From Cryptosporangium phraense (lineage in GTDB: Bacteria > Actinomycetota > Actinomycetes > Mycobacteriales > Cryptosporangiaceae): 64,000 nucleotides of DNA. Positions within the stretch are counted from its first letter, which is position 1, and each line of letters starts with the position of its first letter. Made by a program: the position numbers and the translations under genes. Positions 1 through 64,000 of this stretch are shown in pieces. Below the pieces are notes generated by a model that was not told the origin of the DNA, did not search any database, and saw only the letters and a program-made list of their open reading frames with translations. The DNA lies in NCBI RefSeq assembly GCF_006912135.1, contig NZ_VIRS01000010.1, positions 62,001 through 126,000 on the forward strand, in the 5' to 3' direction.

Positions 1-2
1 CG

Positions 3-1166
<1,164 letters not shown>

Positions 1167-1184
1167 CTAGTTGAGGGAGCTCTC

Positions 1185-2144
1185 GTGCGCGCTGTGCAGA
1201 TCACCGGTCTCGACGGTCCGTCGGCCCTGCAGGTGGTGGACGTCGACGAGCCGGTCGCCGACGGCTCGGCGGTCGTCGTCGACGTGCACGTGGCCGGCGT
1301 GACGTTCCCCGAGGTGCTGCAGAGCCGGGGCGAGTACCAGATCAAGCCGCCGCTGCCGTTCGTGCCGGGGTCGGAGGTCGCCGGCGTCGTGCGGTCCGGC
1401 CCGGGGTTCACGCCCGGCCAGCGGGTCGCCGCGTTCCCCGGGCTGGGCGGGTTCGCCGAGGTCGCGGCCGTGAGCCCGGGCGCGGTGTTCCCGCTGCCCG
1501 ACGCGGTGTCGTTCGAGGCCGGGGCCGCGCTGCCGATGAACTACCTGACCGTGCACTTCGGACTCGTCCGCCGGGGGCAGCTGCGGAAGGGCGAGACGGT
1601 GCTGGTGCACGGCGCGGCCGGTGGCGTCGGAACCGCGGCCGTGCAGCTCGCGTCGGCGCTCGGGGCGCGGGTGATCGCGGTAGTGTCGTCGGACGACAAG
1701 ATCGCGACCGCGAAGGCGGCCGGGGCCGACGAGGTCGTCCTGGCCGACGGGTTCAAGGACGCGGTGAAGGGGCTGACCGGCGGGCGGGGCGTCGACCTGG
1801 TCGTCGACCCGGTCGGCGGCGACCGGTTCACCGACTCGCTGCGCAGCCTGGCCGTCGAGGGCCGGCTGCTGGTCATCGGGTTCACCGGCGGGGAGATCCC
1901 GCAGGTGAAGGTCAACCGGCTGCTGCTGAACAACATCAGCGTGGTGGGCGTCGGGTGGGGCGCGTTCTGGATGGGCCGGCCGGAGTACCTGCAGGAGCAG
2001 TGGGCCGACCTGCTGCCGCTGCTCGAGGCCGGGAAGCTGGCCCCGGTGCTCGGCCGGTCGTTCGCGCTGGAGGACGCCTCGGCCGCCCTGCTCGAGCTCG
2101 ACGAGCGGCGGGCTACCGGAAAGGTGCTGCTCCGCGTCCGCTGA
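1185..2144 (+). CDS. NADPH:quinone oxidoreductase-like MDR protein
   Basis: A 319-residue zinc-independent medium-chain dehydrogenase/reductase of the quinone oxidoreductase (QOR/zeta-crystallin) branch. It has an N-terminal GroES-like domain (about 1-120, with the PFVPGSEVAGVV motif) and a Rossmann domain with AAGGVG at 144-149 for NAD(P)H binding; the Cys ligands of the structural zinc lobe of alcohol dehydrogenases are absent. The GTG start is supported by a GAGGGA ribosome site 5-6 nt upstream. It follows the monooxygenase by 18 nt, suggesting an operon in which it reduces an enone or quinone product, but that is inference from position only. Convergent with the PucR-type regulator, overlapping its 3' end by 32 nt. 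Confidence 0.85.
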   Translation: MRAVQITGLDGPSALQVVDVDEPVADGSAVVVDVHVAGVTFPEVLQSRGEYQIKPPLPFVPGSEVAGVVRSGPGFTPGQRVAAFPGLGGFAEVAAVSPGAVFPLPDAVSFEAGAALPMNYLTVHFGLVRRGQLRKGETVLVHGAAGGVGTAAVQLASALGARVIAVVSSDDKIATAKAAGADEVVLADGFKDAVKGLTGGRGVDLVVDPVGGDRFTDSLRSLAVEGRLLVIGFTGGEIPQVKVNRLLLNNISVVGVGWGAFWMGRPEYLQEQWADLLPLLEAGKLAPVLGRSFALEDASAALLELDERRATGKVLLRVR

Positions 2145-3201
2145 GTGGCCGGTTCTCCAGCGCGAAGCTGACCTCGACGATCGTCTCGGTGGAGTCGAGC
2201 GAGCAGCCGGTGAGCTCCTCGAACCGGCGCAGACGGTAGCGCAGCGTGTTGACGTGCACCGGGATCGCCCGGGCGGCCCGCGGGACGTTGCGGTCCTCGG
2301 CCAGGTAGGCGGCGACCGCCTCGAGGATCAGCTCGCCGAACGGGCCCTGCCCGGCGAGCGGCGCCAGGTACCGCTCGTGGAATATCCGGTTCACCTCGAC
2401 GGCCCCGGCCGCGGCGGCCCGCCAGCTCAGCCCGGGCAGCGTCCGGACGCCGGTGAGGCCGAGCGCGGTGGCGGCGGTGAGCACGGTCCGGGCGGTGCGG
2501 AACGACCGGGGCAGCTCGGCCGGCGGCACCGCCGGGCCCAGCGCGATCAGCAGGTCGTCGCCCACGGTCTCCGGGACGAACGACACCACCCCGACGCACT
2601 GGGCGCCGATCACCGTGAGCACGCCGGAATGCCGGGCCGCCTGACGCTGCAGCTCGCGCAGGTGCGCGGCCTCGGCGGGCAGGGCCCGGAGCGCGCGGTA
2701 CTGGGCCGCCGGGTCGAGCAGCAGCGTCGAGGCGGCGGTGACCAGCTCGGTGCCCTCGAGCGTCCCGTCGAGGAGCCCGAGCAGGAACGACTGGGCCCGC
2801 CGGGCCTGCTCCAGCGCGCCCTCGATGTCCGACTGCCGGTAGATCTCGACGACGTTCGCGGTGTAGGCGTCGCTGTACGACCAGAGCAGGGTCAGCGCGT
2901 CGACGCCGGCCCCGGCCTCGAGCACGGCGTCCCGGACCGCGCCCATCGTGAACCGGAACGCGTGCATGATGTCGTGGATCGGGACGCCCTGCTTGGCCCG
3001 GGCCCGGGACGACTCCTCGGCCTGGGTGATGTCGGCCGGGGGCGGGACGACGCCGGTGCGCAGCAAGACGCCGACGTCCGCGACGATCTCGCGCACCGAG
3101 GCCTCGACGTCGGCCCGCCGGACGCGCTCGTACGTCGGGATCGAGGCAGAGATCTCCCGGTACACCTGCTCGGCGATCGCGTCCGCCCGGTCTTCCAGCA
3201 C
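2113..3201 (-). CDS. PucR/CdaR-type helix-turn-helix regulator
   Basis: A 362-residue regulator in the PucR family layout: an N-terminal all-helical sensor-like region (1-150), a central GGDEF-like degenerate domain (about 160-270) and a C-terminal PucR helix-turn-helix (NVPRAARAIPVHVNTLRYRLRRFEELTG), as in regulators of purine, proline and diacid catabolism. I chose the GTG at 3201 because a TACGCT hexamer ends 7 nt upstream, the leaderless arrangement seen repeatedly in this window, and because further upstream the frame crosses into the divergent VOC gene without family similarity. It is convergent to and overlaps the MDR gene by 32 nt and is divergent from the VOC gene with about 108 nt between starts. 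The ligand is not predictable; neighbouring monooxygenase/MDR/VOC genes are plausible targets. Confidence 0.82.
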   Translation of the reverse strand: MLEDRADAIAEQVYREISASIPTYERVRRADVEASVREIVADVGVLLRTGVVPPPADITQAEESSRARAKQGVPIHDIMHAFRFTMGAVRDAVLEAGAGVDALTLLWSYSDAYTANVVEIYRQSDIEGALEQARRAQSFLLGLLDGTLEGTELVTAASTLLLDPAAQYRALRALPAEAAHLRELQRQAARHSGVLTVIGAQCVGVVSFVPETVGDDLLIALGPAVPPAELPRSFRTARTVLTAATALGLTGVRTLPGLSWRAAAAGAVEVNRIFHERYLAPLAGQGPFGELILEAVAAYLAEDRNVPRAARAIPVHVNTLRYRLRRFEELTGCSLDSTETIVEVSFALENRPLSGRGAAPFR

Positions 3202-3309
3202 GGTTCCGAGCGTAGGTCGTCGGCGGTTGTCCGTGGATCCAATTGTTCTGGGGCAGAGATGTAGTGCGGGACGATGAGTTCTCCGGCCGGGATTCCTAGC
3301 GTTCTCGGC

Positions 3310-3765
3310 ATGCCACTTCCTGCGAATCCTCCCCGCGATCCGAGCTCGCCGTTCGCGTCGATGCGGGCTCACCACACGGGCATCCGCTATCCCGACTTCG
3401 AGGACGCCCGGTCGTTCTGGGTCGACAAGCTCGACTGGCGGATCCTCCAGACCTGGCCCTACGGCGACCTGACCCTCGCCTACGTCATGCCGCCCGACCA
3501 GGACGACTTCCACCTGGAGATCCTGGCCGGGCCGGGTGCGGGCCCGCAGCCGATGTTCGCCGACGTCGACGAGAGCCTGAGCGTCGGTGGGTTGAACCAC
3601 GTCTGCATCGAGGTCGTCAGCGTCGACAAGACCCTGGAGGAGCTGCGGGCCCGGGGCGTCGACATCGTCGACGAGCCGTTCGAGATCGAGGCCATCAGCG
3701 CGCGGCTGGCGTTCTTCCGCGATCCCTGGGGCAACATGTTCGAGCTGTCGGAACGTCTGCCTTAG
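3310..3765 (+). CDS. VOC superfamily (glyoxalase/dioxygenase fold) protein
   Basis: A 151-residue single vicinal-oxygen-chelate protein. The beta-alpha-beta-beta-beta modules are visible as HHTGIRYPDFEDARSFW at the start and as LNHVCIEVVSVDKTLEELRARGV ... FFRDPWGNMFELSE in the second half, where the last Glu is the usual metal ligand position and the DPWGNMFEL signature is typical. Start choice: an ATG at 3274 is also in frame, but the ATG at 3310 lies 7 nt after TAGCGT (3297-3302), fitting a leaderless promoter; the residues before the fold are low-complexity Pro/Ser. Its stop overlaps the stop of the convergent esterase by 2 nt. It could be a lyase, isomerase or binding protein; no substrate can be assigned. 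Confidence 0.75.
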   Translation: MPLPANPPRDPSSPFASMRAHHTGIRYPDFEDARSFWVDKLDWRILQTWPYGDLTLAYVMPPDQDDFHLEILAGPGAGPQPMFADVDESLSVGGLNHVCIEVVSVDKTLEELRARGVDIVDEPFEIEAISARLAFFRDPWGNMFELSERLP

Positions 3766-5237
3766 AGCAGACCGTCCCAGACCGCGCGTTCGGCCGAACG
3801 GGGGTCGTCGACCGGCGTCACGGTCTCGGTGAGGATGCCGGTCGTACGCCGGTCGACGGTGTACGGAGCCCAGCCCGGATCACCGTCGGTGATGAACCGG
3901 ACCCAGACCGCGTGGGTCGAGTCCGCGACCGCCCGCGAGGGCGCGCCACCGAGGATCGGGACGATCGACGGATCGTCGATCGTGTCGAAGACGAACGGGA
4001 TCTCGACCGCGTGCGCGCTGCCGTAGCCGTGGTTCTCCTCCGGGAACGGCCGGTCGAAGACGTACGCGAACGTGGTGCCCTGGTGCGCCTCGGCCAGCCG
4101 GATCGCCGGGACGCCGAAGTACCAGTCGCTGACCACCTGGGCCAGCAGGTCGCCGGGGGAGGCGTCGGGCTCGGCGCGGCGGTAGGGCTCCAGCCCCTCC
4201 GGCCCGAGGCCGTAGGCCGCGGCCCCGGCGACCAGCTCGGCTTCGCCGATCAGGTCGAGCGTCCCGCCCGCCACCAGGAACAGCCGGGCCTCCTGCCGGT
4301 TGCTGCCCAGCAGAATGCGGACGTTTCTCGAGGCGCCGGCTCTGACCGCGTCCAGTGGGTGCTGGGGAAGAACGACCCCGTCGACGACCGGCGCGAACAC
4401 CAGGACGCGGGCGGCCAGGGCGCCGTACTTCTCCGGGTCGGGCACCGCCTGGGCGTCGTTGTGGAACTCCTCGGCCGCCTTGACCAGGACGTCCAGTTCG
4501 ACGGCGGCGATCGCCTCGCGGGTCGCGTCGACCCCGAGCCGCTCGGCCAGCGAGCGGGAGACGGTCAGGCCGACCTTGGGCGGGAGCGTGTGGGCGGTCG
4601 CGCCGGACTCGGTGATCGCCTGGGCGAACAGCCCGGCCGCGCTCGGGAGCGCGAGGAGCGTCGAGACGCTCATCGCACCGGCCGACTCGCCCGCGACCGT
4701 GACGCGGTCCGGATCGCCGCCGAACGCGGCGATGTTGTCACGGACCCAGCGCAGGGCGGCGACCTGGTCCTGGAGGCCGAGGTTGGCGTTGTTCTCGTCG
4801 TTCTCGAAGTAGAGCGAGCCGTCGGGGCCGAGCCGGTAGTTGATCGTCACGGTCACGACGCCGTCGCGGGCGAAGGCCGTGCCGTCGTAGGCCGAGACCG
4901 AGCCGGAGCCGTTGACGAACGCGCCGCCGTGGATCCAGACCAGGACCGGTAGGCCCTGCGCGCCGGTCGGCGTCCAGACGTTGAGGTTCAGGCACTCGTC
5001 GCCGGGGATGACGACCTCGGGGAACAGCGGCGCGTACTGCTCGGGGTAGTCGCCCTTGGGGACGGTGGGCCCGTACGCGGTGGCGTCGCGGACGCCGTCC
5101 CAGCCGACGACCGCCGCGGGCGGGCGCATCCGGTTGGCGCCGAACGGCGGCGCCGCGTAGGGCACGCCCAGGAAGCGGGACACGCCGTCGTCGGTGGCCC
5201 CCCGAATCACGCCGCCTGTCACCCGAACCTCGACCAT
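3762..5237 (-). CDS. Type B carboxylesterase/lipase
   Basis: A 491-residue alpha/beta hydrolase of the carboxylesterase type B family (PF00135). The oxyanion-hole segment WIHGGAF is at 101-107 and the nucleophile elbow GESAG at 183-187 (Ser185); the EDCLNLNV-like signature appears as DECLNLNVWTP near 80-90. There is no signal peptide, so it is likely intracellular. The ATG at 5237 was preferred over an upstream TTG because AAAGGAG sits 6 nt before it. Convergent with the VOC gene: the two stop codons share two bases. Acts on carboxylic esters (possibly including p-nitrobenzyl- or cocaine-like bulky esters as in relatives); the physiological substrate is unknown. Confidence 0.88.
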   Translation of the reverse strand: MVEVRVTGGVIRGATDDGVSRFLGVPYAAPPFGANRMRPPAAVVGWDGVRDATAYGPTVPKGDYPEQYAPLFPEVVIPGDECLNLNVWTPTGAQGLPVLVWIHGGAFVNGSGSVSAYDGTAFARDGVVTVTINYRLGPDGSLYFENDENNANLGLQDQVAALRWVRDNIAAFGGDPDRVTVAGESAGAMSVSTLLALPSAAGLFAQAITESGATAHTLPPKVGLTVSRSLAERLGVDATREAIAAVELDVLVKAAEEFHNDAQAVPDPEKYGALAARVLVFAPVVDGVVLPQHPLDAVRAGASRNVRILLGSNRQEARLFLVAGGTLDLIGEAELVAGAAAYGLGPEGLEPYRRAEPDASPGDLLAQVVSDWYFGVPAIRLAEAHQGTTFAYVFDRPFPEENHGYGSAHAVEIPFVFDTIDDPSIVPILGGAPSRAVADSTHAVWVRFITDGDPGWAPYTVDRRTTGILTETVTPVDDPRSAERAVWDGLL

Positions 5238-5349
5238 GACAGCTCCTTTGCTCCACGTCACCGGTTCGTCCAGTGTCGGCCTCGGGGGTCGGGTTCGGTG
5301 GGCGAATGGGCGCGCCCTCTTCCGCGAGGCCGGAGAGGGTCCTGTGGCT

Positions 5350-5703
5350 CTACTGAGGACTGGGCTGGGTCGCGGCCTGGGTGGCTATGTGTTGCAGGGC
5401 GGCGATGTGGGCGGTCAGGCGGGTGCGGCCGGGTGGGGAGAGCTTGAGCCAGGTGCGCGGGCGCTTGCCGACGTAGCCTTTGCGGACCTCGACGTAGCCG
5501 GCGTCGCTGAGCTGGGAGACTCGCTTCGAGAGGGTGGAATCGCTGAGCTTGGCGGCGTCGCGGACGAAGCCGAACTCCGCCCACTCCGCCCCGGCCAGCA
5601 ACGCCACGATCGACAACCGGACCGGATCGAGCAACAACGAATCGATCTCCGCCCCCGGGTCCGCACCCGGGCCTGGGTCTCCGGGTTTCGGGGCATCGGT
5701 CAC
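5350..5703 (-). CDS. Small winged-helix transcriptional regulator (HTH_34 type)
   Basis: A 117-residue one-domain regulator. After a Pro/Gly-rich N-terminal 20 residues comes a winged helix: DPVRLSIVALLAGAEWAEF, then the recognition region LSDSTLSKRVSQLSDAGYVEV and a basic wing KGYVGKRPRTWLKLSPPG, characteristic of the HTH_34 (PF13601) MarR/ArsR-like proteins. The GTG start overlaps the stop of the upstream membrane gene as GTGA (5700-5703), so it is translationally coupled. The pair is likely autoregulated through the GAAAGTACTTTC palindrome upstream of the membrane gene. The domain has no obvious metal-binding Cys/His cluster. Confidence 0.82.
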   Translation of the reverse strand: MTDAPKPGDPGPGADPGAEIDSLLLDPVRLSIVALLAGAEWAEFGFVRDAAKLSDSTLSKRVSQLSDAGYVEVRKGYVGKRPRTWLKLSPPGRTRLTAHIAALQHIATQAATQPSPQ

Positions 5704-6161
5704 TTCGTCGCCCGACGGGTCAGGACGCGGTCCTGCCACCACGGTCCACCCACCGCGAGCACCACCCCGCCGACCACCCCGGCGATCGCGGCCAGGTGCG
5801 GCACGTCCAGCCGCCCCACCGCCAGCGTCACCCCCACGATCAGCAGCGCCCCGACGATCGCCACGATCCACCGCCCCGGCCCGGCGGCCTGTCGCGCCCG
5901 CAGCGGACGCCCGATCGCCGCGCTGCCCCACCGCGTCGTGCTCACCACCGCCGCGACGAGCAGCACCGCCGGGATCACCGAGCTCCACGCCCCACCCGGG
6001 GCCAGGTCGACCGCGACGCCGTACGCGGCGACGATCACGCCCGCGCCGATCCACCAGCCTCGGTGCCACCCCGCGGCGTCCGCGGTCCGGCGGCGGTGCT
6101 CCTCGAGGTCCTGAAGCGTCCGGCGGGCCTCGTCCGGAGTCGGGGTCGGGGTGGTAGCCAT
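5700..6161 (-). CDS. Four-helix integral membrane protein coupled to the HTH_34 regulator
   Basis: A 153-residue protein with a hydrophilic N-terminus (about 1-40, Thr/Pro then charged helix) followed by four hydrophobic segments (roughly 42-60, 66-82, 98-116, 122-142) and a basic C-terminus. The ATG at 6161 has a GGAGG site 6 nt upstream. Proteins of this size are regularly encoded next to HTH_34 regulators in actinomycetes, but no function is known and I do not recognise a named family. Its stop forms GTGA with the regulator start. Confidence 0.72.
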   Translation of the reverse strand: MATTPTPTPDEARRTLQDLEEHRRRTADAAGWHRGWWIGAGVIVAAYGVAVDLAPGGAWSSVIPAVLLVAAVVSTTRWGSAAIGRPLRARQAAGPGRWIVAIVGALLIVGVTLAVGRLDVPHLAAIAGVVGGVVLAVGGPWWQDRVLTRRATK

Positions 6162-6184
6162 CGGCGGCCTCCGTTCGTCGGTGT

Positions 6185-6211
6185 GGAAAGTACTTTCTCC
6201 AATGGAAAGTA
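6185..6211. promoter_or_regulatory. Palindromic operator GAAAGTACTTTC plus third half-site
   Basis: A perfect 12-bp palindrome (GAAAGTACTTTC, 6186-6197) is followed by another copy of the half-site GGAAAGTA at 6204-6211, exactly 19 bp after the first GGAAAGTA at 6185. It lies 24 bp upstream of the ATG of the membrane/HTH_34 operon, where an autorepressor would bind. Assignment to the HTH_34 protein is inference from position. Confidence 0.6.
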
Positions 6212-6302
6212 ACCCGGGAAACCCGACCCCGCAACCGGGGCTGCGGCGCCGCCGGGCGATCCATACCCTGAGGAGGAACCACGTCCGGGGGGACACGCAT
6301 CA

Positions 6303-6650
6303 ATGGGATCCAAAGGGTTCTCGCTCGTCGGGGTGGGGGCGATGTTCCTGCTCGCCGCGCTCGACCTGGCCGGCGCCTACTGCGCGGTCCGGTACTTACG
6401 CACCGGGCACTGGGGCTGGTACACGACCGGCGTGCTCGGCGAGATCGGCCTCTTCGCGGTCTACACGGCGAGCCTCGAATACGCCGAACTCGCCACGGTC
6501 ACGCTCGGCTGGATCGTCATCCTGCAGGTCGGCGTCGTCGTCTTCGACCGGGTCGCCAACGGCGTCGTGCTTCCGCCGGGCAAATGGCTCGCGATGGCCG
6601 TCATTCTCGCCCTGATGACGTACCTGCTCCTCGCCCCGAACCGCGAGTAG
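6303..6650 (+). CDS. Small four-helix membrane protein
   Basis: A 115-residue protein with four predicted membrane segments (about 7-27, 38-58, 67-86, 92-110) and a short charged C-terminus (PNRE). Acidic and polar residues within the helices (D20, E47, E60) are few. The size and layout recall small multidrug-resistance-like proteins but the SMR signature residues are not evident, so the function is unassigned. A GGGGGGA stretch lies about 10 nt before the ATG. It is divergent from the HTH_34 operon, sharing the intergenic region with the GAAAGTACTTTC operator, and may be controlled by it. Confidence 0.65.
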   Translation: MGSKGFSLVGVGAMFLLAALDLAGAYCAVRYLRTGHWGWYTTGVLGEIGLFAVYTASLEYAELATVTLGWIVILQVGVVVFDRVANGVVLPPGKWLAMAVILALMTYLLLAPNRE

Positions 6651-6701
6651 GCGATTGCGGCCGCGCGGCACACTGCGGAGGAGACCCCAGGAGGCACTCC
6701 C

Positions 6702-6995
6702 ATGGACTACCTCACCGCGATCGTGTTCGGCGCGATCATCGGCATCGTCGCGCGCATCCTGCTGCCGGGACGGCAGCCGATCGGCATCATCCTCACCGTG
6801 CTGATCGGTATGGGCGCCGCCGTCGCCGGCACCTGGGCCGCCGACCGCTGGGACATCCACGGCAGCGGCTCCCTCATCGTGCGCGGCCACCACTACGACT
6901 GGCTGGTCCTCGGCGTCCAGGTCGGCATCGCCGTCGTCGGGGTCGCGATCGCCGCCCTGCTGGCCAAGGCGTTCAGCACCGACGACGAGCGCTAG
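6702..6995 (+). CDS. GlsB/YeaQ/YmgE family stress-response membrane protein
   Basis: A 97-residue protein with the family pattern (transglycosylase-associated protein family, PF04226): a first helix IVFGAIIGIVARILLPGRQPIGIILTVLIGMGAA and a last helix VGIAVVGVAIAALLAKA. A GGAGG site lies 8 nt before the ATG. Family members are small inner-membrane proteins induced by stress in E. coli and Lactococcus; biochemical role unknown. The central hydrophilic loop with HYDW is longer than in the shortest members. Confidence 0.82.
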   Translation: MDYLTAIVFGAIIGIVARILLPGRQPIGIILTVLIGMGAAVAGTWAADRWDIHGSGSLIVRGHHYDWLVLGVQVGIAVVGVAIAALLAKAFSTDDER

Positions 6996-7011
6996 GCCCG
7001 ACGGCGGAGTC

Positions 7012-7044
7012 CCAACCGCGCGCCAACGCCCGTATGCGTAGCCT
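7012..7044 (+). promoter_or_regulatory. Promoter of the cox cluster with tandem CCAAC operator
   Basis: CCAAC occurs at 7012-7016 and again at 7023-7027 (11-bp repeat, one helical turn), followed after 11 bp by TAGCCT at 7039-7044, and the MoxR ATG starts 6 nt later (leaderless). The same CCAAC-N6-CCAAC-N11-TANNNT layout occurs upstream of coxS (10369-10401), so it is probably the operator of the cluster's GAF/winged-helix activator, placed over the -35 region. Confidence 0.65.
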
Positions 7045-7050
7045 CGTCGA

Positions 7051-7920
7051 ATGGAGTTCCGTTCCGCGGCCGACGTCGCTACCCGCCTGGGCGAGACCGG
7101 CTACCTGTGTGACGACGCGCTCGCCACGGTCACGTTCCTCGCGCTCGGCATGCGCCGCCCGCTCCTCCTCGAGGGCGAGCCCGGCACCGGCAAGACCGCG
7201 CTGGCCGAGGCGATCGCGCAGACCCTCGACCTCCCGCTGATCCGCCTGCAGTGCTACGAGGGCATCGACGCCACCCAGGCGCTCTACGACTGGGACTTCC
7301 CGCGCCAGATCCTGCACCTGCGCGCGCTCGAGGCGTCCGGTGGCGTCGACGCCGAGCAGGCCGAGAAGTCGCTCTACGACGAGCGGTTCCTGCTCGCCCG
7401 CCCGGTGCTGGCCGCCCTCCGCCAGGCGCCCGCCGTCCTGCTGGTCGACGAGGTCGACCGCGCCGACGACGAGTTCGAGGCGTTCCTGCTCGAAGTGCTC
7501 TCCACCTACCAGGTCAGCATCCCCGAGTTCGGCACGGTCACCGCCGAGACGCCCCCGGTCGTCCTGCTCACCTCCAACCGCACCCGCGAACTCCACGACG
7601 CGCTCAAGCGCCGCTGCCTCTACCACTGGATCGACCACCCCGGGCTGGAGCGCGAGATCGAGATCGTCCGCTCCCGCGCCCCGGAGGTCTCGGCCGCGCT
7701 GAACCGCCAGGTCGTCACCGTCGTCCAGACGCTGCGCGACGCCGACCTGCAGAAGCCGCCCGGCGTCGCCGAGACCCTCGACTGGGCCCGCGCCCTGCAC
7801 CTGCTCGGCGTGGCCGCGCTCGACCTCGAGTCGGCCGCCGCCACCGTCGGCGCCCTGGTCAAGTACCGCGAGGACGCCGAGAAGGTCCGGCACGCGCTGG
7901 ACCGCCTGCTCACGGCATGA
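7051..7920 (+). CDS. MoxR-family AAA+ ATPase (CoxD-like)
   Basis: A 289-residue AAA+ ATPase with Walker A GEPGTGKT at 42-49, Walker B LLVDEVDRADD around 130-140, a sensor-1 LLTSNRTRE segment and a C-terminal helical lid. MoxR proteins act with von Willebrand A-domain partners as chaperone machines; in cox clusters the CoxD ATPase with CoxE is needed for assembly of the [CuSMoO2]-type or related cofactor of CO dehydrogenase. The downstream coxE start overlaps this stop as ATGA. Transcription likely begins at the ATG, with TAGCCT 6 nt upstream. Confidence 0.9.
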   Translation: MEFRSAADVATRLGETGYLCDDALATVTFLALGMRRPLLLEGEPGTGKTALAEAIAQTLDLPLIRLQCYEGIDATQALYDWDFPRQILHLRALEASGGVDAEQAEKSLYDERFLLARPVLAALRQAPAVLLVDEVDRADDEFEAFLLEVLSTYQVSIPEFGTVTAETPPVVLLTSNRTRELHDALKRRCLYHWIDHPGLEREIEIVRSRAPEVSAALNRQVVTVVQTLRDADLQKPPGVAETLDWARALHLLGVAALDLESAAATVGALVKYREDAEKVRHALDRLLTA

Positions 7921-9059
7921 CCGAACTGTCGGCGTTCGCCGATGCGACCAGACCGGCCCGGCCGGGCGAGGAGATCCTGCTCGGCTTCACGGTCGCGCTG
8001 CGCGCCGCCGGGGTCGCGGTCACCCACGACCGCGCCCAGGCCTACCTCGAGGCCGTCGCGCTGGCCGGGATCGCGAACGCCCGCGCGGCCTACTACGCCG
8101 GCCGGGCCACGCTCTGCGGCTCCCCGGCCGACCTCGAGCGCTACGACCAGGTCTACGAGGCCTACTTCGACCCCCGCGCCGGGCTGCCCCGCCGTCGTCA
8201 GGCCCCGCCGGGCGTCCCCACCGCGTCGACGTCGATCCTGCCCGAGTCGGAGGCCGGCGGGGCCGGCGAGGCCGACGACGAGGAGATCGTGCGCGCGCGG
8301 GCGAGCGCGGCCGAGGTCCTGCGTCAGCGGGACATCGCGACGCTGACCGCCAACGAGAAGGCTCGCCTGGCCGAGATGTTCGCGACGCTGTCGGTCCGTC
8401 CGCCGCTGCGGCGCTCCGGCCGCCTGCGCCCCTGGCACCGCGGCTCGCTCGACGCCTCCCGCACGCTCCGCGCCTCGCTGCGCCGGATGGGCGAGCCCGC
8501 CCGGCTCGAGTTCCGCCGCCGCGCCCTGCGGGCCCGTCCGGTGGTGCTGCTCGTCGACGTCTCCGGCTCCATGAGCTCCTATGCGGACGCTCTGCTGCGC
8601 CTCGCCCACCGCCTGGGGACGTCCGGCGGGCCGGTCGAGACGTTCGCGCTCGGTACCCGGCTGACGCGGCTGACCCGGGCGCTGGCCGCGCGGGACGCCG
8701 AGCGGGCGCTGATCGCGGCCGGGGAGACGGTGCCGGACTGGTCGGGCGGCACCCGGCTGGGCGAGACGCTCCAGGCGTTCGTCGACCGCTGGGGCCGGCG
8801 CGGTCTGGCCCGGGGCGCGGTCGTCGTCGTGTTCTCCGACGGCTGGGAACGCGGGGACGCCTCGCTGCTGGCCGAGCAGATGGCCCGCCTGCACCGGATC
8901 GCCCACTCCGTCGTCTGGGTCAACCCGCACCGCGGGAAGGCGAACTACGAGCCGGTCCAGCTCGGCATCCGGGCCGTGCTCCCGCACGTGGACGCGTTCG
9001 TCGCGGGCCATTCTCTCGCCGCATTTGCGGAGCTGCTGGACGTCATTTCCCGCGCCTGA
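7917..9059 (+). CDS. coxE: CoxE-like VWA domain protein
   Basis: A 380-residue protein of the CoxE family (PF05762). A helical N-terminal part (1-200) precedes a von Willebrand factor A domain whose MIDAS motif DVSGSMS begins at Asp214; the second MIDAS Thr and the FSDGW segment follow. Co-translated with the MoxR ATPase through an ATGA overlap. Known role in the family: with CoxD, maturation of the molybdenum-copper site of aerobic CO dehydrogenase. In form II clusters the exact cofactor served is not established. Confidence 0.88.
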   Translation: MTELSAFADATRPARPGEEILLGFTVALRAAGVAVTHDRAQAYLEAVALAGIANARAAYYAGRATLCGSPADLERYDQVYEAYFDPRAGLPRRRQAPPGVPTASTSILPESEAGGAGEADDEEIVRARASAAEVLRQRDIATLTANEKARLAEMFATLSVRPPLRRSGRLRPWHRGSLDASRTLRASLRRMGEPARLEFRRRALRARPVVLLVDVSGSMSSYADALLRLAHRLGTSGGPVETFALGTRLTRLTRALAARDAERALIAAGETVPDWSGGTRLGETLQAFVDRWGRRGLARGAVVVVFSDGWERGDASLLAEQMARLHRIAHSVVWVNPHRGKANYEPVQLGIRAVLPHVDAFVAGHSLAAFAELLDVISRA

Positions 9060-9064
9060 GTGCC

Positions 9065-9080
9065 TGTGACCGCAGTCACT
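9065..9080. promoter_or_regulatory. Crp-like palindrome before the GAF regulator
   Basis: TGTGA-CCGCAG-TCACT, matching the Crp/Fnr consensus TGTGA-N6-TCACA in 9 of 10 specified positions. It begins 6 bp after the coxE stop and lies 51-66 bp before the regulator ATG, upstream of a possible -10 (TAACGT, 9091-9096). A related palindrome lies at the coxS promoter. Confidence 0.45.
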
Positions 9081-9131
9081 TCTTCGGTGTTAACGTTCGC
9101 CGATTGCACCGGAGGAACACTGGAGTTCCGG

Positions 9132-10367
9132 ATGGCCGACGAGGATCTGCAGGCGCGTCGCGTCGACGTGATGTGCGCCTGGACGACGTTCATCGAGCAC
9201 GGCGACGTCGCCGCGGCCGTACGTCCGGAGATCCTCCTCAGCTGGGGACGCGCCCGGAAGGCGCGGGTCTCCACCGAGGTGGAGGCCGCGCCGATGGCCG
9301 ACGAGTCGGAGACCGACGCGGTCTGGCGCGGCAGCCCCCTGCAGGCCGCGGTCGAGGCGGTCGGGTCCGAACTACGACGGACGGCCGAGGACGGCGACCT
9401 CGTCGTCGCGGTCACCGACCCCAACAGCCGCATCCTCTGGACGTACGGCGGGCGGGTGATGCGGAACAAGGCCGAGTCCGTGGCCTTCCTCCCGGGCGGG
9501 CGCTGGGACGACGAGTCGGTCGGCACCAACGCGCTCGACCTGGCCAACCGCCTGGACGCCCCCTCGATGGTGTTCAGCGCCGAGCACTACGCCCGGGGCC
9601 TGGGCAACTGGGTGTGCTGGGCGGCTCCGGTGCACGACCCGGTGTCGGGCCGGCGGCTCGGCGTCCTCGACCTGTCGACGACCTGGGACCGCACGCACCC
9701 GATCGGGCTGGCCACCGCCCGGGTGATGGCCCGGCTGATCGAGACGGCCATCCCGTACTCGCACGAGCACCCGTCGGTGCGGGCCGAGGGCACCGGCGAG
9801 CCCGGCCTGGTGATGACGCTGCTGGGCACGGCCGAGACCTGGCTCGACGGTGCCCGGCTGCTGCTCAACCGGCGGCAGACCGAGATCCTCGCGCTGCTGG
9901 CCCTGCACCCCGAGGGGCTGTCGCTCGAGCAGCTGCACGCGATGGTCTACGGCGACCAGGCGGTCACGTTCTCCACGCTCAAGGCCGAGGTCAGCCACTT
10001 GCGCCGGGCGCTCGGCGGCCAGCTCGCCTCGCGTCCCTACCGGCTGTTGATGCCGACCGCGACCGACGTCCAACAGGTACTGGCCCTGATCCGGGGCGGC
10101 CACGTGGTGGCCGCGGTCGAGGCCTACGGCGGGGACCTGCTGCCGGGGACGAACTCGCCCGCGCTGTCGGAACTGGCCGACTACGTCGCGGTCGCGCTGC
10201 GCGAAGCGCTGCTGGCCGACCCGCAGCCGGACGCCGTCCTGCGCTACAGCCAGGAGCTCGCGCCGTACGACCGGGAGGTCGTGGAGTCCTGCCTGTCCCG
10301 GCTCGACGGCGCCCCGCACCCGACGATCCCGCTACTCAAAGGCCGCCTCGCGGTCGCGGACAGGTAG
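9132..10367 (+). CDS. GAF domain/winged-helix activator of the cox cluster
   Basis: A regulator of about 411 residues from the ATG at 9132. The N-terminal 210 residues resemble the sensor half of AcoR-type activators (LLSWGRARKARV, then a GAF region with WDDESVGTNALDLA and WVCWAAPVHDPVSGRRLGVLDLS), but instead of a sigma-54 AAA+ domain it ends in a winged helix (LLLNRRQTEILALLALHPEG ... FSTLKAEVSHLRRALGG) and a helical region (YGGDLLPGTNSPALSELAD) resembling the OmpR-like plus BTAD end of SARP regulators. SARPs bind direct repeats spaced by 11 bp, which matches the CCAAC repeats in the two cox promoters. Start: GGAG lies 6 nt before this ATG; a GTG at 9060 is in frame but adds a non-conserved leader. 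Confidence 0.75.
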   Translation: MADEDLQARRVDVMCAWTTFIEHGDVAAAVRPEILLSWGRARKARVSTEVEAAPMADESETDAVWRGSPLQAAVEAVGSELRRTAEDGDLVVAVTDPNSRILWTYGGRVMRNKAESVAFLPGGRWDDESVGTNALDLANRLDAPSMVFSAEHYARGLGNWVCWAAPVHDPVSGRRLGVLDLSTTWDRTHPIGLATARVMARLIETAIPYSHEHPSVRAEGTGEPGLVMTLLGTAETWLDGARLLLNRRQTEILALLALHPEGLSLEQLHAMVYGDQAVTFSTLKAEVSHLRRALGGQLASRPYRLLMPTATDVQQVLALIRGGHVVAAVEAYGGDLLPGTNSPALSELADYVAVALREALLADPQPDAVLRYSQELAPYDREVVESCLSRLDGAPHPTIPLLKGRLAVADR

Positions 10368-10368
10368 C

Positions 10369-10401
10369 CCAACCGTCCGCCAACCCTCGCGCTCCTACGG
10401 T
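10369..10401 (+). promoter_or_regulatory. Promoter of coxS with tandem CCAAC operator
   Basis: CCAAC at 10369-10373 and 10380-10384 (11-bp repeat) followed by an 11-bp gap and TACGGT at 10396-10401. The geometry is identical to that upstream of the MoxR gene at 7012-7044. Transcription would start near 10408, giving a leader of about 22 nt with a GGAGGGGAG ribosome site. Confidence 0.65.
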
Positions 10402-10414
10402 GACCTGACTCACA
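10399..10414. promoter_or_regulatory. Crp-like palindrome at the coxS start region
   Basis: GGTGA-CCTGAC-TCACA, one mismatch from TGTGA-N6-TCACA, overlapping the predicted transcription start of coxS. It shares GTGACC with the palindrome at 9065-9080. Bound there, a protein would more likely repress or modulate than activate. Confidence 0.35.
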
Positions 10415-10429
10415 CCGGAGGGGAGTGTC

Positions 10430-10900
10430 ATGACCCGGATCAGCCTCACCGTCGACGGCGCGAAGGTCTCCGACGACGTCGAACCCCGCACGCTGCTGGT
10501 GCACTACCTGCGCGAACAGCTCGGGAAGACCGGCACCGTCGTCGGCTGCGACACCAGCAACTGCGGCGCCTGCACCGTCCACCTCGACGGGCGCAGCGTG
10601 AAGTCGTGCAACGTGCTGGCGGTCCAAGCCGACGGCGCCGAGGTGACGACGATCGAAGGACTCGCGAACAACGGTCAGCTGCACCCGGTGCAGGAGGCCT
10701 TCCGGGAGTGCCACGGTCTGCAGTGCGGCTACTGCACGCCGGGGATGATCATGCAGTCGGTCGACCTGCTGAAGGAGAACCCGAACCCGAGCGAGGAGGA
10801 GATCCGGCTCGGGCTCGAGGGCAACCTCTGCCGCTGCACCGGCTACCACAACATCGTGAAGGCCGTGCAGTACGCCTCGGAACACGGGGGTGCGCAGTGA
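10430..10900 (+). CDS. coxS: CO dehydrogenase-type small [2Fe-2S] subunit
   Basis: A 156-residue iron-sulfur subunit of the xanthine oxidase family. The plant-type ferredoxin cluster ligands are Cys40, Cys45, Cys48 and Cys60, and the second, molybdopterin-proximal [2Fe-2S] cluster is ligated by Cys99, Cys102, Cys134 and Cys136 (QCGYCTPGM and CRCTGYHNI). It relays electrons from the CoxL molybdenum site to FAD in CoxM. GGAGGGG precedes the ATG. The stop overlaps the coxL start as GTGA. Gene order S-L-M is that of form II clusters (form I is M-S-L). Confidence 0.93.
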
Positions 10901-13359
10901 CCGCCCTCGACGACCGGCCCGCCGCCGAGATCGGGCGCGACCGGCGTCGCAAGGAGGACCAGCGGCTGATCACCGGCCGCACCCGCTGGACCGACAACAT
11001 CGTGCTGCCGGGCATGCTGCACCTGGCGATGGTGCGCAGCCCGTTCGCCCACGCGCGGATCGTCAGCATCGACACGTCGGCCGCGAAGGACGCGCCGAAC
11101 GTCGTCGCGGTCGTCACCGGGAACGACGTCGCGGAAGAGCAGGGCGGGCTGCCGAACGCCTGGCCGATCACCCCGGACCAGGTCGCGCCGGTGCACCCGC
11201 CGATCGCCGTCGACCGGGCCACGTTCGCCGGGGAGATCGTCGCGGTGGTCGCCGCGCGCAGCGCGGCCGAGGCCCGCGACGCGGCCGAGCTGGTCGACGT
11301 GGAGTACGAGGAGCTGCCGGCCGCGCTCGACCTGAAGGAGGCCGCGGCCGACACCGTGCTGGCCCACCCCGACCTGGGGACGAACAAGTCCGCGCTCTGG
11401 GTGTTCGACTCGGGCGAGGCCGGCACCGGCAGCCCGATCGAGGAGGCCATCACCAAGGCCCGCACCGACGGGATCGTGATCGAGCGGGAGTACCGGCAGC
11501 AGCGGCTGATCCCGGCGTTCATGGAGCCGCGCTCGTGCGTGGTCGACCCGACCAGCGAACAGATCACGATGTGGTCGGCCACCCAGATCCCGCACATCCT
11601 GCGGTTCCTGCTGGCCGCGGTGACCGGCACGCCGGAGTCCAAGATCCGGGTCATCGCGCCGGACGTCGGCGGTGGCTTCGGCGGCAAGCTGCAGTCGACG
11701 CCCGAGGAGTTCATCGTCTTCCTGCTGGCCAAGCGGCTGGGCAAGCCGGTGAAGTACACCGAGACCCGGTCGGAGTCGCTGGTCTCCGCGCACCACGGCC
11801 GCGACCAGTGGCAGAAGCTGACGCTCTCGGCCGAGCGCGACGGCACGGTGACCGGGCTCAAGGTCGAGCTGCTGGCCGACCTGGGCGCGTACGTGGCGCT
11901 GGTCGGCGGCGGGGTGCCGGTGCTGGGTGCGTTCATGTTCAACGCGATCTACAAGTTCCCCGCGTACCACTTCGCCTGCCAGACCGTGCTGACCAACAAG
12001 ACCTGGACCGACGCCTACCGCGGCGCCGGCCGGCCCGAGGCCACGTTCGGCATCGAGCGGATCATGGACGAGCTGGCGGCCGAGGTCGGCGTCGACCCGC
12101 TGGCGATCCGGGAGAAGAACTGGATCAAGCACGAGGAGTTCCCGTTCACGACCGTGGCCGGGCTGACGTACGACTCGGGCAACTACGAGGCCGCGACCGC
12201 ACGGGCGCGCGAGATGTTCGAGTACGACGCGCTCCGGGCCGAGCAGCAGAAGCGCCGGGAGTCCGGTGACCCGGTGCAGCTCGGGATCGGCATCTCGACG
12301 TTCACCGAGATGTGCGGGCTGGCGCCGTCGCGGGTGCTCGGCACGCTGGACTACGGGGCCGGGGGCTGGGAGGCCGCGTCGGTGCGGATGCTGCCGACCG
12401 GCAAGGTCGAGGTCGTCACCGGCGCGTCGCCGCACGGCCAGGGCCACGAGACCGCGTTCTCGCAGATCGCCGCCGACCGGCTCGGCGTCCCGTTCGAGGA
12501 CGTCGAGGTGCTGCACGGCGACACCCAGGTGTCGGTGAAGGGGCTGGACACCTACGGGTCGCGGTCGCTGGTCGTCGGCGGTGAGGCCGTCGTGCGGGCC
12601 GCCGACAAGGTGATCGAGAAGGCCAAGGTGATCGCCGCGCACCTGCTGGAGGCGTCCGAGGGCGACATCGAGTTCTCGGCCGGCCGGTTCTCGGTCCGCG
12701 GGACCGACAGCGGGGTCGGGATCGCCGAGGTCGCGCTGGCGACGTTCGCCGCGCACAACCTGCCCGACGGCGTGGAGCCGTCGCTGGATTCGGACGCGAC
12801 CTACGACCCGGTGAACTTCAGCTTCCCGCACGGGACGCACCTGTGCGCGATCGAGGTCGACACCGAGACCGGGGCGCTGCGGATGCGCAAGTACGTGGCC
12901 TGCGACGACATCGGGAACATCATCAACCCGCTGATCGTGTCCGGGCAGGTGCACGGCGGGCTGGTGCAGGGGATCGCCCAGGCGCTGTGGGAAGAGGCGG
13001 TGTACGACGAGTCGGGGACGCTGGTGAGCGGGTCGTTCGTCGACTACCTGCTGCCGACGGCGGCCGACACGATCAGCTTCGACCTCGACCACACGACGAG
13101 CCCGGCCACCAGCAACACGCTGGGGACGAAGGGCGTCGGGGAAGCCGGCACGATCGCGTCGACGCCCGCGGTCGTGAACGCGGTGGTGGACGCGGTGCGG
13201 CACCTGGGGGTGCACGACATCCAGATGCCGTGCACTCCGGAGCGGGTCTGGAAGGCGATCAACGGAGCGTCGGCCCACACGGAGACCGAGGGCGCGGCGA
13301 TGCCGCACTTCGACTCCTCGGAACCCGGTGAGGACAGCACGGAAGGGGCGGGCCAGTGA
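10897..13359 (+). CDS. coxL: Form II CO dehydrogenase-like molybdenum large subunit
   Basis: An 820-residue molybdopterin-binding subunit (aldehyde oxidase/xanthine dehydrogenase family). GGGFGGK is at 258-264; the active-site loop reads AYRGAGR at 373-379, the signature of form II enzymes, not AYxCSFR, which carries the copper-binding Cys of genuine form I CO dehydrogenase. The catalytic Glu lies in VGEAG at Glu749. The last 25 residues form an acidic tail. GTG start coupled to coxS (GTGA) and stop coupled to coxM (GTGA). Form II enzymes have been linked to slow CO oxidation in a few bacteria and to other hydroxylations in many; the true substrate here is open. Confidence 0.9.
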
Positions 13360-14198
13360 TTCCGGCGCAGTTCGACTACGTGGCTCCGGCCACTCTGGAC
13401 GAGGCCGTGGCCGCGCTGTCGCAGCACGGCGACGACGCGAAGATCCTGGCCGGTGGGCAGAGCCTGCTCCCGGTGCTGCGGATGCGGCTCAACGCCCCGG
13501 AGATCGTCATCGACCTGGGCCGGATCCCGTCGCTGCAGGGCATCCGCGACGACGGCGACGCGATCGTGATCGGCGCGATGACGCCGCACCACGTCGTCGG
13601 GTCCGACCCGCTGGTGGCCGAGCACGCGGCGCTGATCTCGAAGGCGGTGACGCACCTGGCCGACGCCCAGGTGCGTCACCGGGGGACGTTCGGCGGGGCG
13701 CTGGCCCACGCCGACCCGGCCGGTGACCTCGGTGCGCCGGTGCTGGCGCTGGACGGGCAGTTCGTGATCACCGGCCCGGGTGGTACCCGGACGGTGCCGG
13801 CGTCCGAGTTCTTCGTCGGGCTGTTCGAGACGGCGATCCAGGACGACGAGATCCTCACCGAGGTGCGGATCCCCAAGCACACCGGCTGGGGAGCGCACTA
13901 CGAGAAGTTCGTGCGGATCGCGCACCAGTGGCCGATCGTGGCGGTGGCGGCGACGGTCCGGTCCGACGGGGGTTCGCTCGCGGAGGCGAAGATCGGGCTG
14001 ACGAACATGGGGTCGACGCCGTTGCGGGCCTCGGCGGTGGAGGCCGCTCTGGCCGGAGGTTCTGACGCCTCTTCGGCGGCTGCCCTGGCCGCCGAGGGGA
14101 CCAGCCCGCCCTCGGACCTGAACGGGGACGCCTCCTACCGGCAGCACCTGGCCCGGGTGCTCACCCGGCGGGCCGTGCTCGCGGCGGCGGGAGCGTGA
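13356..14198 (+). CDS. coxM: CO dehydrogenase-type FAD subunit
   Basis: A 280-residue FAD-binding subunit of the xanthine oxidase family. The FAD pyrophosphate loops are visible as AGGQSLLPVLRMRL near 30-43 and as RGTFGGALAHADPAGD near 109-124, followed by the CO dehydrogenase flavoprotein C-terminal domain. It takes electrons from CoxS and passes them to the respiratory quinone pool. Start GTG overlaps the coxL stop; coxG begins 4 nt after its stop. Confidence 0.92.
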   Translation: MIPAQFDYVAPATLDEAVAALSQHGDDAKILAGGQSLLPVLRMRLNAPEIVIDLGRIPSLQGIRDDGDAIVIGAMTPHHVVGSDPLVAEHAALISKAVTHLADAQVRHRGTFGGALAHADPAGDLGAPVLALDGQFVITGPGGTRTVPASEFFVGLFETAIQDDEILTEVRIPKHTGWGAHYEKFVRIAHQWPIVAVAATVRSDGGSLAEAKIGLTNMGSTPLRASAVEAALAGGSDASSAAALAAEGTSPPSDLNGDASYRQHLARVLTRRAVLAAAGA

Positions 14199-14202
14199 GC
14201 GT

Positions 14203-14946
14203 ATGGAGCTGACCCACCACTTCCACGTCCCGTCCGGCGTCGACGAGACCTGGACGCGGTTCCAGGACGTCGCCGGGCTGGCCGGGTGTTTCCCGGGGGC
14301 GTCGGTGACGTCGGTGGAGGGGGACGAGTTCACCGGGTCGTGCAAGGTGAAGCTCGGGCCGATCGCGCTGGTCTACAACGGGACCGGGACGTTCACCGGA
14401 CGGGACGAGTCGGCGCATCGGCTGGTGGTCGAGGCCAAGGGGCGGGACAAGCGCGGGAACGGGACGGCGTCGGCGACGGCCGCGGTGACGATGTCGGCGG
14501 GGTCCGAGGGTGGGACCGACGTCGACGTGGTGACGGATCTGACCGTGACCGGGAAACCGGCGCAGTTCGGGCGGGGGTTGATCCAGGACGTCTCGGACAA
14601 GCTCCTGGGCCAGTTCGTGACGTGCCTCGAACAGCAGCTGGCCTCGGACGGGGCCGGCCCCGAGGCGGGGCCGGCCCCGCCGGGGCCCGAGGATGCGTCG
14701 GACGGGTCGGCCTCGTCGGACGGGTCGGCCTCGTCGGGCGAGTCGGCCTCGGCGGGCGCGGCCGGCGGCGGGGCGGTTCGTCCGAGCGTCGCCACCGGAA
14801 CGGCGGGGCGGCCGCCGGACGACGCGTTGGACCTCGGGGCCACCGTGCTCCCGGTCCTGGCCCGGAACTACTGGAAGCAGGCGCTGGCCGGCGTCGTCGC
14901 CGTGCTGCTCCTCATCCGGCTCGTCCGCCGCCGCACCCGCGGCTGA
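14203..14946 (+). CDS. coxG: CoxG-like SRPBCC membrane anchor protein
   Basis: A 247-residue protein: an SRPBCC domain of the CO dehydrogenase subunit G type (1-150; FHVPSGVDETWTRFQDVAGLAGCFPGA), a low-complexity Gly/Ser/Ala/Pro linker (150-215) and one C-terminal membrane helix (QALAGVVAVLLLIRLV) with a basic end. Known role of CoxG: recruits the CO dehydrogenase to the cytoplasmic membrane and, in mycobacteria, delivers menaquinone. The linker contains three tandem 18-bp DNA units (14701-14754). It is the last gene of the cluster. Confidence 0.87.
   Translation: MELTHHFHVPSGVDETWTRFQDVAGLAGCFPGASVTSVEGDEFTGSCKVKLGPIALVYNGTGTFTGRDESAHRLVVEAKGRDKRGNGTASATAAVTMSAGSEGGTDVDVVTDLTVTGKPAQFGRGLIQDVSDKLLGQFVTCLEQQLASDGAGPEAGPAPPGPEDASDGSASSDGSASSGESASAGAAGGGAVRPSVATGTAGRPPDDALDLGATVLPVLARNYWKQALAGVVAVLLLIRLVRRRTRG
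14701..14754 (+). repeat. Three tandem 18-bp units in the coxG linker
   Basis: Units at 14701-14718 and 14719-14736 are identical (GACGGGTCGGCCTCGTCG) and 14737-14754 differs at 3 positions. They encode DGSASS, DGSASS and GESASA in the flexible linker; length variation here would change only the tether to the membrane helix. Confidence 0.8.
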
Positions 14947-14973
14947 AAGACCAGGCTCCGGCCACGCTCCGAG

Positions 14974-15708
14974 TCACGTCGAGGCACGCACGACGAGCGT
15001 GGCCGGCCCGGTCACCGACTCCGGCGACTCCCCGGCGATCACCCGGGCCAGCAGCGACACCGCGGCCTCGGCCTGCTCGTCGAACGCGATCCGCACGGTC
15101 GTGAGCGGCGGATCCGACCGCTGGGCGAGCCCGGAGTCGTCGAACCCGCCCAGCGCGACGTCGGCCGGCACCCGCAGACCGGCCTCGCGCAGCGCGAGCA
15201 ACGCGCCGGACGCGAGGACGTCGGACGCGGCGAACACCGCGTCCGGCCGCCCTTCCCGGAGGAGCGACCGCATGGCCGCGTGCCCGTCGAGCGTCGAGTA
15301 CGCGGACGCCGAGACGGCGGGCCGGTCCGCGCCGAGCACGTCCCGGAAGCCCGCGAGCCGGTTGCGGGCGCTCGCCGTGTCGAGCGGGCCGGTGATCAGC
15401 GCGATCTCCCGGTAGCCGCGTTCGGTCAGGTGCCGGGCCATGGTGCGGGCCCCGGCCCGGTCGTCGACCTTCACGTGCGGGAGTTTCCGCCCGGCCCCGA
15501 GCGGCTCCCCGAACACGACCGCCGGCGTCCCGGCCGCCAGCAGACCCCGGAACAAGGGGTCGTCCCCATGGGTGGAGCGCAGGATGACGCCGTCGAGCAG
15601 GCCCCCGGAGGCGTGCGCGAGCACCGCGTCGCGGGCGGCGTCGGTCGTCACCAGCGTCAGGTAGAGCGTCTGCCCCCGGGCGGTCACCCGGTCGCTGAGC
15701 GCGGCCAC
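14974..15708 (-). pseudogene. LacI-type sugar-sensor domain lacking its DNA-binding half
   Basis: About 244 residues match the periplasmic-binding-protein-like half of LacI/GalR regulators: LLDGVILRSTHGDDP, a HLTERGYREIALITGP segment, DAVFAASDVLASGALLALREAGLRVPADVALGGFDDS, and the usual C-terminal LLARVIAGE. The N-terminal lambda-repressor-like helix-turn-helix and the first strand of the sensor domain are missing: the frame simply runs antisense into the MFS gene, and no helix-turn-helix is found in the other reverse frames there. The first usable start is the GTG at 15708. Either a pseudogene whose 5' end was lost when the MFS gene was juxtaposed, or a DNA-binding-less sugar-binding protein. 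Confidence 0.75.
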
Positions 15709-15744
15709 CGTCGCGGCGAGCCCGGGGTCGTAGGGTGGGAGGAC

Positions 15745-16986
15745 GTGACGCGTCGTCCGTGGTTCCCGGCTCTGCTGCTCGTCACGGGCGTCGGCCCGTT
15801 CGGCCTCGACACGTATCTGGCCGCGCTGTCGTCGCTGGCCGGATCCCTGCACACCGGCGCGACCGGCGCCCAGCTCACCGTGACGACCTACATCGTCGGG
15901 CTGGCCGTCGGGCAACTCGCCGGCGGGCCGGTCAGCGACAGCACCGGCCGGCGTCCGGTGCTGCTCGCCTCGTCGGCCGCTTTCACCGTGCTGTCGCTGG
16001 TCTGCGCGGTGCTCTCCAACGCGCCGGTGTTCATCGCGGCCCGGTTCGTCCAGGGGCTCGTCGCCGGGGCCGGGGTGGCCTGCGGACGGGCCGTGCTGAG
16101 CGACGGCTTCCGCGGCTCGGCCGGCGACACGAAGTTCGGCACGCTGGCCGCGGTCAACCTCCTGAGCCCGGTGGTCGCGCCGGCGGTCGGCACGCTGTTC
16201 CTCGGCGTCGGCGGCTGGCGCGCGGTCTTCGTCTTCATGGGCGTCCTCGGGCTGCTGATGACGCTCGCGATCGCGTTCGGCGTGCCCGAGTCGCTGCCGC
16301 CGGCCGAGCGCCACGCGGGCGGCCTGACCGCGACCCTGGTCCGGATGGCCGACCTCGGCCGGGACTTCGGGTTCCTCCGGCACGTGATCATCGCCTGCCT
16401 GGCCACCGCGAGCTTCTTCACGTACATCGGTGGCTCGTCCTACGCGCTGCAGACCGTCTACGACCTCGACTCGCGCGGCTACGCCGCCGTCTTCACGGTC
16501 AACGCGGTCTTCATGGTCGTCGGCAGCGTCGCGTTCCGGCTGCTGGTCGGGCGCGTCGGTCCGACCCGCCTGCGGACGGCCGGCCTCGTCGTCGGTGTCC
16601 TCTCGACGTCCGGGCTGCTGGCCGGCGTGCTCGCTATCCACCAGCACCCCGGGACGCTGGCGCTGCCCTGGGTGTGCCTGAGCGGGGTCACGTTCGCGAT
16701 GGGGCTGATGATCCCGGCCGCGATGACGCTCGCCCAGACCGCCGGCGACCGGGCCCGCGGAACCGCGTCGGCGCTGCAGGGCGGCGGGATGTTCCTGGTC
16801 GGCTCGCTGTCCACGCCGCTGGTCGGCATCCTCGGCTACACCAGCGTCGTCCCGATGGCCGCGGCGATGGCGGTCCTGATGGCCGCGGCCGCGCTGGCTG
16901 CGGTGCTGACCCGCTCGGCCGGGTCCCGCGCGGGAGGGGTCCAGCTCGAGACGGCCACGGCGAATCCGACAGAATCGCACTCGTGA
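15745..16986 (+). CDS. MFS drug-resistance transporter, Bcr/CflA type
   Basis: A 413-residue major facilitator with 12 predicted helices in the DHA1 Bcr/CflA branch. The N-terminal helix holds the family pattern FGLDTYLAAL, the loop 2-3 motif is GGPVSDSTGRRPVLL (motif A) and helix 4 carries RFVQGLVAGAGVACGRAV (motif B/C area). Exports small molecules by proton antiport; relatives act on bicyclomycin, chloramphenicol or sulfonamides. The GTG start lies 8 nt after TAGGGT (15731-15736), likely leaderless. Its stop overlaps the rhodanese start (GTGA). Confidence 0.85.
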   Translation: MTRRPWFPALLLVTGVGPFGLDTYLAALSSLAGSLHTGATGAQLTVTTYIVGLAVGQLAGGPVSDSTGRRPVLLASSAAFTVLSLVCAVLSNAPVFIAARFVQGLVAGAGVACGRAVLSDGFRGSAGDTKFGTLAAVNLLSPVVAPAVGTLFLGVGGWRAVFVFMGVLGLLMTLAIAFGVPESLPPAERHAGGLTATLVRMADLGRDFGFLRHVIIACLATASFFTYIGGSSYALQTVYDLDSRGYAAVFTVNAVFMVVGSVAFRLLVGRVGPTRLRTAGLVVGVLSTSGLLAGVLAIHQHPGTLALPWVCLSGVTFAMGLMIPAAMTLAQTAGDRARGTASALQGGGMFLVGSLSTPLVGILGYTSVVPMAAAMAVLMAAAALAAVLTRSAGSRAGGVQLETATANPTESHS

Positions 16987-17399
16987 CCCGAACGCACCTC
17001 CATCGCGGCGTCGACCGCCTGCTCGCCGAAGCCCGCGCCGGATCGAATCGGCTGACGCCGGCCGAGGCCCGCGCCGCCCAGGAGCGCGGGGCCCTGCTGG
17101 TCGACACGCGCACCGAGACCCAGCGCGCCGAGCAGGGCGAACTGCCGGGCGCGATCGTGATCGACCGGACCGTGCTCGAGTGGCGCCTCGACCCGGCCAG
17201 CGGTGTCAACATCCCGGAGGCCGTCGGCTACGACGTCGAAATCGTCGTGGTCTGCCGGCAGGGGTACAGCTCGGGCCTGGCCGCGGCGAGCCTGCGGGCC
17301 GTAGGCCTGTGGCGGGCCACCGACATGGTCGGGGGCGTGGAGGCGTGGATCGCCGACGGTCTCCCGGTGCACCAGGGCCCGGCCGACGTCCGCCGCTGA
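16983..17399 (+). CDS. Single-domain rhodanese-like protein
   Basis: A 138-residue rhodanese-like domain with active-site loop CRQGYSS beginning at Cys91 and the typical LLVDTRTETQRAEQGELPGAI segment in the first half. Such proteins transfer sulfane sulfur (thiosulfate or persulfide to a thiophilic acceptor). The GTG start is coupled to the MFS stop. It stands close to the selenium genes but separated by a gene on the other strand; a role in selenium handling would be speculation. Confidence 0.85.
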   Translation: MTRTHLHRGVDRLLAEARAGSNRLTPAEARAAQERGALLVDTRTETQRAEQGELPGAIVIDRTVLEWRLDPASGVNIPEAVGYDVEIVVVCRQGYSSGLAAASLRAVGLWRATDMVGGVEAWIADGLPVHQGPADVRR

Positions 17400-17410
17400 C
17401 CGCGGCCGCG

Positions 17411-17647
17411 CTACAGGCTGCGCAGACGCAGGACGAACCAGGTGATCGTGCACATGAAGACGAACGTCGTCGCGCCGGAGACCGCGCCGAGGAGTAACGC
17501 CTCGGGGACGTTCGCGGTCGCGGAGTAGGTGTCGGCGGCCTTCGAGCCGCCGAGCACGATCGCGACCGAGTAGAGCAGCGGCGTGCGTTGGTCGAAGATC
17601 TCGCGCACGAACTGGGCGACCGTGAGGCGGCCGGAACGAGGAGCCAT
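17411..17647 (-). CDS. Small two-helix membrane protein
   Basis: A 78-residue protein with a hydrophilic N-terminal 24 residues and two membrane segments (about 25-33 plus 46-72), ending in RLRSL. The ATG at 17647 is preceded by TACCGT (17655-17660) with a 7-nt gap, so transcription probably begins at the start codon. No family recognised. Convergent with the rhodanese gene and 64 nt from the selB stop region on the same strand, downstream of selB. Confidence 0.6.
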   Translation of the reverse strand: MAPRSGRLTVAQFVREIFDQRTPLLYSVAIVLGGSKAADTYSATANVPEALLLGAVSGATTFVFMCTITWFVLRLRSL

Positions 17648-17711
17648 GTCACTCACGGTAAGCGGGTCTCGGGCGCGCCGGGGTGGTCCGTGAACAACGT
17701 CTCGACACGTA

Positions 17712-19508
17712 TCAAATCGTGCTCTCGATGATCTCCCGGCGATCGTCGGGGAGGCGGCGGGTGCGCAGCGTGCGGTCGAGGTGCGCCAGCAGGGGCAGCA
17801 CCACCCGCCGGCTGGTGCCGAGCGCCTGACGGGCCTGGCTGGTGGTGAACGGCTGGTCGAGACCGGCCAGCACCTCGACGGCCCGGTCGTCGGCGCCGGG
17901 AAGCAGGACGACGGTGTCGGCCACCCGGAGGATCGCGCCGGCCCGTTCGGCGGCCGCGAGCTCGCGCGGGCCGAGGCCGAGCTGGGTGAGCCGGCCCGCC
18001 TCCGGAGCCCGGAAGGGGACGTCGGTGAGCTCGTCGGCCAGCGCGTCGACGGCCGCGGCGACGGGCCGGGGGAGCGGCGGAGGGGCGTCCCGGTCGACGA
18101 CCCTACCGTCACGGACGGTGAGCGGAGCGGCGATCAGAGCCAGCACCACGCTGCGGTCCGGGAGCTCGAGCGCGGCCCGGGCCTCGTCGATCGTCGGGCC
18201 GGCCTCCAGCGTGCCGGTCGCGCGGTGCTCGGCGAGCTGTTTCCGGAGACGTTCGCGCAGTTCGGCCGCGTGGTCGGCGTCGACCAGCCAGTCACCGGCG
18301 CGGAGCGCGCCGGCCGGGGGCATGGCGCCCAGCCCGGCGAGCTCGGCCGCGCGGACGAGCTTGCGCTGCCGGAGCAGGTGCTCGCCGAAGCCGCTGCCGA
18401 CGGTCGGGCCGAGCTCGGCCAGCTCGGCCGCGCGGGCCGCGGCCGCACCGCGCCGGGCGAGCGCCGGGGGATCCGTGTCGAGCACGGTGACCCGCCCGAT
18501 CACCCGGTGCGCGCCCGGATCGCGCAGCAACGCGCGGTCGCGGGCGGCCAGCGGCAGCGCCGTCCCGAGCGTCAGCCGTGCGTGTTGGAGTCCGTCCCCG
18601 TGGTTCGCGTCGTCCCGGAGGGGGCGGACCCGGACCGGGACGGCGGCCGAGCCGAGGTGGAGGACGAGTTCGGCCGGGGCGTCGCCCAGGTCGTCGCCGT
18701 CGACCCGCACGTCGATCAGCGCGGTGGACGTCCACCGGCCCGGCGTCAGCAGCGCGTCGCCCCGGTGGACGTCGTCCTTGTCGACGTTGCGCAGGTTGAC
18801 GGCCACCCGGGCGACCGCGCTCACCGACTCGTGCGCCACCCCGAGCGCCTGGAGCCCGCGGACGACCGCGCTCCGCCCGTTGAGCGTGAGCTCGTCGCCG
18901 ACCCGCATCGTGCCCGCGGTGAGCGTGCCGGTCACCACGGTGCCGCTGCCCCGGATCGTGAACGAGCGGTCGACCCAGAGCCGCACCGGCGCGGTCACGT
19001 CCGGCTCCGGCAGTCCGCCGACCAGCTCGGCGAGCCGCGCCCGCAGCGAGTCGAGGCCCTCGCCGGTCGCGCCGCTCACCGCGACCGCGGGCAGGCCGGC
19101 CAGCGAGGTGCCGCGCAGCCGCGAAGCGACCTCGGCCACGACCGGCGCCGGGGGAGCCAGGTCGCTGCGGGTCACGGCCAGCACCGCGTGCGACACCCCG
19201 AGCGCGTCCAGCGCCGCCACGTGCTCCGCGGTCTGCGGCATCCACCCCGAATCCGCCGCCACCACCAGCAGCACGGCCGGGACCGGGCCCACGCCGGCCA
19301 GCATGTTCGGCACGAACCGCTCGTGCCCGGGCACGTCGACGAACGCCACGTCGGCGCCGCCGGGCAGCGTCGTCCAGGCGAACCCGAGGTCGATCGTCAT
19401 GCCCCGGCGCCGTTCCTCGGCCCAGCGGTCCGGCTCCATCCCGGTCAGCGCGCGGACCAGCGTCGACTTCCCGTGGTCGACGTGCCCGGCCGTCGCTAGG
19501 ACGTGCAT
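17712..19508 (-). CDS. selB: Selenocysteine-specific elongation factor SelB
   Basis: A 598-residue translational GTPase. G1 is GHVDHGKST at 8-16, G2 lies in the [12 protein letters not shown] segment, G3 is DVPGHERF and G4 appears as TRSD (NKxD replaced, as in SelB). Domains II and III follow, then C-terminal winged-helix repeats (from about 370 to the end) that bind the SECIS RNA. It brings Sec-tRNA to ribosomes stalled at a UGA followed by a SECIS hairpin; the matching target here is the formate dehydrogenase gene at 24.7-28.0 kb. It starts inside selA, overlapping by 13 bp. Confidence 0.95.
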
Positions 19509-20800
19509 CCGTCCTCCGCGACCGCACGGACGGCGGCGAGCAGAGCGTCGTCCGACGAAGGAGGGATGCAGCGCAGGTCGAGCAGGAGAGCACCGCGCTC
19601 GACGCGGCCGACCACCGGCGGGTCACCCGCCCGCAGGGCCCCGGCCCAGGCCGCGGGGAGCGCGACCGCGGCCGACGGGAGCACGACGCCGGGCGCGCCC
19701 CCGCCGCCGACGACGCCGTCGCTCGGCCCGGCCTCGGCCGGGATCCCGTCGGCGCGCAGCGCGGCGGCCAGCGCCTCCGACCGGGACCGGAGCTCGGCCG
19801 GGTCCGCGTGCAGGGCCAGGTGGGTGGGGGTCGACGGGCCGGTCAGCGTGGCCTCCAGCGCGGCGAGCGTGAGCTTGTCGACGCGCAGCGCCCGGGCCAG
19901 CGGGTGGCGGCGCAGTCGCTCCACGATCGGTTCGGTGCCGAGCAGCAGGCCGGCCTGCGGGCCGCCGAGCAGCTTGTCGCCGCTCGCGGTCACCAGCGCG
20001 GCGCCTTTCCGGAGCGCGGTGGTCGCGTCGGGCTCGGCCGGCAGCAGCGCGTCCGGGGCCAGCAGACCCGACCCGATGTCGACGACGACCGGCACGTCCA
20101 GCGAGGCCAGCGCCTCGACGTCCACATCGGCGGTGAAGCCGGTGACCACGAAGTTCGACGGGTGGACCTTGAGCACGAAGCCGGTGTCGGGACCGATCGC
20201 GGCCCGGTAGTCGGCCAACGTCGTCCGGTTGGTCGTGCCGACCTCGCGGAGCCGTGCGCCGGTGGATTCCAGCAGGTCGGGCAGGCGGAACCCGTCGCCG
20301 ATCTCGACCAACTCGCCCCGGCTGACGATGATCTCCCGGCCCGCGGCCAGCGCGGTCGCGGCCAGCACGAGCGCGGCCGCGCCGTTGTTCACCACGTGCA
20401 CCGCGCCCGCGTCCGGCACGGCCGCGGCGAGCGCGGCCAGGGTGGCGCGCCCGCGCCGCGCCCGCCGTCCGGTCTCGAGGTCCAGTTCGACGTCGGTCGC
20501 GCCGGCCGCCGCCCGGAGCGCCTCGACCGCGGCCTCGGACAGGACGGCCCGGCCGAGGTTCGTGTGGAGGACGACGCCGGTCGCGTTGAGGACCGGCCGC
20601 AGGGAGGTCGCGCGGTGGGGGAGGCTCGCGGCGGCGGCGGGGACCACGTCCTCGGGGGAGAGGTCGCCGGCCCGGGCCCGGGACTGGGCGTCGACGACGG
20701 CGGCTTTGACCCGGTCGCGTCCCAGGCGGGTGACGGCGGGGGCCAGCCGAGGGTCGGCCAGCGCCGCGTCGGTGCGGGGGATGAGGCGGCGAGGGTCCAT
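19496..20800 (-). CDS. selA: L-seryl-tRNA(Sec) selenium transferase
   Basis: A 434-residue PLP enzyme that converts seryl-tRNA(Sec) to selenocysteyl-tRNA(Sec) with selenophosphate. The N-terminal tRNA-binding region (1-65) is followed by the conserved [14 protein letters not shown] segment and the PLP lysine in [22 protein letters not shown] precedes it. It is encoded directly downstream of its tRNA substrate gene (77 bp) and overlaps selB by 13 bp, so selA and selB are an operon, possibly read through from the tRNA. Confidence 0.95.
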
Positions 20801-20877
20801 AGGCGAACTCTAGGCCCAGGAGTGGGGACCGGCCCGCTGACGCGGGCCGCGGTGGGCGCGCACGGAGAACGGGTCGG

Positions 20878-20970
20878 CGGAGGCGGACGGGAATCGAACC
20901 CGCCTGACCGAGATCCTCGGCCACTACGGTTTTGAAGACCGCGGGGGGCACCAGCCACCCGAACGCCTCC
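20878..20970 (-). tRNA. selC: tRNA-Sec (anticodon UCA)
   Basis: On the minus strand a 93-nt tRNA begins GGAGGCG at 20970 and ends CGCCTCC plus discriminator G at 20878. The anticodon loop CTTCAAA carries TCA, the T loop is GGTTCGATTCC, and the extra arm is long and strongly paired (CCGAG/CTCGG), all features of bacterial tRNA-Sec. The acceptor plus T helix is the long 8+5 type; pair 8 looks mismatched (T opposite C). CCA is not encoded. It lies immediately upstream of selA and selB on the same strand. Confidence 0.93.
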
Positions 20971-20988
20971 CTGCCGACCCCGGGAACG

Positions 20989-21669
20989 CTACCGGTCCCG
21001 GTACCGCACCGCCTCACCGAGCCGCGCCTTCAGCGAATCGACCCCCACCCGCTCACCGGCCCCGTCGAAGTCCTTCGACGGCCCGGCGTACGGCATCACG
21101 TACGCTGCGGTGTCCCGCTGGAACCGCCAGCCCTCGGCCAGCGGCCCCGCGTCGTACGCGTCGTACCCGATCGAGTCGAGGAACTCCGTCACCGCGACCT
21201 TCGCGCCCGGATTGTCCCCGGCGATCGGCAGCACCGACCGGTCCTCCTCGCCCACCTGCCCGGCCAGGTGCCGGAAGAAGATGTTGTTGAACGCCTTGAC
21301 CACGTACGACTCGGGCAGATGCGCCTGCAGCAGCTCGCTCGTCGTCGTCGACTCGTCGTCGAGGGCCTCGATCTGACCGTCGCGCTCCGGGTAGTAGTTC
21401 ATCGTGTCGATGACGACCTTCCCGACCAGCGGCTCGACCGGCACCTCCGGATACCGGCCGAGCGGGATCGTCACGACGACGATGTCACCGACCGCCGCGG
21501 CCTGGATCGCGGACGCCGCCCGGGCCCGCGGACCGAGCTCGCGGACCAGCTCGGAGAGCGTCTCCGGCCCGCGACTGTTGCTCAGTACGACGTGGTGACC
21601 CGCGCCGACCGCCAGCCGGGCGATGGTGCTGCCGATGTTCCCGCTACCGATGAGTCCGATCGTCGTCAT
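20989..21669 (-). CDS. NADPH-dependent F420 reductase-like NAD(P)-binding protein
   Basis: A 226-residue Rossmann protein beginning MTTIGLIGSGNIGSTIARLAV (GxGxxG at 8-13) with SNSRGPE after beta-2, a pattern of the F420H2:NADP oxidoreductase/YrrN family (PF03807), and a VVKAFNNIF segment. It could reduce coenzyme F420 or a related substrate; the C-terminal half is not informative. The ATG at 21669 is preferred over an in-frame TTG 12 nt upstream because the fold starts there. It sits between tRNA-Sec and selD, divergent from selD with 49 nt between starts, but has no known role in selenium metabolism. Confidence 0.72.
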   Translation of the reverse strand: MTTIGLIGSGNIGSTIARLAVGAGHHVVLSNSRGPETLSELVRELGPRARAASAIQAAAVGDIVVVTIPLGRYPEVPVEPLVGKVVIDTMNYYPERDGQIEALDDESTTTSELLQAHLPESYVVKAFNNIFFRHLAGQVGEEDRSVLPIAGDNPGAKVAVTEFLDSIGYDAYDAGPLAEGWRFQRDTAAYVMPYAGPSKDFDGAGERVGVDSLKARLGEAVRYRDR

Positions 21670-21718
21670 GTCTTCGGCCAACTCGCCGGATCCGGAAACG
21701 ATTCCCTAGGCTGGAAAA

Positions 21719-22708
21719 ATGACGACCTATCGGTTGACCCAGTACGCGCACGGCGGCGGCTGCGCGTGCAAGATCCCGCCCGGCGAGCTGGAAGACACCG
21801 TCAAGGGACTCATCGGAACCCCGGTCGACTCCGACCACGAGCTGCTGGTCGGCCTCGACGACGGTGACGACGCCGCGGTCGTCCGCACTCCGGCCGGCGC
21901 GGTCGTCGCGACCGCCGACTTCTTCACCCCGGTCGTCGACGACCCCTACGACTGGGGCCGCATCGCGGCCACGAACGCGCTGTCGGACGTCTACGCGATG
22001 GGCGGCCGCCCGGTCGTCGCGGTGAACCTCCTCGGCTGGCCGCGGGACGTGCTGCCGTTCGACCTGGTCCGCGAGGTCCTCCGCGGCGGTCTCGACGTCG
22101 GACGCGCGGCCGGCTGCCACGTCGCCGGCGGGCACAGCGTCGACGACCCGGAGCCCAAGTACGGCATGGCGGTCACCGGCCTGATCGACCCCGACCGGAT
22201 CCTGCGCAACGACGCCGGCGCGCCCGGCGTCCCCCTCACGCTCACCAAACCGCTGGGGATCGGCGTCCTCAACTCCCGCCACAAGCAGACCGGCGACGTC
22301 TTCCCGCAGGCCGTCGAGGCCATGACGACGCTGAACGACAAGGCGTCGGAGGCCGCGCTGGAGGCCGGGGCGACCGCCGCCACCGACGTCACCGGGTTCG
22401 GGCTGCTCGGCCACCTACACAAACTGGCCCGGGCCAGCGGCGTCACCGCGGAGATCGAGGCCTCGGCGGTGCCGTACCTCGACGGTGCCCGGGACGCGCT
22501 GCGCGACGGCTATGTCAGCGGCGGCACCCGGCGCAACCTCGACTGGGTCCGCCCGCACCTGGAGTCCGGTCTGTCCGAGGACGAGCTGCTCCTGCTCGCC
22601 GACGCCCAGACCTCCGGCGGCCTGCTGGTGGCCGGTGAGCTGCCCGGCTACCCGGTCGTCGGCCGGCTAGTGCCCGCCGAGGCCGGCGTCACCGTGCGCG
22701 TCCGGTGA
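21719..22708 (+). CDS. selD: Selenide, water dikinase
   Basis: A 329-residue selenophosphate synthetase. The catalytic N-terminal segment reads TQYAHGGGCACK: Cys15 and Cys17 with Lys18 (Cys17/Lys20 equivalents of E. coli SelD); this copy is not itself a selenoprotein. The AIRS-like ATPase core follows (ATADFFTPVVDDPYDWGRIAATNALSDVYAMGG and GGHSVDDPEPKYGMAVTG), and TDVTGFGLLGHL lies in the C-terminal domain. It makes selenophosphate for SelA. TAGGCT at 21707-21712 ends 6 nt before the ATG (leaderless). Its 3' end overlaps the convergent nrfD-type gene by 42 bp. Confidence 0.95.
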   Translation: MTTYRLTQYAHGGGCACKIPPGELEDTVKGLIGTPVDSDHELLVGLDDGDDAAVVRTPAGAVVATADFFTPVVDDPYDWGRIAATNALSDVYAMGGRPVVAVNLLGWPRDVLPFDLVREVLRGGLDVGRAAGCHVAGGHSVDDPEPKYGMAVTGLIDPDRILRNDAGAPGVPLTLTKPLGIGVLNSRHKQTGDVFPQAVEAMTTLNDKASEAALEAGATAATDVTGFGLLGHLHKLARASGVTAEIEASAVPYLDGARDALRDGYVSGGTRRNLDWVRPHLESGLSEDELLLLADAQTSGGLLVAGELPGYPVVGRLVPAEAGVTVRVR

Positions 22709-23722
22709 GGTCTTCGGCCCGAGCCCCTCACCGGGGCTGACGGGGCGGCGCTCCCGCTCGGCCAGCTGCTGCCGCTGCGGGCCGACGACGTACTTCGGGT
22801 CTTCGGTGGACACCACGCCGGCATGGAAGACGCCGAGCCGCTGCGCGAGGCTGCCGGCCAGCAGCGCGGCCCCCGACAGCACGGCCGCGGTGCGGGAGCG
22901 GCGCGCGAAGAGCGCGGCCCCGACCGCGCCGCCGATCGTCAGGGCCCGGGCCGCGGTGAAGAACTTCTTCGGCGTCGGCTCCTCGATCGCCCCGCGCACC
23001 AGCCCGAGCCGGCCCTCCATGCGCTGCGACGCGGCCAGTTCCAGCCCGGCGCCGAGCACGGCCAGCCTCCGCGCCGGACCGGCCTGGTCGCGCGGCGCGA
23101 CGATCAGGCCGAGACCCGCGCCGCTGGCGGCCGCGCTGCCGACGAAGACGAACGGCAGCTCGTCCTTGGCGGTGTTCCAGAACGGCACCGCGGTGTGCGA
23201 GATCAGCACGGCCGTGTACGAGGCCACCGCGGGCGCGACCGCCGCCGCGGCCACCCCGGCCGCCGACCCCAGCCCGCGCACGACCCGCCAGCGCTCCGGC
23301 ACGAACTCGGTGGCCGCCGCCGCGCCCAGCGCGCCACCGAACACCGAGAGCGCCCACGTGCCCATGCTCATCGGCGACGTCGGCTTGGCCACCCGCAGCA
23401 TGTGGTGGAACCGGTCCGGACGGCCCAGATCGACGATCAGGTAGTACGTGCCGCCGATCAGCGCGGCCAGACCGCCGAGCCGCCCGCCGCGGCGCAGCGC
23501 CGGGCGGCCGGTGAGGTCACCCCCGGCGGCCAGCAGCGCCGACCCGGCCGACAGCCCGCCGAGGAAGAAGTAGTAGGCGATGTCCTCTTTCCACACCGGC
23601 GGCTTGAGCACCGGCCGGCCGTAGTACGACGTGAAGTCGGCCCGCGGAACCATCGACTGTTCCCGCCCGCCGTCGGCCCCCCGCCCGCCTCCACGGCGCC
23701 GCCGGCCGTCGGGCGCGCTCAT
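22667..23722 (-). CDS. NrfD/PsrC-type membrane subunit of formate dehydrogenase
   Basis: A 351-residue integral membrane protein of the NrfD/PsrC polysulfide-reductase family (PF03916), with an N-terminal hydrophilic segment (1-50) and eight or nine hydrophobic segments; YYFFLGGLSAGSALLA and LGRPDRFHHMLRVAKPTSPMS are the conserved family stretches. It would pass electrons between the iron-sulfur subunit and the quinone pool, replacing the cytochrome b subunit of E. coli FDH-N. Its ATG overlaps the fdhB stop (ATGA). The C-terminus is hydrophilic and its coding region overlaps the end of selD. Confidence 0.85.
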   Translation of the reverse strand: MSAPDGRRRRGGGRGADGGREQSMVPRADFTSYYGRPVLKPPVWKEDIAYYFFLGGLSAGSALLAAGGDLTGRPALRRGGRLGGLAALIGGTYYLIVDLGRPDRFHHMLRVAKPTSPMSMGTWALSVFGGALGAAAATEFVPERWRVVRGLGSAAGVAAAAVAPAVASYTAVLISHTAVPFWNTAKDELPFVFVGSAAASGAGLGLIVAPRDQAGPARRLAVLGAGLELAASQRMEGRLGLVRGAIEEPTPKKFFTAARALTIGGAVGAALFARRSRTAAVLSGAALLAGSLAQRLGVFHAGVVSTEDPKYVVGPQRQQLAERERRPVSPGEGLGPKTSPDAHGDAGLGGH

Positions 23723-24726
23723 CGGCGTCCGCCCAGGAACGACGCGGCCGCGCCGGCCACCAGCGCGAGCCCGGCCAGCCCGGCCGCCTTCCACATCCGG
23801 CCCGCGTCCCGGGTCGGCACGTGCGGGTCCGGCGGCAGGCCGTACACCTCGGGCTCGTCGAGCAGCAGGAAGAACGCGCCGTCGCCGCCGACCCCGTCGT
23901 CGGGGTTCTCGCCGTACAACCGCGCTTCGCTGACGCCGTCGGAGTGCAGTTTCTCCACCCGCTCGGCCGCGCGGGCTCGCAATTCGTCCAGATCACCGAA
24001 CTGGATCGAGTCGGTCGGGCAGGCCTTCGCACAGGCGGGCTCCTGCCCGTCGCGCAGGCGGTCGTAGCAGAGCGTGCACTTCCAGGCCCGGCCGTCGTCC
24101 TCGCGGCGGTCGATGACCCCGTAGGGGCAGGCGGAGACGCAGTAGCCGCAGCCGTTGCAGATGTCCTGCTGGACGACGACCGTGCCGAACTCGGTGCGGA
24201 ACAGCGCGCCGGTCGGGCAGACGTCGAGGCAGCCGGCGTGGGTGCAGTGCTTGCAGACGTCCGACGCCATCAGCCAGCGGAAGTCCTGACGAGTCTCGGC
24301 CCCGGACCCCGCCCCGGGCAGCTGCGTCGACGGCATCCCGAGGTCCACCGGAGCGGTGCCCAGCTCGGCCCCGGCCGACGGCAGGTCGGAGAGGTTCCCG
24401 GCCACCGCGGCGGCGATCGCGTCCGCGGCCGGGGGACCGGTGGGCCGGTGCGCCATCCCGGAGTCGTGGGCGTGCAGCACGCGGTCCTGCTCGATGAACG
24501 CGACGTGCCGCCAGGAGTTCGCGCCGAGGTTCCCGGTGTTGTCGAACGACATCCCGAGCAGGTTGAACCCGTCGTCGGGGACCCCGTTCCACTCCTTGCA
24601 GGCGACCTCGCAGGCCTTGCAGCCGATGCAGACCGACGTGTCGGTGAAGAAGCCCTTGCGGGCCGGCGGCTCGGCGTAACCGGCGTCGGCGGCCGGGCTC
24701 TCCAGCGGACCGTAGAAGCTGTTCAC
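23719..24726 (-). CDS. fdhB: Formate dehydrogenase iron-sulfur (beta) subunit
   Basis: A 335-residue ferredoxin-like subunit with four Cys clusters: CIGCKACEVACKEWN (about 33-47), CKHCTHAGCLDVCPTGA, CNGCGYCVSACPYGV and CTLCYDRLRDGQEPACAKACP, enough for four [4Fe-4S] clusters. A single C-terminal membrane helix (AAGLAGLALVAGAAASFLGG) is followed directly by the stop, like the anchor of FdnH. It bridges the molybdenum/tungsten subunit and the membrane subunit. It overlaps fdhA by 4 bp and the NrfD-type gene by 4 bp. Confidence 0.92.
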   Translation of the reverse strand: MNSFYGPLESPAADAGYAEPPARKGFFTDTSVCIGCKACEVACKEWNGVPDDGFNLLGMSFDNTGNLGANSWRHVAFIEQDRVLHAHDSGMAHRPTGPPAADAIAAAVAGNLSDLPSAGAELGTAPVDLGMPSTQLPGAGSGAETRQDFRWLMASDVCKHCTHAGCLDVCPTGALFRTEFGTVVVQQDICNGCGYCVSACPYGVIDRREDDGRAWKCTLCYDRLRDGQEPACAKACPTDSIQFGDLDELRARAAERVEKLHSDGVSEARLYGENPDDGVGGDGAFFLLLDEPEVYGLPPDPHVPTRDAGRMWKAAGLAGLALVAGAAASFLGGRR

Positions 24727-27700
24727 TCGTCGCCTTCCACGTGCGCCGGGCCGCCCGTCTGCACGTGGGTGCCGGTCTCGGTGGTGATGCCTGCCCGGTC
24801 ACGGTAGTCCTGCACGTAGGTCAGCAACGCCGGCCCGCGCGGACGCCGTCCGGGCCGGACGTCGCAGGTGGCCACCTTGGACTCCTGGATCAGCACGTTC
24901 GGGTCGAGCGCCACGCCGAACAGGTCGTTCGCGACGTCGCCGGTCACCAGCCCGGTCGCCCCCCAGTGATAGGGCAGCCAGACCTGGTGCACGGTCCGGT
25001 TCATCACCCGCAGCGGCGTCATCCGGTCGGTGACCATCACCCGCGCCTCGATCGCCGTGCGCGCGGTGACGATCGTCGCCCAGCCCAGGTGCTCGAGCCC
25101 GCGCAGGCGGGCCAGCTCGGGGGAGACCTCGAGCGTCAGCGCCGGCTGTAGCTCCGAGAGGTAGGGCAGCGTGCGGCTCATCCCGCCCGCCGTGTGGTGC
25201 TCGGTCAGCCGCGAGGTCGTGAGCACGAACGGGAACACCTCGGAGTGCTGCTCCGGCGGCGACGGGTCGGACAGGTTGTCGGACCGGCCGTACACCTTCC
25301 GGGTCGGGTTCCCGGCCTGCTTGTACAGCGCGTTCGGGAACGGCGACTCGTGCGGCTCGTAGTGCGTCGGCAGCGGCCCGTCCTGCAGCCCGCTCGGCGC
25401 GAACAGCCAGCCCTTCCCGTCGGCCTGCATGATGAACGGGTCGTCGCCGCGGAGCGCGGCGACGCCGGTCGCGTCCGGGTCGGGGACGTACGACGGCGGC
25501 TTGGTCTTCTCGAAGTCGGGGACGTCCCTACCGGTCCATTCGCCCTTCTCCTCGTCCCACCAGACGTACTTCTTGCGCTCGCTCCACGGCCGGCCCTGCG
25601 GGTCGGCGGACGCGCGGTTGTAGAGGATGCGCCGGTTGTACGGCCAGGCCCAGCCCCACTCGGCCGCGGTCTCGTCCTGCTCGCCGCGGGGCTTGCGGCG
25701 GTCGGCCTGGTTGACGCCGTCGGCGAAGACGCCCGAGTAGATCCAGCAGCCGCAGGCGGTCGACCCGTCGGCCTTGAGCTGCATGTAGCCCGGCAGCAGC
25801 TCGCCGGTCGTCAGGTCGTAGCCGTTGATCGCCTTGAGCACCGACGCGCCGTCGGGCTCGTCGCCTCGCTCGGGGTCGGGGGTGAAGCCGTAGCTCCAGT
25901 CCAGGTCCTGGATCGGCCGGTCGCGCGGGTCGGTCGAACCGGCCAGCGCGGCCTTGAGGCGGCGGCCCAGGTGGTAGAAGAACCAGAGCTCGGACCGCTG
26001 GTCGCCCTTCGGCTCGGTCGCCTTCTCGCGCCACTGAAGCATCCGCTGGGTCTGGGTGAACGTGCCCTCCTTCTCGGTGTGCGCGGCGGCCGGGAAGAAG
26101 AACACCTCGGTCTTGCACTGCTCCGGGACGATCTCGCCGGTCTCGATCTCGGGCGAGTCCTTCCAGAACGTGGCGCTCTCGATCATCGCCAGGTCGCGGA
26201 CGACCAGCCAGTCGAGGTTGGCCATCCCCAGCCGCTGGAGCTTGCCGTGCGCCGACCCGACGGCCGGGTTCTGGCCGAGCAGGAAGTAGCCGCTGACCTT
26301 GCCGTCGACCATGTCCATGACCGTGCGGTAGGTGCCGTGGTCGCCGGTCAGCCGGGGCAGGTAGTCGTAGCAGAAGTCGTTGTCTTTCGTGGCTTTCGAG
26401 CCCCAGTACTCCTTCAGCAGCGACACCGTGTACGCGTCGGCGTTGGCCCAGAAACCCTTCTGCTTGTCGCCGACGATGCCGTCGATGTAGCTCTTCAGGT
26501 CCTTGTGCGTCGACGCGCTGGGCATCGGCAGGTACCCGGGCAGCAGGTTGAACAGCGTCGGGATGTCGGTGGAGCCTTGGATGCTGGCGTGACCGCGCAT
26601 CGCCATGATGCCGCCGCCGGGCCGGCCCATGTTGCCGAGCAGCAGCTGGATGATCGCCGCGGTGCGGATGAACTGCACGCCGGTCGTGTGCTGGGTCCAG
26701 CCCACCGCGTAGACGACCGCCGACGTCCGCTCGCGACCGGAGTTGGCCGTCCAGGCCTCGCAGACCTGGAGGAAGTCCTCGGGCGCGACCCCGCACACCT
26801 CCTGGACCATCTCCGGCGTGTACCGGGCGAAGTGCCGCTTGAGGATCTGGAACACGCAATTCGGGTCCTGCAGCGTCGGGTCGGTCGGCGGGTGCGTCGG
26901 CCCGTGCAGCGGGGGACCGCCGGACTCGTGCTGCAGCCCGGTGGCCTGCTCCTTGGCCTCGGAGCTGCTCTGCCCCTCGGCCTCGGTGTCCTTCTCGGCG
27001 CCCCGGTACTGCCAGGACGTCTGGTCGTAGCTGGCCGTCTCCGGGTCGTAGCCGCTGAACAGGCCGTCGAGCTCGTCGGTGTCCTGGAACTGGTCGCTGA
27101 CCAGCGTCGCCGCGTTCGTGTAGGCGCAGACGTACTCGCGGAAGTCCTTGTCGTTGCTGAGGATGTAGTTGACCACGCCGCCCAGGAAGACGACGTCGCT
27201 ACCGGCCCGCAGCGAGACGTACTGGTGCGCCAGTGCGCTCGTCCGGGTGAACCGCGGGTCGACGTGGATGATCCGCGCGCCCCGGTTCTTGGCCTCGATC
27301 ACCCACTGGAAGCCCACCGGGTGGGCCTCGGCCATGTTCGAGCCCATGATGACGATGCAGTCGGCGTTGGCCAGGTCCTGCTGCGTGTTGGTCGCGCCGC
27401 CGCGCCCGAACGAGGTCCCCAGACCGGGGACCGTGGCGGAGTGTCAAATACGGGCCTGGTTCTCGATCTGGATCGCGCCGGCCGCCGTGAACAGCTTCTT
27501 GATCAGGTAGTTCTCTTCGTTGTCGAGCGTGGCCCCGCCCAGGCTGGCCAGCCCCAGCGTCCTCCGGACGACGTTGCCGTGCTCGTCGGTGTCTTGCCAG
27601 CCGCGCTTCCGGGCGTCCAGGAACCGGTCGGTGACCATGTCCATGGCCTTCTCGAGCTCGAGCTCGGTCCACTCGGTCGCGTACGGCGCCCGGTAGAGGA

Positions 27701-28013
27701 CCTTCTGCTCGCGCTGCGGCCCGGTGACCAGCTGCTTGCTGGCCGAACCCTTGGGGCACAGGCGCCCGCGGCTGTGCGGCGAGTCGGGGTTGCCCTCGAT
27801 CTGCACGACCTCGTCGTCGGTGACGTACACGTTCTGCGCGCAGCCGACCGCGCAGTACGGGCAGACCGAGTGCGCGACCCGGTCGGCTTCCGCGGTGCGC
27901 GGGACGAGGGACTTCGAGCGGGGCGACTGCGTCGCGGCTCCGCGGCCCAGCGGGTCGGTACCGGTCAGCTGCCGGTAGACCGGCCAGCTCTCGATCCAGG
28001 TACGCACGCCCAC
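24723..28013 (-). CDS. fdhA: Selenocysteine-containing formate dehydrogenase catalytic subunit
   Basis: A 1096-residue molybdopterin oxidoreductase read through an in-frame TGA at 27446-27444 (Sec190; Sec196 in E. coli FdnG). The residues around it, ENQARI-U-HSATVPGLGTSFGRGGATN, match the FDH active site, and translation continues without break into MGSNMAEAHPVGF. The N-terminal [4Fe-4S] ligands are CPYCAVGC and RGRLCPKG. A SECIS hairpin begins 11 nt after the UGA. The start GTG gives MGVRTWIESWPVYRQLTG; CATTCT lies 7 nt upstream (leaderless). No twin-arginine signal peptide is present, so catalysis is predicted to face the cytoplasm. Oxidises formate to CO2; forms an operon with fdhB and the NrfD-type subunit. 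Confidence 0.93.
27414..27432 (-). promoter_or_regulatory. Bacterial SECIS element of fdhA
   Basis: Read on the minus strand, GGTCCCC-GGTCT-GGGGACC forms a perfect 7-bp stem with a 5-nt loop. It begins 11 nt after the UGA codon (27446-27444). The loop GGTCT and the 11-nt distance are the same as in the E. coli fdhF SECIS, the SelB-binding element. Confidence 0.9.
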
Positions 28014-28097
28014 GGCGTCCAGAATGCCACTGGTTGGCCGACTCAAACACTCGGGGTCCGGTCTTTCTCGGGCGGCTGTTTGTCAGGCGGCTGTTTG

Positions 28098-28850
28098 TCA
28101 GGCGGCGGCGCCGCCGTCGACCACCAGGTCGGTGCCGACCGCGTACCCGCTCTCGGCCGAGGCCAGGTAGAGGACCGCGGAGGCGATCTCGTCCAGGCCG
28201 CCGACCCGGCCGATCGGCGAGTGCGCGCGCAACCGGGCGTCGCGGTCGGACGGTCCCTCCCCGGGCCGCAGCGACATCGCGGTGTCGGCCGGCCCCGGGC
28301 TGACCGCGTTGATCCGGATTCCCTCCCGGATGTGGTCCAGCGCCGCCGCCCTGGTCAGCGCGCTGACCGCGGCCTTGGAGGCCGCGTACGCGCCCAGTCC
28401 GGCCATCCGCCGGTGCGCGCCGAGGTTCGACGCCACGTTGACGATGGTGCCGCCCGTGCGGCCTGGACCGCGCATCGCCGCGATCTCGTACTGCATCGAG
28501 ACGAGGACGCCGGTCAGGTTGACGTCGAGCAGCCGCTGCCACTCGGCCCGGTCGACGTCGCCGACGGGACCGGCCGCCCCGATCGTGCCCGCGCTGTTCA
28601 CGGCCGTGTCGAGCCGTCCGTACTCGTCGGCGATGCGGGCGAACAGCGCGTCCATCGCGTCCGGATCGGTGACGTCGGCCGGAACCGCGAGAGCGGGACC
28701 GTCGATCAGGGCGACGGTCTCCCGCAGCCCGGCGGACGACCGGCCGGTCACGACGACGGACGCACCCTCGTGGGCCAGGGCGACCGCGACGGCGCGGCCG
28801 ATGCCGCTGCCTCCACCGGTCACCAGCGCGACACGGTCGGCAAAGCGCAT
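28098..28850 (-). CDS. Classical SDR oxidoreductase
   Basis: A 250-residue short-chain dehydrogenase with TGGGSGIG (cofactor loop, 11-18), NSAG, catalytic Ser in VNVASNLG, YAASK (Tyr-x-x-x-Lys) and a C-terminal VDGGAAA. NAD(P)-dependent oxidoreduction of an alcohol or carbonyl; substrate unknown. The gene follows the TetR gene by 11 bp on the same strand; a palindrome matching the TetR promoter site lies across that junction (28865-28877), so expression is probably controlled by that TetR. Confidence 0.87.
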   Translation of the reverse strand: MRFADRVALVTGGGSGIGRAVAVALAHEGASVVVTGRSSAGLRETVALIDGPALAVPADVTDPDAMDALFARIADEYGRLDTAVNSAGTIGAAGPVGDVDRAEWQRLLDVNLTGVLVSMQYEIAAMRGPGRTGGTIVNVASNLGAHRRMAGLGAYAASKAAVSALTRAAALDHIREGIRINAVSPGPADTAMSLRPGEGPSDRDARLRAHSPIGRVGGLDEIASAVLYLASAESGYAVGTDLVVDGGAAA

Positions 28851-28861
28851 CCGGACTCCAT

Positions 28862-29458
28862 TCAAGATCGATCGTTCCCGAAACTGAGCAAAGTGAGGAT
28901 CTGGTCGACCGCGTCGGCGAGCCGCTCGGGCTCGGTCGCGGCCCGGCCGGCGACGCGCAGGCCCTGCAGGAAGACCAGCAGGCAGCGGGCCAGCGCGACC
29001 GGGTCGCGCCCGGGCAGCTCGTCTTGGGCCGCGGCGCGGGTCAGCGCGGCCGCGAGCACGGCCTCGAGGTGGTCCCAACTGGCCTGGACCCGCCGGGTGG
29101 CGGCCTCGTCGTGCGGCGCGAGCTCGACCGCGGTGTTCACCACGAAGCAGCCCCGGCCGGCGTCGGGACCGGCCGCTTCGGCGGCGTACCGCCGGACCAG
29201 CGCGCGGACCGCGGGCAGGACCGGGCCGGGCCGGGACAGCTCGGCCAGCACGACCGGGTCGGTCAGCCCGCGGTACCGGTCGAGCGCGGCCAGGTAGAGC
29301 GCGTGCTTGCCGCCGAACGTCGCGTACAGGCTGGCCCGGGCGACGCCGAGGCGCTCGACCAGGTCGGCCATCGAGGTGGCCTCGTAGCCGCGCTCCCAGA
29401 ACAGCATCAGCGCCGCGTCCAGCGCGGTGTCGGGGTCGAACTCCTTGGCTCTGGCCAT
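28862..29458 (-). CDS. TetR-family repressor
   Basis: A 198-residue TetR regulator: N-terminal helix-turn-helix FDPDTALDAALMLFWERGYEATSMADLVERLGVARASLYATFGGKHALY and an all-helical ligand domain of the TetR_C type seen in SDR-linked regulators (AefR/YxaF-like). It is the first gene of a two-gene operon with the SDR. Two 13-bp sites in opposite orientation (28865-28877 and 29474-29486) flank the coding region. Confidence 0.88.
   Translation of the reverse strand: MARAKEFDPDTALDAALMLFWERGYEATSMADLVERLGVARASLYATFGGKHALYLAALDRYRGLTDPVVLAELSRPGPVLPAVRALVRRYAAEAAGPDAGRGCFVVNTAVELAPHDEAATRRVQASWDHLEAVLAAALTRAAAQDELPGRDPVALARCLLVFLQGLRVAGRAATEPERLADAVDQILTLLSFGNDRS
28865..28877. promoter_or_regulatory. 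TetR-type operator, downstream copy
   Basis: AGATCGATCGTTC overlaps the last codons of the tetR gene and lies 15-27 bp before the SDR start. It is the exact inverse complement of the site at 29474-29486. The core is a palindrome around CGATCG. Confidence 0.55.
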
Positions 29459-29473
29459 GGTGGCAATTTAGCA

Positions 29474-29486
29474 GAACGATCGATCT
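29474..29486. promoter_or_regulatory. TetR-type operator at the tetR promoter
   Basis: GAACGATCGATCT lies 16-28 bp upstream of the tetR ATG, a normal autoregulatory position. With one more base each side it approximates AGANCGATCGNTCT, symmetric except at the N positions. Confidence 0.6.
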
Positions 29487-29564
29487 AGAATTGGCGTTTC
29501 CACTTGGACTTCGAGGGCGGGTGCCGATCCGACAGAAAACTGCCTCACCGGGAGGGCTGGCGCG

Positions 29565-31178
29565 ATGTCCGAGGCCACGGGGACCGCACGACGACGTCTC
29601 TTCGCCGACCTGCCGGTGTCCCGGAAGATGCTGCTCGTCGTCTCGGTGGTGTGCGTGCTGCTGCTGGTCGTCGGCGTGGTCGGCCTGTTGCGGCTGCGCG
29701 ACACCCAGGACCGGCTCGAGGGCATGTACCGCGACTCGCTGCAGGCCGTGTTCGACCTCGGTTCGGTCGACGCCGACGTCCGGGAGTCCCGGATCCAGCT
29801 GCTCAACATGCTTATCGCGTCGGACGCCGCCGGTATCACGAAGGCGCGGACCGCGATGGCGGCCGCGGACGCCGATCTGGACCGGAACTGGCAGGCCTAC
29901 ATCGCGACCGACATGACCGGCCGGGAGCGGGCGCGCGACGCGTTCGCGGCCGCGCTGACGTCGTTCCGGCAGCTCCGGAACACCGAGCTGGTGCCGCTCG
30001 CGCTGGCCAACCGGGACGACCAGTTCATCGCCGTCCGCGAAGCCAAGGCGACGCCGCTGACGACCGCGATGCAGTCCGCGCTCGGCGACCTGCGCCGCAT
30101 CGAGGACGCCGCCGCGGTGTCGTCGATGAAGACGGCCCAGAGCGCCTACACGGCGGCCCGGATGCTGATCATCGGGCTGATCGTGCTCGGGATCCTGGCC
30201 GGCACCGCGCTGGCGATGCTCGTCGGCCGGTCGATCGCGCGCGCTCTCGGGCGGACGGTCGCGGTGCTCGAAGGCATGGCCCAGGGGCGGCTCGACCAGC
30301 GCGTCGAGGTGACCAGCCGGGACGAGGTCGGACGGATGAGCGTCGCGCTCAACGTCGCCACCGACCGGCTGGCCGCGGTGCTGCGTGACGTCGACGGAAA
30401 CGTCGCCGCGCTGGTCGGCGCGTCCGACGAGCTCACGACCACCGCCACCCAGCTGCGCGGCAACGCCGACGAGTCGGCTGCCCGGGCCGAGTCGGCGTCC
30501 TCGGCGTCGGAGACGATCACCCAGAACATCCTCACGGTGGCCAGCGGCTCGGACGAGATCGGCGCGTCGATCGCCGAGATCGCCCGCAACACCAGCGAGG
30601 CCGCGTCGGTGGCCTCCTCGGCCGTGCAGTCCACCGCGCACACGGAGTCGGTGCTGCGTCAGCTCGGGGAGTCGTCCGAGGAGATCAACACGGTCGTCCG
30701 GCAGATCACCGCGATCGCCGAGCAGACGAACCTGCTGGCGCTGAACGCGACGATCGAGGCGGCCCGGGCCGGGGAGAGCGGCAAGGGGTTCGCGGTCGTC
30801 GCGAACGAGGTGAAGGACCTGGCCCAGGAGACCGCGCGGGCGACCGAGGACATCGCCGGGCGGGTGGCGGCGATCCAGCGCGACTCGACCGCGGCCGTCT
30901 CGGCGATCGGCGAGATCACCGACGTCATCAACCGGATCAACGACGCGCAGAGCACGATCGCGGCCGCGGTCGAGGAGCAGTCGGCGACGACGACCGAGAT
31001 GAGCCGGAACGTGAACGAGGTCGCGACCCGGTCGCGCGACATCAGCGACAACGTGTCGGGGGTCGCCGACATCGCCGCGCAGACCACCCGCGGGGCCGCC
31101 ACGGCCGCCGACACCGCGACCCGGTTGACCGGGATCGCGTCGGCGGTCCGCAGCAGCCTGGCGAGCCTGCAGTACTAG
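29565..31178 (+). CDS. Methyl-accepting chemotaxis-type receptor
   Basis: A 537-residue transducer: membrane helix at about 21-43, a helical extracytoplasmic sensor of the four-helix-bundle (4HB_MCP) type (44-197), second helix at about 199-220, HAMP domain (220-275), and an MCP signalling hairpin whose conserved tip reads [21 protein letters not shown], followed by [13 protein letters not shown]. There is no C-terminal NWETF-type CheR tether. Signals to CheA/CheW, which are not in this window, so it is an orphan receptor here. GGGAGGG lies 10 nt before the ATG. Convergent with, and exactly abutting, the next SDR gene. Confidence 0.92.
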
Positions 31179-31997
31179 CTACTTGGCGTTGAATCCCGCA
31201 TCGACGGGCAGGGTGACGCCGGTGACGTAGCGGGCCTCGTCGCTGACCAGCCAGGCGATCGCGTTGCTGACGTCGATCGCCTCGACCATCGGCACCGGCA
31301 TCAGGTTGCTGACCGCGTCGTTCATCGCGGTCGGGTCCGCGAACATCGCGGCCATCACGTCGTTGACGATCATCGGGGTGTTGACGCCGGTCGGGTGGAT
31401 CGAGTTGACCCGGATGCCCAGCGGGCCGAGCCAGTTGGTGAACGTCCGCATGAGCCCGACGACCCCGTGCTTGGCGGCGGCGTAGGCCGAGCCGCCCGGG
31501 TCGCCGTTGCCGCCGGTGCCCTTGAGGCCCTGGGTGGAGCTGGTCAGCACGACCGACCCGGCGCCCTTCTCGATCAGGCTCGGCACCGCGGCGGTCACCG
31601 TGTTCCAGACGCCGACGAGGTTGATGTCGATGACGTCGCGGAACGTCTGCTCGTCGGTGGCCCCGGTCTCGCCGAAGGCGGCGATGCCGGCGTTCGCGAT
31701 GATGATGTCGATCGGCCCGAGCTGCGCCTGCCCGTCGGCCACGGCCGTCGTGAGCGCGCCGAGGTCACGGACGTCGGCCCGGACCGCGTGGATCCGCCGG
31801 TCGAGGGCCTCGACCTGGGCGACGGTCTCCCGCAGGTCGTCCGGGGTCGCCATCGGGTAGGCGACGGTGTCGAGCTGAGCGCACAGATCGACGGCGATGA
31901 TGTCGGCGCCTTCGCGGGCCAGCCGGACGGCGTGGCTGCGGCCCTGGCCGCGAGCGGCGCCGGTGATGAAGGCGACTTTGCCCTCGAGTGTTCCCAT
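31179..31997 (-). CDS. Mycofactocin-coupled type SDR oxidoreductase
   Basis: A 272-residue SDR that opens GKVAFITGAARGQGRSHAVRLAREGADIIAVDLC and has the ATPDDLRETVAQVEALDRRI insertion after the second strand, both diagnostic of the TIGR03971 family whose NAD(H) is thought to be bound non-exchangeably and recycled by mycofactocin. Catalytic Ser (LTSSTQG) and YAAAKHG are present. No mycofactocin biosynthesis gene is in the window; the prediction is that the genome encodes mftA-F elsewhere. GAGGAGAG precedes the ATG. Confidence 0.88.
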   Translation of the reverse strand: MGTLEGKVAFITGAARGQGRSHAVRLAREGADIIAVDLCAQLDTVAYPMATPDDLRETVAQVEALDRRIHAVRADVRDLGALTTAVADGQAQLGPIDIIIANAGIAAFGETGATDEQTFRDVIDINLVGVWNTVTAAVPSLIEKGAGSVVLTSSTQGLKGTGGNGDPGGSAYAAAKHGVVGLMRTFTNWLGPLGIRVNSIHPTGVNTPMIVNDVMAAMFADPTAMNDAVSNLMPVPMVEAIDVSNAIAWLVSDEARYVTGVTLPVDAGFNAK

Positions 31998-32110
31998 GGG
32001 GGTGCTCTCCTCAGTTTCGGCCCGGCCGGTCGTGGCGGCTACCGGAGCATTGGACCAGGTGCCGCCGGGAATTGGTCGACATCGAGCTGAGCGTCAGCTT
32101 TCATCATCGG

Positions 32111-32986
32111 ATGACCACGGTGGACGAGTTGATCGCGCCCGGCGCCGAGCTGGAGCAGGTCTGGACCGGCGGCAGCTGGGGCGAGGGCCCGGTCTGGCTG
32201 CCCGAGACCCAGAGCGTGCGGTGGAGCGAGATCCACGGCAACACGATCTACGAGTACGACTCCCGGTCCGGGCGCACCCACGTCCACCGGGCGAACGTCG
32301 AGTTCACCAACGGACGGACGCTCGACCGGGCCGGACGGGTTCTCCAGTGCTCGCACGGGCGTCGCGCCGTCGAGATGGAGATCGACGGAGAGCCGACGAC
32401 GCTCGTCGACCACTGGGGCGAGCACCGCCTCAACTCGCCCAACGACATCGTCGTGGCCTCCGACGGGGCGATCTGGTTCACCGACCCGCCCTACGGGATC
32501 ACCGAGCCCGACGAGGGCCATCCGGGCACGATGGAGTACGGCGGGTGCTGGGTCTTCCGTTACCGGCCCGACTCCGGCGTCCTCGAGCCCGCGATCACCG
32601 ATCTGCAGCGCCCCAACGGGCTGGCGTTCTCGCCGGACGAGAGCCTGCTGTACGTGTCCGACACGGTGGACACGGCGCGCGGACTGATCCGGGTCTACGA
32701 CGTGTCCGACGGAACGGCGAGCAACGGGCGCGATTTCGCCACCGTGCTGCCGGGCTGCTCCGACGGCTTCCGCGTCGACGTGGCCGGCCGGATCTGGACG
32801 TCGAGCCTGGACGCGGTGCAGGTGCTCTCGCCCGGGGGCCGGCTCCTGGGCCGGATCCCGGTGCCGGAGAAGGTCTCGAACGTGTGCTTCGGCGGCCCGG
32901 ACGGCACCGATCTGTACATCACCGCGTCCACCAGCCTGTACCGGATCCGGACGCTCACGACCGGCGCCACCTGGGTCCGGAGCTAG
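32111..32986 (+). CDS. SMP-30/gluconolactonase-like hydrolase
   Basis: A 291-residue six-bladed beta-propeller of the SMP-30/gluconolaconase/LRE family (PF08450). Metal-ligand and lactone-binding signatures are GEGPVWLPETQSVRWSEI near the start, LNSPNDIVVASDGAIWFTDPPYG in the middle, RPNGLAFSPDESLLYVSDT and CSDGFRVDVAGRIW later. Hydrolyses sugar or related lactones. The ATG at 32111 starts at the family N-terminus. Divergent from the mycofactocin-type SDR with 113 bp between starts; a dehydrogenase plus lactonase pair would fit stepwise oxidation of a sugar or cyclic alcohol (inference). Confidence 0.87.
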   Translation: MTTVDELIAPGAELEQVWTGGSWGEGPVWLPETQSVRWSEIHGNTIYEYDSRSGRTHVHRANVEFTNGRTLDRAGRVLQCSHGRRAVEMEIDGEPTTLVDHWGEHRLNSPNDIVVASDGAIWFTDPPYGITEPDEGHPGTMEYGGCWVFRYRPDSGVLEPAITDLQRPNGLAFSPDESLLYVSDTVDTARGLIRVYDVSDGTASNGRDFATVLPGCSDGFRVDVAGRIWTSSLDAVQVLSPGGRLLGRIPVPEKVSNVCFGGPDGTDLYITASTSLYRIRTLTTGATWVRS

Positions 32987-33026
32987 CTCTCGGAAATACG
33001 GGTGACTGCGTTGCGACGATGAGGCC

Positions 33027-33719
33027 ATGGACGCGGAAGAGGTGGTGGCCTGGGCGCCCGGTCTGCGGGTGCTGGCCGAGGCGGGCCCGGCGGCCTGGAT
33101 CGAGACGACGCTCGCCGCCGCTCCGCCCGGCACGGTCGCGGCGATGGTGCCGTCGGTCTTCGCCGCCTACGCCCGGGTGTTGCCGCCGACCTACGCCCCG
33201 GACGACGAGGCCCGCCACCGGTGGTCCGAGATCGCGGCGAGCCGGGGCGTCACGCTCGGGGAAGACGTCCGCTTCGACGACCTGGTGGCCGGAGACGGCC
33301 GGTGGGGCCGTCCCTCGGACGGCGGACTGGACGCCCGGGAGACCGCCCTGCTCAGCGATGTGCTCGCACGCTTCACGGACACTCCGGAGGAAGCGTTCTT
33401 CTGCCTGTGGGAGGGCTTCGGGCTGGACGAGACCGAAGCCTGGAAGGACCGCTCGACCCGGGTGCGCGCGCCCCACCGCAACTATCACCTGCTCAGCGGC
33501 CCGGTGTCGGCCGCGGCCTCGCTGCCCGACCCGATCGAGTGGCGGTGCGCGAGCCTCTGGTGGCCGGCCGATCGCTCCTGGCTGGTCGCGACCGACATCG
33601 ACGGCTATCTCACTTACGTCGGGGGCCCTGGCGCCGCGATCGAGGCGCTGGTCGAGCACGAGGACCTCGACGTAGTTCCCGTGCACGAGTGGACGCCGCT
33701 GGACCCCAGCTACGGCTGA
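33027..33719 (+). CDS. Conserved actinobacterial hypothetical protein
   Basis: A 230-residue cytoplasmic protein without signal peptide or membrane helix. Recognisable conserved stretches are FAAYARVLPPTY, HRWSEIAASRG, EEAFFCLWEGFG, HRNYHLLSGPVSAAASL and SLWWPADRSWLVATDIDGYLTYVGG, a pattern I know from uncharacterised proteins in Streptomyces and relatives, with no domain name. High Trp content suggests a ligand- or carbohydrate-binding surface but nothing more can be said. It starts 40 bp after the lactonase. Confidence 0.7.
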   Translation: MDAEEVVAWAPGLRVLAEAGPAAWIETTLAAAPPGTVAAMVPSVFAAYARVLPPTYAPDDEARHRWSEIAASRGVTLGEDVRFDDLVAGDGRWGRPSDGGLDARETALLSDVLARFTDTPEEAFFCLWEGFGLDETEAWKDRSTRVRAPHRNYHLLSGPVSAAASLPDPIEWRCASLWWPADRSWLVATDIDGYLTYVGGPGAAIEALVEHEDLDVVPVHEWTPLDPSYG

Positions 33720-33769
33720 CGGTCCACGCCAGCACTCCGGAGGCGCTCGCCGATGCGCGCGGACGGGAG

Positions 33770-34255
33770 TCATCGGGAAACTGCGTGCTCGATCATCGCG
33801 ACCGTCGTGGTCGGCTCGGCGACGTCGACGACCAAGCGGGCGTAGCGCTCGTCGGCGAGCTCGATGACGACGGCGCAGGCACCGTCGCGGACGTTCCAGA
33901 AGACGCGCTCACCGTCCTGCCTGATCCAGCGCCCGCCAGGCCTCGGCCACCAGGGCCGCCCCCTCGGTGTCGACGGGGGCCCGCTCGACCGCCGCCAGCA
34001 GCAGCAGATCGAGCGCCGGATCGTCGGCGGTGTCTTCCCCGGCGGCGAGCCGCTCGGCCAGCGCCGGGACCTGGTGCTCGAAGTGCCAGCGGAGCGCGGC
34101 GAGGTACAGCCCGCGCTTGCTGCCGAACGTCTTGTACAGGCCGTTGCGGTGCACCCCCAGCTGCTGAATGAGGTCGTCGACGGACACCCCGTCGTAGACC
34201 CGATCGGCGAACAGTGCCGCGGCCGCCGACCGCGCGGATTCTGTCGGGGGTATCC
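33770..34255 (-). pseudogene. Degraded TetR-family regulator and stray C-terminal frame
   Basis: From about 34250 down to 33909 a frame encodes a TetR DNA-binding domain (AAAALFADRVYDGVSVDDLIQQ and GVHRNGLYKTFGSKRGLYLAALRW) and a short ligand domain, ending at a TGA at 33909. No ATG, GTG or TTG lies before helix 1: an in-frame TGA stands close upstream and the first GTG (34187) would delete helix 1. Immediately past the stop, a shifted frame encodes about 50 residues (DGERVFWNVRDGACAVV ... TTTVAMIEHAVSR) that do not look like TetR. Best read as an inactive remnant after a deletion. Confidence 0.6.
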
Positions 34256-34270
34256 GTCAGGATGGGGCCC

Positions 34271-34924
34271 ATGACAATCCTGACCGGCCAGCAGATCGCC
34301 GGAGAGGGCCTGACCGGGTGGGCCTTCTTCTACAACAGCCTGGAGACGAGGATCGCCACCCCGAATTTCGCCGCCGGGCTGGCGCTCGTGGCCGCCATCG
34401 GGGGCGCCGCCGAGCAGGCCGACCACCACCCGGACGTCGATCTGCGCTACTCCTACGTCGACATCAGGCTGACCAGCCACGACGAACATGGCGTGACCGC
34501 CCGCGACGTGCGGATGGCCCGCACCATCACCGCGTTGGCCGCCGACGACGGCCTGCAGCCCGCGAGCGACGCGGTCTCCCGTCTGGACCTCGCCCTGGAC
34601 ACCCCGGACCGCACGCGGGTGCTGCCGTTCTGGGAGGCGGTGCTCGGGCTGGTCCCGGCCGACGAGGCCGACGTGGGCCTCGACCTGATCGATCCGGCCG
34701 ACCGGCTGCCGGACCTGTGGTTCCAGCCGTCCGGCGACCAGGAGCCGCGTCAGCGCTGGCACCACGACGTGTGGATCGACCCGGCCGAGGTGCAGCCCCG
34801 CCTCGACGCGGCGGTCGCGGCGGGTGGCCGCGTGGTCAGCGACGAGCACGCCCCGGCGTACTGGGTCCTGGCCGATCCGGACGGCAACAACGTGTGCCTG
34901 TGCACCTGGGAGGGCCGCGACTAG
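34271..34924 (+). CDS. Pterin-4a-carbinolamine dehydratase domain fused to a VOC domain
   Basis: A 217-residue two-domain protein. Residues 1-100 are a pterin dehydratase/DCoH fold with the active-site pattern HHPDVDLRYSYVDIRLTSHDEHGVT (His-His-Pro ... His-Asp). Residues 105-215 are a glyoxalase-like VOC domain (VSRLDLALDTPDRTRVLPFWEAVLGL ... WVLADPDGNNVCLCTW). This fusion exists in several actinobacteria; the dehydratase part would recycle 4a-hydroxytetrahydropterin or act on a look-alike, the VOC part is of unknown function. No pterin-dependent hydroxylase is encoded nearby. ATG preceded by GGATGGGG. Confidence 0.8.
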   Translation: MTILTGQQIAGEGLTGWAFFYNSLETRIATPNFAAGLALVAAIGGAAEQADHHPDVDLRYSYVDIRLTSHDEHGVTARDVRMARTITALAADDGLQPASDAVSRLDLALDTPDRTRVLPFWEAVLGLVPADEADVGLDLIDPADRLPDLWFQPSGDQEPRQRWHHDVWIDPAEVQPRLDAAVAAGGRVVSDEHAPAYWVLADPDGNNVCLCTWEGRD

Positions 34925-34930
34925 CCGCCG

Positions 34931-34941
34931 TCTACAGTAGA
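34931..34941. promoter_or_regulatory. 11-bp palindrome spanning the -10 of the XRE-like gene
   Basis: TCTAC-A-GTAGA is perfectly symmetric and contains the predicted -10 hexamer TACAGT (34933-34938), 6 nt before the GTG start of a leaderless gene. A bound dimer would block the promoter, so autoregulation is plausible. Confidence 0.4.
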
Positions 34942-34944
34942 GTC

Positions 34945-35676
34945 GTGCCGACGTTCGGTGAGCAGTTACGGCGGCTGGCCGAGATCCGTGGCCTGCGGCT
35001 GAGCGGGCCGGATGCCGGTCTCGCCTCGGTGCTCGACGGCGCCGTGCCGAGCCCGGCCCAGCTCATCCGCCTGGCGTCCGTGCTCGGCCTGCACCGCAGT
35101 GACCTGTTCGTCGTGGCCGGCCTGCCGGTGCCCGAGGACCTCGCACCCCGGGACGCGGCCGCCGGCGACGCGCTCCAGACGCTGGCCTGGCCGTTGGTGT
35201 TCGTGCCGGGCGCTGTTCCGGAGCTGCACCGGCTCGTCCGGTCTCTGCCCCGGCTGGCCCGCCCGCCCGGGCCGGCGCCGGTCGAGCGGTCCTATCCGGA
35301 CGGTCCGGCGGGCCTGGTGCTGCGGTTGCTGCACAACCGCAACCTCGACTGGGCGAGCATCGCGCTGTACCTCCGGGGTCTGGGCGGCGGTCCGATGCTG
35401 GCGGTCTCGTCGATCCGTCGGATCGGACACGGCGCGCGGCCACTGACGCCGGATCTCCTGGCCGCCTTCGGCGCCGTCCTGGATCTCTCCTCCGTCGACC
35501 TGAGCGCGCTGACCGGCATCGACCTCCGGTCGATCAACACCCGAGCCCATCCGGACGCGGACGAAGCGGCCGAGCTGATCTGGAGTGCCCGGGCGTTGAC
35601 GGCCGCCCAGCTGAGCGTGGTCGTGAACCGGGCCCAGGAGCTCCGCCAGGAATGGGCCGGCGAGTCCCGGGCGTAG
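34945..35676 (+). CDS. XRE-like helix-turn-helix protein with two HTH-like halves
   Basis: A 243-residue protein. Residues 3-50 resemble an XRE helix-turn-helix (FGEQLRRLAEIRGLRLSGPD ... PSPAQLIRLASVLGLHRSDLF) and residues 125-190 look like a second, degenerate copy (LLHNRNLDWASIALYLRGLGGG ... LLAAFGAVLDLSSVDLSALTG). The C-terminal 40 residues are helical and acidic. Similar duplicated proteins occur in streptomycetes without known function. The GTG start lies 6 nt after TACAGT. An ankyrin protein gene follows by 10 bp in the same direction. Confidence 0.65.
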   Translation: MPTFGEQLRRLAEIRGLRLSGPDAGLASVLDGAVPSPAQLIRLASVLGLHRSDLFVVAGLPVPEDLAPRDAAAGDALQTLAWPLVFVPGAVPELHRLVRSLPRLARPPGPAPVERSYPDGPAGLVLRLLHNRNLDWASIALYLRGLGGGPMLAVSSIRRIGHGARPLTPDLLAAFGAVLDLSSVDLSALTGIDLRSINTRAHPDADEAAELIWSARALTAAQLSVVVNRAQELRQEWAGESRA

Positions 35677-35686
35677 CGGCGAGGCG

Positions 35687-36280
35687 GTGGTCGTGGACGA
35701 CACCGAGCGGTTCGGCCTGGCCGCCGAGCGCGGTGAGGTGGCCGAGGTCATTCGGCTTCTCGACCAGGGCGTGCCGGTCGACGTTCTGACGCCGACCGAG
35801 CGGTCGCGGCCACGAACGGCCCTGGACCGGGCGATCTGGGCCCAGCAGACACTCGTTGTCAGTGCCCTCATCGAGGGCGGCGCGGACCTTCACCAGGTGG
35901 TCGGCGAGTACGCCGAGGCCACGCCGGTCTGGGCGGCCACCCACCTGGGAAACCGGTCGATCCTCCAGATATTGCTGCGCGCCGGAGCCGACCCGGACAG
36001 CCGGAGGCACGTCGCGGCTCTCCCGCCGTTGTACCTGGCCCGCGCGCAGCATCGCGACGACCTGGAGCACCTGCTTCTCGCCCACGGCGCACGAGAGGAG
36101 GAGATCGAAGTGGCGTCGCGAGCGCATCTGATCAGCATCGCGGCCGCTGGGTTCCCTGATCAGGTGCGGCTGCTGCTGGACCGGGGAGCGGTCTTCCCGC
36201 CGGGAACCGTGGAGGCGGTGGAACGGGAACGCGACCGGCACCGGGCCGACCCTGCCGCGTACGAAGATTTCCAAAAGTGA
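35687..36280 (+). CDS. Ankyrin repeat protein
   Basis: A 197-residue protein made of about five ankyrin-like repeats: AAERGEVAEVIRLLDQGVPVDV, RTALDRAIWAQQTLVVSALIEGGADLHQ, TPVWAATHLGNRSILQILLRAGADPDS, PPLYLARAQHRDDLEHLLLAHGARE and ISIAAAGFPDQVRLLLDRGAVFP. Presumably a protein-protein interaction module in the cytoplasm. It follows the XRE-like gene by 10 bp, a likely two-gene operon; partner unknown. The stretch after it (36281-36481) contains no gene or recognisable signal. Confidence 0.8.
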   Translation: MVVDDTERFGLAAERGEVAEVIRLLDQGVPVDVLTPTERSRPRTALDRAIWAQQTLVVSALIEGGADLHQVVGEYAEATPVWAATHLGNRSILQILLRAGADPDSRRHVAALPPLYLARAQHRDDLEHLLLAHGAREEEIEVASRAHLISIAAAGFPDQVRLLLDRGAVFPPGTVEAVERERDRHRADPAAYEDFQK

Positions 36281-36481
36281 TCGAACTGCTCACCCGGCCC
36301 ACGGCGACGGCGTAACCGTCGTCGTAGGAATTTGCCTGTGCGAGGGGTACACCGGGACGGTAGGTCTCCCGCCGGGTCAGCCCTGCCTTCCAGAGAAACC
36401 ACACATGTTCCCGATGTCGGCCACCTTGCCGCCAGCGGGAATTCGGATGCGGGGCTGGGGGCGGTTTGTTTGGATCTCGGG

Positions 36482-37531
36482 ATGCCGCGGGAAATCGTCC
36501 ATCCGCCCAAGGCTGAGCCCGGCGATCGGATCGCGGTCCTCTCTCCGTCGTTCGCGGCTCCCGGCCGGTTCCCGGCCGTGCACGAGCAGGCGATGCGACG
36601 ACTGACCGAGATCACCGGGCTCGTTCCCGTGGAATACCCGACCACCCGGCAGATCGGCGCCACCCCGCAGGCCCGGGCGGCCGACCTCGACGCCGCGTTC
36701 GCGGATCCGAGCATCCGCGCGATCCTGGCCACCATCGGCGGCGAGGACCAGATCACCGTGATCCCGCACCTCGACCCCGACCGCGCCCGGGCCGACCCCA
36801 AACCATTTCTCGGCACCAGCGACAACACGAACCTGCACCACTGGCTGTGGGACGTCGGCATCGCGAGTATCTACGGCGGGTCGTCCCAGGTGCACCTGGG
36901 TCCGGGCCCGGCCGTCGACGACCTGCACGCGCGCTCCCTGCGGGCAGCACTGCTGACCGGCGGGACCCTGGAGATCACCGACCCCGGCGAGTCGGAGGAC
37001 GTCGGCATCGACTGGGCCGATCCGCGTGCCCTCACGACGTTCGGCGACCGTGAAGCGACCGAGCCGTGGAGCTGGTCCGGCCCGGCCCGGTCGGTGACCG
37101 GGCCCACCTGGGGTGGGTGCCTGGAAGTGATCGAGTGGATCCTGACCGCGGGGCGCTTCCGGTTTTCCCCGGACGCTCTGGCCGGCGGCGTCGTGCTCAT
37201 CGAGACCTCCGAGGAGCTGCTCCCGGCGCGCCAGGTCGGATGGATCGTCCGCTCGTTGGGCGAGCGGGGGCTTCTCGGCGCGGCGGCGGCGATCCTGGTC
37301 GCGCGGCCACCGGTCTCCGATCACCAACGCCGGCCACCCGCGCCGGAACGGGCCCGACTGCGACGCGAGCAGCGCGACACGATCCTCGGCCTGATCGACC
37401 GCTACAACCCGGACGCGGTGGTGTGCGTGGGCGTGCCGTTCGGCCACACCCGGCCGCAATGGATCCTCCCGCACGGCGGAACGATCACCGTCGACGGCGC
37501 CCGCCGCCGCGTTCACGCCGACTACCGATAG
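36482..37531 (+). CDS. S66-family peptidase (LD-carboxypeptidase/MccF-like)
   Basis: A 349-residue serine peptidase of family S66. The catalytic Ser113 lies in GTSDNTNLHH; the family N-terminus PGDRIAVLSPSFAAP and the ATIGGEDQITVIPHLD segment are present, and the Glu/His partners are expected in IETSEEL and in CVGVPFGHTRPQW. Family members cleave LD-peptides in recycled peptidoglycan or hydrolyse microcin C-type and acyl-sulfamoyl nucleotides (MccF). No ribosome site stands out before the ATG. Its last 10 bp overlap the convergent HxlR gene. Confidence 0.85.
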   Translation: MPREIVHPPKAEPGDRIAVLSPSFAAPGRFPAVHEQAMRRLTEITGLVPVEYPTTRQIGATPQARAADLDAAFADPSIRAILATIGGEDQITVIPHLDPDRARADPKPFLGTSDNTNLHHWLWDVGIASIYGGSSQVHLGPGPAVDDLHARSLRAALLTGGTLEITDPGESEDVGIDWADPRALTTFGDREATEPWSWSGPARSVTGPTWGGCLEVIEWILTAGRFRFSPDALAGGVVLIETSEELLPARQVGWIVRSLGERGLLGAAAAILVARPPVSDHQRRPPAPERARLRREQRDTILGLIDRYNPDAVVCVGVPFGHTRPQWILPHGGTITVDGARRRVHADYR

Positions 37532-37923
37532 CCCTCTTGCAATTCGGACAACTCGTCGCCGTACTCGGTGACCCACGTGCCCAGGGCGCGCATCGGCCCG
37601 TCGGCGAAGCTCCGGCCCAGCGCGGTCAGCGCGTAGTCGACTCTCGGCGGCGCCTCAGCGAGATGTCGACGTTCGATCAACCCGGTGCTCAGCAGTCGGT
37701 TCAGTGCGTCGGTCAGCACCTTGTCGCTGATCCCGCCGATACTCCGACGCAACGCCCGGCGCCGTCGCGGGCCGGCGTCCAAGGCCGCGAGTACCACCAC
37801 GTCCCAGGTGTGCCGGAAGATGTCCGTCGCCAGGCGCAGCCGGCAATCGGCCACCAGTTCGCCGTCGTCGCCGGATCGCATGGCCACCATGGTGGCAGGC
37901 GCGACGCGCACCGGATGGTGCAT
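37522..37923 (-). CDS. HxlR-family winged-helix regulator
   Basis: A 133-residue HxlR (DUF24) regulator: LRLATDIFRHTWDVVVLAALDAGPRRRRALRRSIGGISDKVLTDALNRLLSTGLIER then the wing VDYALTALGRSF. The usual conserved Cys at the N-terminus is present as ADCRLRL, a potential thiol sensor. TAGGCA (rc of 37931-37936) ends 7 nt before the ATG, leaderless. Divergent from the NAD-binding protein, with only 23 bp between the two start codons, so it almost certainly regulates that gene. Confidence 0.85.
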   Translation of the reverse strand: MHHPVRVAPATMVAMRSGDDGELVADCRLRLATDIFRHTWDVVVLAALDAGPRRRRALRRSIGGISDKVLTDALNRLLSTGLIERRHLAEAPPRVDYALTALGRSFADGPMRALGTWVTEYGDELSELQEGYR

Positions 37924-37930
37924 CTCGATC

Positions 37931-37940
37931 TGCCTATCGT
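37931..37940. promoter_or_regulatory. Overlapping divergent -10 elements
   Basis: TGCCTATCGT holds a minus-strand -10 (TAGGCA, complement of 37931-37936) for the HxlR gene and a plus-strand -10 (TATCGT, 37935-37940) for the NAD-binding protein gene; they share two base pairs. Start codons follow at 7 and 6 nt. Confidence 0.55.
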
Positions 37941-37946
37941 CCCGGC

Positions 37947-38543
37947 ATGCGAATCGGAATTCTCGGCACCGGCGCCCTCGCGACCGCCCTCGCGACGGGC
38001 TGGGCGCGCGCCGGGCACGTTCTCACGATCGGTGGCCGCTCGCTCGACAAGGCCACCGCGATCGCCGCCGCGGTCGGCGGGACCGCCCGTCCGCTCCACG
38101 ACGTGGCCGCCGACGCCGACGCGGTCCTGCTCGCGGTCTCCTGGACCGGCGTCACCGAAACGCTCCGCGCGGCCGGACCGCTCGACGGCCTCCCGCTGAT
38201 CGATCCGATCAACGCCGTCGATCACGGCGTCGGCATCGTCCGGGCATCACCCGCCGAACACCTCGCCGCGGCGGTACCGGGAGCCCACGTGGTGAAGGCG
38301 TTCCACCTCTTCCCGGCCGGCACCTGGGCCGAGCCCCGCACCGACCCCGTGACCGTCGCCATGTGCGGCGACGATCCGCGCGCCCTGGAGCTCGTCGGCC
38401 GGCTGGTCACGGACGTCGGAGGCACGCCCGCCGTGCTGGGCGGACTCGATCGGGTGCGTCAGCTCGAAGAGGTCGCGGGTTTCGTCATCGGGCTCGCCTT
38501 CTCCGGCGTCGATCCGCGGTCCGCGGTCCCGTCCGCGTCGTAG
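37947..38543 (+). CDS. NAD(P)-binding F420 reductase-like protein
   Basis: A 198-residue Rossmann protein starting MRIGILGTGALATALATGWARAGH with GxGxxA at 7-12 and GGRS after beta-2, then HVVKAFHLFPAGTW, the signature of the NADPH-dependent F420 reductase/YdfG-like group (PF03807). Could reduce F420 or a small carbonyl. ATG is 6 nt after TATCGT. HxlR regulators are often paired with NAD(P)H oxidoreductases that detoxify aldehydes or quinones; that role is inferred. Confidence 0.78.
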   Translation: MRIGILGTGALATALATGWARAGHVLTIGGRSLDKATAIAAAVGGTARPLHDVAADADAVLLAVSWTGVTETLRAAGPLDGLPLIDPINAVDHGVGIVRASPAEHLAAAVPGAHVVKAFHLFPAGTWAEPRTDPVTVAMCGDDPRALELVGRLVTDVGGTPAVLGGLDRVRQLEEVAGFVIGLAFSGVDPRSAVPSAS

Positions 38544-38647
38544 GCCGGTGCCTCGGTCCGGCACAGCGGGATCGGTGATCGGCCGGTCCGCGCCGAACCC
38601 CTGAGGGCCGATCGAGGATCGCGCACGGGCTCCTGGATCATCGGTGA

Positions 38648-39592
38648 ATGACCTCTCCCGTGCCGTTCGATCCCGAGTTGCAGGCCGCGTACGCGGCCGC
38701 CGGCGGTTATCCCGGTCCGATGAGCGCCGACCGGCTCGCGGCGATCCGGGCCGAGGACGCGGCCGAGGTGCCGTCTCTCGACGAGCTGACCCGCGGCGGC
38801 CGGTTCACCGTGACCGAGCGGACGGTGGACACCGACGTGCGGCTGGTGATCTGCACGCCGGTCGCGTCGGACGGGCCGCGGCCGTGGATCTACCACACGC
38901 ACGGCGGAGGGATGTTCAGCGGCGACCACCGGATCGGTCTGGAGGTGCTCCTCGACGAGGCCGATTCGCTCGGTGCGGCGCTGGTGTCGGTCGGCTACCG
39001 GCTGGCGCCCGAGCATCCGCACCCGGCCCCGATCGACGACGTCTACGCCGGTCTGCTGTGGACCGCCGGCCGGGCCGGGGAGCTCGGCCTCGACCCGGAT
39101 CGGGTCGTGATCGCCGGGACCAGCGCCGGTGGTGGTCTGACCGCGGCGCTCGCGCTGACCGTGCGCGACCGGGGTGGCCCGCGGGTCCTCGGCCAGCTGC
39201 TGATGTGCCCGATGCTCGACGACCGCAACGACAGTGCGTCCGTGCGCCAGATGGTGGGCGTCGACATGTGGGACCGCAGCTGGAACGGCTTCGGCTGGTC
39301 GGCCCTGCTCGGTGATCGGCGCGGTGGCCCGGACGTGCCGCCGTACGCCGCGCCGGCCCGGGCGGCCGACCTGTCCGGCCTGCCGCCGGCCTTCATCGAC
39401 GTCGGCTCGGCCGAGTCCCTGCGCGACGAGGCCGTCGACTACGCCAACCGGCTGTGGCAGGCCGGTGGGGTCGCCGAGCTGCACGTCTGGGCCGGCGGCT
39501 TCCACGTGTTCGACTGGATCGCGCCCGAGGCGCGGATCACCCGCGCCACCCTCGCGGCCCGCCGGTCCTGGCTCCAGCGCGTACTCGCCTAG
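38648..39592 (+). CDS. Alpha/beta hydrolase of the hormone-sensitive lipase group
   Basis: A 314-residue esterase of family IV (PF07859). The oxyanion-hole motif is HTHGGGMF and the nucleophile elbow GTSAGGG; the acid lies in the SAESLRDEAVDYA region and the catalytic His in GGFHVFDW. Acts on short acyl esters. The gene stands alone: about 105 bp after the previous gene and followed by a 173-bp intergenic region with two tandem repeats. Confidence 0.88.
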   Translation: MTSPVPFDPELQAAYAAAGGYPGPMSADRLAAIRAEDAAEVPSLDELTRGGRFTVTERTVDTDVRLVICTPVASDGPRPWIYHTHGGGMFSGDHRIGLEVLLDEADSLGAALVSVGYRLAPEHPHPAPIDDVYAGLLWTAGRAGELGLDPDRVVIAGTSAGGGLTAALALTVRDRGGPRVLGQLLMCPMLDDRNDSASVRQMVGVDMWDRSWNGFGWSALLGDRRGGPDVPPYAAPARAADLSGLPPAFIDVGSAESLRDEAVDYANRLWQAGGVAELHVWAGGFHVFDWIAPEARITRATLAARRSWLQRVLA

Positions 39593-39700
39593 GGTCTCAC
39601 GGTCGATGCACACCCCCGGCCGGCGAGGGTGGGCGGGCCACCACCCCCGGCGGAGCGGGACGTCGCCCGCGCAACCACCCGCACGTCCGGACCGACGCCC

Positions 39701-39755
39701 GAGGCCTCAGCCCGGCAGGCGTAATAAAAGAGGCCTCAGCCCGGCAGGCGTAATA
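39701..39755. repeat. Two-copy tandem repeat, 29-bp period
   Basis: A 26-bp sequence beginning GAGGCCTCAGCCCGG occurs at 39701-39726 and 39730-39755 without mismatch. Each unit opens with the palindrome GAGGCCTC and ends GCGTAATA. It lies between two convergent genes (39592 and 39766 ends), so it may be a terminator region or a duplicated binding site. The rest of 39593-39765 shows nothing else. Confidence 0.7.
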
Positions 39756-39765
39756 GAAAGGCCGA

Positions 39766-40242
39766 TCACGGGACGATCGTCACCGGCCAGTTCCGCTGGC
39801 GGACCAGCCGGACCGCCAACGAACCCGCCAGCCGAGACCCCAACCGCGCCGACGCCCCCACGATCAGCGCGTCCGCATGATGGTCATCGGCCACCGCGGC
39901 CAACTCCCTCAACCGATCACCCTCCCGGACGACCAACCGCACCCGCACCCCCCACTGGGACGCGAGCTGCCCCACCTCGGCCTCCAGCGTGGCCTCGACC
40001 GCGTCCCGGGCCTCGTACGCGGCCTGCGTGAGCAGGCTCGTCGCGTCGATGCCCGCGCACGCGCTCCACCCGATACCCGCGGATCGGACGTGCACCGCGA
40101 CCAGCGTGCTGCCGTTCCGACGGGCCAGGCCGGCGGCGTAGGCCAGCGCCCGTAACGCGGAGGGGGAGTCGTCGATGCCGACGACGATCGTGCCCGGGCC
40201 ATCGGTGCCGAGCTCGAACCGCTCCGACTTCCACGATCCCAT
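39766..40242 (-). CDS. Universal stress protein (UspA family)
   Basis: A 158-residue single Usp domain. The ATP-binding pattern is intact: GTIVVGIDDSPSALRALAYAA at the start and DALIVGASARLGSRLAGSLAVRLVRQRNWPVTIVP at the end (G-2x-G-9x-G-S/T, with one position RLA). Probably ATP-binding, cytoplasmic, stress-related. It is coupled to the MarR gene upstream: the MarR stop and this start share one base (TGATG). Confidence 0.87.
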   Translation of the reverse strand: MGSWKSERFELGTDGPGTIVVGIDDSPSALRALAYAAGLARRNGSTLVAVHVRSAGIGWSACAGIDATSLLTQAAYEARDAVEATLEAEVGQLASQWGVRVRLVVREGDRLRELAAVADDHHADALIVGASARLGSRLAGSLAVRLVRQRNWPVTIVP

Positions 40243-40679
40243 CAGCCGCCCCCGGCCCCGGCCGGAACCGCGGCCAGGCGGCGCAGCGCCGGGATCGCGG
40301 CCGCCACCGCGGCTCGGTCGTCGGCGTCGAGGCGGCTGAGCAGGGCGTCCAGCGTGGCCGCGTAGCCCGCGGCGGTGCGGGCCAGCTGTTCGCGCCCGCC
40401 GTCGGTCAGTTCGACCAGCACCCCGCGGCCGTCGTGCGGATCCGGGATCCGGCGCACGAGGTCGGCCCGCTCCAGGCGGCCGACCAGCTGGGTCATCCCG
40501 GGCTGCGAGGCCCGCTCGACGCGGGCCAGTTCGCTGATCCGCCCCGGCCCCTCCGACTCCAGGCGACGCAGGACGGCCAGCGCCACCAGGCTGACGCCGT
40601 CCGACGGGTCGGTCTGCCGGATGATCCGGATCAGCTGCCCCAGAACCGGCATCAACTGGGCACCCGGAGTCACATCCAT
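40242..40679 (-). CDS. MarR-family regulator
   Basis: A 145-residue MarR protein: VSLVALAVLRRLESEGPGRISELARVERASQPGMTQLVGRLERADLVRRI then the wing PDPHDGRGVLVELTDGGRE. Start ATG at 40679 (MDVTPGAQ) is preferred over one 15 nt upstream because it begins at the family N-terminus. The divergent neighbour is an MFS transporter; a CATAA-N5-TTATG inverted repeat overlaps the MarR start codon. This is a textbook MarR/exporter arrangement, with Usp as second gene in the MarR operon. Confidence 0.9.
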   Translation of the reverse strand: MDVTPGAQLMPVLGQLIRIIRQTDPSDGVSLVALAVLRRLESEGPGRISELARVERASQPGMTQLVGRLERADLVRRIPDPHDGRGVLVELTDGGREQLARTAAGYAATLDALLSRLDADDRAAVAAAIPALRRLAAVPAGAGGG

Positions 40680-40691
40680 AACGTGATTATG
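40677..40691. promoter_or_regulatory. MarR-type operator over the marR start codon
   Basis: CATAA-CGTGA-TTATG, perfect 5-bp arms. It contains the MarR ATG (complement of 40677-40679) and lies 65-79 bp upstream of the MFS start, so one repressor could control both directions. Confidence 0.5.
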
Positions 40692-40755
40692 CACATCCGC
40701 GAAGACGGATTACAGTTGCGTGAGGCAACCGAATCTGCGCGGTGGAGGTGGACCG

Positions 40756-42045
40756 GTGAGCGGTGCTTCCGGTGGCACGTTGTTCAAACAGCCGAAGGCC
40801 GTCTACGCGGTGGCCTTCGCCTGCGTCGTCAGTTTCATGGGCATCGGCTTGGTCGACCCGATCCTGCCCGCGCTCTCGGAGAAGCTGCACGCCTCGCCGA
40901 GCCAGGTCAGCCTGCTGTTCACCAGCTACCTGCTGGTGACGGCGGTCGCGATGCTGTTCACCGGCTGGGTGGCCAGCCGGATCGGCGCGAAGAAGACGCT
41001 GATCGCCGGTCTGGTGCTCATCGTCGTGTTCTCGGCGCTGGCCGGGCTGTCCGGCTCGATCAGCGGCATCGTCGGGTTCCGGGCCGGCTGGGGGCTGGGC
41101 AACGCGCTGTTCATCGCGACCTCGTTGGCGGTGATCGTCGCGTCCGCGTCCGGCGGGTTCGCCGGGGCGATCGTGCTGTACGAGGCCGCGCTCGGGCTCG
41201 GCATCGCGGCCGGGCCGCTGATCGGCGGCCTGCTGGGTGACATCAGCTGGCGCGGCCCGTTCTTCGGCGTCGCCGTGCTGATGGCGATCGCGCTGCTGGC
41301 GACCGTCACGATGGTCGAGGACACGCCCCGGCCGGCGCACAAGACCGAACTGCTCGCGCCGCTCAAGGCGCTGCGCCACCGCAGCCTGCTGACGATGTCG
41401 CTGACCGCGGTGCTCTACAACTGGGGCTTCTTCACGATGCTCGGGTACGCGCCGTACCCGATGGAGCTCGACGCGATCCACCTCGGCTTCGTCTTCTTCG
41501 GCTGGGGTCTGCTGCTCGCGTTCTTCGCGGTCACCGGCGCGCCCTGGCTGCAGCGCCGGTTCGGCACCGCGCCGTCGTTGTACGGCGCGCTCACCGCGTT
41601 CGCGGTGCTCATCCTCCTGATCGGACTTTTCACCGACGTCCGGTGGGTGGTGATCGTCTGCGTGATCGCGTCCGGCATCGTCGCCGGGATGAACAACACG
41701 CTGACGACGCAAGCCGTGATGCTCGTGTCGCCGGTGGAGCGGCCGGTCGCGTCGGCGGCGTACGGGTTCGTGCGGTTCATCGGCGGTGGCCTGGCGCCGT
41801 ACGTCGCCGGGAAGATGGTCGACCACTGGAACATCCACGTGCCGTTCGTCGTCGGCGCGGTGGCGGTGCTGGCCGGCGTCGCGGTGCTGGCGACCGGCCA
41901 CCGCACGCTGGCCCGGGCCGACGCCCAGCTGGTGGCCGGGCACGCCGGAGCCTCGGACGACGTCGCCGGAGAGGTCGCCGACGAGTTCGGCGGCGCTCCG
42001 GACGCGATCGACCACGAGCTGGAGGTCGAGCGCGGCGTCCGGTGA
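40756..42045 (+). CDS. MFS transporter under MarR control
   Basis: A 429-residue major facilitator with 12 helices and a hydrophilic, acidic C-terminal extension of about 45 residues. Helix 1 has FMGIGLVDPILPAL and loop 2-3 has GWVASRIGAKKTLI (motif A variant). It belongs to the DHA1/ACDE group of drug or metabolite exporters. The GTG at 40756 is chosen because GGAGGTGG lies 4-5 nt upstream; an upstream in-frame GTG (40720) has none. Divergent from the MarR regulator. Confidence 0.85.
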   Translation: MSGASGGTLFKQPKAVYAVAFACVVSFMGIGLVDPILPALSEKLHASPSQVSLLFTSYLLVTAVAMLFTGWVASRIGAKKTLIAGLVLIVVFSALAGLSGSISGIVGFRAGWGLGNALFIATSLAVIVASASGGFAGAIVLYEAALGLGIAAGPLIGGLLGDISWRGPFFGVAVLMAIALLATVTMVEDTPRPAHKTELLAPLKALRHRSLLTMSLTAVLYNWGFFTMLGYAPYPMELDAIHLGFVFFGWGLLLAFFAVTGAPWLQRRFGTAPSLYGALTAFAVLILLIGLFTDVRWVVIVCVIASGIVAGMNNTLTTQAVMLVSPVERPVASAAYGFVRFIGGGLAPYVAGKMVDHWNIHVPFVVGAVAVLAGVAVLATGHRTLARADAQLVAGHAGASDDVAGEVADEFGGAPDAIDHELEVERGVR

Positions 42046-42050
42046 GCCTC

Positions 42051-42089
42051 TTGTCCTGACAAACTCCCGTTGTTAGTTTGTCAGGACAA
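42051..42089. promoter_or_regulatory. Large inverted repeat with two GntR-type operators before iolC
   Basis: Arms TTGTCCTGACAAACT (42051-42065) and AGTTTGTCAGGACAA (42075-42089) are perfect 15-bp complements with a 9-bp spacer. Each arm itself contains a TTGTC-N2-GACAA palindrome (42051-42062 and 42078-42089), the shape of GntR-family sites found before actinobacterial inositol genes. A -35 TTGTCC and -10 TTAGTT (42073-42078, 16-bp spacing) overlap both sites, so binding would block transcription. Confidence 0.7.
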
Positions 42090-42104
42090 AGGGAGGCGGC
42101 ATCC

Positions 42105-43064
42105 ATGGGCACTCCGTTCGACCTCGTCACGATCGGCCGGATCGGCGTCGACCTGTATCCGCTGCAGGACGACGTCGGTCTCGAAGACGTCGAGACGTTC
42201 GGCAAGTACCTCGGCGGGAGCGCGACGAACGTCGCGGTCGCGGCCGCCCGGCACGGGCGGCGCAGCGCGGTCGTGACCGGCGTCGGCGACGACCCGTTCG
42301 GCCGTTACGCCCGGCGCGAGCTGGCCCGGCTCGGGGTCGACAACGGGTTCGTCGCGACGATCGCCGACCTGAACACGCCGGTGACGTTCTGCGAGATCTT
42401 CCCGCCCGACCACTTCCCGCTGTACTTCTACCGCGAGCCGATCGCGCCCGACCTGATGCTCACCCCGTCCGATCTCGACCTCGGCGCGATCGTCGAGGCG
42501 CGGATCTACTGGTCGACGGTCACCGGGCTCTCCCGGGAGCCGAGTCGGGACACCCACCACGCGGCCTGGGAGGCCCGGGGCCGGGCCCCACTGACGGTCC
42601 TCGACCTCGACTACCGGCCGATGTTCTGGTCGTCGCCGGAGGTGGCGACCGCCGAGGTCGGCGAGGCTCTGCGGCACGTGACGGTCGCGGTCGGCAACCG
42701 GGAGGAGTGCGAGGTCGCGGTCGGGGAGACCGACCCCCACCGGGCGGCGGACGCGTTGCTCGAGCGCGGTCTCGAGCTGGCGATCGTGAAGCAGGGGCCG
42801 CGCGGGGTGCTGGCCAAGACCCGCGAGGAGACCGTCGAGGTGCCGCCCTACCCGGTCGACGTCGTGAACGGGCTCGGGGCCGGCGACGGGTTCGGCGGGG
42901 CGCTGTGCCACGGGTTGCTGGCGGGCTGGCCGCTGCTGAAGACCGTGCAGTTCGCGAACATCGCCGGGGCGATCGTGGCCGGCCGGCGGGAGTGCTCCAC
43001 CGCGATGCCGACGACCGGCGAGGTCGACGCGATCATGGCCGAGGTCGGCCGGGTCGATGCCTGA
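42105..43064 (+). CDS. iolC: 5-dehydro-2-deoxygluconokinase
   Basis: A 319-residue PfkB/ribokinase-family kinase. Signature 1 is KYLGGSATNVAVAAARHG, signature 2 is DVVNGLGAGDGFGGALCHGL with catalytic Asp in GAGD. The opening FDLVTIGRIGVDLYPLQDDVGLEDVETF is typical of IolC, which phosphorylates 5-dehydro-2-deoxy-D-gluconate in myo-inositol breakdown. GGGAGG lies 9 nt before the ATG. It is followed by the Cgl0159-type gene, overlapping by 8 bp, as in many actinobacterial iol clusters, but iolA, B, D, E and G are not in this window. Confidence 0.88.
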   Translation: MGTPFDLVTIGRIGVDLYPLQDDVGLEDVETFGKYLGGSATNVAVAAARHGRRSAVVTGVGDDPFGRYARRELARLGVDNGFVATIADLNTPVTFCEIFPPDHFPLYFYREPIAPDLMLTPSDLDLGAIVEARIYWSTVTGLSREPSRDTHHAAWEARGRAPLTVLDLDYRPMFWSSPEVATAEVGEALRHVTVAVGNREECEVAVGETDPHRAADALLERGLELAIVKQGPRGVLAKTREETVEVPPYPVDVVNGLGAGDGFGGALCHGLLAGWPLLKTVQFANIAGAIVAGRRECSTAMPTTGEVDAIMAEVGRVDA

Positions 43065-43995
43065 GGACTCCGCCGGACCGATCCTCTCCGGCTCGGCCTC
43101 GGCCGGCCTCGGCTCGGTCGCCGCCGACGCGTTCGACGCGTTGCGCCGGGCCCGGCACGCCGACCCCGGAGCGGTGGCGTCCGCGTACGCGGCGCGGGTC
43201 CGTCGCCCGCTGGTGGCCGGGGACGGGCGGTTGTTCATCGTCGCGGCCGACCACCCGGCCCGGGGCGCGCTCGGCGCCGGTGGTGACCCGATGGCGATGG
43301 CCAACCGCTACGACCTGCTGCGACGGTTGGTGCTCGCCCTGTCCCGGCCCGGGGTCGACGGCGTCCTCGGGACCCCGGACATCCTCGACGACCTCGCGCT
43401 GCTCGGCGCGCTCGACGGCAAGATCGCGGTCGGCTCGATGAACCGCGGCGGGCTGCACGGCGCCGTGTTCGAGATGGACGACCGGTTCACCGGCCACGAC
43501 GTCGACTCGATGGTGGCGTCGCAGGTGGACGCGGCGAAGCTCCTCGTCCGGATCAACCTCCAGGACGCGGCGACGGCGCGGACGCTCGAATCGACGGCGC
43601 AGGCCGTCACCGCGGCGGCCCGGGCACGGCTGCCGATCATGCTCGAGCCGTTCCTGAGCCGGTGGGCCGGCCGGCGGGTCGTCAACGACCTGTCGGCCGA
43701 GGCGGTCGTCACCTCGGTCGCGATCGCGTCCGGGCTCGGCGGGTCGTCGGCCTACACCTGGCTCAAGCTGCCGGTGGTGCCGGACATGGACCGGGTGCTC
43801 GACGCGACCACGCTCCCGACGCTCCTGCTCGGCGGCGACGGCGGGGGAGAGCCGGCCGACACCTACGCCGCCTGGCGGTCGGCGTTGGCGCTGCCCGGCG
43901 TGCACGGCCTGGTGGTCGGCCGCACGCTGCTCTACCCCCGCGACGACGACGTCCGGCAGGCGGTGGACATCGCGGCCGGGCTCGTCCACGACTGA
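43057..43995 (+). CDS. Cgl0159-type (beta/alpha)8 aldolase-like protein
   Basis: A 312-residue TIM-barrel protein of the group that follows iolC in actinobacterial inositol clusters (Cgl0159 in Corynebacterium; often labelled deoxyribose-phosphate aldolase-like). Characteristic stretches are RLFIVAADHPARGALG, LLVRINLQDAAT, IMLEPFLSRWAGRRVVNDLSAEAV and YTWLKLPVVPDMDRVL, with a Lys in the sixth strand position consistent with a Schiff-base aldolase. It may act as the 6-phospho-5-dehydro-2-deoxygluconate aldolase in place of IolJ; that is inference. Its 3' end overlaps the convergent SRPBCC gene by 64 bp. Confidence 0.78.
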   Translation: MPEDSAGPILSGSASAGLGSVAADAFDALRRARHADPGAVASAYAARVRRPLVAGDGRLFIVAADHPARGALGAGGDPMAMANRYDLLRRLVLALSRPGVDGVLGTPDILDDLALLGALDGKIAVGSMNRGGLHGAVFEMDDRFTGHDVDSMVASQVDAAKLLVRINLQDAATARTLESTAQAVTAAARARLPIMLEPFLSRWAGRRVVNDLSAEAVVTSVAIASGLGGSSAYTWLKLPVVPDMDRVLDATTLPTLLLGGDGGGEPADTYAAWRSALALPGVHGLVVGRTLLYPRDDDVRQAVDIAAGLVHD

Positions 43996-44492
43996 TCCGC
44001 TACACCATGGCGACGGCCCGACCGACCCCTCATCACGCGCACCCAGAGTGACCAGCGGTTCGGCGTCCGAACCACGCCGGTCGTCGCGCGCTCGACGTTG
44101 TCGAGCGCGTCCTCGACCAGCGCGTCGTGCAGCCAGCGGATCGCCAGCGGCCAGGCCAGGCGCATCGATCCACGCGGGTGGACGGTCATGTCGTGGACGA
44201 CGCGGCACCGGTCACCGGTGATCGGCTCGACGCGGAACTCGTGCCAGCCGGTGGACGCGAAGCGCGGTCCGAACTCGAACCGGACGCGCCGGCCCGGCTC
44301 GTACTCGGCCACCGTGTAGCGGATCGGGCCGTGGCCGCCGGCCGCTCCGACGCCCAGCGGGCGGTCGAGCTTCATCGGCGGCCACTGCGGGCTGGGCCAG
44401 ACCGCGTCGTCGGGACCGGCCAGCGTGTCGAGGACGGCGCCCGCCGCCGGGGCGGGGCAGTCGAGCGTGCGGACGTGGGTGTTCCTGATCAT
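43932..44492 (-). CDS. SRPBCC-fold (polyketide cyclase-like) protein
   Basis: A protein of about 186 residues from the ATG at 44492. Residues 1-140 fit the START/Bet v1-like hydrophobic-ligand fold (MIRNTHVRTLDCPAPAAGAVLDTL, IRYTVAEYEPGRRVRFEFGP, GWHEFRVEPITGDRCRVVHDMTV); the C-terminal 40 residues are not conserved-looking and read over the end of the iol gene. Function unknown. Divergent from a TetR gene whose operators lie between them, so likely TetR-controlled. An ATG 12 nt upstream is an alternative start. Confidence 0.72.
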   Translation of the reverse strand: MIRNTHVRTLDCPAPAAGAVLDTLAGPDDAVWPSPQWPPMKLDRPLGVGAAGGHGPIRYTVAEYEPGRRVRFEFGPRFASTGWHEFRVEPITGDRCRVVHDMTVHPRGSMRLAWPLAIRWLHDALVEDALDNVERATTGVVRTPNRWSLWVRVMRGRSGRRHGVADQSWTSPAAMSTACRTSSSRG

Positions 44493-44501
44493 GGCAACCT
44501 T

Positions 44502-44539
44502 CATACGGTTCCGTATGGAAAACCATACGCTACCGTACG
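44502..44539. promoter_or_regulatory. Two TetR-type operators, 22 bp apart
   Basis: CATACGG-TT-CCGTATG (44502-44517) is a perfect 7-bp inverted repeat; a second, slightly degraded copy CATACGC-TA-CCGTACG lies at 44524-44539. The spacing of 22 bp is two helical turns, suiting two dimers on one face. The second copy contains the -10 TACCGT (44531-44536) of the leaderless tetR gene. Confidence 0.65.
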
Positions 44540-44542
44540 GGG

Positions 44543-45103
44543 ATGGCGAAAGGTGTCCGGCTCACGGCCGACGACTGGGCCGACGAGGCGCTGCGGATCC
44601 TGGCCGAGCGCGGTCTGGCCGGCATTGCCGTGGAGCCGCTCGCGGTCCGGCTCGGCACGACCAAGGGCAGCTTCTACTGGCACTTCGCCAACCGCGACGC
44701 GCTGGTCGAGGCGACGCTGGCCCGGTGGGAGAGCCGGCACACCGCGGCCATGATCGCCGATGTCGACACCGAGGCCGAGCCGGTCGCGAAGCTCCGCCGG
44801 CTGTTCACCGAAGTGATGACGGCCGGGGCCCGCCACCGGATCGAGCTCGCGCTGCTGGCCTCGATCGACGACCCGCGGGTGTCGTCGGCGTTCGAGCGGG
44901 TGACCGCGCGGCGGCTGGCCTACATCGCGTCGGTGCTGGAGACGACCGGGTTTCCCGGGGACGAGGCCCGGCGGCGGGCGCAGCTGGCGTACTCCGTGTA
45001 CCTGGGCCATCTGCAACTGCGGCACACGGCTCCGGGCCAGATCGTCGACGACAGCGCCTATCGTGAGCTCGTCCTCGCGGCCCTCCTCAAGGAGCACGGA
45101 TGA
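44543..45103 (+). CDS. TetR-family regulator
   Basis: A 186-residue TetR protein: LTADDWADEALRILAERGLAGIAVEPLAVRLGTTKGSFYWHFANRDALVEATL is the DNA-binding domain; the C-terminal part is a helical ligand domain. TACCGT ends 6 nt before the ATG (leaderless). Next gene (DUF3237) overlaps by 4 bp (ATGA). The two palindromes between this gene and the divergent SRPBCC gene are the expected operators. Confidence 0.9.
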   Translation: MAKGVRLTADDWADEALRILAERGLAGIAVEPLAVRLGTTKGSFYWHFANRDALVEATLARWESRHTAAMIADVDTEAEPVAKLRRLFTEVMTAGARHRIELALLASIDDPRVSSAFERVTARRLAYIASVLETTGFPGDEARRRAQLAYSVYLGHLQLRHTAPGQIVDDSAYRELVLAALLKEHG

Positions 45104-45576
45104 CCCTCCCGTCGCTGCCGGAACCGACCCTGACGCTGCTGTTCCGTCTGGATGCGACGCTCGGGCCGCCGCTCGAGCTGGGGGAGATCCCGCCCGGCCG
45201 GGCCCGGGTCATCGCGCTCACCGGTGGGACGTGCACCGGGCCCGACCTGGACGGCACGCTGCTTCCGGAGGGGTCGGCCGACCACCAGACCGTCCTGCCG
45301 GACGGCACCGCTCTCGGTGACATCCGGTACACGCTCCGGACGTCCGGCGGCGACCTGCTCGACGTGCGGTCGGAGTCGGTCCGGCACGGACCGGCCGACG
45401 TGCTGGCCCGGCTGGCTCGGGGGGAGGCCGTCGAGCCGAGCGAGTACGTGTTCCGGGCGGCGACCCGGATCCGGACGTCGTCGGTGGCGCTGGATCACCT
45501 GAACCGGGGGGTGTTCGTGACCGTCGGGGGGCGGAGCCCGTCCGGCGTGAGCTATGCGACGTACCTGGTCGGCTGA
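45100..45576 (+). CDS. DUF3237 family protein
   Basis: A 158-residue protein of the DUF3237 family (PF11578), a calycin-like beta barrel: LTLLFRLDATLGPPLELGEIPPGRARVIALTGGTCTGPDLDGTLLPEG, then ALGDIRYTLRTSGGDLLDVRSESVRHG and EYVFRAATRIRTSS. No enzymatic role is established for the family. Co-translated with the TetR regulator (ATGA overlap), so probably part of the regulated response. Confidence 0.83.
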   Translation: MTLPSLPEPTLTLLFRLDATLGPPLELGEIPPGRARVIALTGGTCTGPDLDGTLLPEGSADHQTVLPDGTALGDIRYTLRTSGGDLLDVRSESVRHGPADVLARLARGEAVEPSEYVFRAATRIRTSSVALDHLNRGVFVTVGGRSPSGVSYATYLVG

Positions 45577-45626
45577 ACGGTGGGCGAGTGGGTATGGCTT
45601 CGTTCGAGAGGTTGGGAGGGGGCATC

Positions 45627-45791
45627 ATGCGTGTCTTGCTGATCGCCGTGGGCGTCGTCGCTGTCGTGTTGATCGTGCTCGGTCTGGTGATCAAGGCGGT
45701 GAAGTGGCTGCTGATCATCGGGGCGATCGCGTTGGTCGTGGCGATCGTGATGGGCTTCGTCGAGGCGCGCCGGGCGGCGCGGCGGCTCTAG
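45627..45791 (+). CDS. Small membrane protein (54 residues)
   Basis: MRVLLIAVGVVAVVLIVLGLVIKAVKWLL... two closely spaced hydrophobic segments (3-22 and 28-44) with a basic C-terminus. The ATG at 45627 follows GGAGGGGG by 4 nt; an upstream ATG at 45594 is in frame but without a site. Such short hydrophobic proteins with a glycine-free core are common in actinomycetes and unnamed. Overlaps the end of the convergent MerR gene by 4 bp. Confidence 0.6.
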   Translation: MRVLLIAVGVVAVVLIVLGLVIKAVKWLLIIGAIALVVAIVMGFVEARRAARRL

Positions 45792-46582
45792 ACTCGGCGC
45801 GGTTCCGCCTGGCGGAGGAGTTCGGCGAGGCGGAGCCACGCCGGTGACTCCGCGCCCGACGAGACCGCGGCCAGGCGCGCCACCACCGGGTCGGGTCTCT
45901 CGCCCGCTCCGCGGGCGGCGGCGCCCAACGGGGGATCGGGTGGGTGGGCGGCCAGCCAGTGGCCGGTCCGGGTGGCCAGCGCGGGGAGGCGCGGATCGTC
46001 CGGAAACCAGTCGTACGCCTCGTCGTAGGCCACGTAGATCGCCCGGAACTCCGGGTCCTCCAGCGCCGCGCGCTTGTCGGCGGCCCAGCCGTCGGCCTCG
46101 CGCGGCGAGACCGCGTGCATCAGGATCCAGACGTCCCGCTCCAGGTCGACGCCCCGGTCGCTGACGCCGAGCTCGCGCAGCCGGTCGAGGTACCCGGCGA
46201 CCGCCGACGAGACGAACATCCGGTCACCGGCCCGCAGCGCCGCGACGCGCTGTCGGGACCGCTCGATCCGCGCGGCGCGGTCCCGCAGGTCGGCGTCGAT
46301 CTCGGCGATCGCGGCCCGGAACTCGTCCTCGCCGGCCGCGAGCAGCTCCCCGACCCGGGCCAGCGGCACACCGGCGTCGGCCAGCGTCTTGATCTTGACC
46401 AGCGTGATCGCGTGCCGCGCGGTGTACCGGCGGTACCCGGACGAGTCCCGGTCGGGCTCGGGCAGCAGCCCCCGCTCGTGGTAGTGCCGGACCGCCTTGA
46501 TCGTGACCCCGGCGTACTCCGCCAGCCGGCCGATCGTCAGCAACTGCCGTCCGCCGGCTCGCGTAGCGTCCACGGGGTTCAT
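45788..46582 (-). CDS. MerR-family regulator
   Basis: A 264-residue MerR protein. The DNA-binding domain is LLTIGRLAEYAGVTIKAVRHYHERGLLPEPDRDSSGYRRYTARHAITLVKIKTLADAGVPLARVGELLAAG, followed by a dimerisation coiled coil (about 90-120) and a long effector domain of some 145 residues with EADGWAADKRAALEDPEFRAIYVAYDEAYDWFPDD, a TipA-like antibiotic/ligand-binding style. It follows the serine hydrolase by 4 bp on the same strand, and the promoter of that operon contains a MerR-type site. Confidence 0.88.
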   Translation of the reverse strand: MNPVDATRAGGRQLLTIGRLAEYAGVTIKAVRHYHERGLLPEPDRDSSGYRRYTARHAITLVKIKTLADAGVPLARVGELLAAGEDEFRAAIAEIDADLRDRAARIERSRQRVAALRAGDRMFVSSAVAGYLDRLRELGVSDRGVDLERDVWILMHAVSPREADGWAADKRAALEDPEFRAIYVAYDEAYDWFPDDPRLPALATRTGHWLAAHPPDPPLGAAARGAGERPDPVVARLAAVSSGAESPAWLRLAELLRQAEPRRV

Positions 46583-46586
46583 CGTG

Positions 46587-47927
46587 TCAGCCGACGCGGC
46601 GGGTCAGCCGGCCACCGGCGCAGCGGTGGGTCGGACCGTCCCCGTGGTAGGAGATCAACAGGTACCCCGGCACGTCGGTCAGCGGCCGGCCGGCCGGCGC
46701 GAAGAGGTCCCTCCCGACCGGAACGTACCGCTGCGGGGGGAACGAGAACGACCCACCGGCGAAGCCGGTGAAGATGCGCTCCTGGGACGCGTCCGCCGGT
46801 TCGTAGGTGACGGTCTCCTCCAGGCCGCCGTCCACCATGCGGACGTCGACCCGCAGCTGGTCGGAGCGGTAGGTACCGGCGTACCGGGTGAGGTCCGTGG
46901 ACTGCTCGGCCAGCGCGAGCCGCTCGCGGGAGCCGCCGAGCAGCGCCGGCAGCAGGTCGTCGTGGAGGGTGAGCGCCCGGGGGTCGTTGCCGTAGGCGGC
47001 GAAGACGAGGTCGTGCTCGGGAGCGACGGCGAGCAGCGCGACGCCGCCGGGCGACGCGCCGGTCATCGCCAGCACCGTGGTTCCGGCGTGCTGCTGGATG
47101 GTCCAGCCCAGTCCGACCGGTGACGAGTTCGGCGTCCCCAGGTCGCCGGTGACCGTCCGCATCCGGGCGATCGACTCCGCGGACAGCAGGCGGGGGAGGC
47201 TCCGGCCGAAGGCCAGCAGATCGGCGACCGTGCCGATCGGGGTGCCGCCGGCCGGGCCCCAGGTGTCCGGCAGCATGAAGAAGTCGGTCGGCCGGGGCGC
47301 GCCGGTCTCCGGGTCGGGGAAGTGGCCGATCGCGGTGCTGCGCAGGATCGCGTCCTTCGCCGACGTGACCGCGGTGGTCATTCCGGCTGGGGCGAAGACG
47401 TCCCGGGCGAGCAGGTCCGGGTACGGCCTGCCGGTGACGACCTCGAGGAGCCGGCCCGCGACGATCATCCCGCCGTTGGAGTAACTGACCAGCTCGCCCG
47501 GCGCGAAGAGCGTGCCGCAGCGGCGGCCCAGCGCGTCGACGTAGGCCGCGAGCGCCCCCGGCCCGGTGGCGTCCGGAAAGAAGAGGTCGGCGTCGATGCC
47601 GCTGCTGTGGGCCAGCAGGTGGCGGACGCGGATCGTCTCGGCCGCGCCCGGCGCGGTGAGCCGGAACTCCGGCAGGTAGCGCACGACGGGTGCGTCGAGG
47701 TCGAGCGCTCCGCGCTCGACCTGCCGGAGGACGAGCGCGGTGGTCATGATCTTGGTGACGGATCCGAACAGGAACCCGGTGTCGGTGCGCATCGGGGCGC
47801 CGGTCCGGAGGTTCGCGACGCCGTGGGCGGCGGTCTCGACGTCGCCGTCCCGGGAGACGCCGGCCACGTAGCCGGGGACGCCGGTGGCGTCGCAGAAGGC
47901 GGTGATTCGTTCGCTCAGGAAGGTCAT
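46587..47927 (-). CDS. Serine hydrolase, beta-lactamase class C-like
   Basis: A 446-residue protein of the beta-lactamase/esterase family (PF00144). Active site SVTK (Ser-x-x-Lys) in FLFGSVTKIMTTALVL, and YSNGG as the Tyr-x-Asn motif; the third motif is HTG-like in the C-terminal part. No signal peptide is seen, so an intracellular esterase or D-aminopeptidase-like hydrolase is more likely than a secreted beta-lactamase. Residues 350-446 form an extra domain like the lipocalin-type tail of such proteins. First gene of an operon with MerR. Confidence 0.85.
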   Translation of the reverse strand: MTFLSERITAFCDATGVPGYVAGVSRDGDVETAAHGVANLRTGAPMRTDTGFLFGSVTKIMTTALVLRQVERGALDLDAPVVRYLPEFRLTAPGAAETIRVRHLLAHSSGIDADLFFPDATGPGALAAYVDALGRRCGTLFAPGELVSYSNGGMIVAGRLLEVVTGRPYPDLLARDVFAPAGMTTAVTSAKDAILRSTAIGHFPDPETGAPRPTDFFMLPDTWGPAGGTPIGTVADLLAFGRSLPRLLSAESIARMRTVTGDLGTPNSSPVGLGWTIQQHAGTTVLAMTGASPGGVALLAVAPEHDLVFAAYGNDPRALTLHDDLLPALLGGSRERLALAEQSTDLTRYAGTYRSDQLRVDVRMVDGGLEETVTYEPADASQERIFTGFAGGSFSFPPQRYVPVGRDLFAPAGRPLTDVPGYLLISYHGDGPTHRCAGGRLTRRVG

Positions 47928-47932
47928 GCCGG

Positions 47933-47967
47933 TAGCTTCGGAGCCTGCCCCTGGGTCAAGGTCAAGG
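47933..47967 (-). promoter_or_regulatory. MerR-type promoter/operator of the hydrolase-merR operon
   Basis: On the minus strand TTGACC occurs twice in tandem (47965-47960 and 47959-47954), followed by a CAGGGGCAGG segment and a possible -10 (AAGCTA, 47938-47933) 5 nt before the hydrolase ATG. Long spacers between -35 and -10 with a TTGACC-rich dyad are typical of MerR-activated promoters. It also lies just upstream of the divergent thioesterase gene. Confidence 0.5.
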
Positions 47968-47976
47968 AGTGCGCGC

Positions 47977-48378
47977 ATGCCGGCTGAGTTCGTCGTCCCG
48001 TGGCGGGCCCGGTACTACGAGGTGGACCAGCAGGGGGTCGTGTTCAACGGCTGGTACCTGTCGTGGTTCGACGAGGCGATCTCGCGGTTCCTGGAGGCCG
48101 GTGGGCTGGACACGGCTGGAATGGCGGCGGCCGCGTTCGACCTCCAGCTGGTCCGGTCGGAGATCGACTGGCGGGCGGGGGTGCGGTGGGAGGAGCCGGT
48201 CGAGATCGTGGTGAGGCCCGGACGGATCGGGACGACGAGCTTCGACGTCCACTTCACGGTGAGGCGGAACGGCGAGGAGACGTGCGCCGCGAAGACGGTG
48301 TACGTGGCTATTGCCCCGGACGGCTCGGGCAAGACTCCGGTGCCGCCGGCCCTGCGTGCCCTGCTGACCGGCGAGTAG
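47977..48378 (+). CDS. Hot-dog fold acyl-CoA thioesterase
   Basis: A 133-residue 4-hydroxybenzoyl-CoA thioesterase-type protein. The N-terminal VPWRARYYEVDQQGVVFNGWYLSWFDEAISRFLEAGG holds the catalytic Asp of the YxxxDxxGVV...NxxY motif. Cleaves an acyl-CoA thioester. The ATG follows AAGGAGTG by 5 nt. Divergent from the serine hydrolase with 49 bp between the starts, sharing the MerR-type control region. Confidence 0.87.
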   Translation: MPAEFVVPWRARYYEVDQQGVVFNGWYLSWFDEAISRFLEAGGLDTAGMAAAAFDLQLVRSEIDWRAGVRWEEPVEIVVRPGRIGTTSFDVHFTVRRNGEETCAAKTVYVAIAPDGSGKTPVPPALRALLTGE

Positions 48379-48380
48379 GT

Positions 48381-48899
48381 TCAGAGGAGACCGGCGAGCC
48401 GGTACAGCACCAGGGACCCCGCCACGGCGACGTTCAGGCTCGCTCCCGTCCCCGTCATCGGGATCTCGACCGCGAGGTCGAGCAGGTCGAGCGCCTCGGG
48501 CGGGATGCCGGTCTGCTCGTGCCCGAGCACGGCCACGGTCCGGCGCCTCGCCGCGGTCAGGTCGCCGAGCCGAATCGCCTCGTCGGCGAGCTCGACCCCG
48601 ACGATCGCCGACCCGGCGGCCCGCTGCGCGACGAGCCAGCCGCGGACGTCGTGCCCCACCCAGTGCACACAGGCCGGCCGCCGGAGCGTGTTGCCGCGGG
48701 CGAGGGCCTCCGGCACCCACGGCAGCCGGGGGACCGCGAGACACGCGCCGACCGCGTCACACGTCCGGAGCAGCGTCCCGAGGTTGGCGCCGTGCAGCGG
48801 CCAGAGCGGCGCGGCGATCAGGTGGTTCCAGCAGGAGTGCGAACGGCGGCGGCGTTCGCGGCGCAGGTCTTGACGGCTGCGTACTCGCGGAGAAGTCAT
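48381..48899 (-). CDS. TrmH/SpoU-type RNA 2'-O-methyltransferase
   Basis: A 172-residue SPOUT methyltransferase. Motif 1: HGANLGTLLRTCDAVGACLAVP (N...R..DA.G); motif 2: TVAVLGHEQTGIPPEAL; motif 3: IPMTGTGASLNVAVAGSLVLYRL. The trefoil-knot core is complete but the protein lacks an N-terminal substrate-binding extension, like TrmL. Methylates a ribose in tRNA or rRNA with AdoMet. Confidence 0.85.
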   Translation of the reverse strand: MTSPRVRSRQDLRRERRRRSHSCWNHLIAAPLWPLHGANLGTLLRTCDAVGACLAVPRLPWVPEALARGNTLRRPACVHWVGHDVRGWLVAQRAAGSAIVGVELADEAIRLGDLTAARRRTVAVLGHEQTGIPPEALDLLDLAVEIPMTGTGASLNVAVAGSLVLYRLAGLL

Positions 48900-48943
48900 G
48901 CGGAGGTGCTTCGCGGCGCACCCGGGCCATCACCGAGGAAACC

Positions 48944-49517
48944 TCAGCGTAGCGCGGCCCGCACCGCCGTGGCGAAGCGGTCGACGTGCTCGCGCACCCG
49001 CGCGTGGAGCAGCGCCGCCATCTCGTTGGCGTGCCTTGCGTTCCGGAGCCAGAGGTCGCCCTCGAGCAACGCCAGGAACTGCGCCGCCACGAACCGCATC
49101 TTCGACGCCGGCTGCATCGCCGACTTGCGCAGGTAGTCCATTCCCCGGGTCAGCGTGGGGTCCAGCACCACGACCGCCTCACCTAGCAGCGCCCCGTTCT
49201 TCGTGCCGCCGAACGAGAGGACGTCCACTCCCACGTCGGTCGTGAATGCCCGCAGCGTGGACGCGCATTCCGTGCCCATGGGCGAACTCGACGATCGCCC
49301 CGATCTCGTCCGGGGTGTACACCGTGCCCAGCTCGGTCGACTGCGTCAGCGACACGACCTGCGGCTGCGCCCGGTGCTCGTCGTCGAACCCGCGGGCCTC
49401 GCCGGCGATCGCGTCCACGGTCAGCTTCCCGTGCTCACCCGGCACCGGCAGCAGCTTGATCCCGGCCACCTTCTCGGGCGCTCCGCACTCGTCCACGTGG
49501 ATGTGGGCGGTGTCGGG
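48944..49517 (-). pseudogene. Broken low-specificity threonine aldolase
   Basis: Two frames together cover the middle and C-terminal parts of an L-threonine aldolase/beta-eliminating lyase. From 49517 to about 49250: HVDECGAPEKVAGIKLLPVPGEHGKLTVDAI ... VVSLTQSTELGTVYTPDEIGAIVEFAHGHGMRVH; then the frame shifts and continues as STLRAFTTDVGVDVLSFGGTKNGALLGEAVVVLDP ... ASKMRFVAAQFLALLEGDLW to the stop at 48944. The SFGGTKNG segment carries the PLP lysine. Missing are the first 80 or so residues and roughly a dozen around the frame break (the DGAR-like motif). The upstream side ends at the MITE target site. Confidence 0.85.
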
Positions 49518-49687
49518 CTAGGCCCTGTCCTGCGAATCCGTGCTCGGCTGCGGCTCCGCTCAGCCGCCGCCAGGCCGCGTTGTTGGGATGTCCGGATACA
49601 ACAGCGGTATCCGGACATCCCTCCGCCTTGCCTGACGACGGCTGAGCGGTGCCTCGCTGCGAGCGAGATTCGCAGGACAGGGCCTAG
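49518..49687. mobile_element. 162-bp MITE-like element with CTAG target duplication
   Basis: Terminal inverted repeats GCCCTGTCCTGCGAATC (49522-49538) and GATTCGCAGGACAGGGC (49667-49683) match over all 17 bp and are flanked by CTAG on both sides (49518-49521, 49684-49687), fitting the YTAR target preference of IS5-type transposases. Imperfect pairing continues inward (around GCTCAGCCG), and the centre is a second perfect inverted repeat, GGGATGTCCGGATAC (49585-49599) with its complement (49607-49621) around a 7-nt loop. There is no coding capacity. The right CTAG contains the stop codon of the GGDEF gene. Confidence 0.8.
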
Positions 49688-51171
49688 GCCGAGACGAGCT
49701 TGGTGGGGGACCCCGGGGGTAGGGCGGCTCGGCGGCGGAGGCTCTTGTGGGCGTACATGCGGCGATCGGCGGCGGCGAGCAGCCCGTCGGCGTCCGCATG
49801 GTCGAAATCACCGGCGGCGGCGACGCCGACGCTGACGCCGATCCGGAAGGAACGGTCGGCGTCGACGACCGGCTCGGCCGTCAGACCGCGGAGGCGCTCG
49901 GCGAGCGCCTCGGCTTCCTCGGCGTTCGCGATGTCCTCGGCCAGGACGACGAACTCGTCGCCGCCGAGCCGGGCCGCGACGTCGCCGGAGCGCAGCTCGG
50001 CGGAGAGCCGGCGGGCGAACTCGGCCAGCACCAGGTCGCCGGCCGCGTGCCCGTGCTGGTCGTTGACCTGCTTGAACCCGTTGAGGTCCATGTACAGGAT
50101 CACCGGCCCGTAGCCCGAGCCGTCGTCGGCCGCCCGGTTCAGCGCCAGGTCGAGCGCCGCGTGCAGGGCCTGCCGGTTGGCCAGGCCGGTGAGCTGGTCG
50201 TGGTGGGCCTGATGGGCGAGCATCGCCCGGATCGTCTCCTGCTCCCGGACGACCAGCAGGAACCGGAACAGCACCAGCCCGGTCAGCACCGCGATCGAGA
50301 CGAGCAGCGAGACCCGGCTGACCAGCGAGTGGAACGGCTGGAGCCCGGCGAAGATCGGCAGCGCGACCAGCGAGATGCCCAGGAACACCACCCGGGCCGG
50401 GTGCAGCCGGTCTTCGTGCGTGGTGTCGGGCTCGGCGATGCGGGCCGCGTCGCGGTGCACCAGCGCGGCGACGAACAGGCTGTTCGCGGTGAGCAGCACC
50501 CCGTCGTAGCGGTCGGCCTGGGCCGCTCGGGACAGGTCGCTGAACAGCGCCGGGGTCATCGAGATCCAGATGTCGCCGATCAGCGAGATCGCGAGCGCGG
50601 CGACCAGGTACCGGATCGGGCCCCGCTTCGACCCCGGCGCCAGCACCAGGATCGCCGCGGCCGCGAAGAACACCACGTCACCCAGCGGGTAGAAGACCGC
50701 GAACACGGTCTTGAGCGAGAGATCCTCGGCCTCGACCGCGGGCAGGATGAAGAACTGCCAGCACATCCAGCCCAGCACGGTCGTCATCGCCGCCGCGTCG
50801 AGCCAGCCCTCGCGGAGCCGGGCCGGGGCCCGCAGCCGGACCAGCTTGATCAGCCCGAACCCCAGCAGCGGATACCCGCTGACCCACAGCACGTCCGACG
50901 GCGTCACGTCACCGAGCGGGCCGATCAGCCATTCCAGCACGTCGTGCAGCAGATCGCCGGCCAGCCAGACGGTGAGCGCGACGACGATGTAGCCGTACCC
51001 CCGCCGGGACGGACCGGGTATTTGCCGTAACCGACCCCAGCTGAGACCAACCAGGACGCTGAAACCGATCAAGTAGGACACATGAGCGAAGATGCTCCCC
51101 GGCAGAAACGCGCCGGGCGCACCGCAGATCGCGGCGAATACCGGGACGAGTACAGCCGGGATGCGTCTCAT
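49684..51171 (-). CDS. Membrane diguanylate cyclase (GGDEF)
   Basis: A 495-residue protein: nine or ten hydrophobic segments in the first 310 residues, then a GGDEF domain (about 325-485). The active-site motif GGDEF is at 403-407 and intact, and an inhibitory RxxD site (RSGD, 394-397) stands five residues before it, so product inhibition is expected. Makes cyclic di-GMP in response to an unknown membrane or extracytoplasmic signal. The stop codon lies in the CTAG target duplication of the MITE, so the insertion left the protein unchanged. Confidence 0.9.
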   Translation of the reverse strand: MRRIPAVLVPVFAAICGAPGAFLPGSIFAHVSYLIGFSVLVGLSWGRLRQIPGPSRRGYGYIVVALTVWLAGDLLHDVLEWLIGPLGDVTPSDVLWVSGYPLLGFGLIKLVRLRAPARLREGWLDAAAMTTVLGWMCWQFFILPAVEAEDLSLKTVFAVFYPLGDVVFFAAAAILVLAPGSKRGPIRYLVAALAISLIGDIWISMTPALFSDLSRAAQADRYDGVLLTANSLFVAALVHRDAARIAEPDTTHEDRLHPARVVFLGISLVALPIFAGLQPFHSLVSRVSLLVSIAVLTGLVLFRFLLVVREQETIRAMLAHQAHHDQLTGLANRQALHAALDLALNRAADDGSGYGPVILYMDLNGFKQVNDQHGHAAGDLVLAEFARRLSAELRSGDVAARLGGDEFVVLAEDIANAEEAEALAERLRGLTAEPVVDADRSFRIGVSVGVAAAGDFDHADADGLLAAADRRMYAHKSLRRRAALPPGSPTKLVSA

Positions 51172-51229
51172 GCGGCAATCATCGGTCTCCCGTAGTCACA
51201 GTGACTCAGGTTAATGGACGGTAGCGAAA

Positions 51230-52441
51230 TTACTGGGCGAACCCGAGATAGTTGCTCTTGAGGTCGAGCTTGACCCGGAACGAGGTCGCGGTCATCGAGA
51301 CCGTCGCCGGCTTCCCGCCCGCGACGGTGCCGGTGAGCTGCACGGTCTCCGCGCGTCCGCCCCATCGGCCGCCGCCGCTGCGCTTGGTCACCTTCACCGA
51401 CGTCACGGTGGTCAGGCCCTGCGGGCCGTCGAGCGACGCCAGCGTCGCCGGGGTGACGACCCTGGTCCAGACGGTCGACGCCGTGTACGGGTCGGCCTTC
51501 GAGACGAGGTAGCCGACGCCTCCCGGCGCGGTGAAGCCGCCGTTGCTGGACGAGAACTCGGCGCTGATCGCCTTGCCCTTGACCGTGAGGACCTTGCCCG
51601 CGGTGGCCTTGATCGCCGCGTTGGTGGACGCCTTCTCCGACGTCTGGCCGTCCCAGCACTGGTTGGCCTGGGTGTCGATCACGTCGTAGTAGCGGGACGC
51701 GGAGATCTTGGCGGTGGCGTACGTGCGGGCCGCGATCGTCTGGGCCTGCAGGGCGGCCGGCGCCCAGCTCGACGGCATCTCGGACGCGACGACGCCCCGG
51801 AGGTACGTGTCGATCGGCATCTTCGCGACGTACCGGGCCGCGCCGTCGGAGATCACGGCCTGCAGCGAGCCGGCGAACGCGACGCTGCCGCCGCCCCGGC
51901 AGTCGGTCTTGGCCTTGCTGTAGGCGATGTTCAGCGTCGACGGCCCGCTGAACGTGACCGGCGCGCGCAGCGTGTACTTCGTCCGCCAGGTGGTGGCCGT
52001 GACCGGCTCCTGGACGAGGTAGCTGGCGCCGCTGCGGGCGACGTGCCACTTGGCCCGGGCCGGGAGCGTGACCTTCGCGCCCCCGGACGCCGTGGCGACC
52101 ACCCCGGAGACCGTCGAGCCGGTGGTCGGGAGCAGCGTGAAGTGGCCGTTGTCGATCGCCGAGAGGCGGACCCGCAGCGACGGGTTGCCCTTGGCGGCCA
52201 GCGTCGTGCCCGGGTAGTAGAACGCGACGATCTGGGCCGACGTGAGGCCCTTCTTGGCCGCGCCCTGGGCGCCGTACTGGCTCAGCCCGCGGCCGTGGCC
52301 GTAACCGGCGCCGTATATCGTGATGCCCTGGGCCGAGGCCGGGGCGGCGTTCGCGGTGGCGACCCCGGCGTCGGCCGGAGCGCCGACGGCGAGCGCACCG
52401 GCGACCGCCGCGGCGGTGACGAGAGCGGGCAGGAGACGCAT
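51230..52441 (-). CDS. Secreted SpoIID/LytB domain protein
   Basis: A 403-residue exported protein with an N-terminal signal peptide (MRLLPALVTAAAVAGALAVG..., cleavage likely after an Ala near 38). The SpoIID domain (PF08486) runs from about 175 to 290: MPIDTYLRGVVASEMPSSWAPAALQAQTIAARTYATAK with the catalytic Glu in ASEMPSSW. Family members are lytic transglycosylases that cut denuded glycan strands; in non-sporulating actinomycetes they are cell-wall remodelling enzymes. The opening GAGYGHGRGLSQYGAQG is a common partner motif. It is divergent from the GDSL hydrolase across a repeat-rich 215-bp region. Confidence 0.87.
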   Translation of the reverse strand: MRLLPALVTAAAVAGALAVGAPADAGVATANAAPASAQGITIYGAGYGHGRGLSQYGAQGAAKKGLTSAQIVAFYYPGTTLAAKGNPSLRVRLSAIDNGHFTLLPTTGSTVSGVVATASGGAKVTLPARAKWHVARSGASYLVQEPVTATTWRTKYTLRAPVTFSGPSTLNIAYSKAKTDCRGGGSVAFAGSLQAVISDGAARYVAKMPIDTYLRGVVASEMPSSWAPAALQAQTIAARTYATAKISASRYYDVIDTQANQCWDGQTSEKASTNAAIKATAGKVLTVKGKAISAEFSSSNGGFTAPGGVGYLVSKADPYTASTVWTRVVTPATLASLDGPQGLTTVTSVKVTKRSGGGRWGGRAETVQLTGTVAGGKPATVSMTATSFRVKLDLKSNYLGFAQ

Positions 52442-52545
52442 GGTTACCTCACGTCGGTCGGGAAACGGCCAGGCGTGGAAACAGGCGTCCACGAGAGAGA
52501 TGTCGGCGTGTTCGGTTGCGAAATGAGACGGTGGCCGACCGCGCA

Positions 52546-52631
52546 ACCGGCCCCCTCCGGGGCCGCACCCGTCGAGCACCCGACCGGCCCGTCCGGGGCC
52601 GCACCCGACCGGCCCCTGCGGGGCCGTGGCC
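52546..52631. repeat. Three GC-rich repeats able to form hairpins
   Basis: ACCGGCCC..(4-6 bp)..GGGGCCG occurs at about 52546-52571, 52582-52606 and 52607-52631, each a short inverted repeat (CCGGCCC with GGGGCC), the last two directly adjacent. The 215-bp stretch 52442-52656 between divergent genes holds nothing else recognisable. Confidence 0.6.
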
Positions 52632-52656
52632 GTCGCGCACCTGATCAGATAGGCGT

Positions 52657-53430
52657 ATGACCTACCGGCACGTCGTCGCACTCGGGAGCTCGTTCGCGGC
52701 CGGGCCCGGGATCCCCCCGGTCGTCGACGCGGCCGCGGGCCGCTCCGGCGCCAACTACGCGCACCTGTTCGCGGACGCGATCGGCGCGCGGCTGACCGAC
52801 CTGACCGTGTCCGGCGCGACGACCGCGACCGTGCTCGACCAGCCGCAGCGGGTCGGCCGCACCACGTTCCCGCCCCAGCTGAGCGGCGTCCCCGAGGACG
52901 CGGACCTGGTCACGGTCACGGTCGGCGGCAACGACCTCGGGTATCTCCAGACGATGCTGCGGCTGGCCTGGGCGAACCAGTTCCAGCGCCGGTGGTGGAC
53001 CCGTGCGGCCGGCAACCGGCTGGCCCGTGGGCCGGTCCCGGTGGCCGACCCGGACATCGTCGTCGGTGGGCTCACGGCGATCGTCGACGCGGTGCACGAG
53101 CGGGCCCCGGGCGCGCGGGTGGTGCTCGTCGACTACCTGACCCTGCTCGAGGAGAAGACCGTGCCGCCGTTCACCGACGTCCAGCACCGGGCGCTGCGCG
53201 CGCTCGGACGGCGGGTGTCGGGCGCGTTCGCGGTGGCCGCGCAGGCGACCGGGGCCGGTCTGGTGCAGGCGTCGGTGCTCAGCGCCGGGCACGGCGTCGG
53301 GACGGCCGAGCCCTGGGTCAACGGCTTCGTCCCGAGCACGCGGCGGGCCACGTCGGCGTTCCATCCCAATGCGGCCGGCATGCGGGCGATCGCCGACGAG
53401 CTGGTCCGCACGCTCGGCGCGCGCACGTAA
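52657..53430 (+). CDS. SGNH/GDSL-type esterase
   Basis: A 257-residue SGNH hydrolase. Block I is VALGSSFAAGPG with the nucleophile Ser in GSS, block III is VTVTVGGNDLG (Gly-x-Asn), and block V is TSAFHPNAAGMRAIAD with Asp replaced by Asn before the catalytic His (HPN rather than DxxHP is frequent in this branch). No signal peptide is visible. Hydrolyses esters or acyl groups on sugars or lipids. Confidence 0.87.
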   Translation: MTYRHVVALGSSFAAGPGIPPVVDAAAGRSGANYAHLFADAIGARLTDLTVSGATTATVLDQPQRVGRTTFPPQLSGVPEDADLVTVTVGGNDLGYLQTMLRLAWANQFQRRWWTRAAGNRLARGPVPVADPDIVVGGLTAIVDAVHERAPGARVVLVDYLTLLEEKTVPPFTDVQHRALRALGRRVSGAFAVAAQATGAGLVQASVLSAGHGVGTAEPWVNGFVPSTRRATSAFHPNAAGMRAIADELVRTLGART

Positions 53431-53438
53431 GGGTGTCG

Positions 53439-53894
53439 TCAGCTCCGCTCGTCGGTCGTGGCGGCCACGGGGATCGCGGAGAGGCGGGCTCGGCGGCGCT
53501 CGGCCGGCGGGCCCGGCCGCGCCGTCCGGAGGAGCACCCGGCGGGCTCCGTAGAACAGAAAGACGGCCAGCGGCACTTCGGCCACCGCCGCCTCCAGGAT
53601 GCTCGCCGCGAGCTCGTCACCCGTCGCGGTCGTGATGTCGAACCACGCGTCGCAGAGCAGCAGCGTCCCGGTGAGCATCGCCCAGAGCACGACGGCCAGC
53701 CGGTGCCGGTATGCCATCCACGCGGTCGTCGCCAGGCAGGCGATCAGCGCGACGTCGAACCCGACCCAGGTCAGCGGCCAGCGCCGGGCGGTGTGCTCGT
53801 CGGGCAGCGTCAGCCCGAGCAGCACCGTCCACGGAATCAGCACCAGGCAGGCCAGCGTCAACACGACCAGGAACCGCAGCCGCGGCCCCTTCAC
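53439..53894 (-). CDS. Four-helix membrane protein co-translated with lysX
   Basis: A 151-residue protein with four hydrophobic segments (about 8-30, 41-62, 66-85, 97-118) and a basic Arg/Pro-rich tail. No family name, though I have the impression of similarity to small membrane proteins found with LysX or MprF. The GTG start forms GTGA with the lysX stop, so it is translated together with lysX and may serve in lipid lysinylation or flipping (inference). Confidence 0.65.
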   Translation of the reverse strand: MKGPRLRFLVVLTLACLVLIPWTVLLGLTLPDEHTARRWPLTWVGFDVALIACLATTAWMAYRHRLAVVLWAMLTGTLLLCDAWFDITTATGDELAASILEAAVAEVPLAVFLFYGARRVLLRTARPGPPAERRRARLSAIPVAATTDERS

Positions 53895-56800
53895 GACGAC
53901 GGCACCGGTCTGGAGAACGGGAACGCCAGCGTCGCCCGGATGTTCGTGCCGGTCAGGAACATCACCAGCCGGTCGACGCCGAGGCCCAGCCCGCCGGTCG
54001 GGGGCATCGCGTACTCCAGCGCGGTCAGGAACGACTCGTCGATCTGCATCGCCTCGGGATCGCCCGCGGCGGCCTTGATCGACTGCGCGGTGAGCCGTTC
54101 CCGCTGGTCGACCGGGTCGACGAGCTCGGAATAGGCAGTGCCCAGCTCGGCCCCGTAGGCGACCAGGTCCCAGCGTTCGGCCAGCCGGCGGTCGTCGCGG
54201 TGGGCCCGGGTCAGTGGCGAGGTGTCGAGCGGGAAGTCGGTGTAGAACGTCGGATAGGTGGTGTTCTTCTCCACCAGAGCGTCGTACAGCTCGACCGCGA
54301 GCTCGCCCGGCGTCGCGTCCGCCGGAGCATGGACGGAGTGCCGGGCGCAGACCTCCCGGAAGACGCGGAGCGGGGTGTCCGGAGCCAGAGCGGTGCCGGT
54401 GGCCGCGCTGATCGCGTCGTGGACGGTCACGACCGGCCAGGATCCACTCAGATCGACCGGCCCGGAGGGGCGCACAGCGATCGGCGCGCCGTGCACCGCG
54501 GTCGCGACCTCGAGGATCAGCGCGCGGGTCAGCTCACGCATGTCGGTGTAGTCCGCGTAGGCCTGATACGCCTCCAGCGACGTGAACTCCGGGTTGTGGG
54601 TCGCGTCGACACCCTCGTTGCGGAAGTTGCGGTTGAGCTCGAAGACCCTCGGCATCCCGGCCACGCACAGCCGCTTGAGGTACAGCTCGGGGGCGATCCG
54701 CAGGTACAGGTCGGTGTCGTAGGCGTTGATGTGCGTCCGGAACGGCCGGGCGGCCGCGCCGCCGTGCACGGCCTGCAGCATCGGCGTCTCCACCTCGGTG
54801 AACCCCCGCTGGGCGAACGCGTCCCGCAGGGCCCGGACGGCCACGCTGCGCTGCTGCAGCACCTGCATCGCGTCCGCGTTGACCAGGAGGTCGAGGTAGC
54901 GCTGCCGGACCCGCGCCTCCGGGTCGGAGAACCCGGCGTGCGCGTCCGGCAGCGGCCGGAGGCACTTGGCCGCCATCGTCCAGTCGTCCGCCAGCACCGA
55001 CAGCTCACCTCGTTCCGAGGTGACGACCTCCCCGGTGACGCCGACGTGGTCGCCGAGGTCGACGGTCTGCTTCCACAATTCGCGGACGCTTCGCGGCGTG
55101 CCGTCGGCGGTCAGCATGACCTGGAGGGTGACCCCGTCGTCCTGAAGTACACCGAAGCTGACGCCGCCGAGGTCGCGAAGTGCCCGGACCCGGCCGGTGA
55201 CGCTGGTGGTGACGCCGGTGCGATGGTTCGGCGGGAGGCCCGGGTGGGCGGCGCGGATCTCGGCCAGCGTCGCGGTGCGCGGGACGGTGACCGGGTACGG
55301 GTCGTGGCCGTTCCGGGCGAGCAGCTCGGCCTTGGCCCGCCGGGCGCTCTGCTGCTGGTTGAGCCGGTACTGCGGGTGGGCCGGGCGGAGCAGTTCGTCG
55401 TCCTGCTTGCGGACCTCGTCGGCGAACCCGTCCTCGAGCGCGCGGGTCCGCGGCGGGATGCCGGGCAGGAACCCCTCGGCGATGCCGGCCGCGATCGCCG
55501 CGCGGGTCAGCGTCAGGCTGGAGTCGAAGCAGACGAACCGGGGCAGCCAGGTCGGCAGGTACTTCGCGTTCGAGCGGTACAGCGACTCCAACTGCCAGAA
55601 CCGCGACGCGACCGAGAGCACCGCGTCGGTGAGCCGGGTGACCGGGCCGGCGCCGATCTGGTCGCCCGCGCTGAACACCGCCCGGAACATCGCGAAGTTC
55701 AGCGAGATCCGGCGGACGGCCAGGCTCGGAGCGGCCTCGATCAGGCCCGCGACCATGAACTCGTTGAGCCCGTTCTCGGCGGTGCGGTCGCGGCGCATCA
55801 GGTCGAGCGAGAGCCCGCGGGCGCCCCAGGGCACGAAGCTGAGCAGCCCGCGGACCTCGCCGCCGGCGTCGTGCGCGGTGACCAGCACGCAGCGGTCGTC
55901 GCTGGGGTCGCCGAACCGGCCGAGCGCCATCGAGAAGCCGCGCTCGGGCGCGTCCCCGCGCCAGGCGTGGGCCCGCAGCTCCAGGTGCGGCCACTCCTCC
56001 GGAGCGACCTCGCTGTGACGGCGGGCGGTGAGCGTGTAGCCGGCCCGCCGGATCCGGGTGACGGCCTGCCGGACCGGCCGCATCGTCCGGCCCTCGAGCG
56101 TGAAGTCCTCGACCTCGACGATCGCCTCGTCCCCGAGGCTCAACGCCTTCAGACCTCGTCCGACGTAGGCCGCGGCCCCGTTCTCGCTGGCACTGAGGAC
56201 GGCCGGGAACCAGCCGTGCGCGCGGGCGTCGGCCAGCCAGGCGTCGATCGCGGCCGGCCAGGACGCCGGGTGGCCGATCGGGTCGGCGCTGGCCAGGCTG
56301 ACCGACGCGACGACCCGGTAGGTGATCGCGGCCCGGCCGTCGGGCGAGAAGATCACCGACTTGTCGCGCCGGGTCGCGAAGTAGCCCAGCGAGTCGCGGT
56401 CGCCGCTCTCCAGCAGCAGCCGACGGACGGTCAGCTCGTCGTCGGCGCCCAGGAACTGGGCCGCGCGGGCCGCGCGGAGGAACACCGCGACGGCGGCGAG
56501 CAGCGCGATCGCCGACAGCGTGCCGCCGAGCGCGGCCACCCAGTGGTGACCGAGGTGGCCGTTGAGGCCGGCCCGGTCGCCGGCCGCGGTGAAGCCGAAC
56601 GCCGAGCGGTTGGCCCAGGTCAGCTTCTCCCGGGTGCCGTGCAGGGTGCGGGGGAAGAGCTCGGTGAGGCCGAACGTCAGGGCCCAGGACGCGATCAGGC
56701 CGCTGGCCAGGACGGCCAGCGCGGCCCGGCGGGAGAACGGGGCCAGGTGGGCCGGGAACGCGCTGCGGGCCCGCCAGAGGAGCACCGCCAGCGCCAGTCC

Positions 56801-57190
56801 GACGGCCGCCGCGACGCCGGTCAGCACGACCTCGAGCCGGGTCAGGTCGAGGTCGGTGGCGTCGAGGTCGTCCCAGTTCGCGGCCGCGATGCCGACGACC
56901 AGCACCTGCGTCGGGGCGGCGATGAGCTGGGCCGCGATCGCCAGCCAGAGCGCGGCCCGCAGGCGGCGGCGCAGCGCGCTGCCGAGGAGCAGCAGCCCGA
57001 CGATGACGAACAGGCTCCGGGTGGTCGGGACGTTCAGCAGGCCGAACGCGTAGTCGACCCAGTGGGCCCAGCGCATCCGTCGCAGCGGCAGGCTGAGGAG
57101 CAGCCACACCCCCGCGATCGTGACCAGCCGCCCGGACCACGCCGCCACCCGATCCGGCCAGTGCCGCGATCCGGAACTCTCCGCACTCAC
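53891..57190 (-). CDS. lysX: Bifunctional lysylphosphatidylglycerol synthetase/lysyl-tRNA synthetase
   Basis: A 1099-residue fusion. The N-terminus has six to seven membrane helices (about 15-240), then an MprF-type lysyl transferase domain (about 250-590; FSPDGRAAITYRVVASVSLASADPIG, GLSLDLMRRDRTAENGLNEFMV), an OB-fold anticodon-binding domain (about 650-760) and a class II lysyl-tRNA synthetase core (FRNEGVDATHNPEFTSLEAYQAY motif 2; GGLGLGVDRLVMFLTG motif 3). As in mycobacterial LysX it would charge tRNA-Lys and transfer lysine to phosphatidylglycerol, giving resistance to cationic peptides. Start GTG overlaps the stop of the LysR remnant. Confidence 0.93.
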   Translation of the reverse strand: MSAESSGSRHWPDRVAAWSGRLVTIAGVWLLLSLPLRRMRWAHWVDYAFGLLNVPTTRSLFVIVGLLLLGSALRRRLRAALWLAIAAQLIAAPTQVLVVGIAAANWDDLDATDLDLTRLEVVLTGVAAAVGLALAVLLWRARSAFPAHLAPFSRRAALAVLASGLIASWALTFGLTELFPRTLHGTREKLTWANRSAFGFTAAGDRAGLNGHLGHHWVAALGGTLSAIALLAAVAVFLRAARAAQFLGADDELTVRRLLLESGDRDSLGYFATRRDKSVIFSPDGRAAITYRVVASVSLASADPIGHPASWPAAIDAWLADARAHGWFPAVLSASENGAAAYVGRGLKALSLGDEAIVEVEDFTLEGRTMRPVRQAVTRIRRAGYTLTARRHSEVAPEEWPHLELRAHAWRGDAPERGFSMALGRFGDPSDDRCVLVTAHDAGGEVRGLLSFVPWGARGLSLDLMRRDRTAENGLNEFMVAGLIEAAPSLAVRRISLNFAMFRAVFSAGDQIGAGPVTRLTDAVLSVASRFWQLESLYRSNAKYLPTWLPRFVCFDSSLTLTRAAIAAGIAEGFLPGIPPRTRALEDGFADEVRKQDDELLRPAHPQYRLNQQQSARRAKAELLARNGHDPYPVTVPRTATLAEIRAAHPGLPPNHRTGVTTSVTGRVRALRDLGGVSFGVLQDDGVTLQVMLTADGTPRSVRELWKQTVDLGDHVGVTGEVVTSERGELSVLADDWTMAAKCLRPLPDAHAGFSDPEARVRQRYLDLLVNADAMQVLQQRSVAVRALRDAFAQRGFTEVETPMLQAVHGGAAARPFRTHINAYDTDLYLRIAPELYLKRLCVAGMPRVFELNRNFRNEGVDATHNPEFTSLEAYQAYADYTDMRELTRALILEVATAVHGAPIAVRPSGPVDLSGSWPVVTVHDAISAATGTALAPDTPLRVFREVCARHSVHAPADATPGELAVELYDALVEKNTTYPTFYTDFPLDTSPLTRAHRDDRRLAERWDLVAYGAELGTAYSELVDPVDQRERLTAQSIKAAAGDPEAMQIDESFLTALEYAMPPTGGLGLGVDRLVMFLTGTNIRATLAFPFSRPVPSS

Positions 57191-57930
57191 CGGAGCAGTG
57201 TGCCACCCGCGAGCGCGCGGACTAGGGGAGCGAAGGAATCGGCGCGGGCCCGGGGCACCAGGAGTTCGGTGCGGTGGACGACGTCGGGGGTGTGCAGGGG
57301 GAGGGCCGTCACGCCGGGGACGGCAGGGACGCGGCCGGTCGGGACCAGCGCGAGGCCTTGGTTGTCGGCGACCAGGCGGGCCAGCACGGCGACGTCGGTG
57401 CCGCGGTAGCGGAAGCGGCCGGTGGAGTTCGGGCCGGCCGCTCAGGGGATGCGGCCGGGGTCGCAGCGGAGGTCGGGAGCGTCGATCCAGCGGGCGTCGC
57501 GGATCGATTCGAGGTCGAGGCGGCCGAGCGTCGCCAGCGGGTGGTCGGCGGGAAGCAGCACGAGCAGCCGGACCTCGCTGACCAGGCACCGGGTGAGCAC
57601 GCCGGGCTCGGTCACGCCCAGCGGCCCGTTCGGCGCGGTCACCCCGTCGACCGCGGCCGCGTCCACGGTGCCCGAGGCCAGTCGTCCGACCGCGTCGTCG
57701 GCCGGGGTGAGGATCAGTTCGACGTCGGGGAGCGCGCGCAGGCCGGTGAGCAACCGCTCGCCGGCCGCGAGCGGCGTGGCCGCGACGACCAGCGGCCGCC
57801 CGGCGCCCGCCCGGAGGATCTCCTGGCGGGCGACGTCCGCGCGGAGCAGCAGGTGCTGGGCGTGGGTCATCAGGCCGACGCCCTCGGCGGTGAGCCGGAC
57901 CGGGCGCCGGTGCAGCAGGCGCCGGCCGAG
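57187..57930 (-). pseudogene. LysR-family regulator: N-terminus lost, internal stop
   Basis: One frame carries a LysR effector domain from LGRRLLHRRPVRLTAEGVGLMTHAQHLL to VHRTELLVPRARADSFAPLVRALAGG. The winged helix (first 60 or so residues) is missing: the frame begins at about 57930, exactly where the CTP-synthase-like fragment begins on the other strand. A TGA at 57444-57442 interrupts the effector domain between DPGRIP and AAGPNSTGRFRYRGTD, probably from a Gly codon (GGA). The terminal TGA overlaps the lysX GTG start. Non-functional as a repressor. Confidence 0.8.
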
Positions 57931-58251
57931 GTGGACGTGGTCGCCGGCACCCGGGCGGCGGAGATCCTCGGGGCCGGGCGGCGCACCGAGCGGTTCTTCT
58001 GCAGCTACGGGCTCGACGACCGGTTCCGGGCCCGGCTGGAGGCGGCCGGGCTGGTGTTCTCGGCCGCCGACGACCAGGGGACGAGCCGGATGGTCGAGCT
58101 GCCCGGTCATCCGTTCTTCCTCGCGTCGCTGTTCCAGCCCGAGCTGTCGTCGGACGTGTCCTGGGTCCACCCGCTGATCCGGGCGTTCGCCGACGCGGCG
58201 GCGGAGCAGTCGGTCAGGAATCGAGAAGCGTCGGCGATCCGGCGTTCCTAG
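57931..58251 (+). pseudogene. C-terminal fragment of a CTP-synthase-like glutamine amidotransferase
   Basis: About 106 residues (DVVAGTRAAEILGAGRRTERFFCSYGLDDRFRARLEAAGLVF ... MVELPGHPFFLASLFQPEL ... HPLIRAFADAAAE) match the C-terminal part of PyrG-type class I glutamine amidotransferases, of the sort annotated in actinobacteria as CTP synthase C-terminal region-related protein. GHPFF holds the catalytic His equivalent; the Cys-containing nucleophile elbow and everything before it are absent. It meets the truncated LysR gene head to head at about 57930, so both were cut by one rearrangement. Confidence 0.78.
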
Positions 58252-58260
58252 CCTGGAGAC

Positions 58261-58692
58261 ATGACTGAGAGCGACGGATTTTCCGCTGAAGAGCGCGCGG
58301 CGATGAAGCAGCGCGCGGCCGAGCTGCGCGCCGAGGGCAAGAAGGGCGCGAAGAAGGCCGACGGCCTGCAGCAGCTGCTCGACGCGATCGCGGCGATGGG
58401 CCCCGACGACCGGGCGCTGGCCGAGCGGGTGCACGTGACGGTCACCGCGGCGGCCCCGCAGCTCATGCCGAAGACCTGGTACGGGTTCCCCGCGTACACC
58501 GACGCGGCCGGCAAGGTCGTGGTGTTCTTCCAGCACGCGGGCAAGTTCAAGTACCGCTACGCGACGCTCGGTTTCCAGGACTCGGCCGCGCTCGACGACG
58601 GCGAGATGTGGCCGGTCGCGTACGCGTTGACCGCGTGGTCGCCGGACGTCGAGAAGCGAATCACCGACCTGGTCCGCACGGCCGCGTCGTAG
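58261..58692 (+). CDS. DUF1801/YdhG-like protein
   Basis: A 143-residue protein of the DUF1801 (iron-chaperone-like, frataxin-fold) group: AMKQRAAELRAEGKKGAKKADG, LAERVHVTVTAAAPQLMPKTWYGFPAYTDAAGKVVVFFQHAGKFKYRYATLGFQDSAALDDGEMWPVAYALTAW. Function unproven; relatives include YdhG/Fra of Bacillus. TAGCCT (58249-58254) ends 6 nt before the ATG, leaderless; the hexamer overlaps the stop of the fragment upstream. Confidence 0.8.
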   Translation: MTESDGFSAEERAAMKQRAAELRAEGKKGAKKADGLQQLLDAIAAMGPDDRALAERVHVTVTAAAPQLMPKTWYGFPAYTDAAGKVVVFFQHAGKFKYRYATLGFQDSAALDDGEMWPVAYALTAWSPDVEKRITDLVRTAAS

Positions 58693-58725
58693 CGTTTAGC
58701 TGTTCCTGCGTCTCGCGGAGGTTTC

Positions 58726-59019
58726 ATGGCCAAGGGCTACTGGGTCAGCGTCTATCGCACCATTTCGGACCCCGACAAACTCGCTGCCTACAACGCGCTG
58801 GCCGGGCCGGCCGTCCGGGCCGCGGGTGGCCGCACCCTGGTCCGGGGCGGCCGGGTCGAGGCGCGCGACGCAGGCATCGCCGAGCGCACCGTGCTGGTCG
58901 AGTTCGACAGCTTCGAGCACGCGGTCGCGGCCTACGAGAGTGCGGCCTACCGCGAGGCGCTGGCCGCCCTCGCCGACGGCGTCGAACGCGACTTCCGCAT
59001 CGTCGAGGGCATCGACTGA
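58726..59019 (+). CDS. DUF1330 family protein
   Basis: A 97-residue dimeric alpha+beta-barrel protein of the DUF1330 family (PF07045): KGYWVSVYRTISDPDKLAAYNALAGPAVRAAGGRTLVRGG ... VLVEFDSFEHAVAAYESAAYREAL. Small ligand or stress roles are proposed for the family, none established. GGAGG lies 5 nt before the ATG; 33 bp after the DUF1801 gene, probably co-transcribed. Confidence 0.87.
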   Translation: MAKGYWVSVYRTISDPDKLAAYNALAGPAVRAAGGRTLVRGGRVEARDAGIAERTVLVEFDSFEHAVAAYESAAYREALAALADGVERDFRIVEGID

Positions 59020-59098
59020 AGCGGGGCCGCGACCGCACCCGCGTCGGTGCCATACTCGTCCCGTTTGTGGCATATCGCACACATGCGGGGGAATCATC

Positions 59099-59560
59099 AT
59101 GCGCATTCGAACCCTGGTCACCGGCGCCCTCCTGGGCGCGGCGGTCGCCGTCAGTCAGCTGATCCCGGGCACCGCGCTCGCCGGGACCTTCAACACCTAC
59201 ACGAACCTCGCGACCGGCTTCTGTCTCGACAGCAACGGTCAGGGCCGCGTCTACACGCTCGGCTGCAACGGCGGCAGCTTCCAGAAATGGATCCTGCACC
59301 GGGTCGACGGCGGCTATACGCTCCGCAACCTCGCCACCGGCTTCTGCCTCGACAGCAACACCGAGGGCAGGGCCTACACGCTGGGCTGCAACGGTGGGAA
59401 CTACCAGGTCTGGCAGCGCGAGGTCCACGGCAGCCAGCGCACCTGGCGCAACCTCTCCACCGGCTTCTGCCTGGACAGCAACACCGACGGCAAGGTCTAC
59501 ACGCTCGGCTGCAACGGCGGCAGCTACCAGCGCTGGACCCCGGCCAGCGGCACGTACTAA
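59099..59560 (+). CDS. Secreted ricin-type beta-trefoil lectin with three 41-residue repeats
   Basis: A 153-residue exported protein: signal peptide 1-28 (cleavage after ALA) and three nearly identical repeats of exactly 41 residues (repeat cores at 36-64, 77-105 and 118-146). Each has TGFCLDSN, YTLGCNGG and a closing QxW (QKW 62-64, QVW 103-105, QRW 144-146), the signature of R-type lectin beta-trefoils. Each repeat has two Cys that can form a loop disulfide. There is no catalytic domain, unlike most actinobacterial ricin-type lectins. Its 3' end overlaps the response regulator by 4 bp. Confidence 0.87.
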   Translation: MRIRTLVTGALLGAAVAVSQLIPGTALAGTFNTYTNLATGFCLDSNGQGRVYTLGCNGGSFQKWILHRVDGGYTLRNLATGFCLDSNTEGRAYTLGCNGGNYQVWQREVHGSQRTWRNLSTGFCLDSNTDGKVYTLGCNGGSYQRWTPASGTY

Positions 59561-60219
59561 CCCCGCCACGCGTAGCGGTGCTCCGGCCGCCCGGTCGAGC
59601 CGTAGCGCAGCGTCATGACGATGCGCCCGTCGGCGGCCAGATCGGACAGGTAGCGCTGTGCGGTCGCGCGGGAGATACCGGTCTCGGTCGCCACGTCGGC
59701 GGCCGAGACCGGGACCCCGGCCTCCCGGACCGCCGTGGTCACCAGCCGGGCCGTGTGCTCGGAGCGGCCCTTGGGCAGGCCCGCGTCGAGGCGGTCGCCG
59801 CCGCGCATCAGCCGGACCGCCCGGTCGATCTCGCGCTGGTCGAGCGTCCGGTCGCCGCGCAGGTGGTCGCGGTAGCGCGCGTACGCGCGCAGGCGCTCGG
59901 CCAGCGCGGCCTGGGTGAACGGCTTCACCAGGTAGTTGACGACGCCCCGGGTGAGCGCCTCGCGGACCGTGGCCACGTCGCCGGCCGCGGTGAGCATCAG
60001 GACGTCACAGCCGAGGTCGGCGACCAGCCGGGTACCGAACGCGTCCGGCAGGTACTGGTCGAGCAGCACCAGGTGGGGGCGCGCCCCGGGCACCGCGGCC
60101 AGCGCTTCGGCACCGCTGTGCGCCACCCCGACCACTCCGAACCCCGGCGTCTCCCGCACGTAGCGTGCGTGCAGCTCGGCCACCCGGTAGTCGTCGTCGA
60201 CCACCAGCACCCGGATCAT
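59557..60219 (-). CDS. CitB/DcuR-type response regulator
   Basis: A 220-residue response regulator with a receiver domain (phospho-acceptor Asp54 in HLVLLDQYLPD, and the VVDDDYRVAELH acidic pocket) and a C-terminal helix-turn-helix (VSAADVATETGISRATAQRYLSDLAADGRIVMTLRYG), the layout of the CitB/DcuR family. It overlaps the kinase gene by 4 bp. Controls transport or metabolism genes, most likely the ABC importer on the other side of the kinase gene (inference). Confidence 0.9.
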   Translation of the reverse strand: MIRVLVVDDDYRVAELHARYVRETPGFGVVGVAHSGAEALAAVPGARPHLVLLDQYLPDAFGTRLVADLGCDVLMLTAAGDVATVREALTRGVVNYLVKPFTQAALAERLRAYARYRDHLRGDRTLDQREIDRAVRLMRGGDRLDAGLPKGRSEHTARLVTTAVREAGVPVSAADVATETGISRATAQRYLSDLAADGRIVMTLRYGSTGRPEHRYAWRG

Positions 60220-61796
60220 CCGACCTCCACCACTCCCGGTAGCCGCGCCTCGAACACCGCGCCGCAGTCCAGTCCCGACGCCCGGGCCAGCGTGACGTCC
60301 CCGCCGTGCCGCCGGGCCGCCCGCCGGGCCAGCACCAGCCCGAGGCCGTGCGGCCGGTCCCGATCCGCGCCCGCCGTCGTGTACCCGTCCTCGAAGACAC
60401 GCTCCCCGGTGTCGCCGGGGACGCCGTCGCCACTGTCGACGGTCACCATCCGTAGCGTGTCCCGCTCCGACACGACGGTCAGCTCCACCCAGCCCGGCTG
60501 CCGCCGGCCCAGCCGGGCCGCCCGCACCGCGTTGTCGGTCAGGTTCCCGAGCACGGTGATGACGTCCAGCGGCGCGTGCACCCGGGCCGGCAGGTACGTC
60601 TCCTCCGAGAGCCGCAGTACGACGCCGGCCTCGGCGGCGACGACGGTCTTGGCCGACAGGACCCCACGCAGGTAGGGGTCCCGGATCGGGCCGTCGGAGC
60701 CGGTGTCGCCGGCCAACTCGCCCAGGTACGTCCGGGCCTCGTCGTGCTCGCCGATGTGCAGCAGCCCGGCCAGCGTGTGCAGCCGGTTCGTGTGCTCGTG
60801 GGCCTGGGCCCGCAGGGCGTCCGAGAGCGTCCGGACCATGTCGAGCTCGCGGGCCAGAGCGTCGGCCTCGGTGCGGTCACGCAGGGTCAGGACCCGGCCG
60901 AGGTCCCGGCTGCCGTGCCGCACCGGCCCGGCCGTGACGACCAGCAGCCGTTCGCCCGCGACCACGAGTGCTCCGCGGGCGTCCGTCCCGCTCAGGAGCG
61001 TCCGCATGCGTGGGGGAAGGGACGCGGCCGACAGCGGGGTGCCGGGCGCGATCGGGCCGCCGAGCAGGTCGGCCGCCGTGCCGTTGCAGACCGTGATGCG
61101 GTCGGCGCGGTCGACCGCGAGGACGCCCTCGGCGATGCCGTGCATCACCGCCTCCCGCTCCCGGAGGAGGTCGGCCAGGTCGGTGGGTTCCAGGCCGAGG
61201 GTCTGGCGGCGCAGCCGCTGCGCGAGGGCGACGGTGCCGAGGATGCCGGCCAGCAGCGCGACCCCGGTGACGATCCCCGCCGTCCGGAACAGCACGGCGG
61301 TCGCCCGCGTCACCTCGGTCAGGGCGATGCCGACGCTCACCTCGCCGACGATCGTGCCGCCGGGCTCGGAGTAGAGCGGGACCTTGCCCCGGGCCGAGAG
61401 CCCCAGCGTGCCGCGCTCGACGTTCACGACCTCGCGTCCGGACAGCGGCCCGCTCGGATCGGTGCTGACCCGCTCGCCGATGCGCTCCGGGTCGGTGTGC
61501 GAGTAGCGGATCCCACGGTCGTCGGTGATGACGACGAACAGCGCGCCGGTGCGGGTGCGGACGTCGTCGGCGAGCGCCTGGACGCGGGTCGGGTCGTGCG
61601 CCGCCACGTGGGCCGCGATCGACGGATCGGACGCCACCGACTGGGCGATCGCTAGCGCCCGGGCCTCGTACTGGTGCTCGAGCGTCCGTCGTAACAGGAC
61701 CGCGACCAGCGCCGAGCCGGCCCCGACCACCAGCAGCAGAATCGCGACCTGGAGCAGCAGCACCTGAGTTGCGAAGCGTGGGACTCGCCTCACCAT
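60216..61796 (-). CDS. CitA/DcuS-type sensor histidine kinase
   Basis: A 526-residue kinase: membrane helix (about 11-33), an extracytoplasmic PASC/Cache-like sensor (36-165; RVQALADDVRTRTGALFVVITDDRGIRYSH), second helix (about 168-190), a cytoplasmic PAS domain (210-310) and a DHp/ATPase region with HEHTNRLHTLAGLL as the H box (phospho-acceptor His in the AQAHEHTN segment) and GDGVPGD and GLGLVLARRAAR as G boxes. DcuS/CitA relatives sense C4-dicarboxylates or citrate. ATG divergent from the ABC importer, 133 bp apart. Confidence 0.9.
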   Translation of the reverse strand: MVRRVPRFATQVLLLQVAILLLVVGAGSALVAVLLRRTLEHQYEARALAIAQSVASDPSIAAHVAAHDPTRVQALADDVRTRTGALFVVITDDRGIRYSHTDPERIGERVSTDPSGPLSGREVVNVERGTLGLSARGKVPLYSEPGGTIVGEVSVGIALTEVTRATAVLFRTAGIVTGVALLAGILGTVALAQRLRRQTLGLEPTDLADLLREREAVMHGIAEGVLAVDRADRITVCNGTAADLLGGPIAPGTPLSAASLPPRMRTLLSGTDARGALVVAGERLLVVTAGPVRHGSRDLGRVLTLRDRTEADALARELDMVRTLSDALRAQAHEHTNRLHTLAGLLHIGEHDEARTYLGELAGDTGSDGPIRDPYLRGVLSAKTVVAAEAGVVLRLSEETYLPARVHAPLDVITVLGNLTDNAVRAARLGRRQPGWVELTVVSERDTLRMVTVDSGDGVPGDTGERVFEDGYTTAGADRDRPHGLGLVLARRAARRHGGDVTLARASGLDCGAVFEARLPGVVEVG

Positions 61797-61929
61797 GCCG
61801 GAACCTTACGGCCGCCGGGCCCGCGCCGGGCCCGTGAGCAGAACGCGCAGAACGCGACTTGTGCGCCGTTGGCCGCGCAACGCGCACAAGGATGTTCACG
61901 CGCCGGAAACATCTTTACGGTCCCGGCCC

Positions 61930-62745
61930 ATGACCCAGCTCACAGAGCCAGTGATTGCGCTACGGGCCGCCACGAAAGTCTTTACGAATCGGGACGGCGA
62001 GAGGCACACCGCGATCCGGGACGTCACGTTCGACGTCCACGCGGGGGAGTTCGTCAGCGTCGTCGGCCCGACCGGGTGCGGGAAGTCGACGACGCTCGGG
62101 CTGATCTCCGGGCTCGCTCCGGCGACGTCCGGGACCGTCGAAGTGGCCGGGGCTCCGGTGCGGGAGATCCCGTCCGGGCTCGGGTACATGTTCCAGCAGG
62201 ACGCCGTGCTGCCCTGGCGGACCGTGCTCGACAACGTGGCGGCCGGGCCGCGGTACCGGGGTGCGTCGCGGGCTTCGGCCCGGTCGGCGGCGGGCGAGTG
62301 GGTGGCCAAGGTCGGGCTGGCCGGTTTCGAGAAGTACTACCCGCACCAGTTGTCGGGCGGGATGCGCAAGCGGGTCGCGCTGGCCCAGACGCTGGTGAAC
62401 GAGCCCGGGATCCTGCTGATGGACGAGCCGTTCGGGGCGCTCGACGTCCAGACCCGGGAGCACATGCAGGACCTGCTGCTCTCGCTGTGGGCCGAGAACC
62501 GGGCCGCGGTGGTGTTCGTGACCCACGACCTGACCGAGGCGATCGCGCTGGCCGATCGGGTAGTCGTGATGACGGCCGGGCCGGCGACGGTGAAGGACGT
62601 CGTGCCGGTGGGGCTGGAGCGGCCGCGGACGGTCGAAGAGATCCGGCTCGAGGAGTCGTTCCTCGAGGTGTACCGCCGGGTGTGGGACTCGCTGCGTGAA
62701 GAGGTCGAGATCACCCGGGCGAGGGGAGCGGCTCGTGTCGCCTGA
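61930..62745 (+). CDS. NitT/TauT-type ABC transporter ATP-binding protein
   Basis: A 271-residue ATPase with Walker A GPTGCGKST, Q-loop MFQQDAVLPWRTV, signature LSGGMRKRVALAQ, Walker B ILLMDEPFGALD and H-loop VTHD. This composition is typical of the SsuB/TauB/NrtD importer class for organic sulfonates, nitrate, aromatic acids or pyrimidine precursors. Overlaps the permease start by 11 bp. The start lacks a strong ribosome site. Confidence 0.92.
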   Translation: MTQLTEPVIALRAATKVFTNRDGERHTAIRDVTFDVHAGEFVSVVGPTGCGKSTTLGLISGLAPATSGTVEVAGAPVREIPSGLGYMFQQDAVLPWRTVLDNVAAGPRYRGASRASARSAAGEWVAKVGLAGFEKYYPHQLSGGMRKRVALAQTLVNEPGILLMDEPFGALDVQTREHMQDLLLSLWAENRAAVVFVTHDLTEAIALADRVVVMTAGPATVKDVVPVGLERPRTVEEIRLEESFLEVYRRVWDSLREEVEITRARGAARVA

Positions 62746-63685
62746 GACGAGTGCGTCGGCCGGTGCTCCCTCGCCGGCGAAGGCTTCCTCGGCCGGTGCC
62801 TCCTCGGCGGCGGGCGCTTCCTCGGGGGCGCCGGACGCCGCCACCGGTGCGGGTCCCGCGTCCGCCACCGGGGCGGTGCCCGGGGCCGCGCGGCGGCGGC
62901 ACGCCGTGCGGGTCTGGGGGACGCGCGCCGGGCTGATCGCCGCCTGGCTGCTGAGCTGGGAGCTGTCGGCCCGGTACCTGATCGATCCGTTCTACTACTC
63001 GCAGCCCTCGGCGATCTGGCGCCGGCTGGTCGAGTGGTTCACCGACGGGACCGCGTTCGGCTCGATCTGGCTGCAGATCTGGGTCACGCTCCAGGAGTCG
63101 GTGGCCGGGTTCGTGATCGGCGCGGTCGCCGGTGTCGTGCTCGGCGTCCTGCTCGGACGGAGCCGGTTCCTGGCCGAGGTCTGCGCGCCGTTCATCAAGG
63201 CGGCCAACGCGATCCCCCGGATCGTGCTCGCGTCGCTGTTCGTGATCTGGTTCGGGCTCGGGCTCTCGTCCAAGGTCGCGACCGCGGTCGTGCTGGTGTT
63301 CTTCGCGGTGTTCTTCAACGCGTTCCAGGGCGCCCGCGAGGTCGACAGGACGCTGGTCGACAACGCCCGGATCCTCGGCGCGTCCCCGCGGGCGGTGCTG
63401 CTCACGATCGTGCTGCCGTCCGCGACCTCGTGGATCCTCGCGTCGCTGCACGTCGCGTTCGGGTTCGCGCTGATCGGCGCGGTGGTCGGCGAGTACACCG
63501 GCGCCGACAAGGGCCTCGGCCTGCTGATCAACAACGCCCAGGGCACGTTCGACGCCGCCGGCATCTACGCCGGAATGGTCGTCATCACGGTGATCGCGCT
63601 GCTCGCCGAGTGGCTGCTCACCCGGTTGGAGAGCCGGCTGCTGGCCTGGCGTCCGCCGTCCACCAACGTCGAAACGATCGCGTGA
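62735..63685 (+). CDS. NitT/TauT-type ABC transporter permease
   Basis: A 316-residue permease. The first 55 residues are an Ala/Ser/Pro/Gly-rich low-complexity segment (SASAGAPSPAKASSAGA...), then six membrane helices with the EAA loop around DRTLVDNARILGASPRAVLLTIVLPS. GTG at 62735 follows GGGGAG by 6 nt. Pairs with the preceding ATPase and the following lipoprotein. The long disordered cytoplasmic start is unusual for TauC/SsuC-like permeases. Confidence 0.9.
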   Translation: MSPETSASAGAPSPAKASSAGASSAAGASSGAPDAATGAGPASATGAVPGAARRRHAVRVWGTRAGLIAAWLLSWELSARYLIDPFYYSQPSAIWRRLVEWFTDGTAFGSIWLQIWVTLQESVAGFVIGAVAGVVLGVLLGRSRFLAEVCAPFIKAANAIPRIVLASLFVIWFGLGLSSKVATAVVLVFFAVFFNAFQGAREVDRTLVDNARILGASPRAVLLTIVLPSATSWILASLHVAFGFALIGAVVGEYTGADKGLGLLINNAQGTFDAAGIYAGMVVITVIALLAEWLLTRLESRLLAWRPPSTNVETIA

Positions 63686-63696
63686 GGGAGCTCGGG

Positions 63697-64000
63697 ATGC
63701 GTCGAATCATGGCAGTGGCACTGGTGGCGGTCTGCGCGCTGGCCGGGTGCCGGGACTCCCGGGGCGACACCGGTGAATCCGGAGGCCAGGAGCAGGTCAC
63801 GATCATGGTGGGCGGGATAGACAAGGTGATCTACCTGCCGGCCAAGCTCACCGAGTCGCTCGGCTACTTCTCCGACGAGAAGATCGCGGTGAAACTGCTG
63901 ACCGAACCGGCCGGGGCCCAGGCCGAGAACGTGCTGATCGCCGGCGACGTGCAGGGCGTCGTCGGGTTCTACGACCACACGGTGGACCTGCAGACCAAGG
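63697..64000 (+). CDS. ABC importer substrate-binding lipoprotein, 3' end outside window
   Basis: The first 101 residues are visible. A lipoprotein signal (MRRIMAVALVAVCALAGC; lipobox LAGC, Cys18) leads into an NMT1/THI5-like domain: VTIMVGGIDKVIYLPAKLTESLGYFSDEKIAVKLLTEPAGAQAENVLIAGDVQGVVGFYDHTVD. This family captures pyrimidine precursors, riboflavin precursors, sulfonates or carboxylates. GAGGGAG lies 7 nt before the ATG. Third gene of the importer operon. Confidence 0.85.
   Translation, partial: MRRIMAVALVAVCALAGCRDSRGDTGESGGQEQVTIMVGGIDKVIYLPAKLTESLGYFSDEKIAVKLLTEPAGAQAENVLIAGDVQGVVGFYDHTVDLQTK

Follow-up and report, generated by a model that had tools for sequence, protein, structure and literature searches.

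The two CCAAC pairs that precede moxR and coxS in the form II cox cluster of Cryptosporangium phraense are very likely the operators of a locally encoded activator (9132-10367), which would replace the -35 element at both promoters and positively regulate its own gene. This model builds on the sites themselves, their conservation, the co-occurrence of the regulator and the fold of its C-terminal half.

Tandem CCAAC repeats at two cox promoters

The cluster lies on the forward strand of the stretch of DNA that was analysed (the window, 64,000 nucleotides). It begins with a moxR/coxD-type AAA+ ATPase (289 aa; 7051-7920), a coxE-type VWA protein (380 aa; 7917-9059; VWA_CoxE, 1e-52) and the regulator (411 aa; 9132-10367), and continues with coxS, the [2Fe-2S] small subunit (156 aa; 10430-10900), coxL, the form II large subunit (10897-13359), coxM, the FAD-binding medium subunit (13356-14198), and coxG (14203-14946).

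The moxR promoter site (7012-7044) reads CCAAC-CGCGCG-CCAAC-GCCCGTATGCG-TAGCCT. Its repeats (7012-7016 and 7023-7027) form operator 1 (7012-7027), which is conserved in orthologues, and its -10 hexamer, TAGCCT (7039-7044), lacks a conserved -35 element. The coxS promoter site (10369-10401) reads CCAAC-CGTCCG-CCAAC-CCTCGCGCTCC-TACGGT, with operator 2 at 10369-10384 (repeats 10369-10373 and 10380-10384) and the -10 hexamer TACGGT at 10396-10401. The first-pass annotation had described twin CCAAC repeats with an 11-bp period at both promoters, and both sites proved to be exactly as claimed, the boxes of each pair being one turn of the helix apart. The 11-bp gap that it gave between the pair and the -10 hexamer holds for both promoters here but not throughout the relatives, in which the two repeats keep strictly to a period of 11 and the -10 follows, almost without exception, after 10 or 11 bp.

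A search of the whole genome (8,463,372 bases, 87 contigs) for CCAAC-N6-CCAAC-N11-TANNNT with 0 mismatches found only the sites at 7012 and 10369, so that the pattern, whose abundance at unrelated genes had been the concern, is confined to the two cox promoters. The window holds 2 full-pattern matches, compared with 0 in 100 dinucleotide shuffles. CCAAC-N6-CCAAC without the -10 part is not enriched genome-wide (11 places versus 19 for the reversed pattern), and the -10 is therefore needed to define a site. These two operators are probably the entire regulon of the regulator.

With +1 assumed to lie 7 nt past the -10 hexamer, the repeats occupy predicted positions -39 to -24. The ATG of moxR (7051) coincides with the predicted +1, and hence the moxR mRNA, with its ATG 7 nt past the -10, is probably leaderless. 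Among the relatives, 55 of the 67 moxR promoters with a match have their first ATG or GTG, irrespective of frame, 7 or 8 nt past the -10.

The regulator and the sense of regulation

The N-terminal half of the regulator is a DhaR-like GAF sensor module, and its C-terminal, DNA-binding half is SARP-like, with an OmpR-type winged helix followed by BTAD-like helices. All curated models score this protein below their cut-offs: residues 28-206 match NCBIfam DhaR (6.1e-14), the full-length DhaR model scores 51.2 bits (cut-off 551), and Trans_reg_C scores 22.4 bits, below its cut-off of 26.2. Neither an AAA+ domain nor a receiver domain was matched in the 411 residues, and a scan of 17 family members yielded 12 matching families, none of them Pfam BTAD. 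The structure model has pLDDT values of 62-95 by blocks of ten over residues 218-411 (50 at the last residue) and low confidence over residues 1-223.

Fold searches identified AfsR in its promoter complex as the best solved match, with regulator residues 218-411 aligned to AfsR 17-241 (8hvr_I; Z 14.8, rmsd 4.0, 191 aligned, about 20% identity). EmbR (2ff4_A; Z 12.9, rmsd 4.6, 188 aligned) and PhoB on the pho box (1gxp_B; Z 8.7, rmsd 2.0, 84 aligned) were also matched. The DhaR N-domain was found both by fold (4lrz_H; Z 11.8) and by sequence, whereas AfsR was missed by sequence searches of solved structures and seen by fold searches only. In its fold, the C-terminal half thus shows the SARP order, an OmpR-type DNA-binding domain and then a BTA domain; since both are C-terminal rather than N-terminal, we refer to the protein as SARP-like and not as a SARP. 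Its recognition helix spans residues 280-294 and includes K284 and H289.

The site of AfsR in Streptomyces coelicolor consists of two direct repeats of 11 bp and covers -40 to -19, overlying the -35 region. SARPs in general activate transcription through contacts with sigma region 4 and core polymerase, and they recognise direct repeats of period 11 whose 3' repeat lies about 8 bp from the -10. The cox operators agree with this spacing: their period is 11, and the 10 or 11 bp between the 5-mer and the -10 become 8-9 bp when the repeat is counted as a heptamer. The regulator shares the fold of its C-terminal half with the SARPs AfsR and EmbR of Mycobacterium tuberculosis but differs from them in carrying the DNA-binding half behind a GAF sensor, in its low identity (about 20%) and missing Pfam BTAD match, in its repeat (CCAAC or GCAAC) and in its metabolic neighbours. 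With DhaR of Escherichia coli it has the GAF sensor module and nothing else in common, and it is without the sigma-54-type AAA+ domain.

PhoB/OmpR response regulators bind tandem direct repeats in place of the -35 element. Their winged helix is of the same fold; unlike them, the regulator has BTAD-like helices after the winged helix, and a GAF sensor with no receiver match.

CutR of Mycobacterium sp. JC1 is likewise an activator of CO dehydrogenase genes, in a system of duplicated clusters with an active promoter in each, but it is a LysR-family protein whose inverted repeat with a T-n12-A motif lies at about -60. CoxC and RcoM also use direct repeats at cox promoters, those of CoxC overlapping the -35; unlike the regulator, they have a LytTR domain and three 8-bp repeats, and CoxC is a membrane-bound CO-responsive repressor rather than an activator as proposed here. 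As CoxC of Afipia shows, an operator overlapping the -35 can also serve a repressor.

The model that we favour infers DNA binding itself, the direction of control, contact with sigma, how the genes are grouped into operons, and the ligand. The DhaR-type GAF module would sense a small molecule. Two protomers would then sit side by side in successive major grooves, one on each CCAAC, through their SARP-like halves, with the pair at about -39 to -24 in the place of the -35 element. Once bound, the regulator would take over the role of the absent -35 and bring the housekeeping sigma factor to the -10 (TANNNT). Operator 1 would drive moxR, coxE and the regulator, resulting in positive autoregulation, and operator 2 would drive coxS-coxL-coxM-coxG.

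The same protein on the same repeats could instead block access of sigma at the -35 and be freed by its ligand. The overlap of the operator with the -35 region would suit such a repressor, and CoxC of Afipia carboxidovorans acts in this way, repressing its cox promoter through direct repeats that overlap the -35. We consider repression unlikely, however. In the per-position profile of the relatives (which includes L149 and L159, whose moxR rows carry the coxS site instead), the N6 gap, where a -35 is expected, holds no conserved -35 hexamer, so that an activator seems to be needed; moreover, both fold and geometry agree with AfsR, an activator.

Conservation of the operator and its pairing with the regulator

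Promoter conservation was examined at 90 loci, mostly from Nocardioides: 80 named loci (top-ranked among 180 found) minus 2, plus 8 further loci and 4 of the genus. The 2 left out were L139, whose record is the same as L122, and L151, whose strain is the same as L150. Loci were dropped (17 for moxR, 16 for coxS) when the gene was absent from the DNA examined, had <60% identity or lay too near a contig end. L129 and L208 share a genome, though each contributed different genes, and the metagenome bins in the set may be near-copies.

Allowing at most 1 mismatch, the operator was present at 74/74 coxS promoters and 67/73 moxR promoters among these loci; the 6 moxR regions without a match are L137, L164, L167, L175, L203 and L205. 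The reversed pattern matched 4/74 and 5/73, respectively, altered repeat periods (8, 9, 10, 12, 13 and 14) gave at most 1 match each, and dinucleotide shuffles gave 0/1,470. No operator was found upstream of coxE (0/76), the regulator (0/88), coxL (0/73), coxM (0/65) or coxG (0/62). Of the 67 moxR promoters that match, 48 have TAGCCT as their -10, and at coxS TAGCGT is the commonest in relatives (46/74). Spacers drift between species while the operator stays. Within the genus, each genome (4/4) has 2 sites, both in the cox cluster, and the reversed pattern has 0.

In a comparison of 30 cox loci, genomes that encode a close orthologue of the regulator had the operator at 15/15 coxS promoters, and genomes that lack one had it at 0/15. 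The latter genomes also have more diverged CoxL, which makes the test partly phylogenetic, and the genomes of this test overlap with those of the 90-locus count. In G103 and G289, the operator is present though the regulator and coxL sit on different contigs. A gene-blind search for SCAAC-N6-SCAAC-N11-TANNNT found sites in 108/296 genomes, versus 26 for the reversed pattern, and a regulator homologue lay within about 1.5 kb of 23/30 fetched sites, versus 0/29 control sites. The C. phraense genome itself encodes a paralogue, from a second branch of the family, with its own adjacent GCAAC variant site.

Orthologous clusters thus retain the repeats, contrary to the absence that would have spoken against the first-pass annotation, and the 15 cox loci whose genomes lack a close regulator orthologue do not have them. 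Its further claim, that a common activator, with 9132-10367 as the candidate, acts on repeats in the -35 region, is supported by conservation, co-occurrence and the AfsR fold, from which we infer binding and activation.

It is very unlikely that an unlinked transcription factor binds the repeats while the local regulator works elsewhere. The regulator gene has no site directly upstream, as such a reading would allow, but its presence or absence parallels that of the site in all loci of both groups, its paralogue has a variant site of its own, and homologues stand beside most blind-found sites. The nearly fixed position of the CCAAC pair relative to the -10 could also mark a promoter element of an alternative sigma factor instead of an operator. 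This reading is highly improbable given a tandem repeat with an 11-bp period, its restriction to genomes with the regulator, a first base of the repeat that follows the regulator clade, and a count of just 2 sites in each genome of the genus. Chance or recent duplication of one promoter, for which the mere two instances in the window might speak, has a negligible probability: many species conserve the site amid drifting spacers, and the shuffles, reversed patterns and wrong periods rule it out.

A wider family and its possible substrates

Form II CoxL is defined by the AYRGAGR active-site motif together with the gene order S-L-M, and the cluster has both (AYRGAGR at residue 373; coxS-coxL-coxM). 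Against TIGR02416, the equivalog model for the aerobic CO dehydrogenase large subunit, CoxL scores 648 bits, below the cut-off of 991; among NCBIfam models it scores best against glyceraldehyde dehydrogenase alpha, again below the cut-off (663 bits, cut-off 790). The form II 'Cox' of C. phraense may not oxidise CO. Some CoxL matches contain an in-frame TGA, but no sign of recoding was seen: in 5/5 loci checked, a TGA stands at the C-terminal end of the match and is taken to be the natural stop. In L239, an additional TGA falls at the extreme upstream limit of the sequence examined.

The regulator family is widespread in actinobacteria and apparently uncharacterised; a full-text search of the open-access literature, with subscription journals mostly outside its reach, found no report of the family or its operator. 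The operator that goes with its second branch is GCAAC-N6-GCAAC-N11-TANNNT, and an aldehyde dehydrogenase gene often follows it. K284/H289 versus R284/R289 in the recognition helix tracks C versus G in the operator, in a comparison where the L136-L215 regulators were called 'C' by membership rather than from each individual site, and L027 and L058, a single gene, were both counted. On the regulator tree, a subset of 63 regulators with a few labels set by hand, the C/G split corresponds to one change only. GCAAC also occurs in one of the two boxes of CCAAC-class promoters at L167, L178, L187, L197, L208 and L212, and in G103. Given these mixed promoters and the single change on the tree, the base code is not strict. 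For the wider-family homologues L037, L040, L041 and L049, no site was found in the short adjoining DNA examined.

We tentatively propose that GAF-SARP fusions may form a large actinobacterial family of one-component activators responsive to aldehydes (or alcohols), with a readable operator code (K284/H289 for CCAAC, R284/R289 for GCAAC). Paralogues in one cell could thereby keep largely insulated regulons on an otherwise identical geometry, and the so-called CO dehydrogenase (form II) in this clade would be an aldehyde oxidoreductase instead of acting on CO.

Taken together, a widespread regulator family is now tied to a precise operator, and since the class of operator goes with the type of recognition helix, genome sequences could be used to predict regulons. 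The frequent aldehyde dehydrogenase neighbours of the regulator's relatives offer a direct way into the search for the inducer, and hence for the true substrate.

Two probable operator sites in the cox cluster

The first-pass annotation placed CCAAC-N6-CCAAC-N11-TANNNT (here called the operator, a probable role) at two promoters of one cox cluster, and both sites were borne out as written: 7012-7044 (+), 5' of a moxR-type gene (7051-7920, +), and 10369-10401 (+), 5' of coxS (10430-10900, +). The cluster order is moxR, coxE, regulator (9132-10367, +), coxS, coxL, coxM and coxG, all on the + strand. If +1 is assumed to fall 7 nt downstream of the -10 hexamer, the two repeats occupy positions -39 to -35 and -28 to -24. 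This assumed +1 of the moxR promoter is the A of the ATG at 7051, and thus the moxR mRNA is probably leaderless. Judging from gene spacing, the regulator gene probably belongs to the moxR operon, because only 72 bp, without an operator site, separate it from coxE. Elsewhere in the window, two adjacent genes at 17712-20800 (- strand) resemble, judged by eye among the ORFs, selB and selA of selenocysteine insertion.

The window contains two full-pattern matches, and 100 shuffles contained none. A genome-wide search without mismatches returned these two places only. CCAAC-N6-CCAAC without the -10 part was not enriched genome-wide (11 places versus 19 for the reversed pattern). With N10 or N11 allowed, all four Cryptosporangium genomes carry exactly two sites each, both inside the cox cluster, and the reversed pattern has none in the same genomes; in this genus the operator is thus not abundant at unrelated genes. 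Spacer sequences vary among these genomes, with CCAAC and the -10 signature TA...T conserved.

Conservation in orthologous clusters

A profile of 11 aligned regulators was scanned, and the best 80 of 180 loci from named species were taken, mainly from Nocardioides but also from Marmoricola, Pimelobacter, Aeromicrobium and further Nocardioidaceae. After removal of 2 duplicates and addition of 8 further loci and the 4 of the genus, 90 loci were counted. Allowing at most one mismatch within 300 bp and a -10 distance of 9-13, the operator was found upstream of the orthologous clusters, at 74/74 coxS promoters (60 perfect) and 67/73 moxR promoters (61 perfect). The reversed pattern matched 4/74 and 5/73, respectively, under the same rule; in the same promoter set other repeat periods gave at most one match each, and dinucleotide shuffles gave 0/1,470. 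No match was found upstream of coxE (0/76), the regulator gene (0/88), coxL (0/73), coxM (0/65) or coxG (0/62). The moxR regions without a match were those of loci L137, L164, L167, L175, L203 and L205, with L175 two mismatches off. The identical 11-bp distance to the -10 noted earlier holds for the window's two promoters but not for relatives, where it is mostly 10 or 11 bp: 10 bp (54) or 11 bp (20) at coxS, and 11 bp (47), 10 bp (19) or 12 bp (1) at moxR. In 55 of the 67 moxR promoters with a match, the first ATG/GTG, in any frame, starts 7 or 8 nt past the -10.

A close CoxL is present in 82 of the 296 genomes of the class, and the 30 best CoxL loci were compared. The 15 loci with CoxL of at least 79% belong without exception to genomes that encode a regulator orthologue (E of 1e-140 or lower), and the operator is present at 15/15 of their coxS promoters, 13 perfect and two with one mismatch, both having GCAAC as first box. 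The remaining 15 loci (CoxL at most 75%) come from genomes without an orthologue at 1e-60; there the operator was found at 0/15 coxS promoters, the best candidates having at least 3 mismatches within 800 bp. As CoxL divergence also separates the two sets, the effects of descent and of the regulator are in part confounded. In genomes G103 and G289 the operator is present although regulator and coxL lie on separate contigs. On the regulator tree Cryptosporangium sits inside the Nocardioides branch, a placement which suggests that the cluster has moved horizontally between these groups.

The regulator and its putative mode of action

The regulator scores below the cut-off of every Pfam and NCBIfam model, and its N-terminal part matches DhaR by sequence. 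In the predicted structure, which is confident for the C-terminal half only, the solved structure closest to that half is AfsR in its complex with the afsS promoter (Z 14.8; 191 residues aligned, rmsd 4.0), followed by EmbR (Z 12.9); for the N-terminal part, DhaR is matched by fold as well (Z 11.8). Foldseek agrees with these assignments. AfsR occupies a pair of 11-bp repeats between -40 and -19, side by side, and engages sigma region 4; R92 of its recognition helix touches the base at -38, and R87 the backbone (PMC10936776). In the promoter profile, no conserved -35 is seen in the N6 gap, the place expected for one. The paired repeats are therefore what would suit an activator standing in for the -35, as AfsR does; the moxR operator would drive the maturation genes and the regulator gene itself (autoregulation), and the coxS operator the enzyme genes. 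Of this model, the sites, their conservation, their co-occurrence with the regulator and its fold were observed, and binding, activation, the contact with sigma, autoregulation and the ligand are inferred.

The known cox regulators compared belong to other families: CutR is a LysR-type protein that binds an inverted repeat (PMC12609908), and CoxC and RcoM are of LytTR type with three repeats (PMC11347149). The proposed mechanism falls among those of SARP/OmpR regulators, and the fusion, repeat and targets make it a distinct variant; searches of open-access full texts yielded no description of this regulator family or operator.

A wider family and its putative operator base

C. phraense also encodes a paralogue, 36% identical, with GCAAC-N6-GCAAC-N11-TAGCGT directly 3' of its gene and 5' of an aldehyde dehydrogenase gene. 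SCAAC-N6-SCAAC-N11-TANNNT occurs in 108/296 genomes, versus 26 for the reversed pattern. Among the 30 motif loci listed, a regulator homologue lies within about 1.5 kb at 23, only an aldehyde dehydrogenase at 2 more, and neither at 5 (2 of these at contig ends); an aldehyde dehydrogenase lies within 1.5 kb at 14. Neither gene was found at any of 29 control loci. GCAGC-N6-GCAGC-N11-TANNNT stands beside homologues at L035 (2774), L047 (2828) and L050 (647); the short stretches examined at L037, L040, L041 and L049 contained no site. L132 (G342) has three GCAAC-type operators (6880, 8513 and 10785) around regulator and aldehyde dehydrogenase genes in one small region. At L056 (13166) and L057 (11643), CCAAC-type pairs several kb from the regulator are followed by GATAGT or GATACT at 10 bp, and at L056 also by TAGTTT at 12 bp.

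Outside the genus, the CCAAC/CCAAC sites of L122-L129 precede moxR or coxS. At L130 (genome G231, 6785-8771) such a pair precedes genes for an aldehyde dehydrogenase and a DUF779 protein, and about 6.4 kb away lies a regulator sharing 60% identity with the window's; the operator base therefore seems to follow the regulator, not the enzyme. The pairs of L131 (G062) and of the low-G+C genome G288 have no cluster, regulator or aldehyde dehydrogenase gene nearby. Mapped by S-x-L-R spacing rather than alignment, H289 would correspond to AfsR R92 and K284 to R87. All 91 CCAAC-class rows have K284 and H289 (one gene counted twice, most rows labelled by membership), and all 36 GCAAC-class rows have R284 and R289. 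A tree of 63 regulators shows a single, fully supported switch between the classes, so this association is one event and not independent replication; moreover, the code is not strict, since in six CCAAC-class promoters one of the two boxes reads GCAAC.

CoxL carries AYRGAGR, the form II mark, and scores below cut-off against both the CO dehydrogenase model (648 bits, cut-off 991) and glyceraldehyde dehydrogenase alpha (663 bits, cut-off 790). One report (PMC13203968) describes form II as having an unclear role. Regulator homologues tend, by position, to adjoin aldehyde dehydrogenases, and it is a reasonable guess, but only a guess, that inducer and substrate are of aldehyde type. Because the residue-base association is one event and the code not strict, we advance only tentatively, as somewhat less probable than its negation, the following reading: GAF-SARP fusions may form a large actinobacterial family of one-component aldehyde- or alcohol-responsive activators, in which K284/H289 would read CCAAC and R284/R289 GCAAC, the regulons of paralogues would be largely insulated, and the form II Cox of this clade would be an aldehyde oxidoreductase, not a CO enzyme.
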